A DNA stretch of 64,000 bases from Microbacteriaceae bacterium (lineage in GTDB: Bacteria > Actinomycetota > Actinomycetes > Actinomycetales > Microbacteriaceae). The notes beneath the pieces were generated by a model, which saw only the letters and a program-made list of their open reading frames with translations, was not told the DNA's origin and did not search any database. How positions within the stretch are numbered: the first letter of the stretch is position 1; the number at the start of each line of letters is the position of its first letter. Positions 1 through 64,000 of this stretch are shown here, piece after piece. The position numbers were made by a program, and so were the translations under genes. The stretch is taken from the NCBI GenBank assembly GCA_031177985.1, contig JAPSJW010000001.1:124001-188000 (forward strand), read 5' to 3'.

Positions 1-1
1 C

Positions 2-2338
2 CCCTCGCACGCCCCTGCCCTCGGCGCCGCCGCCGAAGCCGCCGCTACCCGCGTCGTCGACTCCGTCGACAACGCGATCGCGACGCCCGAGCGGGAGCAG
101 CCGTACGCGGCGCTCGGCCTCAAGGAGGACGAGTACCTGCGCATCCGCGAGATCCTCGGGCGGCGTCCGACGAGCGGCGAGCTCGCGATGTACTCCGTCA
201 TGTGGAGCGAGCACTGCTCCTACAAGAGCAGCAAGATCTACCTCCGCCAGTTCGGCCAGAAGGTCTCGCCCGCCATGAAGAAGAACCTCATGGTCGGCAT
301 GGGCGAGAACGCCGGGGTCGTCGACGTGGGCGAGGGCTGGGCGGTCACCTTCAAGATCGAGAGCCACAACCACCCGTCGTACATCGAGCCGTTCCAGGGC
401 GCCGCGACCGGCGTAGGCGGCATCGTGCGCGACATCATCTCGATGGGCGCCCGCCCCGTCGCCGTCATGGACGCCCTCCGCTTCGGGGCCATCGACGACC
501 CCGACACCGCCCGGGTCGTGCACGGCGTCGTGAACGGCATCTCGTTCTACGGCAACTGCCTCGGGCTCCCCAACATCGGCGGCGAGACCTGGTTCGACCC
601 GGTGTACCAGGCGAACCCGCTCGTCAACGCCCTCGCGGTCGGCGTGCTCCGGCACGAGGACCTGCACCTCGCCAACGCCCGCGGCGTGGGCAACAAGGTG
701 GTGCTCTTCGGCGCCCGCACCGGCGGCGACGGCATCGGCGGAGCATCCATCCTCGCCTCCGACACGTTCGCCGAGGGCGGGCCCACCAAGCGCCCCGCGG
801 TGCAGGTCGGCGACCCGTTCGCCGAGAAGGTGCTCATCGAGTGCTGCCTCGAGCTCTTCCAGCAGGGACTCGTCGAGGGCATCCAGGACCTGGGCGCCGC
901 AGGCATCTCCTGCGCGACATCCGAACTCGCCTCCAACGGCGACGGCGGCATGGAGATCTCGCTCGACGAGGTGCTGCTGCGCGACCCATCGCTCACCGCA
1001 GAGGAGATCCTCATGTCGGAGAGCCAGGAGCGGATGATGGCGATCGTGTCGCCGGACAAGCTCGAGGGCTTCCTCGCCGTCACCGCCAAGTGGGACGTCG
1101 AGACCTCCGTGCTCGGCGAGGTCACCGACACCGGACGCCTCGTCATCCACTGGCGCGGCGAGAAGATCGTCGACGTCGAGCCCCGCACCGTCGCGGTCGA
1201 CGGCCCCGTGTACGAGCGCCCCGTGGCCTACCCGGCCTGGATCGACGCACTCAACGCGGACACCGCATCCGTTCTACCGCGTCCCTCCTCGGGTTCTTCC
1301 CTTCGCGAGCAGACGCTCCAGCTGCTCGGGTCGCCGAACCTGGCCGACAAGCGCTGGGTGACCAACCGCTACGACAAGTACGTGCTCGGCAACACGGCGC
1401 TCAGCTACCCCGACGACGGCGGCATGGTGCGCGTCGACGAGGAGTCGGGTCTCGGCTTCGCCGTCGCGACGGATGCCAACGGCCGCTACTGCCAGCTCGA
1501 CCCGTACGAGGGCGCTCGGCTCGCCCTCGCCGAGGCGTACCGCAACGTGGCCGTCACCGGCGCCACGCCCGTCGCCGTCTCCGACTGCCTCAACTTCGGA
1601 TCTCCCGAGAACCCCGAGGTGATGTGGCAGTTCTCGCGCGCCGTCGAGGGGCTTTCGGATGGCTGCCTGGAGCTCGAGATCCCCGTCACCGGCGGCAACG
1701 TCTCGTTCTACAACCAGACCGGTGACGTGCCGATCCACCCGACCCCGGTCGTCGCAGTGCTCGGCACCATCGACGACGTGGCTCGCCGCGTGCCCTCCGG
1801 ATGGCAGGACGAGGGCGAGAACATCTACCTGCTCGGCACCACCTCGCTCGAGCTCGACGGCTCGGCCTGGGCCGACGTCGTGCACTCCCACCTCGGCGGA
1901 CGTCCGCCCGCTGTCTCGCTCCCTCGCGAGCAGGCGCTGGCCGGGCTGCTCGCGGCCGGCGCGCACGAGGGGCTCATCTCCTCCGCTCACGACCTCGCCG
2001 ACGGCGGCCTCGCGATCGCCCTCGCCGAGGCGGTGCTGCGGTTCGGACTCGGCGCCCGCGTGTGGCTGGGCGAGCTGCTCGAGCGCGACGGCATCGACAA
2101 CGCGACCGCGCTGTTCAGCGAGTCGACCGGCCGCGTTCTGGTGACGGTGCCGCGCGAGGACGACGTGCGCTTCCGCGGCCTCTGCGAGGGCAGGGGCTAC
2201 CCCGTGCTGCGCATCGGCGTCACCGACGCCACCGCAGGTCTCGACGTGCAGGACGTGTTCACGGTGCCGGTGGACGAGCTGCGCGAAGTGCACCGGGCGC
2301 CCCTCGCCGCCGCCTTCGGCCCCGTCGTGGGGGCGTAG
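2..2338 (+). CDS. purL: Phosphoribosylformylglycinamidine synthase subunit PurL (5' end cut)
   Basis: This is the synthetase subunit of de novo purine synthesis. It converts FGAR, ATP and ammonia to FGAM in the cytoplasm with PurQ and PurS. The frame is open from base 2, and 778 residues are visible. The family motif [12 protein letters not shown] lies near residue 66, and the substrate region with ESHNHPS and GAATGVGG follows. [13 protein letters not shown] falls in the middle and a second AIRS-like half follows ([22 protein letters not shown]). The first ATG (188) lies inside the conserved domain, because [20 protein letters not shown] upstream is typical PurL sequence. The true start is therefore probably just outside the window, and the protein is nearly complete. 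No purQ or purS is visible here. Confidence 0.96.
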
Positions 2339-2354
2339 GGGCGGTCCGCGCGCG

Positions 2355-2414
2355 GCGAGTGGACCCATATCATCGCTCACGCTCAGCGCCCTCCGACGAT
2401 TCGGGTCCAGTCGC
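2355..2414. repeat. 60-bp imperfect inverted repeat, left copy (REPIN-like or terminator)
   Basis: Arms at 2355-2375 and 2394-2414 pair at 17 of 21 positions around an 18-nt loop. The core TGGACCC / GGGTCCA is perfect. The repeat begins 16 nt after the purL stop, so it could end that transcript. Its arms resemble those of the repeat at 3412-3471, which has the same 21-18-21 layout. Confidence 0.6.
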
Positions 2415-2521
2415 GGCGCCGTACCTGCCCCCGGGGCCGACCGCTCCTCCACAAGGGAGCCCCGTTCACGGACTGGAACGGACGGGCGCATGCCGGACGC
2501 CGGTGGTGCACAGTCCTCCGC

Positions 2522-3412
2522 GTGGGAGATCCGTATCCGCTGCCCGATCAGTTCAGGAAGGGCGCTTTCCTCTCGTCGGCCGCCGTTGCCGCCGGTATTC
2601 ACCCCGAGCGACTTCGGAGGCGAGACCTTCAGCATCCCTTTCACGGAGTCGTCGTCCCTGAGAGCGTCGACCTCACCCTGGTCGAGCGGGCGCATGCGGC
2701 CGCCCTGCTGCTCCCCCCGGGAGCGCATTTCAGCCACATCACGGCAGCCCGCTTGCACGGGATGCGGGTGCCGGGTGCCTCTCACGGAGAACCGCTGCAT
2801 GTCACGGCGTCCGGGATGCGGGCACTACGCGGCCGCGGCACCCGCGGTCATCGTACTGACCGCTCGATCAGCCTCGTCCAGCTCGACGGCCTGCCGGTTC
2901 CGTCGGCCCCCGAGGTGTGGATGTCTCTCGCGCCGACGCTGACGCTGCCTCAACTGGTGGTTGCGGGCGACGGGCTCGTGCGGCGCCATAGGCCGCTGTG
3001 CACGATCGCGGAGTTGCGCGAGGTCGTGCTCGGCAGTACGGGGCGGCGGGGGGCGATCAAGGCTCGGGCGGCTCTTCTACAGGTGCGAGGCGGGACCGAT
3101 TCGGCGCAGGAGAGCCGCCTGCGTCTGACGCTTCAGCGGCACGGCCTGCCGGAGCCCGAGGTCAATGGAGCGATTCGGAACGAGCACGGTGTTGTCATCG
3201 CTCATGCGGACCTGCTGTACCGCCCACAACGGGTCGCCCTCGAGTACGACGGGCGGCACCACATGACGGACTCGAGGCAGTGGAGTATCGACGTGGACCG
3301 CCTCGACGATGTCATGGAGCTCGGGCACCGCGTCATCCGTGTCACGGCCGAGACACTCGCGCGCGAGGCGACCCTGGTCGCGAAAGTGCGGCAGGCGCTG
3401 AGTCGAGGCTGA
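2522..3412 (+). CDS. DUF559 (Vsr-like) endonuclease-domain protein with AbiEi-type N-terminus
   Basis: The protein has 296 residues and a GTG start. The N-terminal part contains a winged-helix-like segment (AAVAAGIHPERLRRRD) and HFSHITAARLHGM, the kind of sequence found in AbiEi antitoxin-like proteins. The C-terminal ~90 residues fit DUF559 of the PD-(D/E)XK superfamily: HADLLYRPQRVALEYDG supplies the acidic residues, then HH and a late RVIRVT strand. Proteins of this type are common in Microbacteriaceae, but their role is unsettled, with DNA repair, defence or toxin-antitoxin function all possible. No partner toxin is adjacent. Two closely similar 60-bp inverted repeats bracket the gene, the right one starting on the last base of its stop codon. 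The domain call is fairly secure; the function is unknown. Confidence 0.75.
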   Translation: MGDPYPLPDQFRKGAFLSSAAVAAGIHPERLRRRDLQHPFHGVVVPESVDLTLVERAHAAALLLPPGAHFSHITAARLHGMRVPGASHGEPLHVTASGMRALRGRGTRGHRTDRSISLVQLDGLPVPSAPEVWMSLAPTLTLPQLVVAGDGLVRRHRPLCTIAELREVVLGSTGRRGAIKARAALLQVRGGTDSAQESRLRLTLQRHGLPEPEVNGAIRNEHGVVIAHADLLYRPQRVALEYDGRHHMTDSRQWSIDVDRLDDVMELGHRVIRVTAETLAREATLVAKVRQALSRG

Positions 3413-3471
3413 CGACTGGACGTGAATCGTCGCGCCGAGCGGCCCAGCACCGACGATGCGGGTCCACTCGG
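3412..3471. repeat. 60-bp imperfect inverted repeat, right copy (REPIN-like or bidirectional terminator)
   Basis: Arms at 3412-3432 and 3451-3471 pair at 16 of 21 positions around an 18-nt loop. The 3412-3432 arm matches the reverse complement of 2394-2414 at 18 of 21 positions. The repeat lies between the convergent DUF559 and permease genes, so it could terminate both. Confidence 0.6.
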
Positions 3472-3480
3472 CGCCCCGCC

Positions 3481-4818
3481 CTACACCGACACCGGCACCG
3501 ACAGGGACGCGCGGCGGAGGAGCGGGGCCGTCGCCACGAGGCCGAGCCGCACGAGGAGGATCCCGGCAGCGAGCACCGCCCCGATCACCACGAGCGACAG
3601 CGGCGCGAGCAGCAGGGCCGCACCCGTGAGCGGGAAGACGACGATCGCGGCGACGACGGCCGAGCCGAGCGAGGTCACGAGCAGCGGGACCATGACGGTG
3701 CCGCGGCGGGCGGCATCCGCGACGGCGGGCGGCATGCCGAGACGGTGCAGCGACGCGTAGAGATCCGCCCGGTCGAGGATGCCCGCGGCCTGGTTCACGC
3801 CGACCGAGCAAGCCACCATGAGGAACGAGATGACCACCGTGATGGTGAGGCCGGTGGCGATGTCGGCGGTGAGCATCCGTGTCTCGCTGTCGGCACCCTC
3901 CGCTCCGCTGAGGGCATCGAGCACCGCGGCGCCGCTGCCGGCGAAGACCGCCATGAAGCTCACCATCGCGGTGCCGCTGACCTGACGCCAGGCGGCCTTC
4001 GGCGACTCAAGGATCCCGCGCGCCGCGAGCAGCTTCTCGGGTGTGCGAGCGCGGCGCACCCGTCCCCGAGCGACGAGTCGCAGCACCCACGGTCCGATCA
4101 GGTTGAGCACCGCGATCGACCCGCCGAACCCGATCGCCAGCACCACGAGGATGGCGACGATCGACCCGAGCCCCGAAAGCGCGCTCATCGCGAGCGCGGT
4201 GACGAGGATGAACAGGACGGCGAGCACGGGCAGGATCCAGTGGGCGCGCGGGGCGTCCTGCCGCGTGCGCACGCCGAGCGGCGAGATGGTGACCCGGCGC
4301 AGCCCGAGCACGGCGCTCACGACTGCGACGAGGGTCACCCCCAGCACGACGCCGACGAGGGCGAGGGGTGGCAGCACCACCGACCCGAGGCCGAGCGGCT
4401 CTCCGCGGAACGGGATGAGCGCGAGCAGCGGCAGCAGCCCGAACGAGGCGACCACCCCGAGCACGGCGCCGACGAGGGCGAGCGCGGCCGACTCGAGCAC
4501 CGCGATCGCGCCGACGGATGCGGGGGTCGCGCCGAGCAGCCGCAGGGTGGCGAGCCGGTCGTCCCGGCGGCGTGCCGAGAGCCGGGCGGCCGAGCCACCC
4601 AGGGTCGTCAGCGGCACGATGAGCAGCGCCAGGGCGACGATGGCGAGCGCCTGGTAGGTGATGGCGAGGTCGTCGGTCCAGCTCCAGAAGGCCTGCGCGC
4701 CGCCGAGCACCGCGATGAGCAGCGCCGTGACGATGCCGAACGCGACGACGGGGAGCGCCGTCACGCCGAGCGATTCGCGGGTCGGCCGCGCGAGCATCCA
4801 GGTGAGGCGGGGGATCAC
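3481..4818 (-). CDS. FtsX/MacB-type ABC transporter permease
   Basis: This is the membrane subunit (445 residues) of an ABC system with the ATPase encoded just upstream. About ten hydrophobic segments are visible, for example LPVVAFGIVTALLIAVLGG near the N-terminus, GAVLGVVASFGLLPLLALI and VMVPLLVTSLGSAVVAAIV. They are arranged as two FtsX-like halves. A GTG start is chosen at 4818, which overlaps the ATPase stop as GTGA. Longer readings would run through the ATPase gene. Families of this shape export lipids, peptides or antibiotics or act in envelope stress. No sensor kinase or response regulator is adjacent, so the substrate is unknown. Confidence 0.85.
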   Translation of the reverse strand: MIPRLTWMLARPTRESLGVTALPVVAFGIVTALLIAVLGGAQAFWSWTDDLAITYQALAIVALALLIVPLTTLGGSAARLSARRRDDRLATLRLLGATPASVGAIAVLESAALALVGAVLGVVASFGLLPLLALIPFRGEPLGLGSVVLPPLALVGVVLGVTLVAVVSAVLGLRRVTISPLGVRTRQDAPRAHWILPVLAVLFILVTALAMSALSGLGSIVAILVVLAIGFGGSIAVLNLIGPWVLRLVARGRVRRARTPEKLLAARGILESPKAAWRQVSGTAMVSFMAVFAGSGAAVLDALSGAEGADSETRMLTADIATGLTITVVISFLMVACSVGVNQAAGILDRADLYASLHRLGMPPAVADAARRGTVMVPLLVTSLGSAVVAAIVVFPLTGAALLLAPLSLVVIGAVLAAGILLVRLGLVATAPLLRRASLSVPVSV

Positions 4819-5507
4819 GCCGCCACCTCCGCCGGCTGGATGCGACCGTCGCGCATGTGCACCGTGCGCGAGCACCGGGCCGCGACGTCGGCGTCGTGGG
4901 TGACGACCACCAGCGCGCGCCCCTGCGCCGTCGTCGACCGCAGCAGGGCATCCATCACCTCGTCGGAGGTTCGCGAGTCGAGCGCTCCGGTCGGCTCGTC
5001 GGCGAAGACGACGGATGCGCCCGTCACCTGCGCGCGGGCGATCGCCACGCGCTGCGCCTGGCCGCCCGAGAGCTGCCCGATCCTGCGATCCTCGAGCCCG
5101 GCGAGCCCCAGCCAGCCGAGCCACTGCCGCGCGTTGTCCTCGGCGACCCTGCGGGCGACCCCGCTGAGCATCGGCGCGATCGCGACGTTCTCGAGCGCGG
5201 TGAGCTCGGGGATAAGCAGCCCCTGCTGGAAGACGAAGCCGAACGTCTCGCGCCGCAGCTGCGACCGCCTCCGCTCGTCGAGCGCTGCGATGTCGGTCTC
5301 GGTGCCGCCGAGCCGCAGCAGCACCCGCCCGCGGTCGGGCGGGATGATGCCCGCGAGGCAGTGCAGGAGTGTCGTCTTGCCGCTGCCGGAGGCGCCCATG
5401 ATGGCGAGCGATTCGCTGGCGCCGATCGAGAGCGAGGCCGCGGAGAGCGCGGCGGTGGGTCCGTAGAACTTGTCGAGGTACTGCGCCTCGAGCACGACTG
5501 AGGTCAT
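4815..5507 (-). CDS. ABC transporter ATP-binding protein (LolD/MacB type)
   Basis: This 230-residue ATPase should power the permease encoded downstream. The Walker A motif GASGSGKTTLLH lies near residue 40, with a Q-loop region (FGFVFQQGLL). The signature LSGGQAQRVAIARA and Walker B VVFADEPTGALDS follow, with an H-loop at VVTHD. The DEPTGALDS form is typical of the LolD/MacB/FtsE branch that pairs with FtsX-like permeases. Its stop overlaps the permease start by four bases, so the two are translationally coupled. A hairpin upstream separates this pair from the chorismate mutase unit. Confidence 0.92.
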   Translation of the reverse strand: MTSVVLEAQYLDKFYGPTAALSAASLSIGASESLAIMGASGSGKTTLLHCLAGIIPPDRGRVLLRLGGTETDIAALDERRRSQLRRETFGFVFQQGLLIPELTALENVAIAPMLSGVARRVAEDNARQWLGWLGLAGLEDRRIGQLSGGQAQRVAIARAQVTGASVVFADEPTGALDSRTSDEVMDALLRSTTAQGRALVVVTHDADVAARCSRTVHMRDGRIQPAEVAA

Positions 5508-5561
5508 GTCATCAAGCCTCGCGACGGATACTCCGAGCCGCGTCGCTCGGATGTCGCGTCG

Positions 5562-5583
5562 CCGTCATCCCAGCGGATGACGG
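5562..5583 (-). terminator. Hairpin after the chorismate mutase gene
   Basis: CCGTCATCC and GGATGACGG form a perfect 9-bp stem with a 4-base loop, 16 bases past the chorismate mutase stop. There is no T-run on either side. It is a plausible weak terminator or a processing boundary before the ABC genes. Confidence 0.45.
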
Positions 5584-5598
5584 GGGGTGGACCTCGGG

Positions 5599-5931
5599 TC
5601 AGTCCTCGCCGTTGGCGATCCGCTCGTGGTGGTGGATGACCTCGGCCACGATGAAGTTCAGGAACTTCTCCGCGAAGGCCGGATCGAGGTGCGACTCCTC
5701 GGCGAGCGCCCTCAGCCGGGCGATCTGCACCCGCTCGCGCTCGGGGTCCGACGCCGGCATGCCCGCGGCGGCTTTGAGCATCCCCACCTGCTGGGTGAAC
5801 TTGAAGCGCTCCGCGAGCAGATGCACGAGCGCCGCGTCGATGTTGTCGATGCTGCGGCGGATGGACGTGAGCTCGGCGAGCGCCTCATGCTCCTGCGCGC
5901 CGAGGTTGCCGAGGGGGCTCGTCTCGCTCAT
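5599..5931 (-). CDS. Chorismate mutase (AroQ class)
   Basis: A 110-residue all-helical protein converting chorismate to prephenate for Phe and Tyr synthesis. It fits a stand-alone AroQ domain. IRRSIDNIDAALVHLLAERF carries the N-terminal helix with its Arg. KAAAGMPASDPERERVQIARL supplies the Lys and the D-P-x-R-E loop, and the C-terminal helix ends near HHHERIA. There is no signal peptide, so it is cytoplasmic. Its ATG overlaps the stop of the upstream acetyltransferase as ATGA, so the two are probably co-translated. In actinobacteria such small mutases often need DAHP synthase as a partner; that gene is not in the window. Confidence 0.88.
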   Translation of the reverse strand: MSETSPLGNLGAQEHEALAELTSIRRSIDNIDAALVHLLAERFKFTQQVGMLKAAAGMPASDPERERVQIARLRALAEESHLDPAFAEKFLNFIVAEVIHHHERIANGED

Positions 5932-6596
5932 GCTTCGACCCTATCCGCCGATGCTCCCGGCGGAGTCCGGAACAGCACCGGCCGATCCCCGCGCTCGGCG
6001 AGACGAGCCTCGAGCCCCGCACGGACAGCGGGCCACTCGTCCGCGAGGATCGAGTACATGGCGTTGTCACGCCAGGTTCCATCTGCACGCCGCTGATGGC
6101 GGCGCAGGACGCCCTCGAAGGTTGCGCCGAGGCGGGAGATCGCCGCACGGGAGCGCTCGTTCGCCGCATCCGCCTGCAAGTGCACCCGCCCGTAGCCGTG
6201 GCGGAAGGCGAGGTCGAGCAGCAGCAGTTTGCATTCGGGATTGACCGCTGTGCCCCACACCCGAGGGTCGTAGGCGGTCCAGCCGATGTGGGTGCGCTCG
6301 TGCGTCTCGTCGAAGTCGGCCATCGTCGTGGTACCCACCGCCTGGCCGTCGTGCGGGCCGCCCACTAGGCGCACGAGGTACGGATGCCCGTCGCTCCAGC
6401 GGTAGTTGCCTCTCGCCCACTCGATGAACGACTCGACCGAGGCCCGGTACGCCGCGGGACCGCCCCCGTAGCCGGACGCGAAGACGGCGGGATGCCCGAT
6501 GGCCGCATGCAGTTCCGGCAGCGCCTGCTGGGTCAGCGGCTCGAGGCGCACGAAGCGCCCCTCGAGAGCGACGGGCTGCGGTCGGGTTGCTGTCAC
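5928..6596 (-). CDS. GNAT-family N-acetyltransferase
   Basis: A 222-residue acetyltransferase of the RimJ/RimL-like type. FVRLEPLTQQALPEL opens the fold, THIGWTAYDPRVWGTAVNPE is the central strand, and LQADAANERSRAAISRLGA is the acetyl-CoA-binding C-terminal part. The family acetylates protein N-termini, antibiotics or small amines; the substrate cannot be told. GTG at 6596 is chosen because homology begins a few residues later and the opposite-strand unit starts 40 bases away. A CACGAT hexamer six bases before it suggests a leaderless start. It is translationally coupled to chorismate mutase. Confidence 0.85.
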   Translation of the reverse strand: MTATRPQPVALEGRFVRLEPLTQQALPELHAAIGHPAVFASGYGGGPAAYRASVESFIEWARGNYRWSDGHPYLVRLVGGPHDGQAVGTTTMADFDETHERTHIGWTAYDPRVWGTAVNPECKLLLLDLAFRHGYGRVHLQADAANERSRAAISRLGATFEGVLRRHQRRADGTWRDNAMYSILADEWPAVRAGLEARLAERGDRPVLFRTPPGASADRVEA

Positions 6597-6622
6597 CCCT
6601 TCATCGTGGCAGACCGTGGGTT

Positions 6623-6628
6623 TAGAGT
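6623..6628 (+). promoter_or_regulatory. -10 element TAGAGT, leaderless start of the 6636 ORF
   Basis: TAGAGT ends seven bases before the GTG at 6636. TTCATC lies 17 bases upstream of the hexamer. A transcript starting at about +1 would begin on or next to the start codon. Confidence 0.45.
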
Positions 6629-6635
6629 GGCGCTC

Positions 6636-6713
6636 GTGTTCGACCCGAAGAACGCTCACCGCGCGACCCCCTGCGCGGCTTCCTCCGCGCTCGTGAGTGG
6701 GGCCATGAGATGA
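6636..6713 (+). CDS. Putative 25-codon leaderless upstream ORF
   Basis: A GTG-initiated ORF of 25 codons begins seven bases after a TAGAGT hexamer, where a leaderless transcript would start. Its TGA overlaps the ATG of the membrane-protein gene as ATGA, so ribosomes ending here could restart on the next gene. The peptide (MFDPKNAHRA..., one Cys) resembles nothing I recognise. There is no run of one amino acid that would suggest attenuation. Actinobacteria carry many such short leaderless ORFs. That it is translated is inferred from position only. Confidence 0.4.
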   Translation: MFDPKNAHRATPCAASSALVSGAMR

Positions 6714-7300
6714 ACGCGGCGGTGCGAGTGGTCGGCTCGGCCGTGGGCTGGGCCGTCTTCGCACTGAACCTGGCCCTGCTGACCACGAGCATCCGGTCGG
6801 TGCTCGGCGGAGCGTGCGCCGCGGAGGGGGCGGACGTGCTGCGCATGGAGTGCGCCGATTCGGCGCTTCCTCTCCTCGTGTGGGCGATCCTCGGTGCACT
6901 GGCGGGCGTGGCCATCGGGGCGCTGCTCGCGCAGGGCTTCGGCGCGCCGCTCACCGCCCTCGCCTGGCCGGTCGCTGCGGGCGTTCTGCTGCTCGACCTC
7001 ATCCTGAGCGGCTCGTCGTGGTCCCTGCTGCTGGCGCTGCCCTTCGTCGCGCTGGCACTCGCCCCGCTGCTGCTGCGGATGCGCGCCGACCCGCGGGGCG
7101 TCCTGCTCGGACGCCGGTCGGCCTCCGGCATCCGCTTCGAGGGCGACCTCAGGGCGCTGCGCTCCCGCCTCGGCCAGCGGGATGTGTCGGGAGCTCCGCG
7201 GCCCGGCGCGGGCGATTGGGCGCTGGGGTTGGGCGTGCCGATCCTCGGTGCGGCGCTGGGCGCGTCGTCGGCGCCGATGTGGCTCGACGCGATCGACTGA
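6710..7300 (+). CDS. Multi-pass membrane protein of unknown function
   Basis: A 196-residue protein with about five membrane segments: VGWAVFALNLALLTTSI near the N-terminus, LPLLVWAILGALAGVAIGALL, LAWPVAAGVLLLDLIL, LLLALPFVALALAPLLL and a last one near the C-terminus. Between the last two lies a ~60-residue basic, probably cytoplasmic loop. No family is recognised. The start overlaps the stop of a 25-codon ORF that may set its translation, and only a weak GTGGGG precedes it. It converges on purA with 18 bases between stops. Confidence 0.65.
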   Translation: MNAAVRVVGSAVGWAVFALNLALLTTSIRSVLGGACAAEGADVLRMECADSALPLLVWAILGALAGVAIGALLAQGFGAPLTALAWPVAAGVLLLDLILSGSSWSLLLALPFVALALAPLLLRMRADPRGVLLGRRSASGIRFEGDLRALRSRLGQRDVSGAPRPGAGDWALGLGVPILGAALGASSAPMWLDAID

Positions 7301-7318
7301 GCGGCCAGCCCCCGGCGG

Positions 7319-8605
7319 TCAGCCCAGCAGGTCGTGCCGGACGACGATCGCCTCGCGCTCGGGACCGACGCCGATCGCCGAGATGCGGGCGCCGCTGAGC
7401 TCCTCGATCGCGAGCACGTACTCCTGAGCTGCGCGCGGCAGGTCCTCGAACGTGCGCGCCTTGGAGATGTCCTCGCTCCAGCCGGGAAACTCTTCGTAGA
7501 TGGGCTTCGCGTGGTGGAAGTCCGACTGCGAGACGGGCACCTCGTCGACGCGCACGCCGTCGACCTCGTAGGCGACGCAGACCGGGATGCGCTCGAGACC
7601 GGTGAGCACGTCGAGTTTGGTCAGCACGAAATCGGTGACGCCGTTGATGCGCGCGGAGTAGCGGGCGACGGGAGAGTCGTACCACCCGGTGCGACGGGGG
7701 CGGCCCGTGGTGGTGCCGAACTCGAAGCCCTTCGAGCGCAGCCACTCGCCGGAGGCGTCGTGGAGCTCGGTCGGGAAGGGACCAGCACCGACCCTCGTCG
7801 TGTAGGCCTTCACGATGCCGATGACGCGGTCGATGCGGTTCGGGGCGACGCCCGAACCGGTCGAGGCCCCGCCTGACGTGGAGTTCGACGAGGTGACGAA
7901 GGGGTAGGTGCCGTGGTCGACATCCAGCATCGTGGCCTGGCCGCCCTCGAACAGCACGGTCTTGCCGTCGTCGAGCGCGCGGTTCAGCTCGAGCGCGGTG
8001 TCGGCGACCATCGGGCGCAGCCGCTCCGCGTAGGAGAGCAGGTCGTCCACGACCTCCTCGGCGCCGATCGCGCGGCGGTTGTAGACCTTGACCAGCAGGT
8101 GGTTCTTCTGGTCGAGGGCGCCGTCGACCTTCTGCCGCAGGATGTTCTCGTCGAACAGGTCCTGGATGCGGATGCCCACCCGGTTGATCTTGTCGGCGTA
8201 CGTCGGGCCGATGCCGCGCCCGGTGGTGCCGATCTGCCGCTTGCCGAGGAACCGCTCGGTGACCTTGTCGAGGGTGCGGTGGTAGTGGGTGATGACGTGC
8301 GCGTTGGCGCTGACGAGCAGCTTCGACGTGTCGAGTCCGCGGGCCTGCAGCGCCTCGAGCTCGGCGAACAGCACCTCGATGTCGATGACGACGCCGTTGC
8401 CGATCACCGGCACGACGCCCTCGGTGAGGATGCCGGAAGGCAGCAGGTGCAGGGCGTACTTCTCGTCTCCAATGACGACGGTGTGCCCGGCGTTGTTGCC
8501 GCCGTTGAACTTCACGACATAGTCGATGCGACTGCCCAGGAGGTCGGTCGCCTTGCCCTTGCCCTCGTCGCCCCATTGGGCGCCGATGATGACGATTGCC
8601 GGCAT
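7319..8605 (-). CDS. purA: Adenylosuccinate synthetase
   Basis: The enzyme joins IMP and aspartate with GTP to make adenylosuccinate, the first committed step to AMP. The protein has 428 residues, normal for the family. The GTP-binding motif [11 protein letters not shown] opens the protein, and [18 protein letters not shown] and [11 protein letters not shown] are the IMP- and aspartate-site signatures. ATG at 8605 is preferred over an upstream start because it has AAGGGA seven bases away and begins directly with the first strand. A TAGGAT hexamer at 8640-8645 would give a ~30-nt leader. Confidence 0.97.
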
Positions 8606-8639
8606 GGCTGATCCCTTCGAGAGGTGGGGATTACACCCC

Positions 8640-8645
8640 ATCCTA
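8640..8645 (-). promoter_or_regulatory. Candidate -10 element of purA
   Basis: TAGGAT on the minus strand lies about 35 bases before the purA ATG. The leader would contain a short GGGG-TGTAAT-CCCC hairpin and the AAGGGA ribosome site. No convincing -35 is seen. Confidence 0.35.
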
Positions 8646-8702
8646 TCGACGCAGGCCTGCCGGGTTACGAGGCGTGACGCTCCGGCAGCCCGTGCGGCCG
8701 CC

Positions 8703-9407
8703 TCATCCGTTCTCGCCGTCGGCCGAGGCCGGCGACGGATGCTGCGGGCGGTGCTCGCGCCAGAACCGACGATAGGGACGCGCCCCCGACGCCGTTCCGG
8801 TCACGAGGAGGACCAATCCCACCACGATGCCGATGACGACAGCGACCGCCCTCGGTGCTCCGACGTTGAGGGCGACCACGGCCGCCAGCAGGCCGACGAC
8901 GGCCGAGGTCACCACGGTCATGAAGATCATGCTCGAGCCGAGCACTTGGCTCGAGTCGCGCCGGTCGCCGAGGAAGTAGTACGTGCGCTTCACCCCTTGC
9001 GCGTCGTCGTGCGGCGAGGTCATGAGCGCAGACGCCACCTCCGGGGCGAGCGCGACGTAGGCGGCGCGCAGCCGGTTCATGGCGACCACGTACATGAGGT
9101 CCTCCATCGCGACGTTGAACACGCGGATCGAGGTCAGCACCCCGACCAGCGCGACGAAGCCGAGCACGACCGCGGCGAACAAGCCGAAGTCGGCACCGAA
9201 CGCGGTCGCCTGACCGACGAGGGCCAGACTGAGGAGCCCCGCCGAGACCAGGGTCAGGAACATCGCGATGCGCGTCAGCACCTCGTTCTGGGTGGTGGTG
9301 CGCGACGCGAGCAGGCTCCAGTGCTCGGTCGCCAGGATTTGCGCCTGCAGCGCCGACGGTGTGGGCTCGTGCCCCTCCGGCGGAGGAGGATTCCGCATGG
9401 AGCGCAT
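8703..9407 (-). CDS. Membrane protein of unknown function
   Basis: A 234-residue protein with four predicted membrane helices in two hairpins. The first pair is [18 protein letters not shown] and [18 protein letters not shown]; the second is [21 protein letters not shown] and [15 protein letters not shown]. The N-terminal ~45 residues ([20 protein letters not shown]) and the ~75-residue central loop are hydrophilic. Similar uncharacterised proteins occur in actinobacteria, but I cannot name a family. GAGGAGG lies just before the chosen ATG; a second ATG three codons on is equally possible. Confidence 0.65.
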
Positions 9408-9467
9408 TGTCCTCCTCGCACACGCGCAGCGGAACAGTTCTCCGCGGAACCGCTGCCCGGCCAGAGA

Positions 9468-9833
9468 TCACATGGGCGTCTGCTGGTGCAGAGCCACCTT
9501 CCAGCCGCCGTCGTCCCAGAGGTAGGTCGTCGACATCCGCAGCTCGACGGTATCTGCCCCGCGAGTCGCCACCGCGCGGTAGGCGAGGATCGCCGCCTTC
9601 TCGCCCAGCCGCACCACCCGCGGCTCGTGCAGCTCGTACGAGTCCCACGTGGAGCCCTCGAATGCCGCGAGCACGCCCTCGCGGTCGATCACAGCGCCCG
9701 GCACGATCATCACCGCGTCGGGGGTCATGGACCGGTAGTAGTGGTCGCCGCCGTCGCCACGCTGGATGGCGTGCCATCCCTCGTGCTCCTCACGCAGCAG
9801 TCGGGCGGGCAGATCGTCGGTGATCGTCGTCAT
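9468..9833 (-). CDS. NTF2-like / DUF4440 family protein
   Basis: A 121-residue cytoplasmic protein with the SnoaL/NTF2-like cone fold. HEGWHAIQRGDGGDHYYRSM is the first helix and MTPDAVMIVPGAVIDREGVL the first strand with its loop. AAILAYRAVATRG and the end STTYLWDDGGWKVALHQQTP are the classic closing strands of DUF4440. Members include isomerases, hydratases and small-molecule binders, so no reaction is assigned. The ATG at 9833 replaces a longer reading with no homology at its front. Confidence 0.78.
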   Translation of the reverse strand: MTTITDDLPARLLREEHEGWHAIQRGDGGDHYYRSMTPDAVMIVPGAVIDREGVLAAFEGSTWDSYELHEPRVVRLGEKAAILAYRAVATRGADTVELRMSTTYLWDDGGWKVALHQQTPM

Positions 9834-9886
9834 GGTCCCACCCCATCGGATGGGAGGGGCGGGGTCAAGGACGCGCACACGACGAA

Positions 9887-9922
9887 GCAGGGCCGGGGCG
9901 CCCTACGGCATCCCGGCCCCGC
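9887..9922 (-). terminator. GC-rich hairpin after the nuclease gene
   Basis: GCAGGGCCGGG at 9887 and CCCGGCCCCGC ending at 9922 pair over 11 positions with one mismatch and a 14-base loop. It begins 12 bases past the nuclease stop. It is a likely terminator, though no T-run follows. Confidence 0.5.
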
Positions 9923-9934
9923 TCCGATCAGGTG

Positions 9935-12900
9935 CTACGCCTTGGCGCTCCGACGGCGCAGGATGAGGGCACCGCCCGCAACCAGGAGGAGCAGGCCGAA
10001 CCAGATCGCGGTGATGTCCGCACCGGTCGCCGCGAGGTCGTCCTCGGAGGCCTCATCGTCGTCACCGCCGACGCCGCCGTTCCCGGGCTCCTCCGGATCG
10101 GTCGGGTCGGTGGGCTCGCTCGGCTCATCGATCTCGCCCAGCTCGAACGCGAGCAGCACGGGATCATGGTCGCTCGCCCGGTACGGGTCCTCCTCGAAGA
10201 AGCCCTCAGGCCCGGAGTACTCGAAGAGCCGCGGCTCGTCGGCGTTGATGTGCCACACCGCCGCGTCGCTGATGCGCTCGCTCGCCTCCGGGGTCGCGAG
10301 CGCGTGGTCGAGCACTCCCTGCTCGCCCGAGAACACGTAGGTGTACCGGTCGGCCGGGTCGACGTGCTCGACGAGCTGGTTGACGAGTCCTGCATCCAGC
10401 AGCGCGTCGATCGGGTCCTCGGCGCTGTAGCTGTTGAGGTCGCCCAGCACGATCACGTTCTCGCTGCCCGAATCCGTCTGCAGCTCCTCGACGAAGCCGG
10501 CGAGCGCATTCGCCTGCTCGATCCGGTCGCCGTTGTAGCAGCCCGCTCCGGGGAACTGCTCGACATTGTCGCCCGTCGCCTCGTCGCATCCGCCCTTCGA
10601 CTTGAAGTGGTTGCCCACCACGGTGAAGGTCACGCCCTCTGCTTCGAACGTCGCAGCGTACGGAGCCCGTGCGTTGACGAAGGCCTCGTCGATCAGCACG
10701 GTGGCGGTGTCGCCGATCAGATCGACGGCTGCCGGCTTGTAGAGGATCGCGTTGGTGATCACGTCGGTGGTGCCGACCTGAGTGCCGTAGCCCTCCGGGT
10801 TCTCGACCGTCGCCCAGGTGCCGGCTCCCGCGACCTCGTTCAGCGCGGCGACGAGCGTGTCGGCGGCGAGACCGTCGTTGTTCTCGATCTCCTGCAGCAC
10901 GAAGACGTCGGCGTCGATGGCGGTGAGTGCCTCGACGATCTTCGCCTCCTGCTGCTCGAAGTCCTCCGGCGTCTGGGCACCTCGGCTGCCGAGCGTGGTG
11001 AAGTAGTTCAGCACGTTGAACGACGAGATCCGCAGATCGCCGCCGATCTCCGGCACCACCGGACGCGGGGCGTGCTCGAAGTCCACGACCTCGGTCGGCT
11101 GGATGCGCCAGGCGTTGAAGCCGTAGGTCAGCACGCCCGTGAGGGCGGGCACCGTAGAGCCGCGGCGGATGGTCTGCTCCGGCGTGAGATACGCGACGGG
11201 CTGCAGGTCCTCCCCGTCGCGTCCGTCGTCGAGCAGGATCGAGCGTGCCGCGTTCTCAGCGAGCAGCTCCTCAGCGCCTCCGCCGACGTCGGCGACGTCG
11301 GTCGGCTCGAGGAGGACGCCGTCGGCGGAGAGCAGGATCTCGCCGAACCGGCCGACGTTGTAGGTCTCGGTCACGGTCAGGTCCTGAGCGAACTCGACGA
11401 GCATGCCCTCGTAGGGCTCGCGCTCCGTCTCGGGCAGCGCCAGCGGCACGGGCACAGGCAGCGCGGTGCCCTCGGCGCACAGCGACAGGGCACTGACCTC
11501 GTCGATCTGGGTGGCGCCGAAGAACTCGTCGACCGTTCCGGTGAGGTGCACGACGTCGCCGACCTCGACCTGCGGGGCCATCGGGTCGTACACGAAGACG
11601 CCCTCGGAGGTCGCGGCATCAGCGTCGGGAGTGAGCTCCTGCACGAAGAAGCCGTCGAGCGACGGGTCGTCGAGCTCCTCGCCCTGGAAGTCGCCGACGA
11701 CGACGCCCTCGATCGTCACGACGTCGCCCAGGAGGGGGCTCACGTCGCCGGAGCCCTGGACCTGGTTGATCGGAGTGGCGTCGGCCGCGCACAGCGCCGG
11801 GTCGTCGAACTCGCGGCGCTCGTCCGGGGTGCCGGCGCAGTCGCCGGGCACGATGGAGCCGTCGAAGCTCTGGCAGGCGTTCACCGCGCCGAACGAGGAG
11901 GCGAACGGTCCGCCCCAGGTGTAGTCCTCGGCCGAGGTGCCGGCGCCGATGCGCTGCAGCGACTGTCCGACGGGGGTGTTCCCCGGCTCGCTGACGCCCA
12001 CATCCGTGCTCGTCATCCCGGCTGCCGGGCCGCTCGAGGCGGTGAAGGAGCCCTCGTAGCTGATGAACTCGGTGACCGTGCCTTCTGGGTCGACGAGCGC
12101 GATGCCGTCGGGCTCTGTCGCGTCGCCGTTGCCGTTCTGCAGACCGGCGGTCGGGATGACGACCGTGGCGCTCTCCGGCACCACGCCGGTCAGCGCCACG
12201 GTGCTGTAGGCGGCGCCGCCGTTGCCGTTGTAGAGCACGACGCTCCACCCCGTGAGGTCGGTGCCGGGGGCCGCAGCGATCTCGATCTGCTCGTCAGCGT
12301 CGGCACCCGTGTTGTCGTAGTGGAACTCGTTCAGGAAGACGCCCTCGGGGAACGCGTCGCCGGGGTCCTCGCCGCCGTTCTCGAAGGTCTGACCGGCGTT
12401 CACGGCACCGGGCGACGCCGCTGCGGGGCCGGTGAAGGCGAAGTCGCCTGCCGTGGTGCCGGTGCCTGTGCGCTGGAGCGACTGGCCGTCGGGCTCGTTG
12501 CCCGCTTCCGCCACACCGATGTCGGTGCTGGTCAGTCCGTCCGCGACGCCACCGACCGCGGTGAAGGAGCCCTCGTAGGAGAGGAACTCCACGACCTGGT
12601 CAGCGGGGTTCACCAGCGCGATGCCGTCGGGCGATCCGTTCTGGATGCCGGCGACGGCGAGGGAGACGACCCCCGCGGCGCCGACCGTGCCGGTCAGGGC
12701 CTCGGTGTCGTAGGCCGCACCGCCGTTGCCGTTGTAGAAGACGAGATCCCACCCGGTCAGGTCGGTGCCCTCAGGCGCGGCGACCTCGACGAACTCCCCG
12801 GCGTCGGCGCCCTCGTCGTCGTAGTGGATCTCGTTGATGAAGACGGGGCTGTCGGCGGTGACGACGGCTGCGGCAGGCGTCGCGGTCATCATCGTCGCGG

Positions 12901-12964
12901 CGACGGCGGCACCGAGGGTGAGCAGAGCGCATCCTCGCATCCGTCGCGGATCGTTCTCGAGCAC
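9935..12964 (-). CDS. Secreted ExeM/NucH-type nuclease with lamin-tail repeats and LAxTG anchor
   Basis: A 1009-residue exported protein. A signal peptide (ALLTLGAAVAATMMTATPAAA) is followed by two lamin-tail-like domains that are clearly duplicated: FINEIHYDDEGADAGEFVEV near residue 40 and FLNEFHYDNTGADADEQIEI near residue 210. A middle OB-fold-like region (VTIEGVVVGDFQG) leads to an endonuclease/exonuclease/phosphatase domain with FNVLNYFTT, LQEIENND, VVGNHFKSKGG, LGDLNSY and SDHDPVLL. The C-terminus has an acidic linker, DDLAATG, a hydrophobic segment and RRRSAKA, a sortase-type anchor. It is probably a cell-wall-attached DNase for nutrient or eDNA use. GTG at 12964 has GAAGGGAG upstream. 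Confidence 0.88.
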   Translation of the reverse strand: MLENDPRRMRGCALLTLGAAVAATMMTATPAAAVVTADSPVFINEIHYDDEGADAGEFVEVAAPEGTDLTGWDLVFYNGNGGAAYDTEALTGTVGAAGVVSLAVAGIQNGSPDGIALVNPADQVVEFLSYEGSFTAVGGVADGLTSTDIGVAEAGNEPDGQSLQRTGTGTTAGDFAFTGPAAASPGAVNAGQTFENGGEDPGDAFPEGVFLNEFHYDNTGADADEQIEIAAAPGTDLTGWSVVLYNGNGGAAYSTVALTGVVPESATVVIPTAGLQNGNGDATEPDGIALVDPEGTVTEFISYEGSFTASSGPAAGMTSTDVGVSEPGNTPVGQSLQRIGAGTSAEDYTWGGPFASSFGAVNACQSFDGSIVPGDCAGTPDERREFDDPALCAADATPINQVQGSGDVSPLLGDVVTIEGVVVGDFQGEELDDPSLDGFFVQELTPDADAATSEGVFVYDPMAPQVEVGDVVHLTGTVDEFFGATQIDEVSALSLCAEGTALPVPVPLALPETEREPYEGMLVEFAQDLTVTETYNVGRFGEILLSADGVLLEPTDVADVGGGAEELLAENAARSILLDDGRDGEDLQPVAYLTPEQTIRRGSTVPALTGVLTYGFNAWRIQPTEVVDFEHAPRPVVPEIGGDLRISSFNVLNYFTTLGSRGAQTPEDFEQQEAKIVEALTAIDADVFVLQEIENNDGLAADTLVAALNEVAGAGTWATVENPEGYGTQVGTTDVITNAILYKPAAVDLIGDTATVLIDEAFVNARAPYAATFEAEGVTFTVVGNHFKSKGGCDEATGDNVEQFPGAGCYNGDRIEQANALAGFVEELQTDSGSENVIVLGDLNSYSAEDPIDALLDAGLVNQLVEHVDPADRYTYVFSGEQGVLDHALATPEASERISDAAVWHINADEPRLFEYSGPEGFFEEDPYRASDHDPVLLAFELGEIDEPSEPTDPTDPEEPGNGGVGGDDDEASEDDLAATGADITAIWFGLLLLVAGGALILRRRSAKA

Positions 12965-13060
12965 AGGGCTCCCTTCGGAGGCAGTCAGGGGTACTCCAGC
13001 AGACCCGCCGGATGTGACGACCAGATTAACGACACCCGAACAGGGGTGGCGAGAGTTTTC

Positions 13061-13684
13061 TCAGGCGTGTGACCCGTGCTGCGTCACCCAGGCGTGCATC
13101 GCGATCGCCGCGGCGGCCGAGGCGTTGATGCTGCGCGTCGAGCCGTACTGCGTGATCTCGACGATCGCATCTGCTGCCGCGAGCGCCTCATCCGTCAGCC
13201 CCGGACCCTCCTGGCCGAACAGCAGCAGGCATCGCTCGGGGAACGCGAACGTCTCGAGGGGAACGGATCCGGCGCCGTTCTCGATGGCGAGGATCGGCAC
13301 GTCGCCCTCCCGCGCCCAGGCGACGAGGTCGTCGATCGTCGGATGGTGCAGCACGTGCTGGTAGCGGTCGGTCACCATCGCGCCGCGCTTGTTCCAGCGC
13401 CTGCGCCCGACGATGTGCACCGTCTCGGCGAGGAAGGCGTTCGCCGTGCGCACGATGGATCCGATATTGAGGTCGTGCTGCCAGTTCTCGATCGCGACCG
13501 AGAACGGATGCCGCCGAGCGTCGAGATCAGCGACGATCGCCTCCATCGTCCAGTAGCGGTAGCGGTCGACGACGTTGCGGGTGTCGCCACGCTCGAGGAG
13601 CTCCTGGTCGTAGCGCTCATCCGTCGGCGGCTCGCCCTGCCAGGGGCCGACGCCGTGCGTCGAGAGCTCGGGGGTGTCGGTCAC
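13061..13684 (-). CDS. SpoU/TrmH-family RNA 2'-O-methyltransferase
   Basis: A 207-residue knotted (SPOUT) methyltransferase acting on tRNA or rRNA ribose. The family motifs are in order: IENWQHDLNIGSIVRTANAF (motif 1, with the conserved N and R), LLLFGQEGPGLTDE (motif 2) and ITQYGSTRSINASAAAAIAM (motif 3). It has only a short N-terminal extension, like TrmL/TrmH-type enzymes. The exact target nucleotide is not predictable. The GTG start has AGGAAG upstream. It is divergent from the DNA methyltransferase with only 17 bases between starts, so the promoters must overlap coding sequence. Confidence 0.9.
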   Translation of the reverse strand: MTDTPELSTHGVGPWQGEPPTDERYDQELLERGDTRNVVDRYRYWTMEAIVADLDARRHPFSVAIENWQHDLNIGSIVRTANAFLAETVHIVGRRRWNKRGAMVTDRYQHVLHHPTIDDLVAWAREGDVPILAIENGAGSVPLETFAFPERCLLLFGQEGPGLTDEALAAADAIVEITQYGSTRSINASAAAAIAMHAWVTQHGSHA

Positions 13685-13689
13685 ACTGT

Positions 13690-13695
13690 TAATCT
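13690..13695 (+). promoter_or_regulatory. -10 element TAATCT, leaderless start of the DNA methyltransferase
   Basis: TAATCT is followed by exactly six bases and then the GTG at 13702. It lies in the 17-base gap between two divergent starts. Confidence 0.5.
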
Positions 13696-13701
13696 TCCTG
13701 C

Positions 13702-14577
13702 GTGCGGTGGAGTGCCGAGGGACCCGACCTCGTCGTGCACGGCGACAACCTGCCCGTGCTCGAGACGCTGCCCGACGAATCGTTCCGGCTGATCTACCTG
13801 GATCCGCCGTTCAACACCGGTCGCAGCCAGCGTCGGCAGGCCCTCACGACCGTCCGGTCGGCGACCGGGCGCCGGGTGGGGTTCCAGGGCCACACCTACG
13901 ACACCGTCAAAGGGGCGCTGTACTCCTACGACGACACCTTCGCGGACTACTGGGAGTTCCTGGAGCCGAGACTCGAGCACGCCTGGCGGCTGCTCGACGA
14001 GCGCGGCACCCTCTACCTGCACCTCGACTACCGCGAGGTGCACTACGCGAAGGTGGCGCTCGACGCCCTCTTCGGGCGCGACTGCTTCCTCAACGAAATC
14101 GTGTGGGCCTACGACTTCGGAGCCCGCACGAAGTCGCGCTGGCCCGCCAAGCACGACACGATCCTGGTCTACGTCAAGGATCCGGCCGCTTACCACTTCG
14201 ACGCCGAGGCGGTCGAGCGGGAGCCGTACATGGCACCCGGGCTCGTCACCCCCGAGAAGGCGGCCCTCGGCAAACTGCCGACCGACGTCTGGTGGCACAC
14301 GATCGTCTCGCCCACGGGACGCGAGAAGACCGGCTATGCGACGCAGAAGCCGGAGGGAGTGCTGCGGCGCATCGTGCAGGCGTCGAGCGCACCTGGCGAC
14401 TGGGTGCTCGACTTCTTCGCCGGCTCCGGCACCACGGGAGCGGTCGCGGCCGCGCTCGGACGGCGCTTCCTGCTGGTCGACGAGAACCCCGAAGCCGTCG
14501 AGGTGATGCGGCGGCGACTGCCGGAGGACACGGCGTTCGCGAGCGGGCCGGCGCGGGAGGCGCTGCGGCTGTCCTAG
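13702..14577 (+). CDS. Orphan site-specific DNA methyltransferase (N6/N4, beta-type order)
   Basis: A 291-residue amino-methyltransferase of DNA. The catalytic motif IYLDPPFNTG is near residue 30 and the AdoMet-binding motif DFFAGSGTTGAVAAA near residue 235. This order (motif IV before motif I) defines the beta class. The C-terminal block ending in VDENPEAVEVM is typical. Target base and site cannot be read from the sequence. No restriction enzyme or specificity subunit is adjacent, so it looks like an orphan enzyme that could act in gene regulation or protection. It is predicted to be leaderless. Its stop shares CTAG with the convergent DUF2071 gene. Confidence 0.85.
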   Translation: MRWSAEGPDLVVHGDNLPVLETLPDESFRLIYLDPPFNTGRSQRRQALTTVRSATGRRVGFQGHTYDTVKGALYSYDDTFADYWEFLEPRLEHAWRLLDERGTLYLHLDYREVHYAKVALDALFGRDCFLNEIVWAYDFGARTKSRWPAKHDTILVYVKDPAAYHFDAEAVEREPYMAPGLVTPEKAALGKLPTDVWWHTIVSPTGREKTGYATQKPEGVLRRIVQASSAPGDWVLDFFAGSGTTGAVAAALGRRFLLVDENPEAVEVMRRRLPEDTAFASGPAREALRLS

Positions 14578-15305
14578 GCGCCGCTCGACGTCAGGCGCTC
14601 GGACGGCAGGTCGGCTCCCGATCGCCAGAGGAACGGCACGTCGCTCATGACGAGTGCGCTGTCGGGCACGGCGGACCCTGCGGGGAGGCGGTCAAAGAAC
14701 GTCGAGCGCACCTCCTCGATCCGGGCGCCGCGGGCGGACCACGCCTCCGACGTGAGTCGGACGGATTCCAGCCCTCGTCCGTTGCGCCTGGGCGACCATC
14801 CGGTGACGCCTCGGCGGTGGAACTCGGACGCGGCCTCAGCCGTCGGGAACAATGCGCTGCTGAACTGCCGAGAGGGCGTGACGGTCGCATCCATGGTCTC
14901 GTCGGCGTGCCGGAGCGTGGCCCTGAGCCGTTCGGAGGAGGCCTCGATGCTCACGTGGGCGCGAGTCTGAGCCCCTGGGAAGACGATCCCGCCGAGGAGG
15001 GCGGGAATCGCCCCCGAGCTGTGCCGGTGCGGCACATAGACGCCGGACAGCACTCGTCCGTCCTCGTCCCACTCGACGGCGATCCGGTGGGCGACGTTCG
15101 TCGTGCGCAAGCCCAGCGCAGGACGCACCCAGCCGGGCCGCACATTCTCGAGAGCGATCACGCAGACGCCCGCCACGGCGAAACCCTCGACCAGCTGCGG
15201 GCGGAGCGGCGCCGGGACGAAGCCCTGCGCCACCGACGGCTCGACGCGGTAGCTCAGCAGCAGGCGATGCCGCACCTGAGCGCGCAGCGTCGTGAGCGCG
15301 CTCAC
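14574..15305 (-). CDS. DUF2071 family protein
   Basis: A 243-residue protein resembling DUF2071 (acetoacetate-decarboxylase-like fold). RHRLLLSYRVEPSVAQGFVP is the usual opening, with GVYVPHRHSSGAIPALLGG in the middle and FDRLPAGSAVPDSALVMSDV near the end. The biochemical role is unknown. GTG at 15305 overlaps the ArsR stop as GTGA, so it is the second gene of an ArsR-controlled operon. Its stop shares CTAG with the DNA methyltransferase on the other strand. Confidence 0.78.
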   Translation of the reverse strand: MSALTTLRAQVRHRLLLSYRVEPSVAQGFVPAPLRPQLVEGFAVAGVCVIALENVRPGWVRPALGLRTTNVAHRIAVEWDEDGRVLSGVYVPHRHSSGAIPALLGGIVFPGAQTRAHVSIEASSERLRATLRHADETMDATVTPSRQFSSALFPTAEAASEFHRRGVTGWSPRRNGRGLESVRLTSEAWSARGARIEEVRSTFFDRLPAGSAVPDSALVMSDVPFLWRSGADLPSERLTSSGA

Positions 15306-15613
15306 CGTGTCACCCGCTTGCGGGTCTCGCGGAGCACCATCTGCTCGGGGCACACCGCCGAGAGGAAGTCGCCCACCGAGAGCGCCAGTCGCTCGGGCAC
15401 GAGCGAGTAGAAGATGCGATTGCCGTCACGCCGCTCGGTGACGAGTCCGGCGGTGCGGAGCGCGGCGAGGTGACGCGAGATCGTGGGGGCCGTGCTCGCG
15501 AACCTGGCCGCGATCTCTCCCGCCGCGAGTTCCCCGGATTTGAGGTCCTGCAGGATCTGCCTCCGCGTCGGATGCGCGAGTGCCGCGAACACGGAGGTGA
15601 TCTCGTCTGCCAT
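15302..15613 (-). CDS. ArsR-family transcriptional repressor
   Basis: A 103-residue winged-helix regulator. VFAALAHPTRRQILQDL is the classic ArsR opening. The recognition helix region is FASTAPTISRHLAALRTAGLV, followed by the wing VTERRDGNRIFYSLV. The ELAAGEIA segment lacks the CxC pair of the metal-sensing ArsR site. The two Cys-containing or acidic stretches near the end are not a known metal motif, so it may sense something else or nothing. It is cotranscribed with the DUF2071 gene. The start sits six bases after a TAAACT hexamer, so the mRNA is probably leaderless and the operator overlaps the promoter. Confidence 0.9.
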   Translation of the reverse strand: MADEITSVFAALAHPTRRQILQDLKSGELAAGEIAARFASTAPTISRHLAALRTAGLVTERRDGNRIFYSLVPERLALSVGDFLSAVCPEQMVLRETRKRVTR

Positions 15614-15619
15614 GGCCGG

Positions 15620-15649
15620 AGTTTAGCAATTTAGCTAATAAGCGAACAA
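15620..15649 (-). promoter_or_regulatory. arsR promoter with AT-rich operator candidate
   Basis: On the minus strand TTGTTC (15644-15649), an 18-base spacer and TAAACT (15620-15625) precede the ATG by six bases. The spacer holds the palindrome TTAGCTAA (15631-15638) and two TTTAGC copies (15622-15627, 15630-15635), unusually AT-rich for this DNA. It probably binds ArsR. Confidence 0.55.
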
Positions 15650-15675
15650 GCCCTCGGTCAGGCGCACCCCGTGGC

Positions 15676-15681
15676 TACGAT
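15676..15681 (+). promoter_or_regulatory. -10 element TACGAT, leaderless start of the HAD gene
   Basis: TACGAT, then six bases, then the ATG at 15688. No ribosome-binding sequence precedes the ATG. Confidence 0.5.
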
Positions 15682-15687
15682 GACCCC

Positions 15688-16485
15688 ATGGCCGACCGCA
15701 ACGAGATCGAGTGCTGGCTCACCGACATGGACGGCGTGCTCGTCCACGAGAACCACGCCCTGCCCGGCGCAGCCGAGCTCATCCAGCAGTGGAAGGACGC
15801 CGGCACCCCGTTCCTGGTGCTGACCAACAACTCGATCTACACGCCGCGCGACCTCGCCGCTCGGCTGCGCGCCTCGGGCCTCGACGTGCCTGAGCAGTCG
15901 ATCTGGACCTCAGCGCTCGCGACCGCCGACTTCTGCGCCTCGCAGATCCCCGGCGGGAGCGCCTTCGTCATCGGCGAGGCCGGCATCACCACGGCACTGC
16001 ACGAGGCGGGGTTCATCATGACCGAGACGGCGCCCGACTACGTCGTGGTCGGCGAGACCCGCAACTACTCGTTCGAGGCGATCACGAAGGCGATCCGCCT
16101 GATCAACGCGGGCTCGCGGTTCATCGTGACGAATCCTGATGCGACGGGCCCGAGCGCGGAGGGACCGCTTCCGGCGACGGGCGCGATCGCCGCCCTCATC
16201 ACGAAGGCGACCGGCAAGGATCCGTACGTCGTCGGCAAGCCGAACCCGATGATGTTCCGCTCGGCGATGAACCGGATCGGCGCACACAGCGAGAACACCG
16301 CGATGATCGGCGACCGGATGGACACGGATGTCGTCGCGGGCATCGAAGCCGGGCTGCACACGATCCTGGTGCTGACCGGCATCAGCGATCGCGCCGAGAT
16401 GGAGCGCTACCCGTTCCGCCCGACCGAGATCATCTCCGGGGTGTCGGAGCTCCTGGCGAAGGAGCCGCTGGAGACCGAGCTCTAG
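15688..16485 (+). CDS. HAD-IIA family phosphatase (NagD-like)
   Basis: A 265-residue haloacid dehalogenase-type hydrolase. Motif I is WLTDMDGVLVHENHALPGA, with the nucleophile Asp and general-acid Asp. Motif II is FLVLTNNS, and motifs III/IV are in VVGKPNPMMF and MIGDRMDTDVVAGIEAGL. The cap in the middle is of the C2 (IIA) type seen in NagD and PgpH-like phosphatases. Likely substrates are small phosphorylated metabolites such as UMP or sugar phosphates. The start has a leaderless layout. The stop shares CTAG with pyrE, which converges on it. Confidence 0.92.
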   Translation: MADRNEIECWLTDMDGVLVHENHALPGAAELIQQWKDAGTPFLVLTNNSIYTPRDLAARLRASGLDVPEQSIWTSALATADFCASQIPGGSAFVIGEAGITTALHEAGFIMTETAPDYVVVGETRNYSFEAITKAIRLINAGSRFIVTNPDATGPSAEGPLPATGAIAALITKATGKDPYVVGKPNPMMFRSAMNRIGAHSENTAMIGDRMDTDVVAGIEAGLHTILVLTGISDRAEMERYPFRPTEIISGVSELLAKEPLETEL

Positions 16486-17030
16486 CGCAGACCGAGGTCG
16501 TCGAGCCCGATCGCGTAGCGGTAGGGATAGCCGGCCGCCTCGATCTTCTCGCGAGCGCCCGTGTCGCGGTCTACGACGACGGCGACCGCGGCGATCTCCG
16601 CGCCCACCTCGCGCAGCGCGGCGATCGCGGTCAGGGGGGATCCGCCCGTCGTGGAGGTGTCTTCGAGCACGATGACGCGCTTGCCGGCGAGGTCGGGGCC
16701 CTCGACCTGCTTGCCGCGGCCGTGGTCCTTGGGCTGCTTGCGCACGACGAACGCGTCGTAGCTTTTCCCTGCGGCGACGCCCTGGTGCAGCACGGCCGCC
16801 GCGATCGGGTCGGCGCCCATCGTGAGGCCGCCGACGGCATCGACGTCGGGGATGTCCGCGATGAGGTCGACCATCACCTGGCCGATGAGCGGCGCCACCC
16901 GGTGGTCGAGACTGACCTTGCGCAGGTCGATGTAGTAGCTCGCCTTCGCGCCGCTCGTCAGGGTGAAGTCGCCGTGGAACACGGCTTCCCTCGAGATGTG
17001 TTCGATGAGCTGAGCACGGGCGTCGGTCAC
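16482..17030 (-). CDS. pyrE: Orotate phosphoribosyltransferase
   Basis: The enzyme converts orotate and PRPP to OMP in pyrimidine synthesis. The protein has 182 residues, which fits the family. KASYYIDLRKVSLDH is near the N-terminus, VRKQPKDHGRGKQVEG is the flexible catalytic loop with Lys and His, and RVIVLEDTSTTGGSPLTAI is the PRPP-binding motif. GTG at 17030 overlaps the stop of the upstream proline-rich gene as GTGA. This odd coupling makes pyrE the second gene of a small unit, with no other pyr gene next to it. Confidence 0.95.
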   Translation of the reverse strand: MTDARAQLIEHISREAVFHGDFTLTSGAKASYYIDLRKVSLDHRVAPLIGQVMVDLIADIPDVDAVGGLTMGADPIAAAVLHQGVAAGKSYDAFVVRKQPKDHGRGKQVEGPDLAGKRVIVLEDTSTTGGSPLTAIAALREVGAEIAAVAVVVDRDTGAREKIEAAGYPYRYAIGLDDLGLR

Positions 17031-17776
17031 GCCGACAACCCTACCGACCGCAGCAGGTCGCGCAGCGGCGGAAGGAGATCGCCGAGGTCGATGCCGGGGT
17101 CCGGGTCGGGGGTCGGTTCGGGGTCCGGATCCGGCGTGGGCTCAGGGTCCGTGGTCGGATCGGGCGTGGGGTCCGGCTCAGGATCCGGCGCGGGGTCCGG
17201 AGTCGGCTGGGGATCAGGCGTCGGATCGGGGGTGGGACCGGGCCGCGGTGGCGGCGACTGCACCGGAGGGAACGGTTGCGGCGGCTGCGGTTCCCCGGTG
17301 GCGGCGGGCGCGAGGGGCGGACGGCCGGAATCCGTCGGGCGAGGCACCGGGTCCGGACGGGTGCCGGGCTCGCCGTCGGGCACGGAAGGCGAGGTCGCTG
17401 CGTCATCGTCGAGGGGGAGGGTCGGCAGCTCTTCGGCGTCGTTCGGCGAGGCTCCTGGCGTCTGGGGGACGGTCGGCGCGGCGCCGAGGGACTCGTCCGC
17501 CGTCGAGCTCATGACCGCACTCGATGCGATCACCGCCACCGCCGCGAGGCTGACGATCGCCATCGCCCTGCGCCGCTCCATCCTGTCGGCGCGACGCTCG
17601 TCGTCGTGCTCGGCATCGTCGTCCTCCTCGTCGGCGTCGATGACGAGGGCGTCGAGCTCGGGCTCTTCTACCGTGACGACTGGCTCGGGCCCCGAATCGA
17701 GCCAGTAGGGGCGCTCCGCCGCGGCGCGCTCGATCGCACGACGCTCGGCGTCGGGCAGATCGCGGTCGCGCACCAC
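17027..17776 (-). CDS. Single-pass membrane protein with Pro-Asp-Pro-rich outer tail
   Basis: A 249-residue protein in three parts. The N-terminal ~75 residues are charged and acidic and probably cytoplasmic (DADEEDDDAEHDDERRADR). One membrane segment follows (MAIVSLAAVAVIASSAVMSS). The outer half is low-complexity and Pro-rich, with many P-D-P, P-T-P-D-P and P-E-P-D units from about residue 175 to 230, and it ends in a short hydrophobic amphipathic piece (DLLPPLRDLLRS). Such tails are wall-spanning spacers. No enzymatic domain is seen. It overlaps pyrE by four bases. The start follows TAACGT by six bases, so a leaderless mRNA is likely. Confidence 0.72.
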   Translation of the reverse strand: MVRDRDLPDAERRAIERAAAERPYWLDSGPEPVVTVEEPELDALVIDADEEDDDAEHDDERRADRMERRRAMAIVSLAAVAVIASSAVMSSTADESLGAAPTVPQTPGASPNDAEELPTLPLDDDAATSPSVPDGEPGTRPDPVPRPTDSGRPPLAPAATGEPQPPQPFPPVQSPPPRPGPTPDPTPDPQPTPDPAPDPEPDPTPDPTTDPEPTPDPDPEPTPDPDPGIDLGDLLPPLRDLLRSVGLSA

Positions 17777-17782
17777 GCAAGA

Positions 17783-17788
17783 ACGTTA
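17783..17788 (-). promoter_or_regulatory. -10 element TAACGT, leaderless start of the Pro-rich gene
   Basis: TAACGT on the minus strand, then six bases, then the GTG at 17776. Confidence 0.5.
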
Positions 17789-17807
17789 GCTCTGCTCACT
17801 CTCCGAG

Positions 17808-18473
17808 TCACGGGTGAGGTGCGGGTGATCCTCGGGGTGGTACTTCGAAGCCGTGCTCGACCATGTCGATGACGCGCTGCCCGAGTCGACTCGTCACGTC
17901 CTCCGGCATCTCGCGCAGCGGACCGTCGATCGCGAGCATCGCGAGCCCGTGCACGGCCGACCAGGCGAGGAACTCGGCACCAGGGCGATTCGCCTCGGGC
18001 ATGACCCCCGCATCCACGAGGGCGTCGAGCGCTGCGGTCAGCAGTTGAAACGGCGTCCGTCCGCCGCGACCGGCCTTCTCGGCGTCGTCCTTGCCCGTGA
18101 GGGCTGCCGGTACCGAGAATGCGGCGCGGAAGAGCCCGGGCGACCGGCGGGCGAACGTGAGGTAGCCCGTGCCGACCGCGCGCAGGCGGGCGCGGGCCGC
18201 ATCCTGGGACGAAGAGGGCTCCGGCGACGCGGCGAGCGCCTCCTCCATCGCATCGGCGACGTAGCCCTGGGCGACGTTCGATACCGCCTCGAGCAGCGCC
18301 GCGCGGTCGGCGAAGTGGCGATAGGCGGCGTTCGGCACGACCCCCGCCCTGCGAGTCGCCTCGCGCAGCACCACCGCATCCGGTCCTCCGGATGACGCCA
18401 GCTCGATGCCAGCGCGCAGCAGCGCGGCGCGCAGATCGCCGTGTCGGAAGGTGGTGCGCGTGGCTACGCTCAT
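17808..18473 (-). CDS. TetR-family transcriptional regulator
   Basis: A 221-residue repressor. Its N-terminal HTH is HGDLRAALLRAGIELASSGG followed by VVLREATRRAGVVPNAAYRHF, the recognition helix. A C-terminal ligand domain of the TetR_C_33-like type (ALVDAGVMPEANRPGAEFLA, WSAVHGLAML) follows. ATG at 18473 has GGAAGGAAC upstream. It is divergent from a VOC protein gene; the 78-base gap between them carries a palindromic site and a TTGACA on the repressor strand. Autoregulation and control of the VOC gene are therefore likely. The inducer is unknown. Confidence 0.92.
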   Translation of the reverse strand: MSVATRTTFRHGDLRAALLRAGIELASSGGPDAVVLREATRRAGVVPNAAYRHFADRAALLEAVSNVAQGYVADAMEEALAASPEPSSSQDAARARLRAVGTGYLTFARRSPGLFRAAFSVPAALTGKDDAEKAGRGGRTPFQLLTAALDALVDAGVMPEANRPGAEFLAWSAVHGLAMLAIDGPLREMPEDVTSRLGQRVIDMVEHGFEVPPRGSPAPHP

Positions 18474-18510
18474 CGGGTTCCTTCCGAATGCATGGACTCT
18501 CGTTCCAGAG

Positions 18511-18537
18511 TATGTCAACGTGGACGATGTCCACATA
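18511..18537. promoter_or_regulatory. Candidate TetR operator
   Basis: GTGGAC and GTCCAC (18520-18525, 18529-18534) form a perfect 6-bp inverted repeat with a 3-base centre. TATGT and ACATA border it at 18511 and 18537. A minus-strand TTGACA (18513-18518) overlaps it, so bound repressor would block tetR itself. Confidence 0.6.
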
Positions 18538-18551
18538 GGAAGGTGACGAAG

Positions 18552-18926
18552 ATGTTCTCTCCCGATCGCCCGTTCACCGGGTTCTCCGTCGACGACCTCG
18601 ACGCCGCCGCATCGTTCTACGAGTCCACGATCGGCCTCCCGGTGGAGCGTGTCCCCGCCGGCTTGGAGCTGATCTTCGCGACCGGGATGCGTCACTTCGT
18701 CTATCCCAAGGAGAACCACGAGCCGGCGACGTTCACCGTGCTCAACTTCGTCGTGGACGACCTCGCCGCCGCGGTGGACGACCTGGCCGCCAAGGGGGTC
18801 GACTTCCACACCTACGACGACGAGAACACGGATGCGCGCGGCATCCACGCGGGCGGCGGCTACGGCCCCGATATCGCCTGGTTCAAGGACCCAGCGGGCA
18901 ACGTGCTCTCGCTGATCCAGAGCTGA
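18552..18926 (+). CDS. VOC-family (glyoxalase-like) protein
   Basis: A 124-residue single VOC domain. PFTGFSVDDLDAAASFYEST opens the first beta-alpha-beta module, HEPATFTVLNFVVDDLAAAV the second, and IAWFKDPAGNVLSLIQ is the family ending with the metal-ligand Glu replaced by Ser/Gln positions. A catalytic metal site is therefore not evident. It could be a small-molecule-binding or resistance protein. AGGAAGG lies 10 bases before the ATG; GTG three codons earlier is an alternative start. It is controlled from the divergent TetR gene by position. Confidence 0.85.
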   Translation: MFSPDRPFTGFSVDDLDAAASFYESTIGLPVERVPAGLELIFATGMRHFVYPKENHEPATFTVLNFVVDDLAAAVDDLAAKGVDFHTYDDENTDARGIHAGGGYGPDIAWFKDPAGNVLSLIQS

Positions 18927-18949
18927 GCGGTGCGGTCTGCGGGCCGCGC

Positions 18950-18955
18950 TAGCGT
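18950..18955 (+). promoter_or_regulatory. -10 element TAGCGT, leaderless start of xth
   Basis: TAGCGT, then six bases, then the ATG at 18962. No Shine-Dalgarno sequence is present. Confidence 0.5.
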
Positions 18956-18961
18956 GGACGC

Positions 18962-19798
18962 ATGCGCGTCGCCACCTGGAACGTCAACTCGATCCGCAGC
19001 CGAGTCGCCCGTGTGACCGATTGGCTCGTGCGCGAGGACGTCGACGTGCTCGCGATGCAGGAGATCAAGTGCACCGAGGCGCAGTTCCCCTTCGACGCCT
19101 TCCATGACGCCGGCTACGAGGTCGCCCTGCACGGGCTGAACCAGTGGAACGGCGTCGCCTTCGCGAGCCGCCTGCCGCTCGAGGAGGTGCAGGTCGGGTT
19201 CGCGAGCGCACCGGGCTTCGGCAAGGCCGACGCGACCGGCGCCCTGCCGCAGGAGGCGCGTGCTCTCGGCGTGACCGTCGACGGCATCCGTCTCTGGAGC
19301 CTCTACGTGCCGAACGGGCGCGCTCTCGGCGACCCGCACTACGACTACAAGCTCGAGTGGCTGGCGAACCTCGCAGCCGAGGTGCAAGGCTGGCTGAAGC
19401 AGTCGGATGCGCCCCTCGCCCTGATGGGCGACTTCAACATCGCCCCGCTCGACATCGACGTGTGGGACCCGAACGTGTTCATCGGCAGCACCCACGTGAG
19501 CGAGCCGGAGCGCGAGGCCTTCCGAGCCTTCGAGGCGGCAGGACTCGTCGACGTCGTGCGCAGTCGCGGCGTCGACGGCTACACCTACTGGGACTACAAG
19601 CAGCTGCGCTTTCCGCGCAACGAGGGGATGCGCATCGACTTCATCCTCGGCTCCCGCGGCTTCGACGAGCTCGTCACGAGCGCGAGCATCCACCGCAACG
19701 AGCGCAAGGGCGATGCACCGAGCGACCATGTGCCGGTGCTCGTCGAGCTGCAGCGCGAGGCGGCCGAGGATGACGACGACCGCCCGATGATCTTCTAG
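18962..19798 (+). CDS. xth: Exodeoxyribonuclease III / AP endonuclease
   Basis: A 278-residue enzyme that cuts at abasic sites and removes 3' blocks in base excision repair. It is a complete EEP fold. MRVATWNVNSIRSR starts the protein, LAMQEIKC gives the metal-binding Glu, LYVPNGRALGD follows, LMGDFNIAPLDIDVWDP carries the catalytic Asp/Asn, DYKQLRFPRNEGMRIDFIL is the DNA-contact region and SDHVPVLVEL the catalytic Asp-His. Length matches bacterial Xth. Its stop shares CTAG with the convergent AEC transporter gene. Confidence 0.96.
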   Translation: MRVATWNVNSIRSRVARVTDWLVREDVDVLAMQEIKCTEAQFPFDAFHDAGYEVALHGLNQWNGVAFASRLPLEEVQVGFASAPGFGKADATGALPQEARALGVTVDGIRLWSLYVPNGRALGDPHYDYKLEWLANLAAEVQGWLKQSDAPLALMGDFNIAPLDIDVWDPNVFIGSTHVSEPEREAFRAFEAAGLVDVVRSRGVDGYTYWDYKQLRFPRNEGMRIDFILGSRGFDELVTSASIHRNERKGDAPSDHVPVLVELQREAAEDDDDRPMIF

Positions 19799-20715
19799 CT
19801 CAGCAGCGCCGCCACGACGAGCAGCACGGGCACCGCGCCGATCGCCGTCAGCAGGATCGTGTCGCGGGAGATGACCTCGCCGCGTTCGTAGCGCTGGGCG
19901 TAGTTGAAGACGTTCTGCGCGCTCGGCAGCGCCGCGAGCACCGTGACGGCGAACAGCGGCTCCCCCTCGAGGCCGAAGACGAACCTCCCCACGGCCCAGG
20001 CGACGAGGGGCATCGCGAGCAGCTTGAGGGCAGTGGCGAGCACCACGTCGCGCCTGCCACTGCCGGGTTCCAGCACCCGCTGACCGTGCAGCGACATGCC
20101 GAACGAGATGAGCACGAGCGGGATCGCGGCGGCGCCGATCAGGCGGAACGGCTCGAGGAGCTCGGTCGGCACCTCGAACGGGAGCAGCGCGATTCCCAGC
20201 CCGAGCGCCGCGCCCAGCACGATCGGGTTCCGCACGGGCTGCAGCAGCACGCGCTTCACCGAAACGGCGCCGCTCGTCGACAGGTCGAGCAGGGCGAGCC
20301 CCACCGGCGCGAAGAGCAGCAGCTGGATGAGGATGACCGGCGCAGAATACGCCGCGTCGCCGATGACGTAGACGGCCACCGGGATGCCGATGTTGTTGGC
20401 GTTAACGTAGCCCGAGGCGAGGGATCCGATGACGGTCTCGGGCACCCGCCTGCGCCAGACGAGGGCCGCGACGAGCGCATAGACGAGCATCATCGCCACA
20501 GCCGCGATCAGCGACACGACGAGCAGCGACGAGAACAGCACCTGCACGTCGGCGTCGGCCAGCACCGTCAGGAGCAGGCAGGGGCTCAGCACGAAGAAGG
20601 TGATGCGGGCCAGTACGGTGCGGCCGGCCGGCCCGAGGATGTCCATGCGGCCGACCACGTAGCCGATGAGGATGACGGCGCCGATGATCGCGAAACCGAT
20701 GAGGACGCCTGTCAC
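19795..20715 (-). CDS. AEC-family (auxin efflux carrier-like) transporter
   Basis: A 306-residue membrane protein with about ten helices, opening with GFAIIGAVILIGYVVGRMDIL. The family signature region SGYVNANNIGIPVAVYVIGD contains the conserved Asn/Gly discontinuous helix of AEC carriers. A second repeat appears as LAALPSAQNVFNYAQRY near the C-terminus. Members export or import small organic acids such as malate; the substrate is not clear. GTG at 20715 matches the usual first helix. GGGAGG directly before it also follows a CAGGAT hexamer by six bases. Confidence 0.88.
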   Translation of the reverse strand: MTGVLIGFAIIGAVILIGYVVGRMDILGPAGRTVLARITFFVLSPCLLLTVLADADVQVLFSSLLVVSLIAAVAMMLVYALVAALVWRRRVPETVIGSLASGYVNANNIGIPVAVYVIGDAAYSAPVILIQLLLFAPVGLALLDLSTSGAVSVKRVLLQPVRNPIVLGAALGLGIALLPFEVPTELLEPFRLIGAAAIPLVLISFGMSLHGQRVLEPGSGRRDVVLATALKLLAMPLVAWAVGRFVFGLEGEPLFAVTVLAALPSAQNVFNYAQRYERGEVISRDTILLTAIGAVPVLLVVAALLS

Positions 20716-20747
20716 CCTCCCATCCTGCCGGTCAGGGGAGCACGGGG

Positions 20748-21182
20748 TCAGCGCGAGAGGATGACCACGAGATTCACGACGAGGATGACGAGGCCCGCGC
20801 CCGCGAGCAGGAACACCCAGAACCTCATCGGCACGAAGAAGAACGTGCTGCGCGGGGCCGACCAGACCTGCTCGCCCGTCTCGGCGTTCACCACCGGGAC
20901 CGCGCGGTGAGTGCGGGGTCTGCCGTGCTCGTCGGTCTCCGGTGTCTCCAGCTTGTGCCACTGGACGACCGGCTGAGCTTTGTCGAGCTTCGGCAGCGCA
21001 CGGTTGACGAAGAGCAGAAGCAGAGAAGCACCGATGATGAAGCCGCCCCCGACGCAGACCCCGTTGAGGGCGTTGTCGTCGACGTCGCCGAGCCCCAGCA
21101 CGGCCTTGATCAGGAATCCGATGCCGACCCCCGCGCCCATGGCGAAGAACACCAGAATGCCCCAGCGCTGCCAGACGATCAT
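20748..21182 (-). CDS. Small membrane protein of unknown function
   Basis: A 144-residue protein with two N-terminal membrane segments (WGILVFFAMGAGVGIGFLI and VCVGGGFIIGASLLLLFV). A hydrophilic middle with WHKLETPETDEHGRPR and a last helix (VFLLAGAGLVILVVNLVVI) follow. The arrangement suggests both ends are near the membrane with a ~60-residue soluble loop. No family is recognised. GAGAGGGAC lies before the ATG. It is transcribed towards the AEC gene 32 bases downstream, so they may share a transcript. Confidence 0.6.
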   Translation of the reverse strand: MIVWQRWGILVFFAMGAGVGIGFLIKAVLGLGDVDDNALNGVCVGGGFIIGASLLLLFVNRALPKLDKAQPVVQWHKLETPETDEHGRPRTHRAVPVVNAETGEQVWSAPRSTFFFVPMRFWVFLLAGAGLVILVVNLVVILSR

Positions 21183-21362
21183 GGAGTCCCTCTCAGGTCG
21201 CTCTCACCCTAGTGGGCGTTGCACCGGACGAGGCTACGCACTTCTCCTGCGCGCGCGACGGCGACCACGCAACATTCCGTCGCCGTGTGCCCGACGGTCG
21301 TCAGCCTTCGCTGAATAGGCTCGGACCGTTCCGAACCAGCAGAGCCCGACGGGAGGGTAGTC

Positions 21363-22748
21363 ATGTCGCAGATCATGCAGGAGTCGATCATCGGTGAGCC
21401 CGAGGTCGTCGAGGACATCGCGACGGATGCCCGCTGGCTCGATCTGAAGGACGCCGCGGCGAGCATCCGCCCGCTGCAGGTGAAGGACGGCAGCATCCCC
21501 GACGCCGAGCGGCACGACGAGGCGCGCGGCCACGTCGCCCGCATCGCCGCGGCCGCACGTGCGCTGCGCTCGGTGTTCCCGCACGACGAGGCGTACCTCG
21601 CCGCCGTCGCCGTCGACTTCGAGCGCTGGGCCGACGCCGGTTTCGGCGTGCCCGACTTCCTCGACTCGCTGAACGCGTTCCAGCCGCAGCAGCACCGGGT
21701 CGACGGCATCCGCCATCTCGTGGTGTTCCCGATGTACACCCAGAACGGCAGCAGCGAGCGGCTCGTCGAGGCGGTGCTCATCGAGGTGCTGTGGCCCGAC
21801 TTCATCGCGGACCTGGAGGCGGGCGACTACTCGAACAAGCTGTTCGTGCCGATCCGCTTCCTCGATTTCACGCCGGGCTACGACACCAACTCGGCCGTGC
21901 TCTTCCCCGAGACGGTCGCGATGCGCAGCATCCCGCAGTTCACCTGGGGCGCGATCTTCGCCGACCGCGAGGCCGCGCGCTATCGCAGGGTGGTGCGCGC
22001 CGCATCCGAGATCACGAAGCTCGAGCTGCCCGCGGAAGCTGCGCGGATGCTCGACGACCAGCAGCTGACCGAGCGCACCTTCGTGATGTGGGACCTCATC
22101 CACGACCGCACTCACATGCGCGGCGACCTGCCGTTCGATCCGTTCATGATCAAGCAGCGGATGCCGTTCTTCCTCTACTCGCTCGAGGAGCTGCGCTGCG
22201 ATCTCACGGCGTTCCGGGAGGCGGTGCGCCTCGAGAGGGCGGAGGAGACGGACGCCGTCACGCGTGAGCACGCGAAGCTCGTGCAGTACGCGGTGATCTT
22301 CGACCGCATCTTCCGGTTCGCGATCACCGGCAGCCGCGTGCGCAACTACGACGGGCTCGGCGGCCAGCTGCTCTTCGCGTGGCTGCACCAGCACCGCGTG
22401 CTGCATTGGACGGACACCTCGCTCGCGTTCGACTGGGAGGGCGTGCCCGCAGCGGTCATCGCGCTCGGCGAGGCGATCGAGGAGCTCTACTGGAAGAGCA
22501 TCGACCGCCCGAAGGTGGCGCACTGGCTCGCCGCATACGAGCTCGTCTCGTCGACGCTCACCCCGCACCCGGCGTCGCTGTGGGCGCGCGGGCTGCCCGA
22601 TGAGATCCTCGCCGGGGCGCCCAAGGGCTACACGGATGCCGTGCTGGACGACGAGTTCCCGCTCTCGATGTTCTACGAGGCGCTCGCCAAGAAGATGGCG
22701 GGCGTGATCGAGTCGACGAGCGGCATCACCGGCCGCACGGATGACTGA
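21363..22748 (+). CDS. DUF6421-type conserved protein
   Basis: A 461-residue soluble protein matching, as far as I recognise, the actinobacterial DUF6421 group. Notable parts are HLVVFPMYTQNGSSERLVEAVL, VMWDLIHDRTHMRGDLPFDPF (a histidine/aspartate-rich segment that could bind metal), KQRMPFFLYSLEELRCDL and a C-terminal LFAWLHQHRVLHW. There is no signal peptide or membrane segment. GGGAGGG precedes the ATG, and TAGGCT at 21316-21321 could be the -10. An SDR gene overlaps its 3' end by eight bases, so the two are co-translated and probably act together. The reaction is unknown. Confidence 0.75.
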   Translation: MSQIMQESIIGEPEVVEDIATDARWLDLKDAAASIRPLQVKDGSIPDAERHDEARGHVARIAAAARALRSVFPHDEAYLAAVAVDFERWADAGFGVPDFLDSLNAFQPQQHRVDGIRHLVVFPMYTQNGSSERLVEAVLIEVLWPDFIADLEAGDYSNKLFVPIRFLDFTPGYDTNSAVLFPETVAMRSIPQFTWGAIFADREAARYRRVVRAASEITKLELPAEAARMLDDQQLTERTFVMWDLIHDRTHMRGDLPFDPFMIKQRMPFFLYSLEELRCDLTAFREAVRLERAEETDAVTREHAKLVQYAVIFDRIFRFAITGSRVRNYDGLGGQLLFAWLHQHRVLHWTDTSLAFDWEGVPAAVIALGEAIEELYWKSIDRPKVAHWLAAYELVSSTLTPHPASLWARGLPDEILAGAPKGYTDAVLDDEFPLSMFYEALAKKMAGVIESTSGITGRTDD

Positions 22749-23373
22749 CCTCACGTCGCGCATCGTCGTCGTCGCGGGAGCGTCGAGCGGATCGGGGCGC
22801 GCCGTCGCTTCGACCCTCCGCTCCCGCGGCGCGACGGTCGTCGCCCTGGGCTCCTCGCTCGACCGTCTGGAGCCGGTGGACGCCGACGAGCGCGTCGAGG
22901 TCGACCTGACGGATCCGGGCGCGACCTTCGCGGTCGCCTCCGACATCCGCTCCCGCTTCGGCCGCGTCGACGGGGTGCTCCACCTCGTCGGCGGCTGGCG
23001 CGGCGGCCAGTCGGACGAGGATTGGGACTGGCTCGAGCCGCGCGTGCTCGGCACGGTGCGGAACACCTCGCGCGCCTTCCGTGAGGCCCTGAACGAGGGC
23101 GGGGACGGCCGGTTCGCCATCGTCTCCAGCACGGCCGTCGCGCGCCCAGGCTGGAGCAACGCGAACTACGCGACGCTCAAGGCGGCGGCCGAGACCTGGA
23201 CGCTGGCCCTCGCCCGAGGCTGGGCCAAGTCGGGAGCAGCCGCCGCGGTGGTCTACCGGGTCGCCTCCCTCGGGGCGGACGGCACCCCCGTCGACCGCCT
23301 CGCCGGCGCGCTCGCCGACCTCTGGTCGGCTCCCGCCGCGGAACTCAACGGCATGGTGGTCGACCTGAGCTGA
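22741..23373 (+). CDS. Short-chain dehydrogenase/reductase
   Basis: A 210-residue SDR, shorter than the usual 240-250. The cofactor motif VVVAGASSGSGRAVA is at the N-terminus, VEVDLTDPG gives the adenine-side Asp, and VDGVLHLVGGW replaces the usual NNAG. IVSSTAV supplies the catalytic Ser and NYATLKAAAETW the Tyr-x-x-x-Lys pair. The residues needed for catalysis are present, but the altered NNAG and short C-terminus make it atypical. It overlaps the DUF6421 gene by eight bases. Confidence 0.85.
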   Translation: MTDLTSRIVVVAGASSGSGRAVASTLRSRGATVVALGSSLDRLEPVDADERVEVDLTDPGATFAVASDIRSRFGRVDGVLHLVGGWRGGQSDEDWDWLEPRVLGTVRNTSRAFREALNEGGDGRFAIVSSTAVARPGWSNANYATLKAAAETWTLALARGWAKSGAAAAVVYRVASLGADGTPVDRLAGALADLWSAPAAELNGMVVDLS

Positions 23374-23376
23374 GCT

Positions 23377-24000
23377 TCAGCGCAGCGCGAGCAGTCGTTC
23401 CGCCTCCGCCGGCGCGAGGTTCTCGACGGCCCGCTCGACGACGTCACGCGGCAGGCGTCGGCCGACTCGCTCGAGGAACGCGACGAGCTCCGCGGGAGCG
23501 CGACGGCCCACAGCGCGCAGCAGCACCCCGACGGCGTGCCGCATCGCCGGATGCCGCTCGCGTCCGAGGCGCTCGGCGAGTTCGAGCGTCGTCGTGACAT
23601 CCCCCTGCTTGACGAAGACGCCGGTGGCGAGGATCGAGAGCAGGCGCACCCACACGACGTCGCTCTTGGCGAGCTGGAAGAACACGTTGCGCGACCCGGT
23701 CGCGTGGGCATCGCCCAGGATCGGCTCGGCGACGACCGCGACGAGCTCCTCGTCGTCGACCCGCTCGGCACGGACGGCGTCGAGCAGCTGCTCGACGATC
23801 GCTTGAGGCTGCCCGCCCGCCCGGTACTGCTCGACGAGGATCAGCAGCGCGGTCAGCCGGTGCTCGCGCTCCTCGCTCCACAGCAGGCCGTCGACCTCGT
23901 GCGAAGGGAGCGCCGCGAACCGGCGGGCGACCCTGCGGCGGCTCGCGTCATCCGTCGCGCGGGTGAGCGCCGCGACGACGTCATTCGCTCCGGCCACCAC
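23377..24000 (-). CDS. AlkD-like HEAT-repeat protein lacking the usual N-terminal part
   Basis: A 207-residue all-helical protein. HRLTALLILVEQY, FFQLAKSDVVWVRLLSILATG and FVKQGDVTTTLELAERLGRE match the core repeats of AlkD DNA-alkylation glycosylases, as does HPAMRHAVGVLLRAVGRR. The usual N-terminal block with FFKTG and the GVRVP stretch is not found; the frame opens with MVAGANDVVAAL instead. It may be a shortened repair enzyme or a non-catalytic relative. GTG at 24000 is chosen because upstream sequence is not AlkD-like. Confidence 0.72.
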   Translation of the reverse strand: MVAGANDVVAALTRATDDASRRRVARRFAALPSHEVDGLLWSEEREHRLTALLILVEQYRAGGQPQAIVEQLLDAVRAERVDDEELVAVVAEPILGDAHATGSRNVFFQLAKSDVVWVRLLSILATGVFVKQGDVTTTLELAERLGRERHPAMRHAVGVLLRAVGRRAPAELVAFLERVGRRLPRDVVERAVENLAPAEAERLLALR

Positions 24001-24035
24001 CCGGCCAGCGTAGGTCGGGCGGCGCCCGGGCCGCT

Positions 24036-24094
24036 GCGAGGTTCCACTTGGGCCCCTGCACCGCACGACCGGTGGGGCTCAAGTGACACCTCGG
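24036..24094. repeat. 59-bp imperfect inverted repeat after the GH130 operon
   Basis: Arms 24036-24055 and 24075-24094 pair at 16 of 20 positions around a 19-base loop. The outer CGAGGT/ACCTCG pairs perfectly. It starts four bases past the GH130 stop on that strand and probably ends the sugar operon. Its layout resembles the 60-bp repeats at 2355 and 3412, but the sequence differs. Confidence 0.55.
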
Positions 24095-24098
24095 ACCT

Positions 24099-25166
24099 CT
24101 ACGTCGTGCGCACCAGCCTGGCTACGCCGATTTTCGAGTCGGCCATCCCGTAGAAGACCCAGTGGCTCCCCTCGATCTCCTCGATCGCGGTGGGGAAGAC
24201 GACGTTCGGCACGATTCCGCTGCGCTCGTCGTCTGTCTCGGGGGCGAGCAACGGCTCGGGCGTCCGTCCCAGCACGACGGAGGGGTCCTCAGCGTCGAGC
24301 AGGATGGCGCCCGCCGCATAGTTGACCTTCTGCTGCTGGGCGATGCCTCGGGCGAGCACACCTGTGACACCGTGGTGGATGAGCAGCCATCCTTCCGGCA
24401 CCCGGAGCGGGGCGGGACCGCCGCCGATCTTGACCTCCTCGAATGGGTACTCCGGGCCCGCGAGAAAGCGGCTCTGCCCCCAGCGCACCAGCGCACGGAT
24501 GTCGTCGAGCACGGCCTGCAGCGGCACGTATGCGATCCAGATGCTCTGCCGGGCATCGGTCACCCCGGCGGGAAGCCGCACACCCTCGCTCGGGCGGATC
24601 TCGCCCAGGTCCCACATCGGCCGGTGCAGCACTGCGAGCGACTCGACCCCGTCTGGCGCGATCACCGGCTCAGGGAAGAAGACGGTGTCCTTGTTGTGGA
24701 ACAGGTTCAGGTCGGTGTCGAGGGCGTCGTCGTACTGGAACAGCGCCGGTCCGAGCCTCCGCCAGCTGCGCAGGTCGTCCGAGACAGCGAGCGCCGTGCG
24801 CGGACCGAGCGGTCCGTAGGCGACGTACGTCATGACGTGCAGCCCGAGCCTGGGGATGAAGGTGACGCGAGGATCCTCGACGCCGGCGTTGCTCTCGCCG
24901 CGCTCCCATCCGCGGTCGGGCGCGAGGACGACTCCCTCGCGCTCGACTCCGACCGGCACCCCGCGCTCGATCACCACCCGTGCGATACCGACTCGCGACA
25001 CATTGCCCGGGCCTACGAGGCGCGGCAGAAGGTACAGGGTGCCGTCCGGTGTCCGTCCCGTCGCAGGATTGAGCACCCCCTCAGCTTCGAGCTCTTCGCC
25101 GTCGAGCGGCGTCATGATGACCCCTGCTCGTTCGAGGGTGTAGGGGACGGGGATTGTGTTCGGCAT
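24099..25166 (-). CDS. Glycoside phosphorylase, GH130 family
   Basis: A 355-residue five-bladed propeller enzyme that uses phosphate to split beta-mannosides (mannosyl-glucose or mannooligosaccharides), giving mannose 1-phosphate. The usual motifs are ordered: VLNPATGRTPDGTLYLLPRL, NAGVEDPRVTFIPRLGLHV with the general-acid Asp, ALAVSDDLRSWRRLG, NKDTVFFPEPV, GQSRFLAGPEYPFEEVKIGGG, LIHHGVTG with the phosphate-binding His, and FPTAIEEIEGSHWVFYGMAD. It has no signal peptide, so it acts on sugars after import by the adjacent ABC transporter. Its ATG is two bases from the permease stop. The exact glycoside is inferred, not shown. Confidence 0.85.
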   Translation of the reverse strand: MPNTIPVPYTLERAGVIMTPLDGEELEAEGVLNPATGRTPDGTLYLLPRLVGPGNVSRVGIARVVIERGVPVGVEREGVVLAPDRGWERGESNAGVEDPRVTFIPRLGLHVMTYVAYGPLGPRTALAVSDDLRSWRRLGPALFQYDDALDTDLNLFHNKDTVFFPEPVIAPDGVESLAVLHRPMWDLGEIRPSEGVRLPAGVTDARQSIWIAYVPLQAVLDDIRALVRWGQSRFLAGPEYPFEEVKIGGGPAPLRVPEGWLLIHHGVTGVLARGIAQQQKVNYAAGAILLDAEDPSVVLGRTPEPLLAPETDDERSGIVPNVVFPTAIEEIEGSHWVFYGMADSKIGVARLVRTT

Positions 25167-25168
25167 AG

Positions 25169-26002
25169 TCAACCTTTCACGCCAGAGCCGAGGTCGTTGG
25201 AGGTGAAGTAGCGCTGGAAGACGATGAACAGAGCCACCGCCGGTCCTGCGAGCACGACAGCTCCGGCCAGCACCGCTCCGAAGGGATTCGCGGCGGTTGC
25301 CGCGACGTTCGAGATGTAGTTCGCGAGCGAGACGGCGAGCGGTTGCATCGACGCCTCCTTCGTGATGAGGAACGGCCAGAGGAACTCGTTCCAGGGCCCG
25401 ATGAAGCTGAGCAGCACGACCGTGAGGAGCGCGGGTCTCACCAGTGGGAGAGCCACTCCCCACAGAACGCGCAGTTCGCTCGCCCCGTCGATACGGGCCG
25501 CGTCGAAGAGCTCCTTGGGCAGCTGCAGGAAGTACTGCCGGAAGACGATCACGGCGGTCGAGTTGATCGCGAACGGCAGGATCATGCCGAGATGGGTGTC
25601 CGCAAGCCCGTAGTCGCGAGCGATGAGCACGTAGAGCGGGATCATGAGCAACTGGAACGGCACGACCTGCACGAGCAGCGCTAACGCGAAGACGACGCCC
25701 CGCCCACGCCACTGCAGAACGGCGAGCGAGTATCCGGCGAGAAGTCCGAACACGACCGTGCCGATGATCACGCCTCCCGTGAAGATGCCCGAGTTGAGGA
25801 GCCCCTGCCACAGATCGACGCGCGAGTCGATGTCGGAGTAGTTGGCGAGTGTGAGGTTCGACGGGGAAGGAAACGCCCCGGCGGGCGTCGGATCCGGCTC
25901 GGTCTGCAGTGAGCCGACGACCATGTAGTAGAACGGGAAGAGGAACGCGAGCGCGCCGATTCCCAGCACCACGTAGCGCAGCACCGTCTGCCGCCGGCTC
26001 AT
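25169..26002 (-). CDS. Sugar ABC transporter permease (MalG/CUT1 type)
   Basis: A 277-residue inner-membrane permease with six helices. The EAA loop is near residue 185 (LPKELFDAARIDGASELRVLWGVALPLVRPA). The protein starts MSRRQTVLRYVVLGIGALAF and ends VFQRYFTSNDLGSGVKG, typical of CUT1 partner G. ATG at 26002 overlaps the stop of the partner permease gene as ATGA. No ATPase gene is nearby; a shared MsiK-like ATPase elsewhere is likely, as in other actinobacteria. Confidence 0.93.
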   Translation of the reverse strand: MSRRQTVLRYVVLGIGALAFLFPFYYMVVGSLQTEPDPTPAGAFPSPSNLTLANYSDIDSRVDLWQGLLNSGIFTGGVIIGTVVFGLLAGYSLAVLQWRGRGVVFALALLVQVVPFQLLMIPLYVLIARDYGLADTHLGMILPFAINSTAVIVFRQYFLQLPKELFDAARIDGASELRVLWGVALPLVRPALLTVVLLSFIGPWNEFLWPFLITKEASMQPLAVSLANYISNVAATAANPFGAVLAGAVVLAGPAVALFIVFQRYFTSNDLGSGVKG

Positions 26003-26931
26003 CGCTCCTCCCCTCCCACGAAGCGCCGCTGCAGCCAAGCCAGGATCAGAACCAGCACCACGAGGATCACGCCGATCGCGGCGGCCACGTCGGGCGAGCC
26101 CTGCTCGATGCCGCGCTGGTACATCAGCAGAACGGGCGACGCCGAGGCGCCGTTCGGACCACCGCCTCCGGTCAGCAGGTACGGCTCGGTGAACAGGTTC
26201 GCTCCCGTCACGGTCGCGAGCAGCACCACGAGCACGGTGGCCGGACGCACGCCGGGCATCGTGACGGAGAAGAACTGGCGCACCTTGCCGGCTCCGTCGG
26301 TCGACGCCGACTCGTAGAGCTCCTTAGGCACGTTCTGGAGGGCCGCCAGGTAGAGCAGGATGTAGAAGCCCAGCTGCTTCCAGGTCACGAAGAGCGCGAT
26401 CATCGGCATCGCCCATGTCGAGTTGATGAGCCACGCCGGGTCCGGCGCAAGCGGGCCGAGCAGCTGCGACACCAGGCCGTTCCCGTTGAAGAGGAAAAGC
26501 CACACTCCGACGACTGCGACCGATGCGGTGACGTACGGCACGTAGTAGCTCACCCGAAGGAACGTGCGGAACCGGGTCGCTCCGTCGAGTGCGGTGGCCA
26601 GCACCAGCGAGAGCGCCACCGTGAGCGGCACGTTGATGATGAGGAAGACCCCGACATTGCCGAACGCCCGCCAGACGGCCGGATCCGCCAGAACCTGCCG
26701 GTAGTTCTCCAGTCCGACGAAGGGACGGTCGACCTGCGCGCCGGGAGCGGCGAAGAAGTAGTCCTGGAACGACATCCAGACCGCGAAGCAGAGCGGGAAG
26801 GCGAAGACCAGGACGACGAACACGAGGTACGGCGCGGAGAACAACAGGCCGAGCGGGTTCTCCCCGAGCAGCTTCCCCCGCCGGGCGGGCGTTCGCCCAC
26901 CCGCCCGGCGGGTTGTGGATGCGGTGCTCAC
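25999..26931 (-). CDS. Sugar ABC transporter permease (MalF/CUT1 type)
   Basis: A 310-residue permease of the MalF-like kind with six helices. SAPYLVFVVLVFAFPLCFAVW is the first helix. The EAA loop is VPKELYESASTDGAGKVRQF, followed by LPGV-like MPGVRPATVLVV. A cytoplasmic basic N-terminus (TTRRAGGRTPARRGKLLG) precedes the first helix. Its coding DNA holds a perfect 10-bp inverted repeat at 26880-26909. GTG at 26931 is nine bases from the solute-binding protein stop. It partners the next permease and the lipoprotein. Confidence 0.92.
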   Translation of the reverse strand: MSTASTTRRAGGRTPARRGKLLGENPLGLLFSAPYLVFVVLVFAFPLCFAVWMSFQDYFFAAPGAQVDRPFVGLENYRQVLADPAVWRAFGNVGVFLIINVPLTVALSLVLATALDGATRFRTFLRVSYYVPYVTASVAVVGVWLFLFNGNGLVSQLLGPLAPDPAWLINSTWAMPMIALFVTWKQLGFYILLYLAALQNVPKELYESASTDGAGKVRQFFSVTMPGVRPATVLVVLLATVTGANLFTEPYLLTGGGGPNGASASPVLLMYQRGIEQGSPDVAAAIGVILVVLVLILAWLQRRFVGGEER

Positions 26932-26939
26932 GGCAGACC

Positions 26940-28223
26940 CTAGGGCTGGTTCGCGAGCGTGTCGATCTCGGTCGCGGCGTCCTCGAGAGCCGCGGTGACG
27001 TCCTTCTCGCCGAAGATCACGGCCTGCGACCACTCGTCGCGCATCTTCTGCCAGATCGCCACGGCGTTCGGCACGTTGGGCACCTCGACGGTGCGGGAAG
27101 CCTGCTCGCCGAACACCTCATAGGCGGGATTGGCCTCGAAGTAGTCGGCGAAGGCGGTCGTCAGGTCCTCGCGAAGCGGCATCTGCCCGGTGAGCTCGAG
27201 CAGCATGCCGTCCTGCTCCTCGCTGGTGGCGAACTTGAGCACGTCCCACGCCGTGGCCTGGTTCTCGCAGGCCGAGTACAACGCGATGTTCTTCGCGTCG
27301 CTGAAGGTGTAGGTCTCTTCCGGGCTCACTCCCTCGGAGGTCGGCACCGGAGCCACCCCCCAGTCCACAGATTCTCCGTAGACCGAGATCGCCCAGGGGC
27401 CAACGATGGACATCGCGGCCTGGCCGTCGGCGAAGGAGTCGCCCTGGTACTGCTCCTGTCCCGCGAGCCCCTCCTCATACAGCGTGCGCCAGAAGCTCGC
27501 AACGGCTTCGCCCTCCTCGCCAATGAAGGTGGAGGCGCCGTCCTCGATCAACTGGCTGCCTCCGGTCTCGGCGGCGTACAGCGGATAGAAATCGAACCAG
27601 TTCTGGAAGAACTCGCTGGTGGGCGCGGGGTAGATCGCATACGGTGCTGCACCGCTCTCGACGAGGGTGCGCGAGGTCTCGAGGAACTCGTCGTAGGTGG
27701 CGAGCGGCGGGTTCTCGGGGTCCAGGCCGGCCTCCTCGAACATCGCCTTGTTGTAGAAGATCATGACCGGGTTCGACTTCCACGGGATCTGGTAGTACTC
27801 GCCGTCCTCGCTCAGGTACTGCTGAGCCGTCTCGCCGCTGCGCTCCTCGATGTAGGAGGCGCCGTCCTCGAAGCTGGAGAGCGAGACCAGCCCGCCTTGC
27901 TTCTGGAACTGCGGCACGGCGACCGGCGCCGTATTGAAGACGAGGCACGGGGCGTTGCCCGCCGTGATCGCTGCCCCGATGACCTCTTCACTGCTGGATC
28001 CGGCAGGGATCTCCTGCGCTTTGATCTGCTCGTCGGGGTGCTCCGCGTTCCACGCCTCCACCATCTGCTCGCCCCAGGCGATCTCCTGCTCGTTGTTCGA
28101 GTACCAGATGGTGATGTCGCCCCGCCCTTCGGCCGAGCCACCCCCTCCGCCGCTCGAGCAGCCGGATAGAACCACAGCGGACGCCGCTACTGCGGCTCCG
28201 ATCACGATCATGCGTCTGCGCAT
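26940..28223 (-). CDS. Sugar-binding lipoprotein of an ABC importer
   Basis: A 427-residue extracellular solute-binding protein (family 1). The signal sequence ends in the lipobox VVLSGC, after which a Gly-rich linker leads to the first lobe (ITIWYSNNEQEIAWGEQMVEAWNAEHP). Later markers include WKSNPVMIFYNKAMFEEAGL and GQAAMSIVGPWAISVYG. It captures an oligosaccharide outside the membrane and hands it to the two permeases. It lies only 18 bases after the LacI stop, so it is in the repressor's operon. The likely ligand is the GH130 substrate. Confidence 0.94.
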   Translation of the reverse strand: MRRRMIVIGAAVAASAVVLSGCSSGGGGGSAEGRGDITIWYSNNEQEIAWGEQMVEAWNAEHPDEQIKAQEIPAGSSSEEVIGAAITAGNAPCLVFNTAPVAVPQFQKQGGLVSLSSFEDGASYIEERSGETAQQYLSEDGEYYQIPWKSNPVMIFYNKAMFEEAGLDPENPPLATYDEFLETSRTLVESGAAPYAIYPAPTSEFFQNWFDFYPLYAAETGGSQLIEDGASTFIGEEGEAVASFWRTLYEEGLAGQEQYQGDSFADGQAAMSIVGPWAISVYGESVDWGVAPVPTSEGVSPEETYTFSDAKNIALYSACENQATAWDVLKFATSEEQDGMLLELTGQMPLREDLTTAFADYFEANPAYEVFGEQASRTVEVPNVPNAVAIWQKMRDEWSQAVIFGEKDVTAALEDAATEIDTLANQP

Positions 28224-28241
28224 GGTGTGTCCCTTCTTCTT

Positions 28242-29276
28242 TCAGTGCGGCGACGTCGCCGTCTCGGGTGGTGCTGTCGATTCCCGCGCGAGGAAGCGCG
28301 CGGGAGGGAGTTCGGTGTCGTGGAGCATCTCGCCGTCGATCGCGGCGAGCAGGACACGCGCCGCTGCCGCTCCCCAAGCGCTCGCGTCGGTCACCACGGA
28401 GCTCAACGACGGATGCAGGTGCTCCCCGATCTCACTGCCGTCGAATCCTGTGATCGACAGCTGGCGCGGCACCTCGATCCCTGCTCGCTGGGCTACTCCG
28501 AGTCCAGCGATCGCCATCGGATCGTTCGAATACACGACCGCGGTCGGCGGATCGGAGCCTTCGAGGAGCTCGCGGGTCGCGCGGGCGCCGTCCGCCGCCG
28601 TGAAGTCCGTCTCGACGACGAGAGCCTGCTTTACCCCGCAGGCCTCGGCGGCCGCGAGGAAGGCATCCCGTCGCCGAGAGCCATGCAACATGCGTCCCGG
28701 TCCTGCGACATGGGCGATCCGGGAGTGTCCGAGTGACGCCAGGTGCTCGACCGCACTGGTGATACCCGCCGTGTCGTCCATGCTCACCGCCGGGAACGGC
28801 GACGGGGCGTCGGGGTGGCCCAGGGTGACAGCGGGGAGACGGAGCTCGTCGACCAGCGCGATGCGCGGGTCGTGCGCTCGGAGGTCCGTCAGGAAGAATC
28901 CGTCGACGCGGCCGTCGCCAGCGAGCCTGCGGTAGGCAGCGAGTTCCGATTCCTCGTCGGGCACGACGCTGAGCACGAGCGCAAGTCCGGCGGTCGCCAG
29001 CTCGCTCTCGACACCGGCGATGAACGCGGGGAAGAAAGGGTCCCCCCTGAGGATGTCGGGATCGCGTGCGATCACCAGACCGAGAGCGTAGGCCCGTGCG
29101 CTGCTGAGTGAGCGGGCTCGCAGGCTGGGGCTGAACCCCAGTTCCCGCGCGGCTGAGAGGATCCGCTCCCGCGTCTCCGGCGCGACGCCGGGGCGGTCGT
29201 TGAGAGCGAACGAGACGAGGCCCTTGCTGACGCCCGCCTTCGCGGCGACATCGGAGATTGTGGGACGTCCGCGCAT
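28242..29276 (-). CDS. LacI-family transcriptional repressor
   Basis: A 344-residue repressor. The HTH is MRGRPTISDVAAKAGVSKGL (residues 1-20), with the hinge region SPSLRARSLSSARAYALG. A periplasmic-binding-protein-like sensor domain follows, with sugar-contact motifs VVYSNDPMAIAGLGVAQRAG and SITGFDGSEIGEHLHPSLSS. It is the first gene of a five-gene unit and has GGAGG six bases before the ATG. Two ACCGGT-centred operators lie in its own promoter. The likely inducer is a mannoside or its product. Confidence 0.95.
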   Translation of the reverse strand: MRGRPTISDVAAKAGVSKGLVSFALNDRPGVAPETRERILSAARELGFSPSLRARSLSSARAYALGLVIARDPDILRGDPFFPAFIAGVESELATAGLALVLSVVPDEESELAAYRRLAGDGRVDGFFLTDLRAHDPRIALVDELRLPAVTLGHPDAPSPFPAVSMDDTAGITSAVEHLASLGHSRIAHVAGPGRMLHGSRRRDAFLAAAEACGVKQALVVETDFTAADGARATRELLEGSDPPTAVVYSNDPMAIAGLGVAQRAGIEVPRQLSITGFDGSEIGEHLHPSLSSVVTDASAWGAAAARVLLAAIDGEMLHDTELPPARFLARESTAPPETATSPH

Positions 29277-29298
29277 CCGAAACCTCCGCCTCGTCCAT

Positions 29299-29310
29299 TG
29301 AACCGGTTTA
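29299..29310. promoter_or_regulatory. LacI operator 1 (TGAACCGGTTTA)
   Basis: A near-palindrome centred on ACCGGT, of the AAACCGGTTT type typical for LacI regulators in actinobacteria. It is 27 bases (centre to centre) from the second copy and lies downstream of the predicted transcription start. Confidence 0.75.
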
Positions 29311-29323
29311 GCTGACTTTCCTC

Positions 29324-29351
29324 ACTATACCGGTTTAGGGGCGGGCGGCAA
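29324..29351 (-). promoter_or_regulatory. Promoter of the lacI-GH130 operon
   Basis: On the minus strand TTGCCG (29346-29351), a 16-base spacer and TATAGT (29324-29329). The second operator overlaps the -10 and spacer, so repressor binding would block initiation. No other promoter-sized gap exists before the five-gene unit. Confidence 0.6.
29326..29337. promoter_or_regulatory. LacI operator 2 (TATACCGGTTTA)
   Basis: A second ACCGGT-centred near-palindrome, sharing the half-site CCGGTTTA with operator 1. It overlaps the -10 hexamer. Confidence 0.75.
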
Positions 29352-29361
29352 GAGCCGCGCC

Positions 29362-29367
29362 TAGGAT
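29362..29367 (+). promoter_or_regulatory. -10 element TAGGAT before the threonine aldolase gene
   Basis: TAGGAT ends eight bases before the GTG at 29376, giving a leaderless or nearly leaderless mRNA. It lies close to the divergent lacI promoter. Confidence 0.4.
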
Positions 29368-29375
29368 GGACGCCC

Positions 29376-30425
29376 GTGACTCGCCTGCATGATCCCCGTT
29401 ACCGCGGCTTCGCCTCCGACAACTACGCCGGGGTGCACTCCGAGGTGCTGCAGGCCATCGCGGATGCGAACGAGGGTCACCAGATCTCCTACGGCGAGGA
29501 CGAGTACACCGAGCGTCTCAGCGAGGTGATGCGCCAGGAGTTCGGCGATCAGGCTCAGACCTTCCCGGTCTTCAACGGCACCGGGGCGAACGTCGTGGCC
29601 CTCACCTCGCTCCTGCCGCGCTGGGGTGCGGTCATCTCGAGCGCGACAGCGCACATCCACACCGATGAAGCCGGCGCCCCCGAGCGGGTGAGCGGCCTCA
29701 AGCTGCTGCCGGTGCCGACGCCCGACGGCAAGCTCACCCCCGAGCTCATCGCCACCGAGGCGTGGGGCTACGGCGACGAGCACCGTGCTCAGCCGCTCGC
29801 GGTGAGCATCACGCAGACCACCGAGCTGGGCACCCTCTACACCCCCGACGAGATCCGGGCGGTCGCCGACTTCGCTCACGAGCGCGGCATGGCCGTGCAC
29901 CTCGACGGCGCCCGGATCTGGAACGCGGCCGCGGCGCTCGGCCTGCCCTTCGCAGCCTTCACCACGGATGCCGGCGTCGACGTCGTGAGCTTCGGCGGCA
30001 CGAAGAACGGTCTGCTCGGTGCCGAGGCGATCGTGGTGCTCGACCCGTCGCGCGTCGAGGGCCTCGTCTACCTGCGCAAACTCAGCATGCAGCTCGGCAG
30101 CAAGATGCGGTTCCTCTCCGCACAGCTGCTCGCACTCTTCGAGGGCGGGCTAGGGCTGCAGTCCGCAGCCCACGCGAACGCGATGGCCGCGCGGCTGCGC
30201 ACCGCCCTGCAGGACGTCCCCGGGCTGAGCTTCAGCCACCCGACCGAGGCGAACGCCGTCTTCGCGGTGCTGCCGAACGATGCCGCCGACCGCATCCGTG
30301 AGCGCTTCCGGTTCTACGACTGGGACCGCGCCGCTGGACAGGTGCGCTGGATGACCGCGTTCGACACCACCGAGACCGACGTCGACGCGTTCGTCGCGGC
30401 GGTGCGCGGGGAGCTGCAGGGCTGA
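29376..30425 (+). CDS. ltaE: Threonine aldolase family protein (PLP-dependent)
   Basis: A 349-residue fold-type I PLP enzyme that cleaves L-threonine or allo-threonine to glycine and acetaldehyde. GFASDNYAGVHSEVLQAI is the family opening, GTGANVVAL the cofactor phosphate-binding loop and SATAHIHTDEAGAPE the His-stacking region. HLDGARIWNAAAALG gives the PLP-N1 Asp, and VDVVSFGGTKNGLLGAEAIV carries the Schiff-base Lys. Length is normal. It is monocistronic or followed by the PH-domain gene after a 61-base gap. Confidence 0.9.
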   Translation: MTRLHDPRYRGFASDNYAGVHSEVLQAIADANEGHQISYGEDEYTERLSEVMRQEFGDQAQTFPVFNGTGANVVALTSLLPRWGAVISSATAHIHTDEAGAPERVSGLKLLPVPTPDGKLTPELIATEAWGYGDEHRAQPLAVSITQTTELGTLYTPDEIRAVADFAHERGMAVHLDGARIWNAAAALGLPFAAFTTDAGVDVVSFGGTKNGLLGAEAIVVLDPSRVEGLVYLRKLSMQLGSKMRFLSAQLLALFEGGLGLQSAAHANAMAARLRTALQDVPGLSFSHPTEANAVFAVLPNDAADRIRERFRFYDWDRAAGQVRWMTAFDTTETDVDAFVAAVRGELQG

Positions 30426-30474
30426 GTCTGGTCGGGCACCTGCACGGGGGCTGCCGTCCCCGCGCCATCGCCTC

Positions 30475-30480
30475 TAGGTT
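30475..30480 (+). promoter_or_regulatory. -10 element TAGGTT, leaderless start of the PH-domain gene
   Basis: TAGGTT, then six bases, then the GTG at 30487. Confidence 0.5.
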
Positions 30481-30486
30481 CGAGAG

Positions 30487-30861
30487 GTGATCGACTTCGA
30501 AAACGCCCGCTGGGTGAAGCTGTCCGCCGTCAATGCCGAGTCGCTGCGCGACAGCCTGCAGCACCTCCTGCTGGAAGGCGAGGCGCTGCTCATCGCGGCG
30601 AGAGGCGCCAGGGACTACGTGGTGTTCACCGACCGCCGAATCATCGCCGTCAACGTCCAGGGCATCACCGGGAAGAAGAAGGACTACAGCTCCCTGCCAT
30701 TGTCGAAGGTGCAGGCGTTCTCCATCGAGACGGCGGGAACCTTCGACAGGGACAGCGAGCTCGAGATGTGGTTCAGCGGCCTCGGAAAAGTCAGGCTCGA
30801 GTTCGCAGGCAATTTCGATCTCGCTTACGTGGCTCGCCTCATCGGCTCCCGCATCCTCTGA
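30487..30861 (+). CDS. Bacterial PH-domain protein (bPH_1-like)
   Basis: A 124-residue soluble protein fitting the bacterial PH-like fold. LLEGEALLIAARGARDYVVF, TDRRIIAVNVQGITGKKKDY, SLPLSKVQAFSIETAGTFDR and LEMWFSGLGKVRLEF are the alternating strands, with TDRRIIAVN the family hallmark. The function of such stand-alone domains is unknown, with membrane or peptide binding suggested. It is predicted leaderless. Codon choice is slightly lower in GC than its neighbours. Confidence 0.8.
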   Translation: MIDFENARWVKLSAVNAESLRDSLQHLLLEGEALLIAARGARDYVVFTDRRIIAVNVQGITGKKKDYSSLPLSKVQAFSIETAGTFDRDSELEMWFSGLGKVRLEFAGNFDLAYVARLIGSRIL

Positions 30862-30873
30862 CCCGTCCCGCTC

Positions 30874-30879
30874 TAGGGT
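30874..30879 (+). promoter_or_regulatory. -10 element TAGGGT, leaderless start of the first fadD
   Basis: TAGGGT, then six bases, then the GTG at 30886. Confidence 0.5.
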
Positions 30880-30885
30880 GAGACG

Positions 30886-32574
30886 GTGAGCGACGCAACA
30901 GACCGTCCCTGGCTGTCGAGCTACGCGCCCGGGGTGCCGCACGAGCTGGAGCCCTCCACCGGCTCGCTCGTCGACATCATCGTGCGGTCGGCGGAGCAGT
31001 ATCCCGACAACATCGCCCTCGAGTTCTTCGGGGCCACCACCACCTACCGCGAACTCGCCGATCAGGTGACGAGAGCGGCCGAAGGGCTTCGTCGCCTGGG
31101 TGTGCGCAAGGGCGACCGGGTGGCGCTCGTGCTGCCGAACTGTCCCCAGCACGTCGCGGCGTTCTACGCCGCTCTGCGGCTTGGAGCGATCGTCGTCGAG
31201 CACAACCCGCTCTACACGCCGCGCGAACTGCGCCACCAGTTCGAGGATCACGGCGCGAAGGTCGTGATCGCGTGGGACAAGGTCGTCTCGACCATTCAGG
31301 CGTTCCCTGAGGATGTGGCGGTCGACACGATCGTGTCGGTGGACCTCACGAAGGCCATGCCGTTCACGACCCGTGCGTTGCTCCGGCTGCCGATTCCGAG
31401 GGCGCGGAAGTCGCGCGCGGCGCTGACCGAGCACGTGCGCGGCACCACGCCGTGGGAGAAGCTGCTCGACGCTCCCGCCCTGGCGCCCTCCGTCCCGGCG
31501 CCGACGGTCGACGACATCGCCCTCATCCAGTACACGTCGGGAACGACGGGCGTGCCGAAGGGCGCGGTGCTGACGCACGGCAACCTCGACGCGAACGCCG
31601 CCCAGGCGCGCGCGTGGGTGCCCGAGGTGGAGCGCGGCACGAGCGTCGTCTATGCGGTGCTGCCCCTCTTCCACGCCTACGGGCTGACGCTGTGCCTCAC
31701 GTTCGCGATGAGCATGGGTGCGCGGCTTGTGCTGTTCCCGCGCTTCGATCCCGATCTGGTGCTGCCGGTCATCAAGAAGCGCCCGCCGACCTTCCTGCCT
31801 GCGGTGCCGCCGATCTACGAGCGGCTCACCGCTGCGGCGAAGGAGCGCGGGGTGTCGCTGCAGGGCATCCGCATCGCCATCTCGGGCGCGATGCCGCTGC
31901 GGTCGGAGGTCGTCGAGCCGTGGGAGGCGCTGACCGGCGGCTACCTCGTCGAGGGCTATGGACTCTCGGAGACGAGCCCCGTGCTGATGGCGAACCCCGT
32001 CGCTCCGACCCGGCGGGCCGGCACGGTCGGGCTGCCGCTTCCGGGGACGGTCGTGCGCGCTGTGGACCCGGAGGATCCCACTCGTGAGGTGCCGCGCGGT
32101 GAGCCGGGCGAGCTGGTGGTGCGCGGCCCGCAGGTCTTCAGCGGGTACTGGCAGAAGCCCGAGGCGACCGCCGACGTGTTCGTCGATGGCTGGTTCCGCA
32201 CGGGCGACATCGTCACCATCGACGACGACGGCTTCGTGCGCGTCGTCGACCGGATCAAGGAGCTGGTGATCACGGGCGGCTTCAACGTCTCGCCGAGCGA
32301 GGTGGAGGAGGCGCTGCTGCGCTTCCCCGGCGTGGCGGAGGTCGCGATCGTGGGCGTTCCCAGCGAGCACAGCGGCGAGGACGTCGTCGCAGCCGTCGTG
32401 GCGAAGCCGGGCGAGACCGTGGACGAGGGCGCCTTGCGCGCCTTCGCGCGCGAGACCCTAGCGGCTTACAAGGTGCCTAAGCGGGTCGTGTTCGTGGACG
32501 AGCTTCCGAAGTCGCTCATCGGCAAGGTGCTGCGACGCAAGGTGCGCGACGCCATCCTCGCGGGCGACGACTGA
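30886..32574 (+). CDS. fadD: Long-chain fatty-acid-CoA ligase, paralogue 1
   Basis: A 562-residue adenylate-forming enzyme activating fatty acids to acyl-CoA. The P-loop is YTSGTTGVPKGAVLTHGN, and VEGYGLSETSPV is the A5-like motif. WFRTGDIVTIDDDGFV contains the conserved Asp, RIKELVITGGFNVSP the hinge and KSLIGKVLRRK the catalytic C-terminal Lys. There is no signal sequence. A second, closely similar ligase is encoded at 34785, with long shared blocks such as HAYGLTLCLTFAMSMGARLV. The chain-length preference is not clear. Confidence 0.93.
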   Translation: MSDATDRPWLSSYAPGVPHELEPSTGSLVDIIVRSAEQYPDNIALEFFGATTTYRELADQVTRAAEGLRRLGVRKGDRVALVLPNCPQHVAAFYAALRLGAIVVEHNPLYTPRELRHQFEDHGAKVVIAWDKVVSTIQAFPEDVAVDTIVSVDLTKAMPFTTRALLRLPIPRARKSRAALTEHVRGTTPWEKLLDAPALAPSVPAPTVDDIALIQYTSGTTGVPKGAVLTHGNLDANAAQARAWVPEVERGTSVVYAVLPLFHAYGLTLCLTFAMSMGARLVLFPRFDPDLVLPVIKKRPPTFLPAVPPIYERLTAAAKERGVSLQGIRIAISGAMPLRSEVVEPWEALTGGYLVEGYGLSETSPVLMANPVAPTRRAGTVGLPLPGTVVRAVDPEDPTREVPRGEPGELVVRGPQVFSGYWQKPEATADVFVDGWFRTGDIVTIDDDGFVRVVDRIKELVITGGFNVSPSEVEEALLRFPGVAEVAIVGVPSEHSGEDVVAAVVAKPGETVDEGALRAFARETLAAYKVPKRVVFVDELPKSLIGKVLRRKVRDAILAGDD

Positions 32575-32589
32575 CCTGCGGCGGGGCGC

Positions 32590-32964
32590 TCACCAGGTGA
32601 GCGAGAGCACCGCGACCCCGAAGACCGCGAAGCCGGCCGCGACGGTGGCGCTCACAGCAGCGGCGACGATCGCTATCCGCGCCACGAGCTGATCCTTCTG
32701 CGGCTCGGGCAGCATCCGCGGGAGCACCGACTCGCCCGAGCGGCCCGCGAACGCGGAGACGGGCGGCGACGCGACGGAGCGCTTGGCCTCCTCGAGCGTG
32801 ACGAAGGTGCCCAGGAAGCGGCCGTGCGCATCCGTGGCTCGATAGAGCTCGGCGTCCTTCTCGACCATGCCGAGGTAGCCGTGCGAGCTCGTCGCGGTCC
32901 AGAGTCGCAGCTCGGGGCTGTGCCAGGTGATCAGCTCGGCGGGGGAAAGCTCGATCAGGCTCAC
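32590..32964 (-). CDS. Hypothetical protein with C-terminal membrane anchor
   Basis: A 124-residue protein of unknown family. The N-terminal ~90 residues look soluble: ITWHSPELRLWTATSSHGYL, then LYRATDAHGRFLGTFVTLEEA, which resembles a small beta-rich domain. The C-terminus has one helix (ARIAIVAAAVSATVAAGFAV). GTG at 32964 has GAGGAG six bases upstream, so it is preferred over earlier in-frame starts. It faces the first fadD gene, with 15 bases between stops, and lies downstream of the marR gene. Confidence 0.6.
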   Translation of the reverse strand: MSLIELSPAELITWHSPELRLWTATSSHGYLGMVEKDAELYRATDAHGRFLGTFVTLEEAKRSVASPPVSAFAGRSGESVLPRMLPEPQKDQLVARIAIVAAAVSATVAAGFAVFGVAVLSLTW

Positions 32965-33067
32965 GGCGGCTCCTCGGTCGACAGGGGGTCTGCTAGTTAG
33001 TCTCTCTAGCGATGCCTCTGCCGGGGAGTTCGCTTGAAACCCTTGCTCTGGCGAGCCCGGAGGAGTA

Positions 33068-33610
33068 TTAAGCGCCGAGACGACCATCGAGGTCGGCGGA
33101 GGCACGCGCCGACGGATGCTCGTCCACCTCGTCGACGACGTCCCGCATCCGTTCGAAGAAGGCGATGACGACCGCGGCCTCCTCCGGCTGCAGCGACTCG
33201 GCGACGTGCATCATGCGGTCGTGCATCGCTCCGAGCGTCGCACGCACCTCGGAGTCGGAAGTCCTGGTGGGCACGATGACGAGGGCCCGCCGGTCGGTCG
33301 GGTGCGGCCTGCGCTCGACGTGCCCGCTCGCGACCAGACGGTCGACGAGCACGGTCGTCGACGCCGAGGAGATGCCGAGTCGGGCCGCGAGGTCCTTGGG
33401 GCTGACGGCCCGCCCTGTCCGCTGGGCGTGCAGCAGGAAGCGGATGGCGAGGAGGTCGGTCTCGCCCATGCCCATCGAGTCGCGCGTGCGGCGGCGCATG
33501 GCCGACTCCGCGGCGCGGTAGCGGCGGAGGGCGGAGAGCACCTCGACGCCGCGGCCGGCATCGTCGGCGTACCAGTACCCGGACCGGTCATCGGCGGAGT
33601 GCTGGGGCAT
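33068..33610 (-). CDS. MarR-family transcriptional regulator
   Basis: A 180-residue winged-helix regulator. VLSALRRYRAAESAMRRR starts the dimer helix. The HTH is SPKDLAARLGISSASTTVLV and the wing LVASGHVERRPHPTDRRALV carries the typical D-x-R motif. ATG at 33610 lies seven bases after TACGAT, so a leaderless mRNA fits; an ATG three codons upstream is the alternative. It is divergent from the F420-type oxidoreductase gene and near two acyl-CoA ligase genes, which are its plausible targets. Confidence 0.9.
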   Translation of the reverse strand: MPQHSADDRSGYWYADDAGRGVEVLSALRRYRAAESAMRRRTRDSMGMGETDLLAIRFLLHAQRTGRAVSPKDLAARLGISSASTTVLVDRLVASGHVERRPHPTDRRALVIVPTRTSDSEVRATLGAMHDRMMHVAESLQPEEAAVVIAFFERMRDVVDEVDEHPSARASADLDGRLGA

Positions 33611-33617
33611 GCGCGTC

Positions 33618-33623
33618 ATCGTA
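33618..33623 (-). promoter_or_regulatory. -10 element TACGAT before marR
   Basis: TACGAT on the minus strand, then seven bases, then the ATG at 33610. Confidence 0.45.
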
Positions 33624-33709
33624 GTGCGCGGCCGCCGTGAGGAGCCCCGGCCAATCGCACCAGGTCCGCGTCCGGTGCAAGGGCTCGCGCCGGGGCTTGG
33701 CGCCCGACG

Positions 33710-33715
33710 TAGTGT
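33710..33715 (+). promoter_or_regulatory. -10 element TAGTGT, leaderless start of the LLM gene
   Basis: TAGTGT, then six bases, then the ATG at 33722. Confidence 0.5.
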
Positions 33716-33721
33716 GGCGAT

Positions 33722-34714
33722 ATGCGATTCGGAATGTTCGTTCCCCAGGGCTGGCGCCACGACCTCCTCGACATCGAGCCCGAGCAGCAGTGGGCGGTGA
33801 TGCAGAGCGTCGCCGCGAACGCCGACGACGGCCCATGGGAGTCGATCTGGGTGTACGACCACTTCCACACCGTGCCGGTGCCGAGCGAGCAGGCGACACA
33901 CGAGGCCTGGACGCTCATGGCCGCCTTCGCCGCGGCGACCTCCCGGGTGCGCCTCGGCCAGATGTGCACGTGCATGAGCTACCGCAACCCCGCCTACCTG
34001 GCGAAGGTCGCCGCCACCGTCGACATCATCAGCGGCGGCCGCACCGAGATGGGCATCGGCGGCGGCTGGTACGAGCACGAGTGGCGTGCATACGGCTACG
34101 GCTTCCCCGAGGTGCGCGACCGGCTCGGACGCCTGCGCGAGGGCGTCGAGATCATGCACCAGGCCTGGACGACCGGGACCGCGACCCTCGACGGCAAGCA
34201 CTACCAGGTCGACGGCGCGATCGTGCGTCCGCTCCCGCTGCAGGAGGGCGGCATCCCGCTGTGGGTCGCCGGCGGCGGCGAGAAGGTGACGCTCAAGATC
34301 GCTGCACAGTACGCGCAGTACACGAACTTCGGCGGCGGTGACATCGAGCTCTTCCGCGAGAAGAGCGACGTGCTGCGGCAGCGCTGCGACGAGGTCGGGC
34401 GGGACTACGACTCGATCGTGCGCAGCACCAACATCAACACCGTCGTCGCGTCGACCGAGGCGGAGGTGCAGGAGCGGCTCGACCGCCTCGAGCAGCGCTG
34501 GACCCCGCACCTCGGGGCCGAGGGCGCCGCGAAGTACGTGCAGGAGTACCGCACCGCCGGCGCTGCCGTCGGCACTCCCGAGCAGGTCGTCGAGAAGCTG
34601 CAGACGCTGGCGGATGCGGGACTCGGCTACTCCATCCACTACTTCCCTGAGGCGGCGTACGACCTGTCGGGCATCGAGCTGTTCGAGCGCGAGGTCGTGC
34701 CGCACCTGCGCTGA
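33722..34714 (+). CDS. LLM-class F420-dependent oxidoreductase
   Basis: A 330-residue TIM-barrel flavin/F420 enzyme of the luciferase-like family. MRFGMFVPQGWRHDLLDIEP starts the barrel, SIWVYDHFHTVPVP is a typical cofactor-side segment and RVRLGQMCTCMSYRNPAYLA precedes ISGGRTEMGIGGGWYEHEW. IPLWVAGGGEKVTLKIAAQY is the F420 phosphate-binding part. The substrate is unknown. It lies between marR and the second acyl-CoA ligase gene (70 bases away), so it may work in lipid or xenobiotic breakdown. Confidence 0.87.
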   Translation: MRFGMFVPQGWRHDLLDIEPEQQWAVMQSVAANADDGPWESIWVYDHFHTVPVPSEQATHEAWTLMAAFAAATSRVRLGQMCTCMSYRNPAYLAKVAATVDIISGGRTEMGIGGGWYEHEWRAYGYGFPEVRDRLGRLREGVEIMHQAWTTGTATLDGKHYQVDGAIVRPLPLQEGGIPLWVAGGGEKVTLKIAAQYAQYTNFGGGDIELFREKSDVLRQRCDEVGRDYDSIVRSTNINTVVASTEAEVQERLDRLEQRWTPHLGAEGAAKYVQEYRTAGAAVGTPEQVVEKLQTLADAGLGYSIHYFPEAAYDLSGIELFEREVVPHLR

Positions 34715-34784
34715 CCGCTGTCGGTCGAGCAGCGTCGCCACGGGCGACGCGAATCATGACCCACCCGAACCGAGGAGGACACGG

Positions 34785-36476
34785 ATGCACCCCTTCGCTC
34801 ACCGCCCCTGGCTGACCTCCTATGCCGACGGCGTGCCCGCCGACATCACGGTGCCCCGAGAGACGCTGCCGCAGATGCTCGCGAAGGCGGTGCGGCGGTA
34901 TCCCGACCGGGTCGCGCTGCAGTTCTTCGGCGCAGAGACCACCTACGGGGAGCTCGGCGAGGAGGTGTCGCGGGTCGCGGAGGGGCTGCGCCGGCTGGGG
35001 GTGCGCAAGGGCGACCGCGTCGCGATCATCCTGCCGAACAGCCCCGAGCACGTCGTCGCGTTCTACGCGGTGCTGCGCCTCGGCGCGATCGTCGTCGAGC
35101 ACAATCCGCTCTATACGGCGCGGGAGCTGCGGCATCAGTTCGAGGATCACGGGGCGACCGTCGCGATCGTGTGGGACAAGGTCGCCGACACCCTCGCGGC
35201 CTTCCCGCCCGACATCGCGGTGAAGCGCGTCGTCGCGGTCGACATCACGCGCGGCATGGGCCTCGGCACCCGCATCGCCCTCCGGCTGCCGATCCCCCGC
35301 GCTCGCACCGCGCGGAAGGCGCTCACCCAGAAGCCGTCCAAGCGCGGCACGGTGCGCTGGGCACGGCTCACCGAGAGCCGGAGGCTCAAGCGCAAGCACC
35401 CAGGACCGCTGATCGACGACATCGCGGTGCTGCAGTACACGAGCGGCACGACGGGGTCGCCCAAGGGCGCCATGCTCACCCACCGAAACCTCCGCGCCAA
35501 CGCGGAGCAGGGCCGCGCCTGGGTTCCGGGCCTCGTTCCCGGCCGCGAGGTGTTCTACGGCGTGCTCCCGATGTTCCACGCCTACGGCCTGACGCTCTGC
35601 CTGACCTTCGCCATGAGCATGGGGGCGCGGCTCGTGCTGTTCCCGCGCTTCGACCTCGACCTCGTCGTGTCGGCCGCGAAGAAGCATCCGCCGACCTTCC
35701 TCCCCGCCGTGCCGCCCATCTACGACCGCCTGGCCGAGGCGGCCGAGAAGGGCAGGGTCGACCTGTCCAGCGTGCGCTTCGCGATCTCGGGAGCGATGAG
35801 CCTTCCCGTGCCGACCGTGGAGCGCTGGGAGAGGGCGACCGGCGGGCTGCTCGTCGAGGGCTACGGCATGACCGAGACCTCGCCGGTGGCGCTCGGGAAC
35901 CCGATCGGTCCGACCCGGCGGCCGGGCTACGTCGGGGTGCCGTTCCCGAGCACCGAGCTGCGGGTCGTCGACCTGGCCGACCCGACGAAGGATCTCGGCC
36001 CGGGCGAGGAGGGCGAGCTGCTGCTGCGCGGCCCGCAGGTCTTCACCGGCTACTGGAAGCGCCCCGGCGACACCGCCTCGTCGCTCACGCCTGATGGATG
36101 GATACGCACAGGCGACATCGTGACTGTGACCGACGACGGTTTCGTGCGGATCGTGGACCGGGCCAAGGAGCTCATCATCACCGGCGGCTTCAACGTCGCC
36201 CCCACCGAGGTGGAGCAGGTGCTGACCGGCCACCCCGACATCGTGGAGGCGGCCTGCGTCGGCATGCCGGGCGACAGCGGCGGCGAGCAGGTCGTGGCCG
36301 CTGTGGTGCTCAAGGAAGGCGCGACCCTGGACGCCGAGGCCATCCGCGAGTTCTGCCGGAGCAGCCTGACGCCCTACAAGATTCCCCGCCGCTTCGTGCA
36401 GCTCGAGCAGCTGCCCCGCAACCTCATCGGCAAGGTGCTCCGCCGCGAGGTGCGGGAGCAGCTGCTGAAGGGCTGA
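34785..36476 (+). CDS. fadD: Long-chain fatty-acid-CoA ligase, paralogue 2
   Basis: A 563-residue acyl-CoA ligase. YTSGTTGSPKGAMLTHRN is the P-loop, VEGYGMTETSPV the A5 motif, WIRTGDIVTVTDDGFV the Asp motif and RNLIGKVLRREVREQ the C-terminal catalytic Lys region. ATG at 34785 has GAGGAGG six bases upstream, and an earlier in-frame reading crosses the LLM gene. It matches the paralogue at 30886 through most of its length, so the pair looks like a tandem duplication later separated by three genes. Confidence 0.93.
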   Translation: MHPFAHRPWLTSYADGVPADITVPRETLPQMLAKAVRRYPDRVALQFFGAETTYGELGEEVSRVAEGLRRLGVRKGDRVAIILPNSPEHVVAFYAVLRLGAIVVEHNPLYTARELRHQFEDHGATVAIVWDKVADTLAAFPPDIAVKRVVAVDITRGMGLGTRIALRLPIPRARTARKALTQKPSKRGTVRWARLTESRRLKRKHPGPLIDDIAVLQYTSGTTGSPKGAMLTHRNLRANAEQGRAWVPGLVPGREVFYGVLPMFHAYGLTLCLTFAMSMGARLVLFPRFDLDLVVSAAKKHPPTFLPAVPPIYDRLAEAAEKGRVDLSSVRFAISGAMSLPVPTVERWERATGGLLVEGYGMTETSPVALGNPIGPTRRPGYVGVPFPSTELRVVDLADPTKDLGPGEEGELLLRGPQVFTGYWKRPGDTASSLTPDGWIRTGDIVTVTDDGFVRIVDRAKELIITGGFNVAPTEVEQVLTGHPDIVEAACVGMPGDSGGEQVVAAVVLKEGATLDAEAIREFCRSSLTPYKIPRRFVQLEQLPRNLIGKVLRREVREQLLKG

Positions 36477-36531
36477 GGCGCTTGCGGGTCAATGGCGTCA
36501 AAAGGTTCAAGCTCGCGGAGCACTTCGCTTC

Positions 36532-36547
36532 GTCCGCTCGAGCGGAC
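36532..36547. promoter_or_regulatory. 16-bp perfect palindrome upstream of a lipoprotein gene
   Basis: GTCCGCTCGAGCGGAC is fully self-complementary. It lies 29 bases before the GTG of the lipoprotein, in the lower-GC patch, where an operator would fit. No regulator for it can be named. Confidence 0.4.
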
Positions 36548-36576
36548 TGGGCGGTGATGAACGAGGTGATAGCAGC

Positions 36577-37047
36577 GTGAAGACTCTTCGGGTCGTCGCA
36601 CCACTGGTATTGCTGGCTGGGCTTTTGTCCGGTTGCGCCGAGACTAATCCTGCGCTGGATGCCGCCAGGGACCGCCTCTTGGGGTTCGAGGAGTCTGTCG
36701 CTGACATTGGAGGCGAGCTGAATGAGGGAACGTTCGAGGCGAGGGTGGTGCAACGGGGAGCTGACGCTTATGCGATAGAGCCACCTGCGTGCTTCGACCA
36801 GGTGTGCGTGTTCTCGGCGCAGGCAGGATCGACCCAGGGCACAATCGAGGCCGTTCTCACCGCCGCCGCTGAAACCGGCGGGGGCGGAACCTATCGCAAG
36901 GATTGGGTGCGCACCTGCTTCACGGCTCAGGTCGCTTACGGCTCGGGTGAGATGAGCGAGTTCGAGGACGTTTCCTGCCCGGCGGACTGGGTCTTTCCGG
37001 GAGGGTCGGACGCGTTCGAAGCTCCGGTAGCCACCCTCACTAACTGA
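36577..37047 (+). CDS. Putative lipoprotein of unknown function
   Basis: A 156-residue exported protein. MKTLRVVAPLVLLAGLLSGC is a clean lipoprotein signal with the lipid-modified Cys at residue 20. The mature part has four further Cys (ACFDQVCVF, VRTCFTAQV, VSCPADWVF), which could form two disulfides. No family is recognised. GAGGTG eight bases before the GTG serves as ribosome site. GC is visibly lower than in flanking genes (about 58% in one 60-base sample) and rarer TTG and ACT codons occur, hinting at foreign origin. It faces the sigma-factor unit, two bases from the next stop. Confidence 0.65.
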   Translation: MKTLRVVAPLVLLAGLLSGCAETNPALDAARDRLLGFEESVADIGGELNEGTFEARVVQRGADAYAIEPPACFDQVCVFSAQAGSTQGTIEAVLTAAAETGGGGTYRKDWVRTCFTAQVAYGSGEMSEFEDVSCPADWVFPGGSDAFEAPVATLTN

Positions 37048-37049
37048 TG

Positions 37050-37244
37050 CTAGGGGAGGGTGAGGAGAGCTTCGTCCAGCGCCTGCCGGTATAGGTCCTG
37101 CCCGAGCGCGTTGGGGTGACATGCGGCCGCGGGGAGACCTGGAAACGGTACTTCGCCGGGCGTGTATACCCCGTCAACTACGCCCGCCCGTGGAGTGGGC
37201 GGTCGAACATTGCCTGCTCCCGGCGCGAACAACGAGTGCCTCAC
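37050..37244 (-). pseudogene. Probable C-terminal remnant of an SGNH hydrolase
   Basis: A 64-codon frame whose GTG overlaps the sigma-factor stop as GTGA. Its end, ACHPNALGQDLYRQALDEAL, looks like the last helix and catalytic His block (HPN-x-x-G) of SGNH/GDSL lipases. The rest, with its Pro and Gly, fits the loop before it. No room exists for the catalytic Ser and earlier blocks, since the sigma gene occupies that DNA. It may be a decayed gene end after a rearrangement, or a small coupled peptide. Confidence 0.4.
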
Positions 37245-37789
37245 TGACTAACCTCCGTCTGCGGAAGCTCGACAACTAATCGTTCCGGACTCAGCGAGGC
37301 TCGGAGGCGTTGCTTGATCCTCGAGTACCGAGCCCGTGCGGCTTCGGGTCTCAGTGACAGGTGCCGTCCTGCTTCCGCTACCCCGAATCCGTCCCACGTG
37401 ATGAGGAGGAAGAGCTCTCGATCCTTCGGCGCCAGTGATGAGATCGCCTCTCTCAGCTGAGAATCAATCGGAGCGTCAGTCCGAGGTGTGAGGCGCAGTT
37501 CCTCCTTCAGCTGCTCAACGAGCGCTTGCGATCTCGTAGCCTTCCTCCGGTGACCGGCGAGAATCTTTCGCGCTACGCCATAGCTCCAGCGACGAGCTCC
37601 TTCAGCCTCGGAGGGGAGGGCTTCACGACGCCGCCACAGCACGGCGGCTGTCTCCGAGAGGCAATCGGCGGCATCCTCGACGTCGTCAACGCGGCGCGCG
37701 AAGTACCGAAGCAGTTCGGGCAGGATCAGCCGGAGGTGAGCTTCTGCGTGTCGGTCGACGGCCTCGCCAGCCGAACGATCCATCACCAC
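37241..37789 (-). CDS. Sigma-70 family (ECF-like) RNA polymerase sigma factor
   Basis: A 182-residue sigma factor with only regions 2 and 4. Region 2 runs from LRLILPELLRYFARRVDDVE to LSETAAVLWRRREALPSEAE, with RRWSYGVARKILAGHRRK as the -10 side. Region 4 has LAPKDRELFLLITWDGFGVA and a recognition helix in SLRPEAARARYSRIKQRL. The usual extra C-terminal domain is absent. GTG at 37789 has GAGGA six bases upstream and overlaps the preceding membrane-protein gene by seven bases. It lies in the lower-GC patch. Its target promoters are unknown. Confidence 0.85.
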   Translation of the reverse strand: MVMDRSAGEAVDRHAEAHLRLILPELLRYFARRVDDVEDAADCLSETAAVLWRRREALPSEAEGARRWSYGVARKILAGHRRKATRSQALVEQLKEELRLTPRTDAPIDSQLREAISSLAPKDRELFLLITWDGFGVAEAGRHLSLRPEAARARYSRIKQRLRASLSPERLVVELPQTEVSQ

Positions 37790-38505
37790 TGCAGTTCCTC
37801 ATCCGTGCAGAGATCACGGACAGCCGTCTGCTCAAAGGCTCGCGCGTCTCCCGCTTCCGCAATCGCGCGAGCCTCCGTCATGAACTCGTCCATATCGACG
37901 AATGTGGCGGCGATCGTAGGCCAGAAGCGGAGGTCGAGCTTCTCGATGGCTTCGTCGTCCTGTTCCCCGGCGGATGCTGCGGTGATCCACTCGCCGATCC
38001 AGAGACACAACGCGCGCCTCTCGTACTGAGCGATGATGCCGGATTCTTGCTGGCGGAAGAGGGTCTCGTCATTGAGCGACTCAGCCTGCACTGCGTTGAG
38101 CGCCGCCTCCTCCAGGTCGAGGGCGACCCGCTGCGCGAACTCCTGCGTCTTGACACCAACCGGAAGCGGAAGCGAGGCAGGGTAACGGGACATCACATAG
38201 TCGACGTAATCGCTAGCGGTGGGGTCAATCCACTCGGAGTCGTCGCTTTCTGTCCCGCGGGATCCGCTCTGCCCTGTTTGAGCTAGGTACTCCTGGATCA
38301 CGTCAGCGCCTGCAGGGGCAGCGATGATCCCGCCTACAGTAAGCGCCGCCAGCCCGAGGACGCTAGGGAGCGCCCAGCGACGCCGCCGAACCCTGGCTGT
38401 TTGCGCCGATCCAATGACCCGATCAATCATCCCTTCGCTCATCTGCACGTCGCTTGCGGGGTCCTGCGACTGCATCCTTCGCAGCAACTCTTCTTCCGTG
38501 ACCAT
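37783..38505 (-). CDS. Single-pass membrane protein, possible anti-sigma partner
   Basis: A 240-residue protein. The N-terminal ~50 residues are cytoplasmic (EEELLRRMQSQDPASDVQMS, a DPA-type opening shared by many actinobacterial sigma-linked membrane proteins). One helix follows (LPSVLGLAALTVGGIIAAPA), then a ~165-residue outside domain rich in acidic residues with two Cys. ATG at 38505 has AGGAGG seven bases upstream. It is the first gene of the operon, just before the sigma factor, which supports an anti-sigma or co-sensing role. The cytoplasmic part is shorter than a classic zinc anti-sigma domain and has no HxxxCxxC motif. Confidence 0.6.
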   Translation of the reverse strand: MVTEEELLRRMQSQDPASDVQMSEGMIDRVIGSAQTARVRRRRWALPSVLGLAALTVGGIIAAPAGADVIQEYLAQTGQSGSRGTESDDSEWIDPTASDYVDYVMSRYPASLPLPVGVKTQEFAQRVALDLEEAALNAVQAESLNDETLFRQQESGIIAQYERRALCLWIGEWITAASAGEQDDEAIEKLDLRFWPTIAATFVDMDEFMTEARAIAEAGDARAFEQTAVRDLCTDEELQW

Positions 38506-38604
38506 CACGCCACCTCCTACCGGTACATGTTCAGGCCACCTCAAAACGTGACATCGAGTCCTCAACGAACTGTTGCGTCCCCGCGGAAAGACTGGAGCAG
38601 ATTT

Positions 38605-38622
38605 GATGTCGCGCGCGACATC
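38605..38622. promoter_or_regulatory. 18-bp perfect palindrome between clpB and the sigma operon
   Basis: GATGTCGCGCGCGACATC is fully self-complementary. It is 85 bases past the clpB stop and 100 bases before the sigma-operon ATG. With no loop and no T-run it looks more like an operator than a terminator. Confidence 0.45.
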
Positions 38623-38706
38623 CTGAACGTCGCAGAAACGAGACCGGTCGCTTCAGCGCCGCCGCAGTCGACCCCTCTATGCGGGCACTAGTCGATCCAC
38701 AGGGAG

Positions 38707-40872
<2,166 letters not shown>

Positions 40873-40887
40873 GGATGTCTCCTCTAA

Positions 40888-40908
40888 GTTGAGTAGGCCT
40901 GACTCAAG
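40888..40908. promoter_or_regulatory. HAIR operator (HspR box) at clpB
   Basis: GTTGAGT-N7-ACTCAAG matches the consensus CTTGAGT-N7-ACTCAAG with one change. It lies 16-36 bases upstream of the clpB start. HspR encoded at 51767 is the expected ligand. Confidence 0.88.
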
Positions 40909-41081
40909 TTTAGATCACGACGGATGCGCTGTCTTCTCCTTCGGGCAAGGTCGCGTCCGCCTGAGGCGAACTGCCGGTGAACATCGCTTGAACCCGGGAG
41001 GCAGCGCTGAATCGCGTCAATACGCTCGTGGGCGGCATTACAACCACCCGACGCCGGCTTCCGGCACGAACAGGAGTCCGC

Positions 41082-43001
41082 GTGCGCAGCGCACTGACCA
41101 TCGGAGGAGTCGGCGCCGCCGGCATCCTCCTCGCATCCGCTTTCGCAGCCGCCCCCGCGGCTGCCGCCCCCGGCGAGGGCACCGTCATCGTCACCCTCTT
41201 CGAGGACCGCTACACCGACGGCGTCTTCGACCCGACCGATGTGAACCCGAACGGCCAGATCGACGCGGTCCGCACCTCGAACAGCCTCTACCTCTTCGCG
41301 GAGGGCGACCCGGCCGTCGACACCGACGACGAGTGGTACGGAGCGGCCGCGAACGCCGAAGGGCAGTTCGTGTTCCCGAACATCCCCGTGGGCCCGGCCA
41401 GCGTGCACACCGTCGACCCCTCCGGGTCGCTCAACACCACCGGCTTCTGGGACGCGACCGACCCCGAGAACCTCGTGCGTGCGGAAGGGCTGAACTACTC
41501 CTTCGTGGACGGCACCTTCTTCGACGACGACGGCACGGTGCTGTCCACGACCCTCGCCGGCGGCGGAGCCGGTGCGCGCGCGGACTTCGTGATCGCTGAG
41601 GGCGACAACGTCCGCACGATCGGCATGGCTCAGGTCGGCGCCTACGCCGACGTGCTCGTCGACGGCACGCCCACCACCGGCGTGGCCGAGGTCGCCTTCT
41701 TCTCGAACGGCGAGGAGTTCGCCCCCATGGAGTGGCAGCCCGGGGAGTACCTCGGCAGCTACGGAGGCTCCGGCTTCGCTCAGCTCGTGCCGCGCGGCAT
41801 CGGCATCACGGTCGACCCCGAGCGCGGCTACCGCGTCGAGGCCGTCACCGCCCGCTCGAACATCAACAGCGGCCTCGACCTCGAGGTGACCGAGACCGAC
41901 GGGCTCTACACGGTCGACGCGGCCGCCCTGCCCCTGTACTTCGACGACGTGGTCTTCGAGGTCGTCCTGGCCCCGGTGCCGTTGACCGACCTCACCGTCA
42001 CCTACTTCGACGACAATGCGCTCGACGGCGTCTACGACACCGCCGACCAGTCGCCGACCGGCGAGACCGACGAGAAGCGCGTCGACGGCTACGCCTACGT
42101 GCAGGACGCCGAGGGCGACTGGTACGCGACCTCCGCCAACGAGGCGGGCGACTACGTCTTCCCGGGTGTCGCCGCCGGTGAGGTGTCCCTCTACCTCGAC
42201 GTGCCGAACGTCGACGAGTCGACCGCCGTCTGGAACGCCTCGGGCGTCACCTCCTACGAGGAGATCGTCGAGGTCGCTCAGGAGGACATCTCCTTCGCCG
42301 AGGGCACCTACTTCGACCCCGCCGGCGGCGAGGGCCCCATCGAGAAGCCCGTCCCGGCCCTGGCGGCCGTGTTGCCGCTGACCCTGGCCGAGGGCGACGC
42401 GACCGTCGCCGCCGGATCGGCCGCCGTCACCCAGGAGGCGGTCGTCATGGACGAGGAGGGGGCTCCGAGCGACAAGGCTGCGATCTCCTTCCTCGCGGGC
42501 GACATCTCGTACTCCGCTGAGGCGTTCGACGAGCAGGCCTTCTACGCTGCGGAGGGCGACGGATCGCCCGCGTACCTGGCTCCCGCGGACTACGCGCTCG
42601 ACGTGGTCGCGCAGGAGGGCTTCGACATCGTCGAGGTGACCGCGACTTCCGCCGAGACGGGCGAGGAGCTGCTCGTCGCCTCCGCGGCCGCGCTGCCGGC
42701 CGTCGCGGAGGGCACCTGGACCGTGGCGCCGACCGCGCTGGCGACCGCCGACGACCGTGTGCTCTGGACCGTCGTCGTCGGCCCCGAGGAGGACGCCGGC
42801 CCCGGCACCGAGGAGCCCCCGGGCGACGGTGATGGTGACGGCGACGGAGGCTCGGGCACGCCCGCTCCTGGCACGGGCGGCGACGACCTCGCCTCCACCG
42901 GTCTCGACGCGATGCCCTACCTGCTCGCCGGCCTCATCGCGCTGGCCCTGCTCGCCGTGGGCGCCGGAAGCATGATCGTCCGCCGCCGCAACGCGGAGTA
43001 G
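41082..43001 (+). CDS. Secreted surface protein with SD-like repeats and LAxTG anchor
   Basis: A 639-residue exported protein. GTG at 41082 is chosen because AGGAG lies five bases before it and MRSALTIGGVGAAGILLASA starts the signal peptide directly. Two related ~100-residue modules follow: GTVIVTLFEDRYTDGVFDPT near residue 30 and DLTVTYFDDNALDGVYDTAD near residue 305, each resembling SdrD B-like domains with acidic Ca-loop sequence. A third, less clear region with SYSAEAFDEQAFYA follows. The end has a Gly-Asp linker, DDLASTG, a membrane helix and RRRNAE, for sortase anchoring. Adhesion or envelope structure is likely. It stands alone between clpB and a terminator. Confidence 0.82.
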   Translation: MRSALTIGGVGAAGILLASAFAAAPAAAAPGEGTVIVTLFEDRYTDGVFDPTDVNPNGQIDAVRTSNSLYLFAEGDPAVDTDDEWYGAAANAEGQFVFPNIPVGPASVHTVDPSGSLNTTGFWDATDPENLVRAEGLNYSFVDGTFFDDDGTVLSTTLAGGGAGARADFVIAEGDNVRTIGMAQVGAYADVLVDGTPTTGVAEVAFFSNGEEFAPMEWQPGEYLGSYGGSGFAQLVPRGIGITVDPERGYRVEAVTARSNINSGLDLEVTETDGLYTVDAAALPLYFDDVVFEVVLAPVPLTDLTVTYFDDNALDGVYDTADQSPTGETDEKRVDGYAYVQDAEGDWYATSANEAGDYVFPGVAAGEVSLYLDVPNVDESTAVWNASGVTSYEEIVEVAQEDISFAEGTYFDPAGGEGPIEKPVPALAAVLPLTLAEGDATVAAGSAAVTQEAVVMDEEGAPSDKAAISFLAGDISYSAEAFDEQAFYAAEGDGSPAYLAPADYALDVVAQEGFDIVEVTATSAETGEELLVASAAALPAVAEGTWTVAPTALATADDRVLWTVVVGPEEDAGPGTEEPPGDGDGDGDGGSGTPAPGTGGDDLASTGLDAMPYLLAGLIALALLAVGAGSMIVRRRNAE

Positions 43002-43008
43002 GACACGC

Positions 43009-43045
43009 ACGAAGGGCGCCGATCCACGAGGTCGGCGCCCTTCGT
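43009..43045. terminator. Bidirectional intrinsic terminator
   Basis: ACGAAGGGCGCCGA and TCGGCGCCCTTCGT form a perfect 14-bp stem around a nine-base loop. It lies between the convergent surface-protein and SDR genes and can serve both. Confidence 0.85.
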
Positions 43046-43056
43046 CGTTCCCGGGG

Positions 43057-43818
43057 TCAGAGCCGCTGTCCGCCCGAGGCCTCGATGCGCTGGCCGGTGA
43101 CCCACTGCATCCGCTCGTCGAGCACCGCGGCGATGGCGCCGCCGACGTCCTCGGGCTGGCCCAGCCTCCCGAGCGCCACCGTCGAGACGACCATCGCCTG
43201 ATACTGCTCGTTGTCGCGCACCGCGCCGCCGGCGAAGTCGGTCGCCGTGGCGCCCGGAGCGACGACATTGACGCGGATGCCGCGCGCACCCAGCTCGACA
43301 GCCAGATACAGCGTCCAGATCTCGATCGCGCCCTTGACGGCCGCATAGATCGAGTAGGCGCCGTTCGCGGGGAACCGGGTCAGCCCGGTCGAGATGTTGA
43401 GGATGCGCCCGCCGTCGCTGATCATCGGCGCGAGCTCCTGGGTGAGCATGACCACCCCGATCAGGTGCACGTCGACGAGCGTCTGAATGCTCTCGACCGT
43501 CGTGCCGCCGAACGGGGTGCTGCCGGCGTAGCCGGCGTTGTTCACGAGCACGTCGAAGCTGTCGCGCTGCCAGGTCGAGGCGAGCGCCTCGCGAAGGCGA
43601 CCGGCGAAATCGGCGAAGCTCGCCGCATCCGTCGTGTCGAGCTGCAGCGCCACCGCGCGGCGCCCGCGGGACTCGATCTCGGCCACGACGGCGTCCGCCT
43701 CGGCCGAGCTCCTGAGGTAGGTGAGCACGACGTCGTCTCCGGCGTCGGCGAGGGCGAGGGCGGATGCGCGGCCGAGGCCGCGGGATCCGCCGGTGATGAG
43801 GATGATGCGATTCGTCAT
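43057..43818 (-). CDS. Short-chain dehydrogenase/reductase
   Basis: A 253-residue classical SDR. LITGGSRGLGRASALALA is the cofactor loop, DVLVNNAGYAGSTPFGGTTV follows, NISTGLTRFP supplies the catalytic Ser region and YSIYAAVKGAIEIWT the Tyr-x-x-x-Lys. NVVAPGATATDFAGG and the end YVTG-like WVTGQRIEASGGQ are as in FabG-type enzymes. The cofactor is probably NADPH (Arg after the loop). It is divergent from an XRE regulator gene, a common pairing in which the regulator controls the reductase. Confidence 0.92.
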   Translation of the reverse strand: MTNRIILITGGSRGLGRASALALADAGDDVVLTYLRSSAEADAVVAEIESRGRRAVALQLDTTDAASFADFAGRLREALASTWQRDSFDVLVNNAGYAGSTPFGGTTVESIQTLVDVHLIGVVMLTQELAPMISDGGRILNISTGLTRFPANGAYSIYAAVKGAIEIWTLYLAVELGARGIRVNVVAPGATATDFAGGAVRDNEQYQAMVVSTVALGRLGQPEDVGGAIAAVLDERMQWVTGQRIEASGGQRL

Positions 43819-43918
43819 GCCCTTACCCTCGGCCGGCGGGCGGACCCGCTCCAGAGAGCGCTCATCGTGGGATCGGCGGTCCCTTGCTGCGGGTGCCGTG
43901 CGGGACGACGATGGTCCG

Positions 43919-44767
43919 GTGGACCGATCCGAACTCGCCGACTTCCTGCGGTCGCGCCGCGAGCAGCTGCAGCCCGAGGATGTCGGGCTCTCCCGAGGAC
44001 CTCGGCGGCGCACGAGCGGGCTGCGGCGGGAGGAGGTCGCACAGCTCGCCGGAATGTCGCCCGACTACGTCAACCGGCTCGAGCAGGGTCGCGCACCGCA
44101 GCCGTCGGAGCAGCTGCTCACCGCGCTCGCCCGGGCGCTGAGACTCGATGACGCCGAACGCGATCACCTGTTCGCCCTCGCGGGGCACCGGCCGCCCGCC
44201 CGCACCGCCATCTCGGACCATGTCGCCCCCGGCCTGCTCCGCATCCTCGACCGGCTGCACGACACGCCCGCCGAGGTGCTCAGCCGGCTCGGCGAGACGC
44301 TCGCTCAGACTCCGCCCGCTCGAGCGCTGCTCGGCGACCGGACGGGCTGGACGGGCCTCGCGCGCTACAACGTGTACCGGTGGTACCTGCACCCCGAGAC
44401 GCGCGACGTGTACGTGCGCGAGGACCAGCCTGAGCACGGGCGGCTCTTCACAGCGGAACTCCGAGCCGTCTCCTCCGATTCCATCAGCGACCCCCGGGTG
44501 CGGGAGCTCGTCGCGGTACTGCATCGCGACAGCGGGGAGTTCCGCGAGGTCTGGGCGCAGCACGAGGTCGCGGCGAAGCATCCGCGCTCGAAGCGCTTCC
44601 AGCATCCGGAGATCGGGACGCTGACGCTCGACTGCCAGACGCTCGTCGACACCGACACGCAGCAGGTGCTGCTGGTCTTCACCGCCGCCCCCGGCACCGA
44701 GGACGCGCAGAAGCTCGACCTGCTGCGCGTCATCGGCACGCAGCAGCTGTCGGAGGCGCGATCTTGA
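43919..44767 (+). CDS. XRE-family regulator with MmyB-like ligand domain
   Basis: A 282-residue regulator. The N-terminal HTH is FLRSRREQLQPEDVGLSRGP through RTSGLRREEVAQLAGMSPDY, with VNRLEQGRAPQPSEQLLTAL. A MmyB/PAS-like C-terminal domain follows, with ARYNVYRWYLHPETRDVYV and LRAVSSDSISDPRVRELVAV. These proteins bind small lipids or fatty acids. Its divergent neighbour is the SDR gene at 43057, the likely target. GTG at 43919 is favoured over several upstream in-frame codons because homology begins there. Confidence 0.9.
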   Translation: MDRSELADFLRSRREQLQPEDVGLSRGPRRRTSGLRREEVAQLAGMSPDYVNRLEQGRAPQPSEQLLTALARALRLDDAERDHLFALAGHRPPARTAISDHVAPGLLRILDRLHDTPAEVLSRLGETLAQTPPARALLGDRTGWTGLARYNVYRWYLHPETRDVYVREDQPEHGRLFTAELRAVSSDSISDPRVRELVAVLHRDSGEFREVWAQHEVAAKHPRSKRFQHPEIGTLTLDCQTLVDTDTQQVLLVFTAAPGTEDAQKLDLLRVIGTQQLSEARS

Positions 44768-44783
44768 GAGCCCCTCGCGGCTC

Positions 44784-44789
44784 TAGGGT
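44784..44789 (+). promoter_or_regulatory. -10 element TAGGGT, leaderless start of the DUF998-like gene
   Basis: TAGGGT, then six bases, then the GTG at 44796. Confidence 0.5.
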
Positions 44790-44795
44790 GACGGC

Positions 44796-45434
44796 GTGAC
44801 CGAGCCTGATCCCCGGGCGTCCGCCCGGCACCCATGGTTGGTCGGCGGTGCCCTGCTCATCGCTGGTGAGGTCGTCGCGCTCGGGCTCTCGTCCATCCCT
44901 TTCGCTGGAGGGTGGGGCCGCCTCCTCGCGGCAGGGTGTTTCGCGGGCGCCCTTCTGATCTTCGCGTTCGGGATGCGCGGCGAAGGGAGCGTCGTCGGCC
45001 GGCGCCTCCTCGGGCGAGCGGCGCTCACGGCTCTGGCGGTCTGGTCGCTGGTGCGGGTCCTCCTCGACCCGCTCCTGTTCCCGCCAGCCGGGCCGCTGGA
45101 GGCCGCGTTCGCGATGGGCTACTCGGACCTGCTCGTCCCCTTCGCCCTCGCCTCCATCGCGGCCGCCGAGGTGGGACGAGCCCGAGTCGTACCGCATCCC
45201 TGGAGGTGGGTACCCGGCTGGGTGCTCGTCGGCGCTGCGGTGCCGGCGCTGATCGCACTCCTGGTGAGCGCGTCAGATCCCACTGGCTCGTCGGCAGTGA
45301 TCACGGTGACCCTCTCGGGCATCAGCGGACTGACACACGTCGGGGGCGTCGTGCTGCTCGGGGTGGCCGCGATCATCCTAGGAACACGACCGGCGGAGGA
45401 CCGAAGGGTCGTCATCTTCCGCAGCAGCGACTAG
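44796..45434 (+). CDS. DUF998-like membrane protein
   Basis: A 212-residue protein with six predicted helices: LVGGALLIAGEVVALGLSSI, LLAAGCFAGALLIFAFGM, ALTALAVWSLVRVLL, DLLVPFALASIAAAEVG, PGWVLVGAAVPALIALLVSA and THVGGVVLLGVAAIILGT. The general shape fits DUF998/DUF-type small membrane proteins of actinobacteria, but the family call is tentative. Its role is unknown. It is 28 bases after the XRE gene and converges on a DUF1737 gene. Confidence 0.6.
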   Translation: MTEPDPRASARHPWLVGGALLIAGEVVALGLSSIPFAGGWGRLLAAGCFAGALLIFAFGMRGEGSVVGRRLLGRAALTALAVWSLVRVLLDPLLFPPAGPLEAAFAMGYSDLLVPFALASIAAAEVGRARVVPHPWRWVPGWVLVGAAVPALIALLVSASDPTGSSAVITVTLSGISGLTHVGGVVLLGVAAIILGTRPAEDRRVVIFRSSD

Positions 45435-45441
45435 CTGAAGG

Positions 45442-45621
45442 TCAGCGACCGCGGTACACGACCGCTTGAGCGACGATCACCCGCCCGCCGTTCGCGGTGA
45501 CGGCTGGGCCGCCGTGCAGCTCGTACCCCTCGGCGAGCGCCTTCGACACCCTCTCGCAGAACGCGGTGTCGTCGGGTCCGGTGAGCACCTTGTAGGCGAG
45601 GGGCGCGTCTGCGTTCGTCAT
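45442..45621 (-). CDS. DUF1737 small protein
   Basis: A 59-residue protein read directly from the sequence. It starts MTNADAPLAYKVLTGPDD, continues FCERVSKALAEGYELHGGPA and ends in VIVAQAVVYRGR. The pattern YKVLTG-x-D, then F-C-x-R-V, then GYELHGGP matches DUF1737, a small cytoplasmic domain of unknown role. The ATG is at 45621 and the TGA at 45442. It lies between convergent and tandem neighbours and downstream of a 57-bp inverted repeat. Confidence 0.85.
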   Translation of the reverse strand: MTNADAPLAYKVLTGPDDTAFCERVSKALAEGYELHGGPAVTANGGRVIVAQAVVYRGR

Positions 45622-45654
45622 GCCCTCAGTCTGCCCCGCCCGCCTGTACCGCCT

Positions 45655-45711
45655 CGAGTCGGGAGTAGTCGGCGTTATGACGTTCTCGAAACCCCGACTA
45701 GTCCCGACTCG
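45655..45711. repeat. 57-bp inverted repeat after the giant surface protein gene
   Basis: Arms CGAGTCGGGAGTAGTCGG (45655-45672) and CCGACTAGTCCCGACTCG (45694-45711) pair at 17 of 18 positions around a 21-base loop. It starts 21 bases past the surface-protein stop, where it may end that transcript. It has the same general size as the repeats at 2355, 3412 and 24036. Confidence 0.65.
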
Positions 45712-45732
45712 TTGGCAGAGCCGGTCGGCGAG

Positions 45733-48700
45733 CTACCCGGCGGATGCGCGGCGGCGCACCGCGACGCCGAACACCGCGAGCGCGCCGAGCGCCAGGAGGA
45801 GCAGCGCTCCGCCCGCGAGCGGCAGCAGCGCCCCGCCGTCGGTGCCCGTCTCGGCGAGGTCGTCGCCGCCTGAGCCGGAACCGGAGCCCGAACCGCCGTC
45901 ACCGCTGCCGCCGTCACCCGAACCGCCGTCGCCGGGGTCAGGGTCGGTGGGCACCACCGCCGGCAGCACCTCGATCGCCGTCCAGCCGATCACCTCGTCG
46001 GAGGCATCCTGCGCGACGAGCGTGTGGGCGCCGAGCGCCGCATCCGCCGGCATGATCGCGGCGACCGTGCCGTCCGCGCGCACCTGCGTCCAGCCGCCGA
46101 GTGCGACGGGCTCGGAGTGCAGCCAGAGCTGGATCCACTGGCCCGCCCGGTCGGCGCCGATCATCACGGTGAAGGGATCGCCCTGCCGCACCCGGTCGGG
46201 AGCGTCGATGCCGCCCTCAGCCTCCGGGTCGAGCTGGTCGGTCGGCACCGGCACGGACGGCTGCTCGGGCTTCGCACCGGGATCCGGCTCCTCACCCGGG
46301 TCGCCCTCGACGCCCAGGGTGAGTGAACGCACCTCGGAGTACGCGACCGCGCCGTGCGGGTCGGTCGAGCGCACGTACCAGGAGTGCTCGCCCTCGCCGG
46401 CTGCCCACTCGGCGGTGACCTCCGCGCCGCTCTCCACGTTCTCGTGGGACTCGATCACCTCGGTCGTGAAGACGTCGACACGGAACGCATCCGTCGACAG
46501 CACCTTCGGCGTGACCGTGATGCCGGCCTGGGCGTAGGGGATCACGAACTCCTGGTGCTGCAGCTCGAGCGTCGGGTCGTCGGAGTTGTAGTCCTTCTCG
46601 TAGTCCGAGTAGGTGCGCACCATGATCTGCTGCGTCTGGTTGTCGAAGTGCAGCAGTCGCAGGTATCCCTGCCCGCCCTCGGGCAGGCCCTGGTAGTCGA
46701 ACAGCATCGCGGTGACCGTGCGGTCGTTGACGCCGTCGCCGTCGTCGTCGTACTCGAACAGGCGCGTGTACGCGTCGTGGTAGTGACCGCTCGACACCAT
46801 GCGCACGTTCGGGTTGACGGCCACGACCTCGTCGAGGACGCGCTGCGGGATCGGCCCGAGCCCGCCGGTCGTCAGCATGAACTCGTGCTGCGCGAGGATG
46901 CCGACCCGCTCGGGGTACTGGGCGAGCACCTCGTTCATCCAGTCGATCTGCTCGTCGCCCGGCGCCCAGCCCATGTACAGCACGATGAAGTCGATGCCGC
47001 CCGCCGTGATCAGGTCGTAGTGGCCGCGGTTGTCGAGGTGGCTGCCGCCGTACCAGGGGTTCCCGGCGAATCGCTCCTCCCCGAACCAGGCGCTGTAGTT
47101 GGTGTAGTCGCTGGTCGCCTGGTTGACGTCGTGGTTGCCCGCGAGAACTCCGTAGGGCAGTCCCGCCTCGTCGAGCATGTCGTACGCCGGGTCGGCGCGC
47201 AGCCACTGCGCCGGGTCCTCGCTCTGGTCGACGATGTCGCCCGTGTGCATGAGGTACTGCAGGTTGAGATCGTCGCGCTCGCGCAGCAGGTACTCGTGCA
47301 TCGACAGCTGGCGGTCGTAGATCTCCTCGCTCGCGTTGTAGTACTGCGTGTCCGACTCCCACGCGAGGGTGAAGTCGTACTGCGAGCGCGGGGTGTCCTC
47401 GGGGTGGTTGGGCGTGACGACGGTCTCCCTCGTCGACCGGTCGTCGCCGGCGAAGCCCTCGGAGTGCTGCACGAGGGCGGTGATGACGCCGTCCTGCGCG
47501 TAGTCCTCGACGGCGACCAGCGCCTCGAGGGTGAACTCGGTGGGCGCGCCGCCGGTGGTGAGGTGACGGTCGACCTCGGTCCACTCGCCGGTCGCCGGGT
47601 CGAGCACGTACAGCAGCACCTTCGCGTCGGCGTTCGCCGAGCCGTCCCAGCGCAGGTTCACCTCCGCGTCGTCGGCACCCTCGGGCACCTCGACCTCGAA
47701 GAGCTGGTACGGCAGCTTCGATCCGCTCTCGGTCGTGACGACCTCGTCGTCGAACGATCCGAGTGCCTCGGCCTGCTCGGCGCTGACCTCGACCGCGTCG
47801 CCGCGATCCGCGGAGAGCGCATCGGTCGCGAGGCCGGTCGAGGCGGTCACCCCCGCATCTGTGACGAGGCGGTGGCCGCGCGCGAACACGACGTCGAGCT
47901 CATCGCCCGAGGGATCGACCGCGCGAGCACGCAGCTCGACCGTCTCCTCCTCGAACTCCGCGCCGTCCTCCGGGCTGAGCAGCTCGTTGCCCGGCTCCTC
48001 GATCGGGGTCGTGAAGGTGACCTCACGGGTCGCGGTGTTGCCCAGCTCATCCGTCGCCGTGAAGACGACCTCGTGGTCCGCCGCCGCCAGCTGCAGCGAC
48101 GAGGTCGCGTGCGGCAGCTCGATCTCCTCGCCGTCGAGGGTCGCGACGAGCGAGGCGAGCCCAGCGCCCGCATCCGTCGCCTCGGCGTCGATGACGAACT
48201 CGCCCTGGTAGAGGCGCTCCTCGAGGTCGGTGGTGATCACCGGCGCGGTGTTGTCGACGACGACACCGACGGATGCCGACGCGGTCTCGGAGGAGGCGGC
48301 GAGGGTGTGCGGTCCGTCGGCGACCGCTGTGGTGTCCCACTCGTGCACGAGAGCCGTGAAGGCGTCGTCGGGCACCGTGAAGGTGGCCTCGTAGTAGTCC
48401 TTCGAGTTGCCGCTGTCGCCGACCGGCAGCAGCGCATCGGGGTCGTACCCCTCGGCCGGGCGCAGGGTGCGGCCGTCGGGCAGGATGAGCCGCAGGTTCT
48501 TGACCGAGAAGTTGTCGTTGTTCTCGTTCGGGTCGATCTCGGGCGCGGCCTTCGTTCCGGCGTAGATGCGCACCGCGAAGCTCTCACCCGGGTTCACCGA
48601 GTCGAGCGGGATGTCGCTCGGCACCGTCACGACGTTGCCGTAGTAGCCCTCGTCGAAGATCGTCAGCACCTGGTCGCCGATGCGCACGCCGTTGCGGAAG

Positions 48701-51018
48701 TAGGCGTCGGTCGCGGTCGCCTCGAAGGCGAACACCGGGGAGCGCTCGAGCTCGACCTCGCCGGGTACAGGCGCGCCGTCGATCGTGAGCTGGTGCACAG
48801 GGGGTGCGACGTCGCCCGCGGCCGAGAACGGCACCGTGCCGTTCAGGTACTGCCCCTCCTCGAACGGGATGCGGAGCGCCTCGGGCGTCACGGTGCTCGT
48901 GAGCTGACGGGTGCCGGTGTCGGAGACGTGCACGCCGTCGGAGGCGGTCATCCGGTAGGTGAAGGACCCCTTGCCGATCGTGTCGACGGCGGGGATGGTG
49001 ACCCGGTAGACGCCGTTCGCGTCGGGCACCAGGTTGCGTCGCGTGACCTCCGTGTCGACGTCGTTCGAGAGCTCCAGCGTCACCGTGCGCACGAGCACGT
49101 CGTCGGTGATCGTCGCGAGCACCTCGAGCGGCTCGCCGGGGGTGAAGACGGATGCGGTGCCGTCGGTGATCTGCGGCGCCGCGGCGTCGGTCGGCAGCAC
49201 CGCGAGGCCGGGGTGCACCTGAGCGTCCGCGACGCTGCCGGGGGTGGGCCCGCCGATCGACGACTTCAGCTGCAGAGCCTGGTCCGCCGGGTTCACGGAG
49301 TAGTGGATGCCCTGGTTGGCGACGACATCCGCCGCTCCGGCGAGGTTGTAGTAGCCGCGGTTGAACGACACCTCGGTGTTGGTGATGATCTCGATCCCGC
49401 GCGGCGCACCGTTCGCCATGCCGCCCGCGAAAACCTCGAGCAGGTCGTCGCCGAGCACGAGGTCGGTGCCGAACTCGGCGTTGAACTCCGCGGCTCCCAG
49501 AGCGTCGTTCGGGCCGTTCTTGATCCAGAGCACGAGGGTGCTGCCCGGCTCGATGATCGTCGAGCGCGGCGTCGACGGCCAGAGCGCGGTCGACGAGTTC
49601 GTGAGGTCGGCGAGCGGGTAGAGGTAGCGGATCGTGTAGTCCGCCCAGTCGATTTGCGAGGTCGTCGCGTTGTAGACCTCGATGTACTCGAAGCCGTCAC
49701 CGCCGCCGATGTTGTTCGAGTTGACCATCAGCTCGGTCAGCTGCAGCGACGCGGTCTGCAGCTCGGGGTCTGCGGGACGCTGCAGCTCGCTGATGAGCGT
49801 CTGCGGGTCGACCGTGCCGGGAGTGGGGGCGGCCAGCGTCTGCAGCACCGGCATCCGCTTCTCGTCGCGAGTGGCGGGCACGCCATGCACGGTTCCGCGC
49901 CCGCCGGCGATCTGCCCTGCTGCGTAGTACGACCAGCCGACCGTGGCGTCGTCTCCGTCGACGACGCGGATGCCGCGGTTGCCGCCGTTCGCGAAGCCGG
50001 CCTGCCCGGTGATGCGGTAGACCGTCACGTCCTCATCGATGCCGTAGAACTCGCGGAACGCCGAGAGGGGCAGGTCTATGCTCGCTCCGTAGTTGAGCCA
50101 GAACACCGCGACCTCGCCGGCGGGGATGGTGGCGCCCGCCTCGGGCGTGAGCACGACGTCCTGGTCGCGCGCGTCGCTGTCGACGTAGGTGTAGCGGAAG
50201 CCGTAGCCGTCCTCGCCGAAGCCGAGGGTCTCATCCGTCGTGTTGACGACCTCGAAGTACTCGAAGGTGTCGGCGCCGGTGTTGTCGGGCAGAAGCTCCG
50301 TCACGACCAGGGGCCAGACGTCGCCCACGTTGCTGTACCAGCCCGGAGGCTGCTCGGGCTCGGGCTCCTCCACGACCGGGGCGAGCAGCGCGGGGTCGAT
50401 CACACCGGGGGTGGGAGCCGAGCTGGTGCGGTACTCGAGGTCGGTGCCCTCACCCGACGACGGCACGCCGAAGTGCGCGGAGACCTGCTGGCCGACCTGG
50501 CCCGCCGCGTAGAACGCTTCAGAGATCTCGGTGCCGTCGACGTCGACGATGCGGATGCCCCGCCCCCCGCCGTTCGCCATGCCCGGCTGGCCGGTGACGC
50601 GCACGATGTCGTAGGCGGTCGCGGCCGTGTCGGGGAACGCCGCGCGGAACTGCTCCTCGGTGCGGGCGAAGGAGTCGACCGCACCGGTCGCGTAGCTGAG
50701 CCAGAAGACGACCGAGGCGCCAGCGGGGATGACCGTGCCCGGCGCGTGGTCCAGCATCGGCGACGCTGAAGTGCCGGTGTACTGGAAGCGGATGCCCTGG
50801 GCGTCGAGGTCGACCGGCGCGGTCGTCGTGTTGGTCACCTCGAAGAACTCGAAGTGGTCGTCACCCGTGACGTCGGGTACCACCTCGGTGACCATGAGCG
50901 GCCACTGGTCGGCGGTCGCGGCCGAGGCGGGTGCGGCGGCGAGGAAGCCTCCGCCGATCACCGTCCCGACGGCGAGAAGGGAGGCGAGCAGGCGAGAGGG
51001 CGCAGAGGCAGCAGGCAT
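45733..51018 (-). CDS. Giant cell-surface protein: lamin-tail domains, metallophosphoesterase, LAxTG anchor
   Basis: A 1761-residue exported protein. MPAASAPSRLLASLLAVGTV begins a signal peptide ending at ASA. Three lamin-tail-like domains lie in the first ~600 residues (WPLMVTEVVPDVTGDDHFEF, WPLVVTELLPDNTGADTFEY, LQLTELMVNSNNIGGGDGFE). Ig-like modules follow. A calcineurin-type phosphoesterase spans about residues 1240-1500: DTQYY, MHTGDIVDQSEDP, GVLAGNHDVNQ, ILAQHEFMLTTGG and VSSGHYHDAYTR. The end is a Ser-Gly linker, DDLAETG, a helix and RRRASAG. It is probably a wall-anchored phosphatase or nuclease. ATG at 51018 has GGAAG eight bases upstream. Confidence 0.87.
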   Translation of the reverse strand: MPAASAPSRLLASLLAVGTVIGGGFLAAAPASAATADQWPLMVTEVVPDVTGDDHFEFFEVTNTTTAPVDLDAQGIRFQYTGTSASPMLDHAPGTVIPAGASVVFWLSYATGAVDSFARTEEQFRAAFPDTAATAYDIVRVTGQPGMANGGGRGIRIVDVDGTEISEAFYAAGQVGQQVSAHFGVPSSGEGTDLEYRTSSAPTPGVIDPALLAPVVEEPEPEQPPGWYSNVGDVWPLVVTELLPDNTGADTFEYFEVVNTTDETLGFGEDGYGFRYTYVDSDARDQDVVLTPEAGATIPAGEVAVFWLNYGASIDLPLSAFREFYGIDEDVTVYRITGQAGFANGGNRGIRVVDGDDATVGWSYYAAGQIAGGRGTVHGVPATRDEKRMPVLQTLAAPTPGTVDPQTLISELQRPADPELQTASLQLTELMVNSNNIGGGDGFEYIEVYNATTSQIDWADYTIRYLYPLADLTNSSTALWPSTPRSTIIEPGSTLVLWIKNGPNDALGAAEFNAEFGTDLVLGDDLLEVFAGGMANGAPRGIEIITNTEVSFNRGYYNLAGAADVVANQGIHYSVNPADQALQLKSSIGGPTPGSVADAQVHPGLAVLPTDAAAPQITDGTASVFTPGEPLEVLATITDDVLVRTVTLELSNDVDTEVTRRNLVPDANGVYRVTIPAVDTIGKGSFTYRMTASDGVHVSDTGTRQLTSTVTPEALRIPFEEGQYLNGTVPFSAAGDVAPPVHQLTIDGAPVPGEVELERSPVFAFEATATDAYFRNGVRIGDQVLTIFDEGYYGNVVTVPSDIPLDSVNPGESFAVRIYAGTKAAPEIDPNENNDNFSVKNLRLILPDGRTLRPAEGYDPDALLPVGDSGNSKDYYEATFTVPDDAFTALVHEWDTTAVADGPHTLAASSETASASVGVVVDNTAPVITTDLEERLYQGEFVIDAEATDAGAGLASLVATLDGEEIELPHATSSLQLAAADHEVVFTATDELGNTATREVTFTTPIEEPGNELLSPEDGAEFEEETVELRARAVDPSGDELDVVFARGHRLVTDAGVTASTGLATDALSADRGDAVEVSAEQAEALGSFDDEVVTTESGSKLPYQLFEVEVPEGADDAEVNLRWDGSANADAKVLLYVLDPATGEWTEVDRHLTTGGAPTEFTLEALVAVEDYAQDGVITALVQHSEGFAGDDRSTRETVVTPNHPEDTPRSQYDFTLAWESDTQYYNASEEIYDRQLSMHEYLLRERDDLNLQYLMHTGDIVDQSEDPAQWLRADPAYDMLDEAGLPYGVLAGNHDVNQATSDYTNYSAWFGEERFAGNPWYGGSHLDNRGHYDLITAGGIDFIVLYMGWAPGDEQIDWMNEVLAQYPERVGILAQHEFMLTTGGLGPIPQRVLDEVVAVNPNVRMVSSGHYHDAYTRLFEYDDDGDGVNDRTVTAMLFDYQGLPEGGQGYLRLLHFDNQTQQIMVRTYSDYEKDYNSDDPTLELQHQEFVIPYAQAGITVTPKVLSTDAFRVDVFTTEVIESHENVESGAEVTAEWAAGEGEHSWYVRSTDPHGAVAYSEVRSLTLGVEGDPGEEPDPGAKPEQPSVPVPTDQLDPEAEGGIDAPDRVRQGDPFTVMIGADRAGQWIQLWLHSEPVALGGWTQVRADGTVAAIMPADAALGAHTLVAQDASDEVIGWTAIEVLPAVVPTDPDPGDGGSGDGGSGDGGSGSGSGSGGDDLAETGTDGGALLPLAGGALLLLALGALAVFGVAVRRRASAG

Positions 51019-51090
51019 CGAAGGCACTTCCAAGGGGAGGGGAGGAGTGCCACGGTAGGGACGCTCGGCGTAGCGATGGCGACGAGGAGG

Positions 51091-51729
51091 TTAACGAGAG
51101 GTGAGGTCGGCGCCTCGCTCGGCGGGACGCAGGAGGTGAGCCATCCACCACCAGGACAGCCAGCCGATCGCTCCGGTCACGACGACGCTGCCGAGGGTTC
51201 CGACGATCCCCCACACGAGCCCGCTCGTCAGGGGATCGCCGAAGGACCCGATCGAGGCGACGAGCTGCAGGAGGCCGCTCAGCAGGCCGCCGACGAAGGT
51301 CGAGGCCAGCACCGCGACACCGAGGCCAGCCCAGGTGATCCCCCAGGCCTGCTCGCGCAGCTCGCTGCTGCGCAGGATCCACACGCTCGTGAACAGCCCG
51401 AGCACCCAGACGCCGACGCCCACCAGCGCGAGGACGAGCAGCAGAGGCCACCACGCCGCGAGGTCGATGTCGTCGAGAAAGCGCACGAACTCCTCGTCCT
51501 CCGGGTCGGCGCCCGGCGCGCGCTGGATGATCTCGGCGATGAAGACGAAGATGCCGCCGATGAACCCCAGCACGATCGGCGTGAGGATGAGGAACCAGCC
51601 GAGGGAGACGAGGAGGAACGACACGATCCCCGCCGTCGCCGCCTTGCCCTTCGCGGCGCTCGTCAGCGGAGGCTTGGGCGGCCGTGGGGCGTACTGGGGG
51701 GCACTGCCGTACGGCGGGTAGGCGGTCAT
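51091..51729 (-). CDS. Membrane protein of unknown function
   Basis: A 212-residue protein. A Pro/Tyr-rich start (YPPYGSAPQYAPRPPKPP) precedes four helices: IVSFLLVSLGWFLILTPIV, IGGIFVFIAEII, LLLVLALVGVGVWVLGLF and a last pair WAGLGVAVLASTFVGG and LVWGIVGTLGSVVVTGAIG. The N-terminus is probably cytoplasmic. GGAGGAG precedes the ATG. It follows the hspR gene by 37 bases and could be read through from the heat-shock operon, though its link is unknown. Confidence 0.6.
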   Translation of the reverse strand: MTAYPPYGSAPQYAPRPPKPPLTSAAKGKAATAGIVSFLLVSLGWFLILTPIVLGFIGGIFVFIAEIIQRAPGADPEDEEFVRFLDDIDLAAWWPLLLVLALVGVGVWVLGLFTSVWILRSSELREQAWGITWAGLGVAVLASTFVGGLLSGLLQLVASIGSFGDPLTSGLVWGIVGTLGSVVVTGAIGWLSWWWMAHLLRPAERGADLTSR

Positions 51730-51766
51730 CGGTCTCCTCCGTCGGCTCGGCTCGCGTCGGATTCCG

Positions 51767-52234
51767 TCATTCCGCTGGCGGCCGGAGCGGCCTCCACACG
51801 ATCAGCTGGTTCGACTTCTTCACTCGCGCGCCCGCCCGCAGGCTCACGACATCACCCTGCACCCCGGCCGCGAAGACGCGCCGGCCTGGCCGGTTGAGCA
51901 GCTCGTCGGCGAGGGCGCCCTCGAGTTCGCGCACCCGCTCGGTGAGCGACGCGACCCGGTTCTCGAGGTCGAGGATACGACGGATCCCCTCGAGGTTCAG
52001 CCCTTCTGCGCTGAGGGCCGCGATCTCCCTCAGCTGCAGCACGTTCCGCATCGAGTAGCGCCGGGACTGCCCTGCGGTGCGGCCGGGGCTCACCAATCCG
52101 AGCCGGTCGTACTGCCGCAGGGTCTGCGGGTGCATGCCGGCGAGCTCGGCCGCGATCGCGATCGGGAAGATCGGCGTCTCGGGGGTCGTCCCCTCCGGCA
52201 GCTGCCCGAATCCCCCGCCTGAGCGCTCGGCCAT
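51767..52234 (-). CDS. hspR: Heat-shock repressor HspR (MerR family)
   Basis: A 155-residue MerR-type repressor. The HTH lies in FPIAIAAELAGMHPQTLRQY, followed by DRLGLVSPGRTAGQSRRYSM and a coiled dimer region (LDLENRVASLTERVRELEGA). HspR binds HAIR boxes with DnaK as co-repressor and releases them when DnaK is busy. HAIR boxes are found at dnaK and clpB in this window. It overlaps the dnaJ stop by one base (TGATG), placing it at the end of dnaK-grpE-dnaJ-hspR. Confidence 0.95.
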   Translation of the reverse strand: MAERSGGGFGQLPEGTTPETPIFPIAIAAELAGMHPQTLRQYDRLGLVSPGRTAGQSRRYSMRNVLQLREIAALSAEGLNLEGIRRILDLENRVASLTERVRELEGALADELLNRPGRRVFAAGVQGDVVSLRAGARVKKSNQLIVWRPLRPPAE

Positions 52235-53211
52235 CAGACTCCCAGCGCCGCTTTCGCCAGCAGGTCCTCCCGCGGGTTCTCCTCGGGCATGGCGGCGGCG
52301 AACGCCTCGAGATGCTGCCGCGCTTCTGCGGGCAGCCGCCCAGGTACGACGACCTGCACGGTCGCGAGCAGATCGCCCGTTCCTTTCGAGCTGGTGACCC
52401 CGCGGCCCTTGACCCGCAGCACCCGGCCGCTCGGCGTGCCGGGAGCCACCTTGAGGCGCACCGGATCGCCGTCGAGAGTCGGCACCTCGATCGTGGCTCC
52501 CAAAGTCGCCTCGACGAAGGTGACGGGCACGTCGAGCCGCAGGTCGAGACCTTCGCGGCTGAACACCGGATGCGGCCGCACGGTCACGGTGAGCACCAGG
52601 TCGCCCGGCTCGCCGCCGTCGATGCTGCGCTCGCCCTTGCCCGCGAGCCGGATCTTCTGCCCGTTCGCGACGCCTGCCGGGATGCGCACGTTGAGCGACC
52701 GCCCGTCGCCGAGCGTCAGCCTCATCGTGTCGCCCCTGATGGCGGCGCCGAAGTCGAGCGTCGCCGTGGCGGTGAGGTCCCGCCCCTTCGACGGTCCCCG
52801 CCGGAAGCCGGTCTGGGTGCCGAAGCCGCCGTTCCCGAACATCGAGAAGATGTCGTCGAAATCGGCGGGGCGAGTCCGCCTGCCCGCACCGCTGCCGCCG
52901 CCGCCGCCGAACATCCCGCCGAAGACGTCGTCGAAGCCGCCGGGCGACCCGCCGGGAGCCGTGAACCTTGCGCCCGAGCCCATCGCCCGCATCTGGTCGT
53001 ACTCGGCGCGGGTCTGCTGGTCGGAGAGCACCGAGTAGGCCTCGCTGATCTCCTTGAACCGCGCCTCAGCGGCCGCATCCCCCGGGTTCGAGTCCGGGTG
53101 GAACTCGCGCGCGAGCTTGCGGTAGCGCTTCTTCAGGTCCGCCGCCGACACGTCCTTCGCGACGCCGAGGACGGCGTAGAAGTCCTTGTCGAACCAGTCC
53201 TGACTAGCCAC
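52234..53211 (-). CDS. dnaJ: DnaJ-type co-chaperone without zinc-binding domain
   Basis: A 325-residue Hsp40. The J-domain spans about residues 9-75, with HPDSNPGD carrying the HPD motif. A Gly/Phe-rich linker follows (GGFDDVFGGMFGGGGGSG). The substrate-binding C-terminal domains contain FGAAIRGDTMRLTLGDGRS and LRLDVPVTFVEATLGATIEV. No CxxCxGxG repeats are present, so it is a type-II (CbpA-like) protein. In other actinobacteria the dnaK-operon DnaJ usually carries the zinc module. It stimulates DnaK ATPase activity. Confidence 0.9.
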   Translation of the reverse strand: MASQDWFDKDFYAVLGVAKDVSAADLKKRYRKLAREFHPDSNPGDAAAEARFKEISEAYSVLSDQQTRAEYDQMRAMGSGARFTAPGGSPGGFDDVFGGMFGGGGGSGAGRRTRPADFDDIFSMFGNGGFGTQTGFRRGPSKGRDLTATATLDFGAAIRGDTMRLTLGDGRSLNVRIPAGVANGQKIRLAGKGERSIDGGEPGDLVLTVTVRPHPVFSREGLDLRLDVPVTFVEATLGATIEVPTLDGDPVRLKVAPGTPSGRVLRVKGRGVTSSKGTGDLLATVQVVVPGRLPAEARQHLEAFAAAMPEENPREDLLAKAALGV

Positions 53212-53222
53212 GGCTCACCCTC

Positions 53223-53888
53223 TCAGGATTGCGGCACCGCGACGGCGACCTTCGCCGGCCGCAGCAGACGTTCGCCGATCCGGTACCCGAGCTCGACGAC
53301 ATCCGCGACGGTCTCGCCCTCCGCGTCCGGCGTGGGCAGCTGCGCGATCGCCTCGTGCACGGCCGGGTCGAATGGCTCGCCCTTCTCGCCGATGGGCGTC
53401 AGGCCGAAGCGATCGAACCCGTTGCGCAGCTTCTGCGCGACGATCGCGAGGGGGCTGCCCTCGAGGTCGCCGTGCGCCTCAGCGCGCCGGAGGTCGTCGA
53501 GGGCAGGCAGCAGCCCCTTCACGACCTCCGCGACGACCACGTCACGCAGCGCCTCGCGCTCGCGGTCCGAGCGACGCCGGTAGTTGGCGTATTCGGCCTG
53601 CAGACGCTGCAGGTCCTGCCGCAGCTCGGCGGCGATGTCCTGGGCGCTCTGGTCGAGCAGCGCCAGGTCCTCCTCGCTCAGTCCGTCGGCGGCCTCCACG
53701 GGTGCTTCACGAACTTCCTCCCGTGAGGCACCCGCTTCAGCATCGGGTTGGGGAGCGGAGGCCTCCGCCTCCGCTCCCTCACCGCCGTCGGTCGGAACGG
53801 GTCGCACGTCGCCGGTCTCGGGGTCGATCCTGCGCTTGTCGCGCACGACGGGCTCCTCCGGGATGTTGTCGTCCTTGTCCTTCGCCAT
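53223..53888 (-). CDS. grpE: Nucleotide exchange factor GrpE
   Basis: A 221-residue protein that releases ADP from DnaK. The long N-terminal helix carries LRQDLQRLQAEYANYRRRSD, then REREALRDVVVAEVVKGLLP. The C-terminal beta domain includes FGLTPIGEKGEPFDPAVHEA and VVELGYRIGERLLRPAKVAV. The acidic N-terminal ~55 residues are variable, as in other actinobacterial GrpE. It lies three bases after the dnaK stop and 11 before the dnaJ start. Confidence 0.96.
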   Translation of the reverse strand: MAKDKDDNIPEEPVVRDKRRIDPETGDVRPVPTDGGEGAEAEASAPQPDAEAGASREEVREAPVEAADGLSEEDLALLDQSAQDIAAELRQDLQRLQAEYANYRRRSDREREALRDVVVAEVVKGLLPALDDLRRAEAHGDLEGSPLAIVAQKLRNGFDRFGLTPIGEKGEPFDPAVHEAIAQLPTPDAEGETVADVVELGYRIGERLLRPAKVAVAVPQS

Positions 53889-53891
53889 GGC

Positions 53892-55844
<1,953 letters not shown>

Positions 55845-55863
55845 TCAAGTCGAGAGGGAGAAA

Positions 55864-55884
55864 CTTGAGTGTCGGAGGCTCAAG
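55864..55884. promoter_or_regulatory. HAIR operator 2 at dnaK
   Basis: CTTGAGT-N7-GCTCAAG matches the HAIR consensus with one change. It lies 43 bases upstream of the first box. Confidence 0.88.
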
Positions 55885-55897
55885 TCGCAGGGCCTTC

Positions 55898-56746
55898 TCA
55901 GGAACCGGACCTCGGCGGCCCCGCCAGCACGCGGTCGCGCAACCGCGGTACGTCCCATGGCCCGCCCAGGTCCTCCCACTCCAATCCGAGGCGCAGCGGG
56001 CTCAGGTCCTCGAGCCACCAGGTGGCGAGGTCGGCGAACGGGGCGACCTGGCCGGCGATAGAGCCGGCGTCGGGCTCAGTGCGCCCCGTCACGACGACGT
56101 CGAAGGGCCGCTCCCCCAGTCGCATCGCGTCGAGAGAGCCCCGCAGCTCCTCGACGGAGAACCCGCCGAACGGCACGAAGCCGTCGTGCCGGGCCGCGCG
56201 CTGCACAGGACCCGTGCGGGTCAGGGAGCCGCCGATCCAGATCGGCACGGCGGGCTGGGGCACCGGGAGGAAGGTGACCGGCTCCAGCCGGAAGTGCTGC
56301 CCCCCGAAGCCGAACGGCTCCCCCGTCCACAGCCCACGCAGGATCGCGAGGCCCTCATCCAGGCGCTGCGCCCGCACCCGGTCGTCGGTGGGCCACCCGA
56401 AGTGCCGGAAGTCCCACTCGACCGGCGCACCCAGCCCGGCGCCCAGAATGAGTCGCCCGCCCGAGTAGCGCTGCAGCGACGCCGCCTGGCGGGCGAGCTC
56501 CCACGGCAGACGGCGGGCGAGCGGAGTCACCAGCGGGCCGAGCATGATCCGCTCGGTGGCCGAGGCGATGGCGGTCAGCGCCACCCAGACATCCGCATGG
56601 GCGTTGCGATCCGGCTCGGCGAACAGCACGTGGTCCCAGAGGAAGAACCCGTCCCAGCCGGACGCCTCGGCGTCGGCGGCCAGGGCGACGAGCGCGTCGA
56701 CGTCGCCGAAGGGCCCGAAGTTCGGCACGTGCAGTGCGTACTTCAC
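55898..56746 (-). CDS. LLM-class F420-dependent oxidoreductase
   Basis: A 282-residue luciferase-like enzyme. VKYALHVPNFGPFGDVDALV opens the barrel, WDGFFLWDHVLFAEP follows and RIMLGPLVTPLARRLPWELA leads into LQRYSGGRLILGAGLGAPVE. AVPIWIGGSLTR is the cofactor-phosphate site. GTG at 56746 is six bases from TACGGT and gives the usual start. The substrate is not predictable. It stands 77 bases from the dnaK start side and is transcribed in the same direction, ending just inside the HAIR region. Confidence 0.85.
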   Translation of the reverse strand: MKYALHVPNFGPFGDVDALVALAADAEASGWDGFFLWDHVLFAEPDRNAHADVWVALTAIASATERIMLGPLVTPLARRLPWELARQAASLQRYSGGRLILGAGLGAPVEWDFRHFGWPTDDRVRAQRLDEGLAILRGLWTGEPFGFGGQHFRLEPVTFLPVPQPAVPIWIGGSLTRTGPVQRAARHDGFVPFGGFSVEELRGSLDAMRLGERPFDVVVTGRTEPDAGSIAGQVAPFADLATWWLEDLSPLRLGLEWEDLGGPWDVPRLRDRVLAGPPRSGS

Positions 56747-56752
56747 GCGCTC

Positions 56753-56758
56753 ACCGTA
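56753..56758 (-). promoter_or_regulatory. -10 element TACGGT, leaderless start of the LLM gene
   Basis: TACGGT on the minus strand, then six bases, then the GTG at 56746. Confidence 0.5.
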
Positions 56759-56910
56759 CTGCGCGGGTGCGACAGTCGCCATCGGGCGCCCCTGGGCATG
56801 CCCGGTGGCCGCCGCGTGCATTGTGGAGAAATCCTCCGCCTGCCGCGAGCCCACGCGAGGATCGACTCGCAGCGGGCTAAGACTGCTGGATGAAGAAAGA
56901 GGAGGAGTAG

Positions 56911-57603
56911 ATGAGAGCCGGTGTCATCACAGCGACGGGGATCTGCTTGGCCCTCGTCGCCGGACTGGGAGGGTGCTCCTCCGCCCCCGTATCCGGCCCA
57001 GTCGCTCCGACGAACCCCGGGCCGGACCCGGAGAGCACGCCGGCCGAGGTGACCCCGCCCGACGAGATGCCGGAGGGGGACTTCTCCTTCACCGACGGCC
57101 AGGCCCTCGTGAACGACGGCCAGACCACCGTGCAGTTCCGCAACGGCATCGCGAGCGTGTACGACTGGGAACCCCTCGAGCCGAGCCCGCCGCCTCTGAA
57201 TGAGGGAGGGACCGCGATCGGATTCATCAACTCGCACTGGGGGTGCACGATCCACGACGAGAGCAGCCCCTATGCGGGAGAAGCCGACGACGAGGGAGCA
57301 TCTCTGGCGCTGCTGCAGCGGGTGGTAGGTGACGCCCAGATGATCGGGGAGCCCTATCGCAGCATCTGGGGCACGGCCGGCAGGGAGGAAGGAGTGGGTG
57401 AGGGGGGACCCACCATCGACGTCATGCAGGTTCAGTTCGAGGGCACCGACGGCACCGCGAACCTGGTCACCGCCCGGGCCCTTCCTGCCCTGTCCACTCA
57501 GCACTTCACCCTGATCACCTGCGACACGTGGGACGGGACGAGCTTCGTGCAGGCGCAGCTGATCCAGGTGGCCTACATCGATCTCAACGTGCCTCCTCGA
57601 TAG
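56911..57603 (+). CDS. Putative lipoprotein of unknown function
   Basis: A 230-residue exported protein. MRAGVITATGICLALVAGLG and then GC make a lipobox (AGLGGC). A Pro-rich linker (TNPGPDPESTPAEVTPP) precedes a domain with SFTDGQALVNDGQTTVQFR, INSHWGCTIHDESSPY and LITCDTWDGTSFVQ, where two Cys could pair. The domain is not recognised. GGAGGAG precedes the ATG. Composition is less GC-rich than the crt region. It may be in one transcript with the MFS gene 44 bases on, although that gene has its own leaderless promoter. Confidence 0.68.
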   Translation: MRAGVITATGICLALVAGLGGCSSAPVSGPVAPTNPGPDPESTPAEVTPPDEMPEGDFSFTDGQALVNDGQTTVQFRNGIASVYDWEPLEPSPPPLNEGGTAIGFINSHWGCTIHDESSPYAGEADDEGASLALLQRVVGDAQMIGEPYRSIWGTAGREEGVGEGGPTIDVMQVQFEGTDGTANLVTARALPALSTQHFTLITCDTWDGTSFVQAQLIQVAYIDLNVPPR

Positions 57604-57635
57604 GACGCGTCGACACGCAGGACACGCGCGCCGAC

Positions 57636-57641
57636 TATCCT
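57636..57641 (+). promoter_or_regulatory. -10 element TATCCT, leaderless start of the MFS gene
   Basis: TATCCT, then six bases, then the ATG at 57648. Confidence 0.5.
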
Positions 57642-57647
57642 GCGCGC

Positions 57648-59027
57648 ATGAGCAACGCTGCGCCCACGCCGCCCCCGGTCGCTCTGGACCGTCAAGCGGG
57701 CGCCCGCATCCCCCGCAAGCAGGTCTTCTCGTGGGCGCTCTGGGACTGGGCCACCCAGCCGTTCAACACGGTCATCACGACCTTCGTATTCGCCGTCTAC
57801 CTGACCAGCGACACGTTCTTCCCTCCGGGGCTCGAGGAGGGCACCGCCGAGTACACCGCCGTCGAGACGTCGCTCTCCGCGGGCCTCGGCGCAGGGGTCA
57901 CCGCAGCCGGCATCCTGGTCGCGCTCGTGGCGCCCGTGCTCGGCCGCCGCACGGACGGCACGGGCACGCGCAAGCTCTGGCTCGGCGTGAACACCATGCT
58001 GCTGGTGCTGACGATGGCGTCGATGTTCTTCGTGGTCGGAGATCCGTCGTTCTTCGTGCTCGGCGTGGCGCTGCTCGCCGTCGGCAACATCTTCAGCGAG
58101 ATCGCGGCGGTGAACTACAACGCCCTGCTCACCCAGGTCTCCACCCCGGCCAACGTCGGCAGGGTGAGCGGGCTCGGCTGGGGTCTCGGCTACATCGGCG
58201 GCATCCTCCTGCTGCTGCTGCTGTACGTGCTGTTCCTCTCGAGCTCGCCCGTTCTGCCCCTGCCCAGCGAGGACGGCCTGAGCATCCGGATCGTCGTGGT
58301 CATCTGCGCGGTGTGGACGCTGCTCTTCTCGATCCCGATCCTGCTCTTCGTGCCCGAGCCGCCGAAGACCCGCACCGAGCGGATCGGCTTCTTCCGCAGC
58401 TACGGAGTGCTGGTCCGAGACATCCGGGCGCTGTTCCGCGACTTCCGCCCGACGTTCTGGTTCCTCATCGCGAGCGCTGTCTACCGCGACGGGCTCGCGG
58501 GGGTCTTCGCCTTCGGCGCCATCATCGCCGGAGGAACCTTCGGCTTCGAGTTCTCGGAGGTGCTGATCTTCGGCATCGCCGCGAACCTCATCGCCGGGCT
58601 CAGCACCCTCGCCGCCGGTCTGCTGGACGACCGGCTGGGGGCCCGCTGGGTCATCCAGTTCTCGCTCATCGGGCTCGTCGTGGTGGGTTTAGGCGTCTTC
58701 CTGCTGCACGATGGCGGTGCGATCGTGTTCTGGGTGGGCGGGCTGCTGCTGTGCTGCTTCGTCGGCCCCGCGCAGTCGGCGAGCCGGTCGTTCCTGGCCC
58801 GGGTCACCCCGGCCGGGAAGGAAGGCGAGATCTTCGGCCTGTACGCGACCACCGGACGCGCCGCCAGCTTCCTGGCACCTGCGCTCTGGACCGGCTTCAT
58901 CCTCTTCTTCGGCGCCCAGTACTGGGGCATCCTGGGCATCGTCCTCGTCATCGCGACCGGACTCGGCCTGCTCCTCCTGGTGCGCACGCCCTCGACCGCT
59001 ACCCCTCGATCGGGCGCGGTCTCCTGA
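57648..59027 (+). CDS. MFS transporter of the ATG22/UMF1 type
   Basis: A 459-residue carrier with about 12 helices. The hallmark of the vacuole-effluxer (Atg22-like) group is VFSWALWDWATQPFNTVITT near residue 25. GRRTDGTGTRKLWLGVN is the loop between helices 2 and 3, and VNYNALLTQVSTPANVGRVS and GPAQSASRSFLARVTPAGKE are the two conserved cytoplasmic loops. Members move amino acids or other small molecules. The ATG at 57648 is six bases from TATCCT. A marR gene follows 13 bases downstream. Confidence 0.88.
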   Translation: MSNAAPTPPPVALDRQAGARIPRKQVFSWALWDWATQPFNTVITTFVFAVYLTSDTFFPPGLEEGTAEYTAVETSLSAGLGAGVTAAGILVALVAPVLGRRTDGTGTRKLWLGVNTMLLVLTMASMFFVVGDPSFFVLGVALLAVGNIFSEIAAVNYNALLTQVSTPANVGRVSGLGWGLGYIGGILLLLLLYVLFLSSSPVLPLPSEDGLSIRIVVVICAVWTLLFSIPILLFVPEPPKTRTERIGFFRSYGVLVRDIRALFRDFRPTFWFLIASAVYRDGLAGVFAFGAIIAGGTFGFEFSEVLIFGIAANLIAGLSTLAAGLLDDRLGARWVIQFSLIGLVVVGLGVFLLHDGGAIVFWVGGLLLCCFVGPAQSASRSFLARVTPAGKEGEIFGLYATTGRAASFLAPALWTGFILFFGAQYWGILGIVLVIATGLGLLLLVRTPSTATPRSGAVS

Positions 59028-59028
59028 G

Positions 59029-59034
59029 TACCGT
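59029..59034 (+). promoter_or_regulatory. -10 element TACCGT, leaderless start of the second marR
   Basis: TACCGT, then six bases, then the ATG at 59041. It overlaps the end of the MFS gene. Confidence 0.5.
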
Positions 59035-59040
59035 GGAGTC

Positions 59041-59460
59041 ATGACCGCGCAACGCCCGCTCGGCTTCTGGGTCGCCCTCGTCGACCGGCTCATCGAGGAC
59101 ATGTTCGCCGTGACCCTCGAGGAGCACGGCGTCACCCGCACCCAGTGGCAGCTGCTGAACCTGCTGGGACAGGGCCCCACCCCCACGGCTCAGCTCGACA
59201 CCGCGATCGCCCCGTTCCTGCGCGCCGAAGGCGAGTCGAGCGCGGAGCACCTGACCGAGCTCATCGACAGCGACTGGGTCGTCTCGACCGCGAGCGGATA
59301 CGAGCTCACCGAGAAGGGATCGGGCGCGTTCCTGCGGCTGTCGCAGGTCGTCGAGCAGCAGCGCGCGCGGGTCTCGGACGGGGTGCCCGCCGAGGACTAC
59401 GAGCGCACGGTCACGACCCTCGAGCGGATGGCGCGCAACCTCGGCTGGGACGAGGCCTAG
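59041..59460 (+). CDS. MarR-like transcriptional regulator
   Basis: A 139-residue winged-helix protein. FWVALVDRLIEDMFAVTLEE is the dimer helix, HGVTRTQWQLLNLLGQGPTP the usual core, and LTELIDSDWVVSTASGYELT the wing with the following LTEKGSGAFL. The recognition helix region (AIAPFLRAEGESSAEHLTEL) is less standard than in classic MarR. It sits tail to tail with the carotenoid cluster and shares its stop in CTAG with crtEb. In Corynebacterium a MarR regulator (CrtR) controls the same genes, but it lies at the other end, so a link here is only possible. Confidence 0.82.
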   Translation: MTAQRPLGFWVALVDRLIEDMFAVTLEEHGVTRTQWQLLNLLGQGPTPTAQLDTAIAPFLRAEGESSAEHLTELIDSDWVVSTASGYELTEKGSGAFLRLSQVVEQQRARVSDGVPAEDYERTVTTLERMARNLGWDEA

Positions 59461-60314
59461 GCTCCGAGCACCCACGCGATCATCAGCATCGTGACGAGGA
59501 ACCCCGCCACGAAGTTGAGCCAGAGGAAGCGCCGCCAGCCGCGGTTCGCGCTCTCCGCGTCGGCATCCGTCGTGTTCCACCAGAGCGCGGTGTTGACGAG
59601 GTAGGGCAGCGCGGCGAGTCCCGCCAGCCGTCCGATGCCGTCGGCCAGCAGCGGCAGCAGCCCGGCGAGCGCGTACAGCACGACCGCGACCCGCACGGTG
59701 GCCCGAGCACCGAGCACGGTGGCGATCGAGCCGATGCCCGCCTCGCGGTCGGCGCGCACATCCTGCACGGCGCCGAACGCGTGCGAGGCCATCCCCCAGG
59801 CGAAGAACGCCGTGAGCAGCGCCACGAGCCCCGGCGTCCAGTCGGCCCCGGCGAGCGCCAGCCCGAACACGGCGGGACTCACGAAGTGGGTGCTCGAGGT
59901 CACCGAGTCGAGGAACGGCCGCTCCTTGAAGCGCAGCACGGGGGCCGAGTAGGCGATCACCGCGAAGACGCTCACCCCGAGCACGACGGTCGACAGCGGA
60001 GACCCGACGACCACGAGGTAGACCAGGAACGGCAGGTTCGTGACGGCCGCCGCCCACAGCGTCGCCCGGTGCAGGCTGCGGTCGAGCAGCGCACCCTCGA
60101 CGCCGCCCTTCCGCGGGTTGCGCAGGTCGGACTCGTAGTCGAACACGTCGTTGATGCCGTACATCGCGAGGTTGTAGCAAATGAGGAAGTAGAGCGTGCC
60201 GATCACGAGCGGCAGGTCGATCTCGCGCGCGGTGAGCAGGTAGGCGGCGGCGAACGGGAACGCCGTGTTGATCCAGCTGAGGGGCCGCGACGACAGCAGC
60301 AGCGCGCGGATCAT
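59457..60314 (-). CDS. crtEb: Lycopene elongase (UbiA-type prenyltransferase)
   Basis: A 285-residue membrane prenyltransferase that adds C5 units to lycopene on the way to C50 carotenoids. NDVFDYESD is the first Asp-rich motif and VQDVRADREAGIGSIATVLG the second. About eight helices follow the pattern of UbiA enzymes. RPLSWINTAFPFAAAYLL opens the protein. It is the last gene of the crt operon and its ATG overlaps the crtYf stop as ATGA. Reading as a lycopene elongase rests on its place in the cluster; sequence alone says UbiA. Confidence 0.88.
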   Translation of the reverse strand: MIRALLLSSRPLSWINTAFPFAAAYLLTAREIDLPLVIGTLYFLICYNLAMYGINDVFDYESDLRNPRKGGVEGALLDRSLHRATLWAAAVTNLPFLVYLVVVGSPLSTVVLGVSVFAVIAYSAPVLRFKERPFLDSVTSSTHFVSPAVFGLALAGADWTPGLVALLTAFFAWGMASHAFGAVQDVRADREAGIGSIATVLGARATVRVAVVLYALAGLLPLLADGIGRLAGLAALPYLVNTALWWNTTDADAESANRGWRRFLWLNFVAGFLVTMLMIAWVLGA

Positions 60315-60607
60315 CGGCGCCGCTCCAGCAGCATCCAGAGCGAGGGCAGCAGCACGACGGCGGCGATGGCGTACGCGAAGTCCTCGATCGGGGCGATGCC
60401 GATCGTCAGCCCGCTGATCCGGTCGGGGTCGTACGCGACGAGTCCGATGCCGATCATGACGTTGTCGAAGACCGCGGTCATGATCAGCAGCACGATCGCG
60501 GTCCAGCCGACGGATGCCCAGCGCGGCGAGCGCCGGGAGAGCACCGCCCCGAGCGCAACGGCTCCCACGACGGCGAGGAAGGCCGCGTTGAGAAGCGAGT
60601 ACGTCAT
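60311..60607 (-). CDS. crtYf: C50 carotenoid cyclase subunit (CrtYf-like)
   Basis: A 98-residue membrane protein with three helices. It is one half of the heterodimeric lycopene/C50 carotenoid cyclase. PIEDFAYAIAAVVLLPSLW matches the conserved PxE(E/D)xxF region of CrtYf/LbtC-like subunits. VFDNVMIGIGLVAYD is the conserved middle. It overlaps both neighbours by four bases (ATGA). Ring type (epsilon, beta or gamma) cannot be told. Confidence 0.85.
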   Translation of the reverse strand: MTYSLLNAAFLAVVGAVALGAVLSRRSPRWASVGWTAIVLLIMTAVFDNVMIGIGLVAYDPDRISGLTIGIAPIEDFAYAIAAVVLLPSLWMLLERRR

Positions 60608-60918
60608 CCGCGCACCGGCCGCTTCTCGAACGCCCCGTACACGTTCATCGTGAGGTAGCAGAGCAGGGTGAGGAAGAGGACCTCCTCGATCGGCAGCTCG
60701 GGCGCGAGCTGCAGCCCGGTCATGAACGGCGTCTGCCCGCGGAAGAACACCCCGAGCCCGATGCCGGCGAGGTCCCAGAGCAGGAAGAACACGACCCCGA
60801 CCGGCAGCACGACGGATGCGCGGCGCGCGTCGCGCCAGAAGAACAGCCGGAAGCGGCGGTCGAGCACCACCATCCCCGTGATCGACACGGCGAGCGCCGC
60901 GAGGTAGACGAGCCCCAT
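60604..60918 (-). CDS. crtYe: C50 carotenoid cyclase subunit (CrtYe-like)
   Basis: A 104-residue partner subunit with three helices. PIEEVLFLTLLCYLTMNVYG carries the conserved PIEE motif, and FFLLWDLAGIGLGVFFRGQT is the WD-containing middle segment. Its ATG shares one base with the crtI stop (TGATG), and its own stop overlaps crtYf as ATGA. The two subunits together close the rings. A longer upstream reading belongs to crtI in another frame and was rejected. Confidence 0.87.
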   Translation of the reverse strand: MGLVYLAALAVSITGMVVLDRRFRLFFWRDARRASVVLPVGVVFFLLWDLAGIGLGVFFRGQTPFMTGLQLAPELPIEEVLFLTLLCYLTMNVYGAFEKRPVRG

Positions 60919-62468
60919 CAGGCGAGCGGCTCGGGCAGCGGCCCGGCCGACGTGTCGCCCCGCAGCCGCTTCACGAGCACCTCGGCGCTGATGAGGCACA
61001 TCGGGAGGCCGATGCCGGGGATCGTCGAGCTGCCCGCGTAGTACAGCCCCTCGACCTTCTTGCTCTTGTTGCTCGCACGGAAGAACGCGCTCTGGGAGAG
61101 GGTGTGCGCCGGCCCCAGGGCGGACCCGCGCCAGGCGTTCAGCTCTTCGACGAAGTTGCCGGGAGCCGAGGTGCGGCGCACGGTGATGCGCGAGGCGAGG
61201 TCGGGGATGCCGCACCACTCCGAGATCTGCGCGATCACCTTGTCGGCGAGCACCTCGACGCGGGTGTCGCCGTCGCCGTCGACGTCCCCCCGCCCGATCG
61301 TGGGGTCGGCGGGGATCGGCACGAGCACGAAGACGTTCTCGAAGCCCTCGGGGGCCACCGTCGGGTCGACGCCGCTCGGCTTGCAGATGTACAGCGACGC
61401 GGGCTCGGGCACCGAAGGGTGCGGGCCGAAGATCGCGTCGAAGCCCTTCTTCCACTTGCGCGTGAAGAGCAGCGTGTGGTGCTCGAGCTGCGGCAGGTCG
61501 CCCTCGACGCCCAGGTAGAGTAGCAGCGCCCCAGGACCGGGGGTGCGGGTGTCCCAGTAGGACTGCGGGTAGGTCCGCTCGCCCTCGCCGAGCAGCTGCG
61601 TCTCGGTGTGGTGCAGGTCGGCGGTGGAGACCACGATGTCCGCATCGGCGTACTGGAGCCTGCCCGCGCGGTCGGCGTATTCGACGCCCGTCGTGCGGCC
61701 GGCATCCGTGAGGATCCGGCGCGCGGTGGCGCCGGTGACGATGCGCGCGCCCTCCTTCTCGGCGAGCCCGCGTACGGCGCCGATCAGCTTCGAGAACCCG
61801 CCCATCGGGTACTGCACCCCGCCCTCGAGGTCGAGGTGGCTCATCAGGTGGTACATCGCGGGGGTGCTGTATGGCGAGGCGCCGAGGAACACGGCGGGGT
61901 AGCCGAGGATCTGCCGCAGCCGCTTCTCACGGAAGCTGCGGGCGACGAACGAGGCGAGCGGCTCGGTGAGCAGCTGCAGGAAGCGGCCGGTGCGGGCGAG
62001 CACCTCGCGGGTCGCGACGGGGCGGATGTCGGCGAACGTCGTGTAGAGGAAGTGCGCCTTCGCGAGCTCGTAGGTCTCCCCCGCCGAGGCGAGGTACCGA
62101 CGCAGCCGCTTGCCCGCACCCTTCTGCACCGACTCGAAGAGGGCGACGTTCTCCTCCAGATCGGCGGTGATGTCGAGCGGATCCTTCTCGCCCTCGAAGT
62201 ACACCCGGTAACCGGGATCGAGGGTTACCAGGTCGAGCTGCTCCTCGGCGCTGGTGCCCAGCAGCCTGAAGAAGTGATCGAACACCTCGGGCATCAGGTA
62301 CCAGGAGGGCCCGGTGTCGAAGCGGAAGTCCCCGTGCGACCAGGAGCCGGCACGCCCCCCGACCTCGGTGTTCTGCTCGAGGAGGGTCACGTCGTGACCC
62401 TCGCGGGCGAGCAGCGCGGCGGAGGCGAGGCCCGAGATGCCGCCGCCGATGACCGCGACGGTGCTCAT
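60918..62468 (-). CDS. crtI: Phytoene desaturase
   Basis: A 516-residue FAD enzyme converting phytoene to lycopene in four steps. The N-terminal dinucleotide fold is VAVIGGGISGLASAALLARE, with LLEQNTEVGGRAGSW following. FDTGPSWYLMPEVFDHFFRL and LYYAGSSTIPGIGLPMCLIS are family signatures. Length is normal. ATG at 62468 overlaps the crtB stop as ATGA, so earlier readings are excluded. The enzyme associates with the membrane. Confidence 0.96.
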   Translation of the reverse strand: MSTVAVIGGGISGLASAALLAREGHDVTLLEQNTEVGGRAGSWSHGDFRFDTGPSWYLMPEVFDHFFRLLGTSAEEQLDLVTLDPGYRVYFEGEKDPLDITADLEENVALFESVQKGAGKRLRRYLASAGETYELAKAHFLYTTFADIRPVATREVLARTGRFLQLLTEPLASFVARSFREKRLRQILGYPAVFLGASPYSTPAMYHLMSHLDLEGGVQYPMGGFSKLIGAVRGLAEKEGARIVTGATARRILTDAGRTTGVEYADRAGRLQYADADIVVSTADLHHTETQLLGEGERTYPQSYWDTRTPGPGALLLYLGVEGDLPQLEHHTLLFTRKWKKGFDAIFGPHPSVPEPASLYICKPSGVDPTVAPEGFENVFVLVPIPADPTIGRGDVDGDGDTRVEVLADKVIAQISEWCGIPDLASRITVRRTSAPGNFVEELNAWRGSALGPAHTLSQSAFFRASNKSKKVEGLYYAGSSTIPGIGLPMCLISAEVLVKRLRGDTSAGPLPEPLA

Positions 62469-63331
62469 GCGCGGGGCCTCGCTCCGAGGGCCGCGGCGGA
62501 AGCGATGCGCAGCTTCACCGGGTTCGGCACGCGCACCCTGGAGCGCAGCAGGGTCTCCGCCGGCGTCGCCCGCAGGCGGCGCGAGAGCTCCGCGAACAGG
62601 CCCTGCGCGAGCGCGACGGCGCGACGACTGCCCGCCGGCAGATCGGGGATGACGGAGGCGGAGACACGCAGGTCGTCGTCGATGTCGTCCAGCACGCGGT
62701 GCTTGTCCTCCTCGCTGAACGCGTCCACCCGGATCCCCGGGAAGTAGCTTCGACCGAGCGCCTCGAAGTCCGCTGACAGGTCCCGTAGGAAGTTGACCTT
62801 CTGGAACGCGGCGCCCAACCTCCGGGCGCCGCGCTCGAACCGCTGCCGATCGGCGAGGCTCACGTCCTCGTGCTGCAGGAACGCCCGCAGGCACATGAGC
62901 CCGACGACCTCCGCGGAGCCGTAGACGTAGCGGTCGAAGCTCTCCTGGTCGTGTTCGGTCTCGCTGAGGTCGGAACGCATGGACTCGAAGAACGGCGCCG
63001 TGTAGTCGCGGCCGAACCCGGTCATCCGTGCCGTGCGGGCGAAGGCGTGCACGACCAGGTTCGCGCTGAAGCCCGACTGCATCGCCGACTCCGTCTCGCG
63101 CTCGAGAGCGTCGAGCGCGGCGGTCGCCGCCTGCAGGTCGAGCCCCGCCTCCTGCGCGGGGCCGTCGACGATCTCGTCCGCCACCCGCACGAGCGCGTAG
63201 ATGTTCTCGACGTGCCGCCGCACCCTCGGCTCGAGCAGCCGCGACGCGAGACCGAAGCTCGTCGAGTACCGGCGGATCACGACGCTCGCCGTCTCCTCCG
63301 CCACCCGGTCGTAGAGCTCGAGCCTCGTCAC
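62465..63331 (-). CDS. crtB: Phytoene synthase
   Basis: A 288-residue head-to-head prenyltransferase that joins two GGPP to phytoene. IRRYSTSFGLASRLL is the start of the fold. YALVRVADEIVDGPA gives the first Asp-rich motif (DEIVD) and FLRDLSADFEALGRSYFPG the second (DLSAD). YVYGSAEVVGLMCL is the conserved helix between them. GTG at 63331 overlaps the crtE stop as GTGA. The gene sits second in the crt operon. Confidence 0.95.
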   Translation of the reverse strand: MTRLELYDRVAEETASVVIRRYSTSFGLASRLLEPRVRRHVENIYALVRVADEIVDGPAQEAGLDLQAATAALDALERETESAMQSGFSANLVVHAFARTARMTGFGRDYTAPFFESMRSDLSETEHDQESFDRYVYGSAEVVGLMCLRAFLQHEDVSLADRQRFERGARRLGAAFQKVNFLRDLSADFEALGRSYFPGIRVDAFSEEDKHRVLDDIDDDLRVSASVIPDLPAGSRRAVALAQGLFAELSRRLRATPAETLLRSRVRVPNPVKLRIASAAALGARPRA

Positions 63332-64000
63332 TTGGCCCGTCCGAGCACGGCGTCTGCCACCGGATGCAGCTCGGCGCGCAGCGCAGGGGGGATGTGCGGC
63401 TCGGCCAGGCGGGCGAGCGCCCGGTTGCCGTAGTAACGGGCGAGCCCGTCGGCGAACGACCGGGCACCGGATGCGGTGAGCAGCTCGCGCACCCGTCCCG
63501 CCTCCTCCTCGGTGAGGTCGGCCTTGCCGACGAGCCCCTCGACGTCAGGCCAGCCGGGAGCCGTCGTCGCGTAGGAGATGAGCACGGTGCGCTTGCCCTC
63601 GCGCAGGTCGCCGATCGTCGTCTTGCCGGTCTCCGTCTCGACGCCGAAGACCCCCAGCACGTCGTCGACGATCTGGTACGCGATGCCGATGTCGCGACCG
63701 AAGTCGGCGAGGGTCTGCACGACCTCGTCCGAAGCGCCCGCGAGGATCGCGCCGGCCTGCAGCGGGCACTCGAACGAGTACACCGCGGTCTTCAGCCGCT
63801 CCATCGTGAGGATGTCGTCCACCCGCGGAACTTCCTGCGTGGACGAGTAGTCCACGTCGATCAGCTCGCCCGCCGCGGAGGCGAAGATCGCCTCGTCCAT
63901 GACCTCGAGCAGCCGCGCCCGCACCACGTCCTCGACCCCGCTGCGGTCGATGAGCCGCGAGGCGTTCACTAGGGCGAGATCTCCCGCGAGGATCGCCGCG
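63328..64000 (-). CDS. crtE: Geranylgeranyl diphosphate synthase (5' end cut)
   Basis: The visible part (223 codons) is the C-terminal two thirds of an all-helical trans-prenyltransferase. The frame stays open to the window edge through AAILAGDLALVNASRLIDRS, typical before the middle of the family, so the GTG at 63969 is internal. YSFECPLQAGAILAGAS is the conserved segment, and IGIAYQIVDDVLGVFG carries the second Asp-rich motif in its DDVLG form. The first Asp motif lies beyond the edge. It makes GGPP for crtB and may begin the crt operon. Confidence 0.93.
   Translation of the reverse strand, partial: AAILAGDLALVNASRLIDRSGVEDVVRARLLEVMDEAIFASAAGELIDVDYSSTQEVPRVDDILTMERLKTAVYSFECPLQAGAILAGASDEVVQTLADFGRDIGIAYQIVDDVLGVFGVETETGKTTIGDLREGKRTVLISYATTAPGWPDVEGLVGKADLTEEEAGRVRELLTASGARSFADGLARYYGNRALARLAEPHIPPALRAELHPVADAVLGRAK

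Follow-up and report, generated by a model that had tools for sequence, protein, structure and literature searches.

A DUF559-type nuclease gene of Microbacteriaceae bracketed by its own palindromes: a putative RAYT/REPIN-like or homing-like two-part system

Near the start of the analysed window (the whole stretch of 64,000 nucleotides from the genome of a member of the Microbacteriaceae), a gene for a DUF559-type nuclease stands between two inverted copies of a palindrome of about 60 bp, and further copies of this palindrome are dispersed in the same genome. In the comparison of many such loci we observed the pairing of nuclease genes with palindromes, sequences private to each gene, dispersed copies, empty sites, shared loss of gene and palindromes, and concerted change. 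On balance, we consider it probable that the unit in the window is a selfish two-part system of RAYT/REPIN-like or homing-like type with a non-HUH nuclease; binding, cutting and protein-driven movement are inferred. The locus contains the following elements:

2356-2413, + strand, left palindrome of the window class (58 bp; arms 2356-2375 and 2394-2413, 18-bp spacer)
2522-3412, + strand, DUF559/MTES_1575-type nuclease gene (296 aa, GTG start)
3413-3470, - strand, right palindrome of the window class (orientation opposite to that of the left copy; begins right after the stop codon)

The arms read CGAGTGGACCCATATCATCG-N18-CGACGATTCGGGTCCAGTCG in the left element and CGACTGGACGTGAATCGTCG-N18-CGACGATGCGGGTCCACTCG in the right one. 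The first-pass annotation of this DNA had described two imperfect inverted repeats on either side of one DUF559 nuclease-like gene and a TGGAC core common to all four arms, and both descriptions were confirmed at these positions; its statement that the right copy, by its own limits, begins on the last base of the stop codon is also correct (TGA, 3410-3412). The two elements were additionally recovered as inverted copies by an unprompted repeat search (arms 2352-2413 and 3413-3474, 71%), and the arm motif has three matches in the window versus 0.26 expected, a number that none of 100 shuffles reached. A search of the window against Rfam gave no match. The neighbours of the nuclease gene, judged by reading the open reading frames, are purL-like and ABC-permease-like genes, and the same reading, without a DUF1814 model scan, revealed no AbiEii (DUF1814) toxin gene beside the window copy. 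Several genera have a DUF559 gene on the 3' side of purL (window 2338-2522; loci L106, L115, L096 and L117), with differing palindromes and, in one case (L117), with the DUF559 gene reversed. This place is either a hot spot for insertion or a long-standing residence of DUF559.

To judge from weak HMM matches, the protein would join an AbiEi-like half to a Vsr/EDxHD-like nuclease of the PD-(D/E)XK superfamily, and the two putative portions are located as follows:

2546-3031, + strand, AbiEi-like N-terminal portion, of antitoxin or inverted-repeat-binding type (approximately residues 9-170; inferred via alignment to AbiEi-matching homologs)
3104-3391, + strand, Vsr/EDxHD-like C-terminal nuclease portion (approximately residues 195-290; D230, E241, H247, Q253 and D257 conserved)

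Taken alone, the window protein matched DUF559/MTES_1575 only weakly (E 0.03-0.07), gave nothing significant with Pfam and NCBIfam, and was not matched by the PADLOC AbiEi models. Each of the two Pfam models, DUF559 and MTES_1575, was matched by 19 of the 29 homologs (best E 4e-9), and several homologs matched AbiEi antitoxin models weakly over approximately residues 10-170 (best 2e-7, PADLOC). The family alignment shows the conserved acidic and histidine residues of the Vsr/DUF559 nuclease, represented in the window copy by the five residues listed above. Among solved structures, the profile found PvuRts1I (4oq2, E 0.0045) and the mobile-intron endonuclease entry 3r3p (E 0.19), which we take to be I-Bth0305I; both matches are weak and lie in the expected region. 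None of the homologs matched Y1_Tnp, the only matches being to DUF559/MTES_1575 REase and Vsr-like structures. Since single-sequence structure prediction of the window protein reached a pLDDT of only 30, the domain boundaries rest on the alignment. The similarity of the palindromes was weakly related to protein identity by region (Spearman up to 0.19, for alignment columns 1-60), and therefore no specificity region is claimed.

Copies of the palindromes were counted in the source genome (3.16 Mb, 24 contigs) by pattern and model searches. A search of the whole genome with the arms for copies at 18-base spacing, as proposed by the first-pass annotation, found the full 58-bp architecture with exactly this spacing six times, and the reversed-pattern control found none. 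The palindromes of the window class (contig:position) are:

C1:23815, solo copy
C7:22294, solo copy
C7:126355, copy of the window pair
C7:127411, copy of the window pair
C7:285081, solo copy
C9:170153, solo copy

All six are intergenic, and three of the four solo copies lie between convergent genes. The spacer is not conserved, and the arm positions vary independently and without covariation, which fits a protein-recognised DNA with two half-sites better than an RNA hairpin; the RNA-hairpin reading of the window element was rejected because of this absence of covariation.

Besides the window copy, the source genome has four further DUF559-like genes. Three of these likewise stand between matched palindromes, each with a pair of its own, and the three classes (AGTCGGGAGTAGTCGGG, CGAGGTTAGGGTTTCGGCG and TCAGGTTTTCGGACGAG) are unrelated in sequence; in this genome alone, four palindrome classes are each paired with a separate DUF559 gene. 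A second class has six complete copies, of which four are solo and the other two flank its DUF559 gene. One of the solo copies lies in the window, and its class brackets the DUF559 paralog at C7:969610-970491:

45657-45709, no strand assigned, solo palindrome of the second class (AGTCGGGAGTAGTCGG...), between convergent genes

A palindrome of yet another class (CGAGGTTCCACTTGGGCCCC...GGGGCTCAAGTGACACCTCG) can be observed at 24037-24093 of the window; it matched none of the other DUF559 loci of the source genome that were examined.

The link of the repeats to DUF559 genes, which the first-pass annotation had left to be checked, proved to be general. DUF559 homologs were found in 204 of the 299 family genomes searched, with at most eight scored matches per genome; to judge from gene content and from the presence of very small genomes, the family is most likely Microbacteriaceae. 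Matched left and right palindromes were present at 48 of 71 DUF559 loci versus 0 of 66 control genes (Fisher p 1e-19); this count extends a first set of 33 scored loci by 40 more. In the first 33 loci, palindromes with at least 17 of 20 arm matches occurred at 1.6 per kb in the DUF559 flanks, whereas elsewhere in the same loci they occurred at 0.022 per kb. In 25 of the 33 loci, the left copy matched the right one at no fewer than 13 of 14 positions, as against 1.5% of between-locus pairs, and left-right similarity within loci was far above that between loci, with none of 10000 permutations reaching the observed mean. The palindrome sequences are in each case private to one nuclease gene and one genome, and the total length of the palindromes is approximately 59-67 bp (median 63) regardless of sequence. 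About a third of the DUF559 loci had no detected matching pair.

Outside the family, all four homologs found in plasmid records had matched pairs (three from Arthrobacter and one from Tsukamurella, the latter belonging to a different order from the family genomes). A distant homolog from Brachybacterium, the only relative in one contig scan, had no flanking palindromes, and scans of viral records found no relatives of the DUF559 protein. Beside a DUF559 gene of one genome (L075 1315-1838, G318), six palindromes are arranged in tandem with a period of 94-95 bp and resemble the BIME clusters of REP elements. A segment of approximately 650 bp without a DUF559 match lies between two matching palindromes of a class designated B (L295, G422:C18:249633-250395), and for the class-B palindromes of G429 the prediction of a nearby DUF559 gene was only loosely met (L289, with degenerate flanks).

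A covariance model of the window class found relatives in 143 of 398 family genomes. According to a simple GC-based gene call, 26 of the 29 places examined are intergenic (16 convergent, 9 tandem and 1 divergent), whereas random positions taken from these loci are intragenic in 84% of cases. The solo copies adjoin the 3' ends of genes, just past the stop codons. Several copies of a class were counted per genome in the genus g71, and about ten or more in G200. The Arthrobacter classes occupy 4 and 11 places, and the Tsukamurella class occupies 12 places in the replicons of one isolate and is absent from all the others among 72,556 plasmid records. The Tsukamurella copies that were examined fill short gaps after stop codons and have sharp edges. 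No target-site duplication was apparent by eye at these copies or at empty sites, where the flanks have diverged, and no transposition intermediate was seen. It is important to mention that the plasmid-labelled records of this isolate, Tsukamurella tyrosinosolvens NCTC13231 (NZ_LR134446-NZ_LR134468), carry core genes (purB, nusB, cobN, xerC-like) and are probably pieces of the chromosome.

The first-pass annotation had also raised the question of empty sites, and such sites were found, lacking in one case a complete cassette and in another a solo palindrome. In the genus g71, of which seven genomes were compared, five species possess both the cognate DUF559 gene and a number of palindromes of its class, and the other two (G142 and G355) possess neither. 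The gene forms part of a 1080-bp palindrome-gene-palindrome cassette between two genes; in G142 and G355 the cassette is missing, and an ordinary terminator-like hairpin lies between the same two genes. The empty cassette site holds no palindrome, and occupied sites hold two. The five carriers mostly have their solo copies at orthologous sites, a stability which indicates that movement is rare; in G142 and G355 the solo sites are absent or decayed. In the genus g76, G200 carries a solo copy that is lacking in G326, G423, G428 and G434, the flanks in G434 being 91-92% identical; at the exact site of this copy, G429 and G422 have a palindrome of a different class with the same architecture.

The repeats also act as recombination sites. 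In G288 and G197 a gene other than DUF559 lies between two palindromes of the same orientation (L173 and L182); in G072 (L187) this gene is gone and one palindrome is left, as recombination between the two palindromes would give. Two more rearrangement breakpoints in g71 coincide with palindromes (L206 versus L208/L209 and L210). At the site orthologous to L206:1577-1662, a different repeat (CCTTCGACAGGCTCAGGGACCG), which forms a long tandem array in G142, replaces the solo palindrome in G355 and G142 (L226 and L227). At the site orthologous to L085, where G200 has a palindrome, G077 has tandem repeats of approximately 115 bp with the motif CCCACATTCGTGC (L254).

Concerted change can be observed in same-site DUF559 orthologs with 55-70% protein identity (L118/L120, 70%; L093/L108, 69%; L092/L098, 61%): within one genome the left copy matches the right one at 16-18 of 18 positions, whereas copies from different genomes mostly match at 11-15 of 18, the close pair L097/L100 being intermediate (16-17). 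Both flanks therefore change together, while the site and the gene stay.

The main rival explanation is an autoregulatory one, in which the AbiEi-like half would bind the palindromes as operators of its own gene, the solo copies would represent a small regulon or decoys, and the nuclease would have other targets, e.g. phage DNA. AbiEi proteins are known to bind their own promoter at inverted repeats (PMC7319586), and one palindrome is often located close upstream of the DUF559 gene; however, an operator needs no equally similar copy past the stop codon, the solo copies follow stop codons and only one of those classified lies between divergent genes, the Tsukamurella copies fill post-stop gaps, and the empty sites and the turnover between species are unlike operators. 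We regard this explanation as unlikely. A role of some other enzyme, e.g. a Y1/HUH or other transposase that spreads the palindromes with DUF559 as cargo or as a protected resident, seems to us quite improbable. No transposition chemistry is known for a DUF559-type nuclease, and palindromes sometimes bracket other genes, such as the one lost in G072, but it is DUF559 that is repeatedly found between matched pairs, each time with its own class, and two g71 species lack the palindromes as well as that DUF559 gene.

The plain alternative of similar terminators given in the first-pass annotation, taken here as ordinary terminators that are alike by chance, draws on the position of all the palindromes at gene ends, on the hairpins in the window (-25.1 and -24.7 kcal/mol, z -3.9 and -1.4), and on the g71 cassette standing in place of a terminator-like hairpin; a stop of transcription may well be a side effect of the palindromes. 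Nevertheless, it fails to explain the gene-private sequences that flank dozens of DUF559 genes, a left-right identity that is absent around the 66 control genes. Moreover, no T-run follows either of the window elements, the arms change without covariation, and the copies come and go together with their cognate gene, so that we find this alternative scarcely credible. Terminator function may rather be a by-product of the palindromes, which may explain why copies at gene ends are tolerated.

The reading that we favour, a selfish system of nuclease and palindromes, can be set out as follows. The two parts would be the AbiEi-like/nuclease protein and, in the same genome, its private population of palindromes of approximately 60 bp. 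The protein would bind as a dimer to the two arms, of about 20 bp each, of its own palindrome class and would nick or cut it. Repair by copying from another palindrome or from a cassette would keep the copies of the class alike, and repair from a palindrome-gene-palindrome cassette could make a solo palindrome an occupied site; over time, repair might occasionally seed copies at new intergenic sites. Recombination between palindromes would delete or invert the intervening DNA. The proposal of the first-pass annotation that gene and repeats may form one small mobile or nuclease-targeted unit is supported by the dispersed copies with fixed spacing, the 48 of 71 loci and the empty sites, without data on binding or cutting.

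In REP/RAYT systems, single-copy enzyme genes are each flanked by their own palindrome class, which is dispersed intergenically; several independent classes occur per genome, and enzyme and repeat co-evolve (PMC3116915; PMC3733652). The DUF559 system resembles these REPtrons in having an enzyme gene flanked by its own class, further extragenic copies and several classes per genome. In contrast, its enzyme would combine a Vsr/EDxHD-like nuclease with an AbiEi-like half and is not a HUH tyrosine (Y1) transposase, its palindromes are approximately 60 bp long with arms of about 20 bp, its class arms share no GTAG tag (none is present in either window element), and its copies number about 4-15 where counted, not hundreds. 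The REPIN/RAYT analogy drawn in the first-pass annotation thus stands for the dispersed copies and the own-class flanks, but not for the nuclease or for the tag, and since the enzyme and the tag that define RAYT are absent, the system was not filed under RAYT/REPIN.

EDxHD homing enzymes act as dimers on a target near 60 bp (PMC3943268). These endonucleases (I-Bth0305I) are of a putatively related nuclease type, with a dimer target of about 60 bp; unlike them, the DUF559 system has no intron or intein, and its putative target is palindromic, brackets the gene and forms an intragenomic population. AbiEi proteins bind paired 23-bp inverted repeats, which are 3 bp apart for AbiEi itself and 13 bp apart, or approximately 59 bp in total, for its relative Rv2827c (PMC7319586); a palindrome of about 60 bp with arms of about 20 bp fits both the AbiEi/Rv2827c and the EDxHD homing precedents. 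With the AbiEi antitoxins (type IV toxin-antitoxin) the protein family shares a weak N-terminal similarity, and inverted-repeat binding is known for AbiEi, but the window copy has no toxin gene beside it, the protein carries a fused nuclease domain, and the DUF559 repeats are dispersed and stand at either end of the gene. The MTES_1575 Vsr-type REase domain (Pfam PF18741) is the one matched by the 19 homologs mentioned above; its type protein is a multidomain conflict protein of approximately 2000 residues, for which the accessible part of the source does not describe an association with palindromes (PMC3710099).

Our search of the literature on DUF559 with palindromes, inverted repeats or AbiEi, outside which most subscription literature lay, found no description of such a system. 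To our knowledge, no role has been assigned to DUF559 nucleases of this type. Whether DUF559 proteins with an AbiEi-like half constitute a large undescribed class of actinobacterial selfish elements, with private palindromes of about 60 bp and with specificity and sequence changing together, is in our judgement a matter that could fall either way, and there is an even chance that the system deserves a class of its own.

For these nucleases, which are common in the family, a specific DNA partner can now be read from the sequence. They are a candidate enzyme type for palindromic repeats without RAYT, e.g. the CGTC REPs, a published repeat superfamily said to be without a dedicated transposase (PMC3733652). 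The loci provide dozens of natural nuclease/target pairs from which sequence specificity could be learned, and a system for studying the concerted evolution of dispersed repeats. If the proposed reading is true, it would represent a second, independently evolved counterpart of RAYT/REPIN, in which cleavage of the homing type and repair replace HUH transposition.
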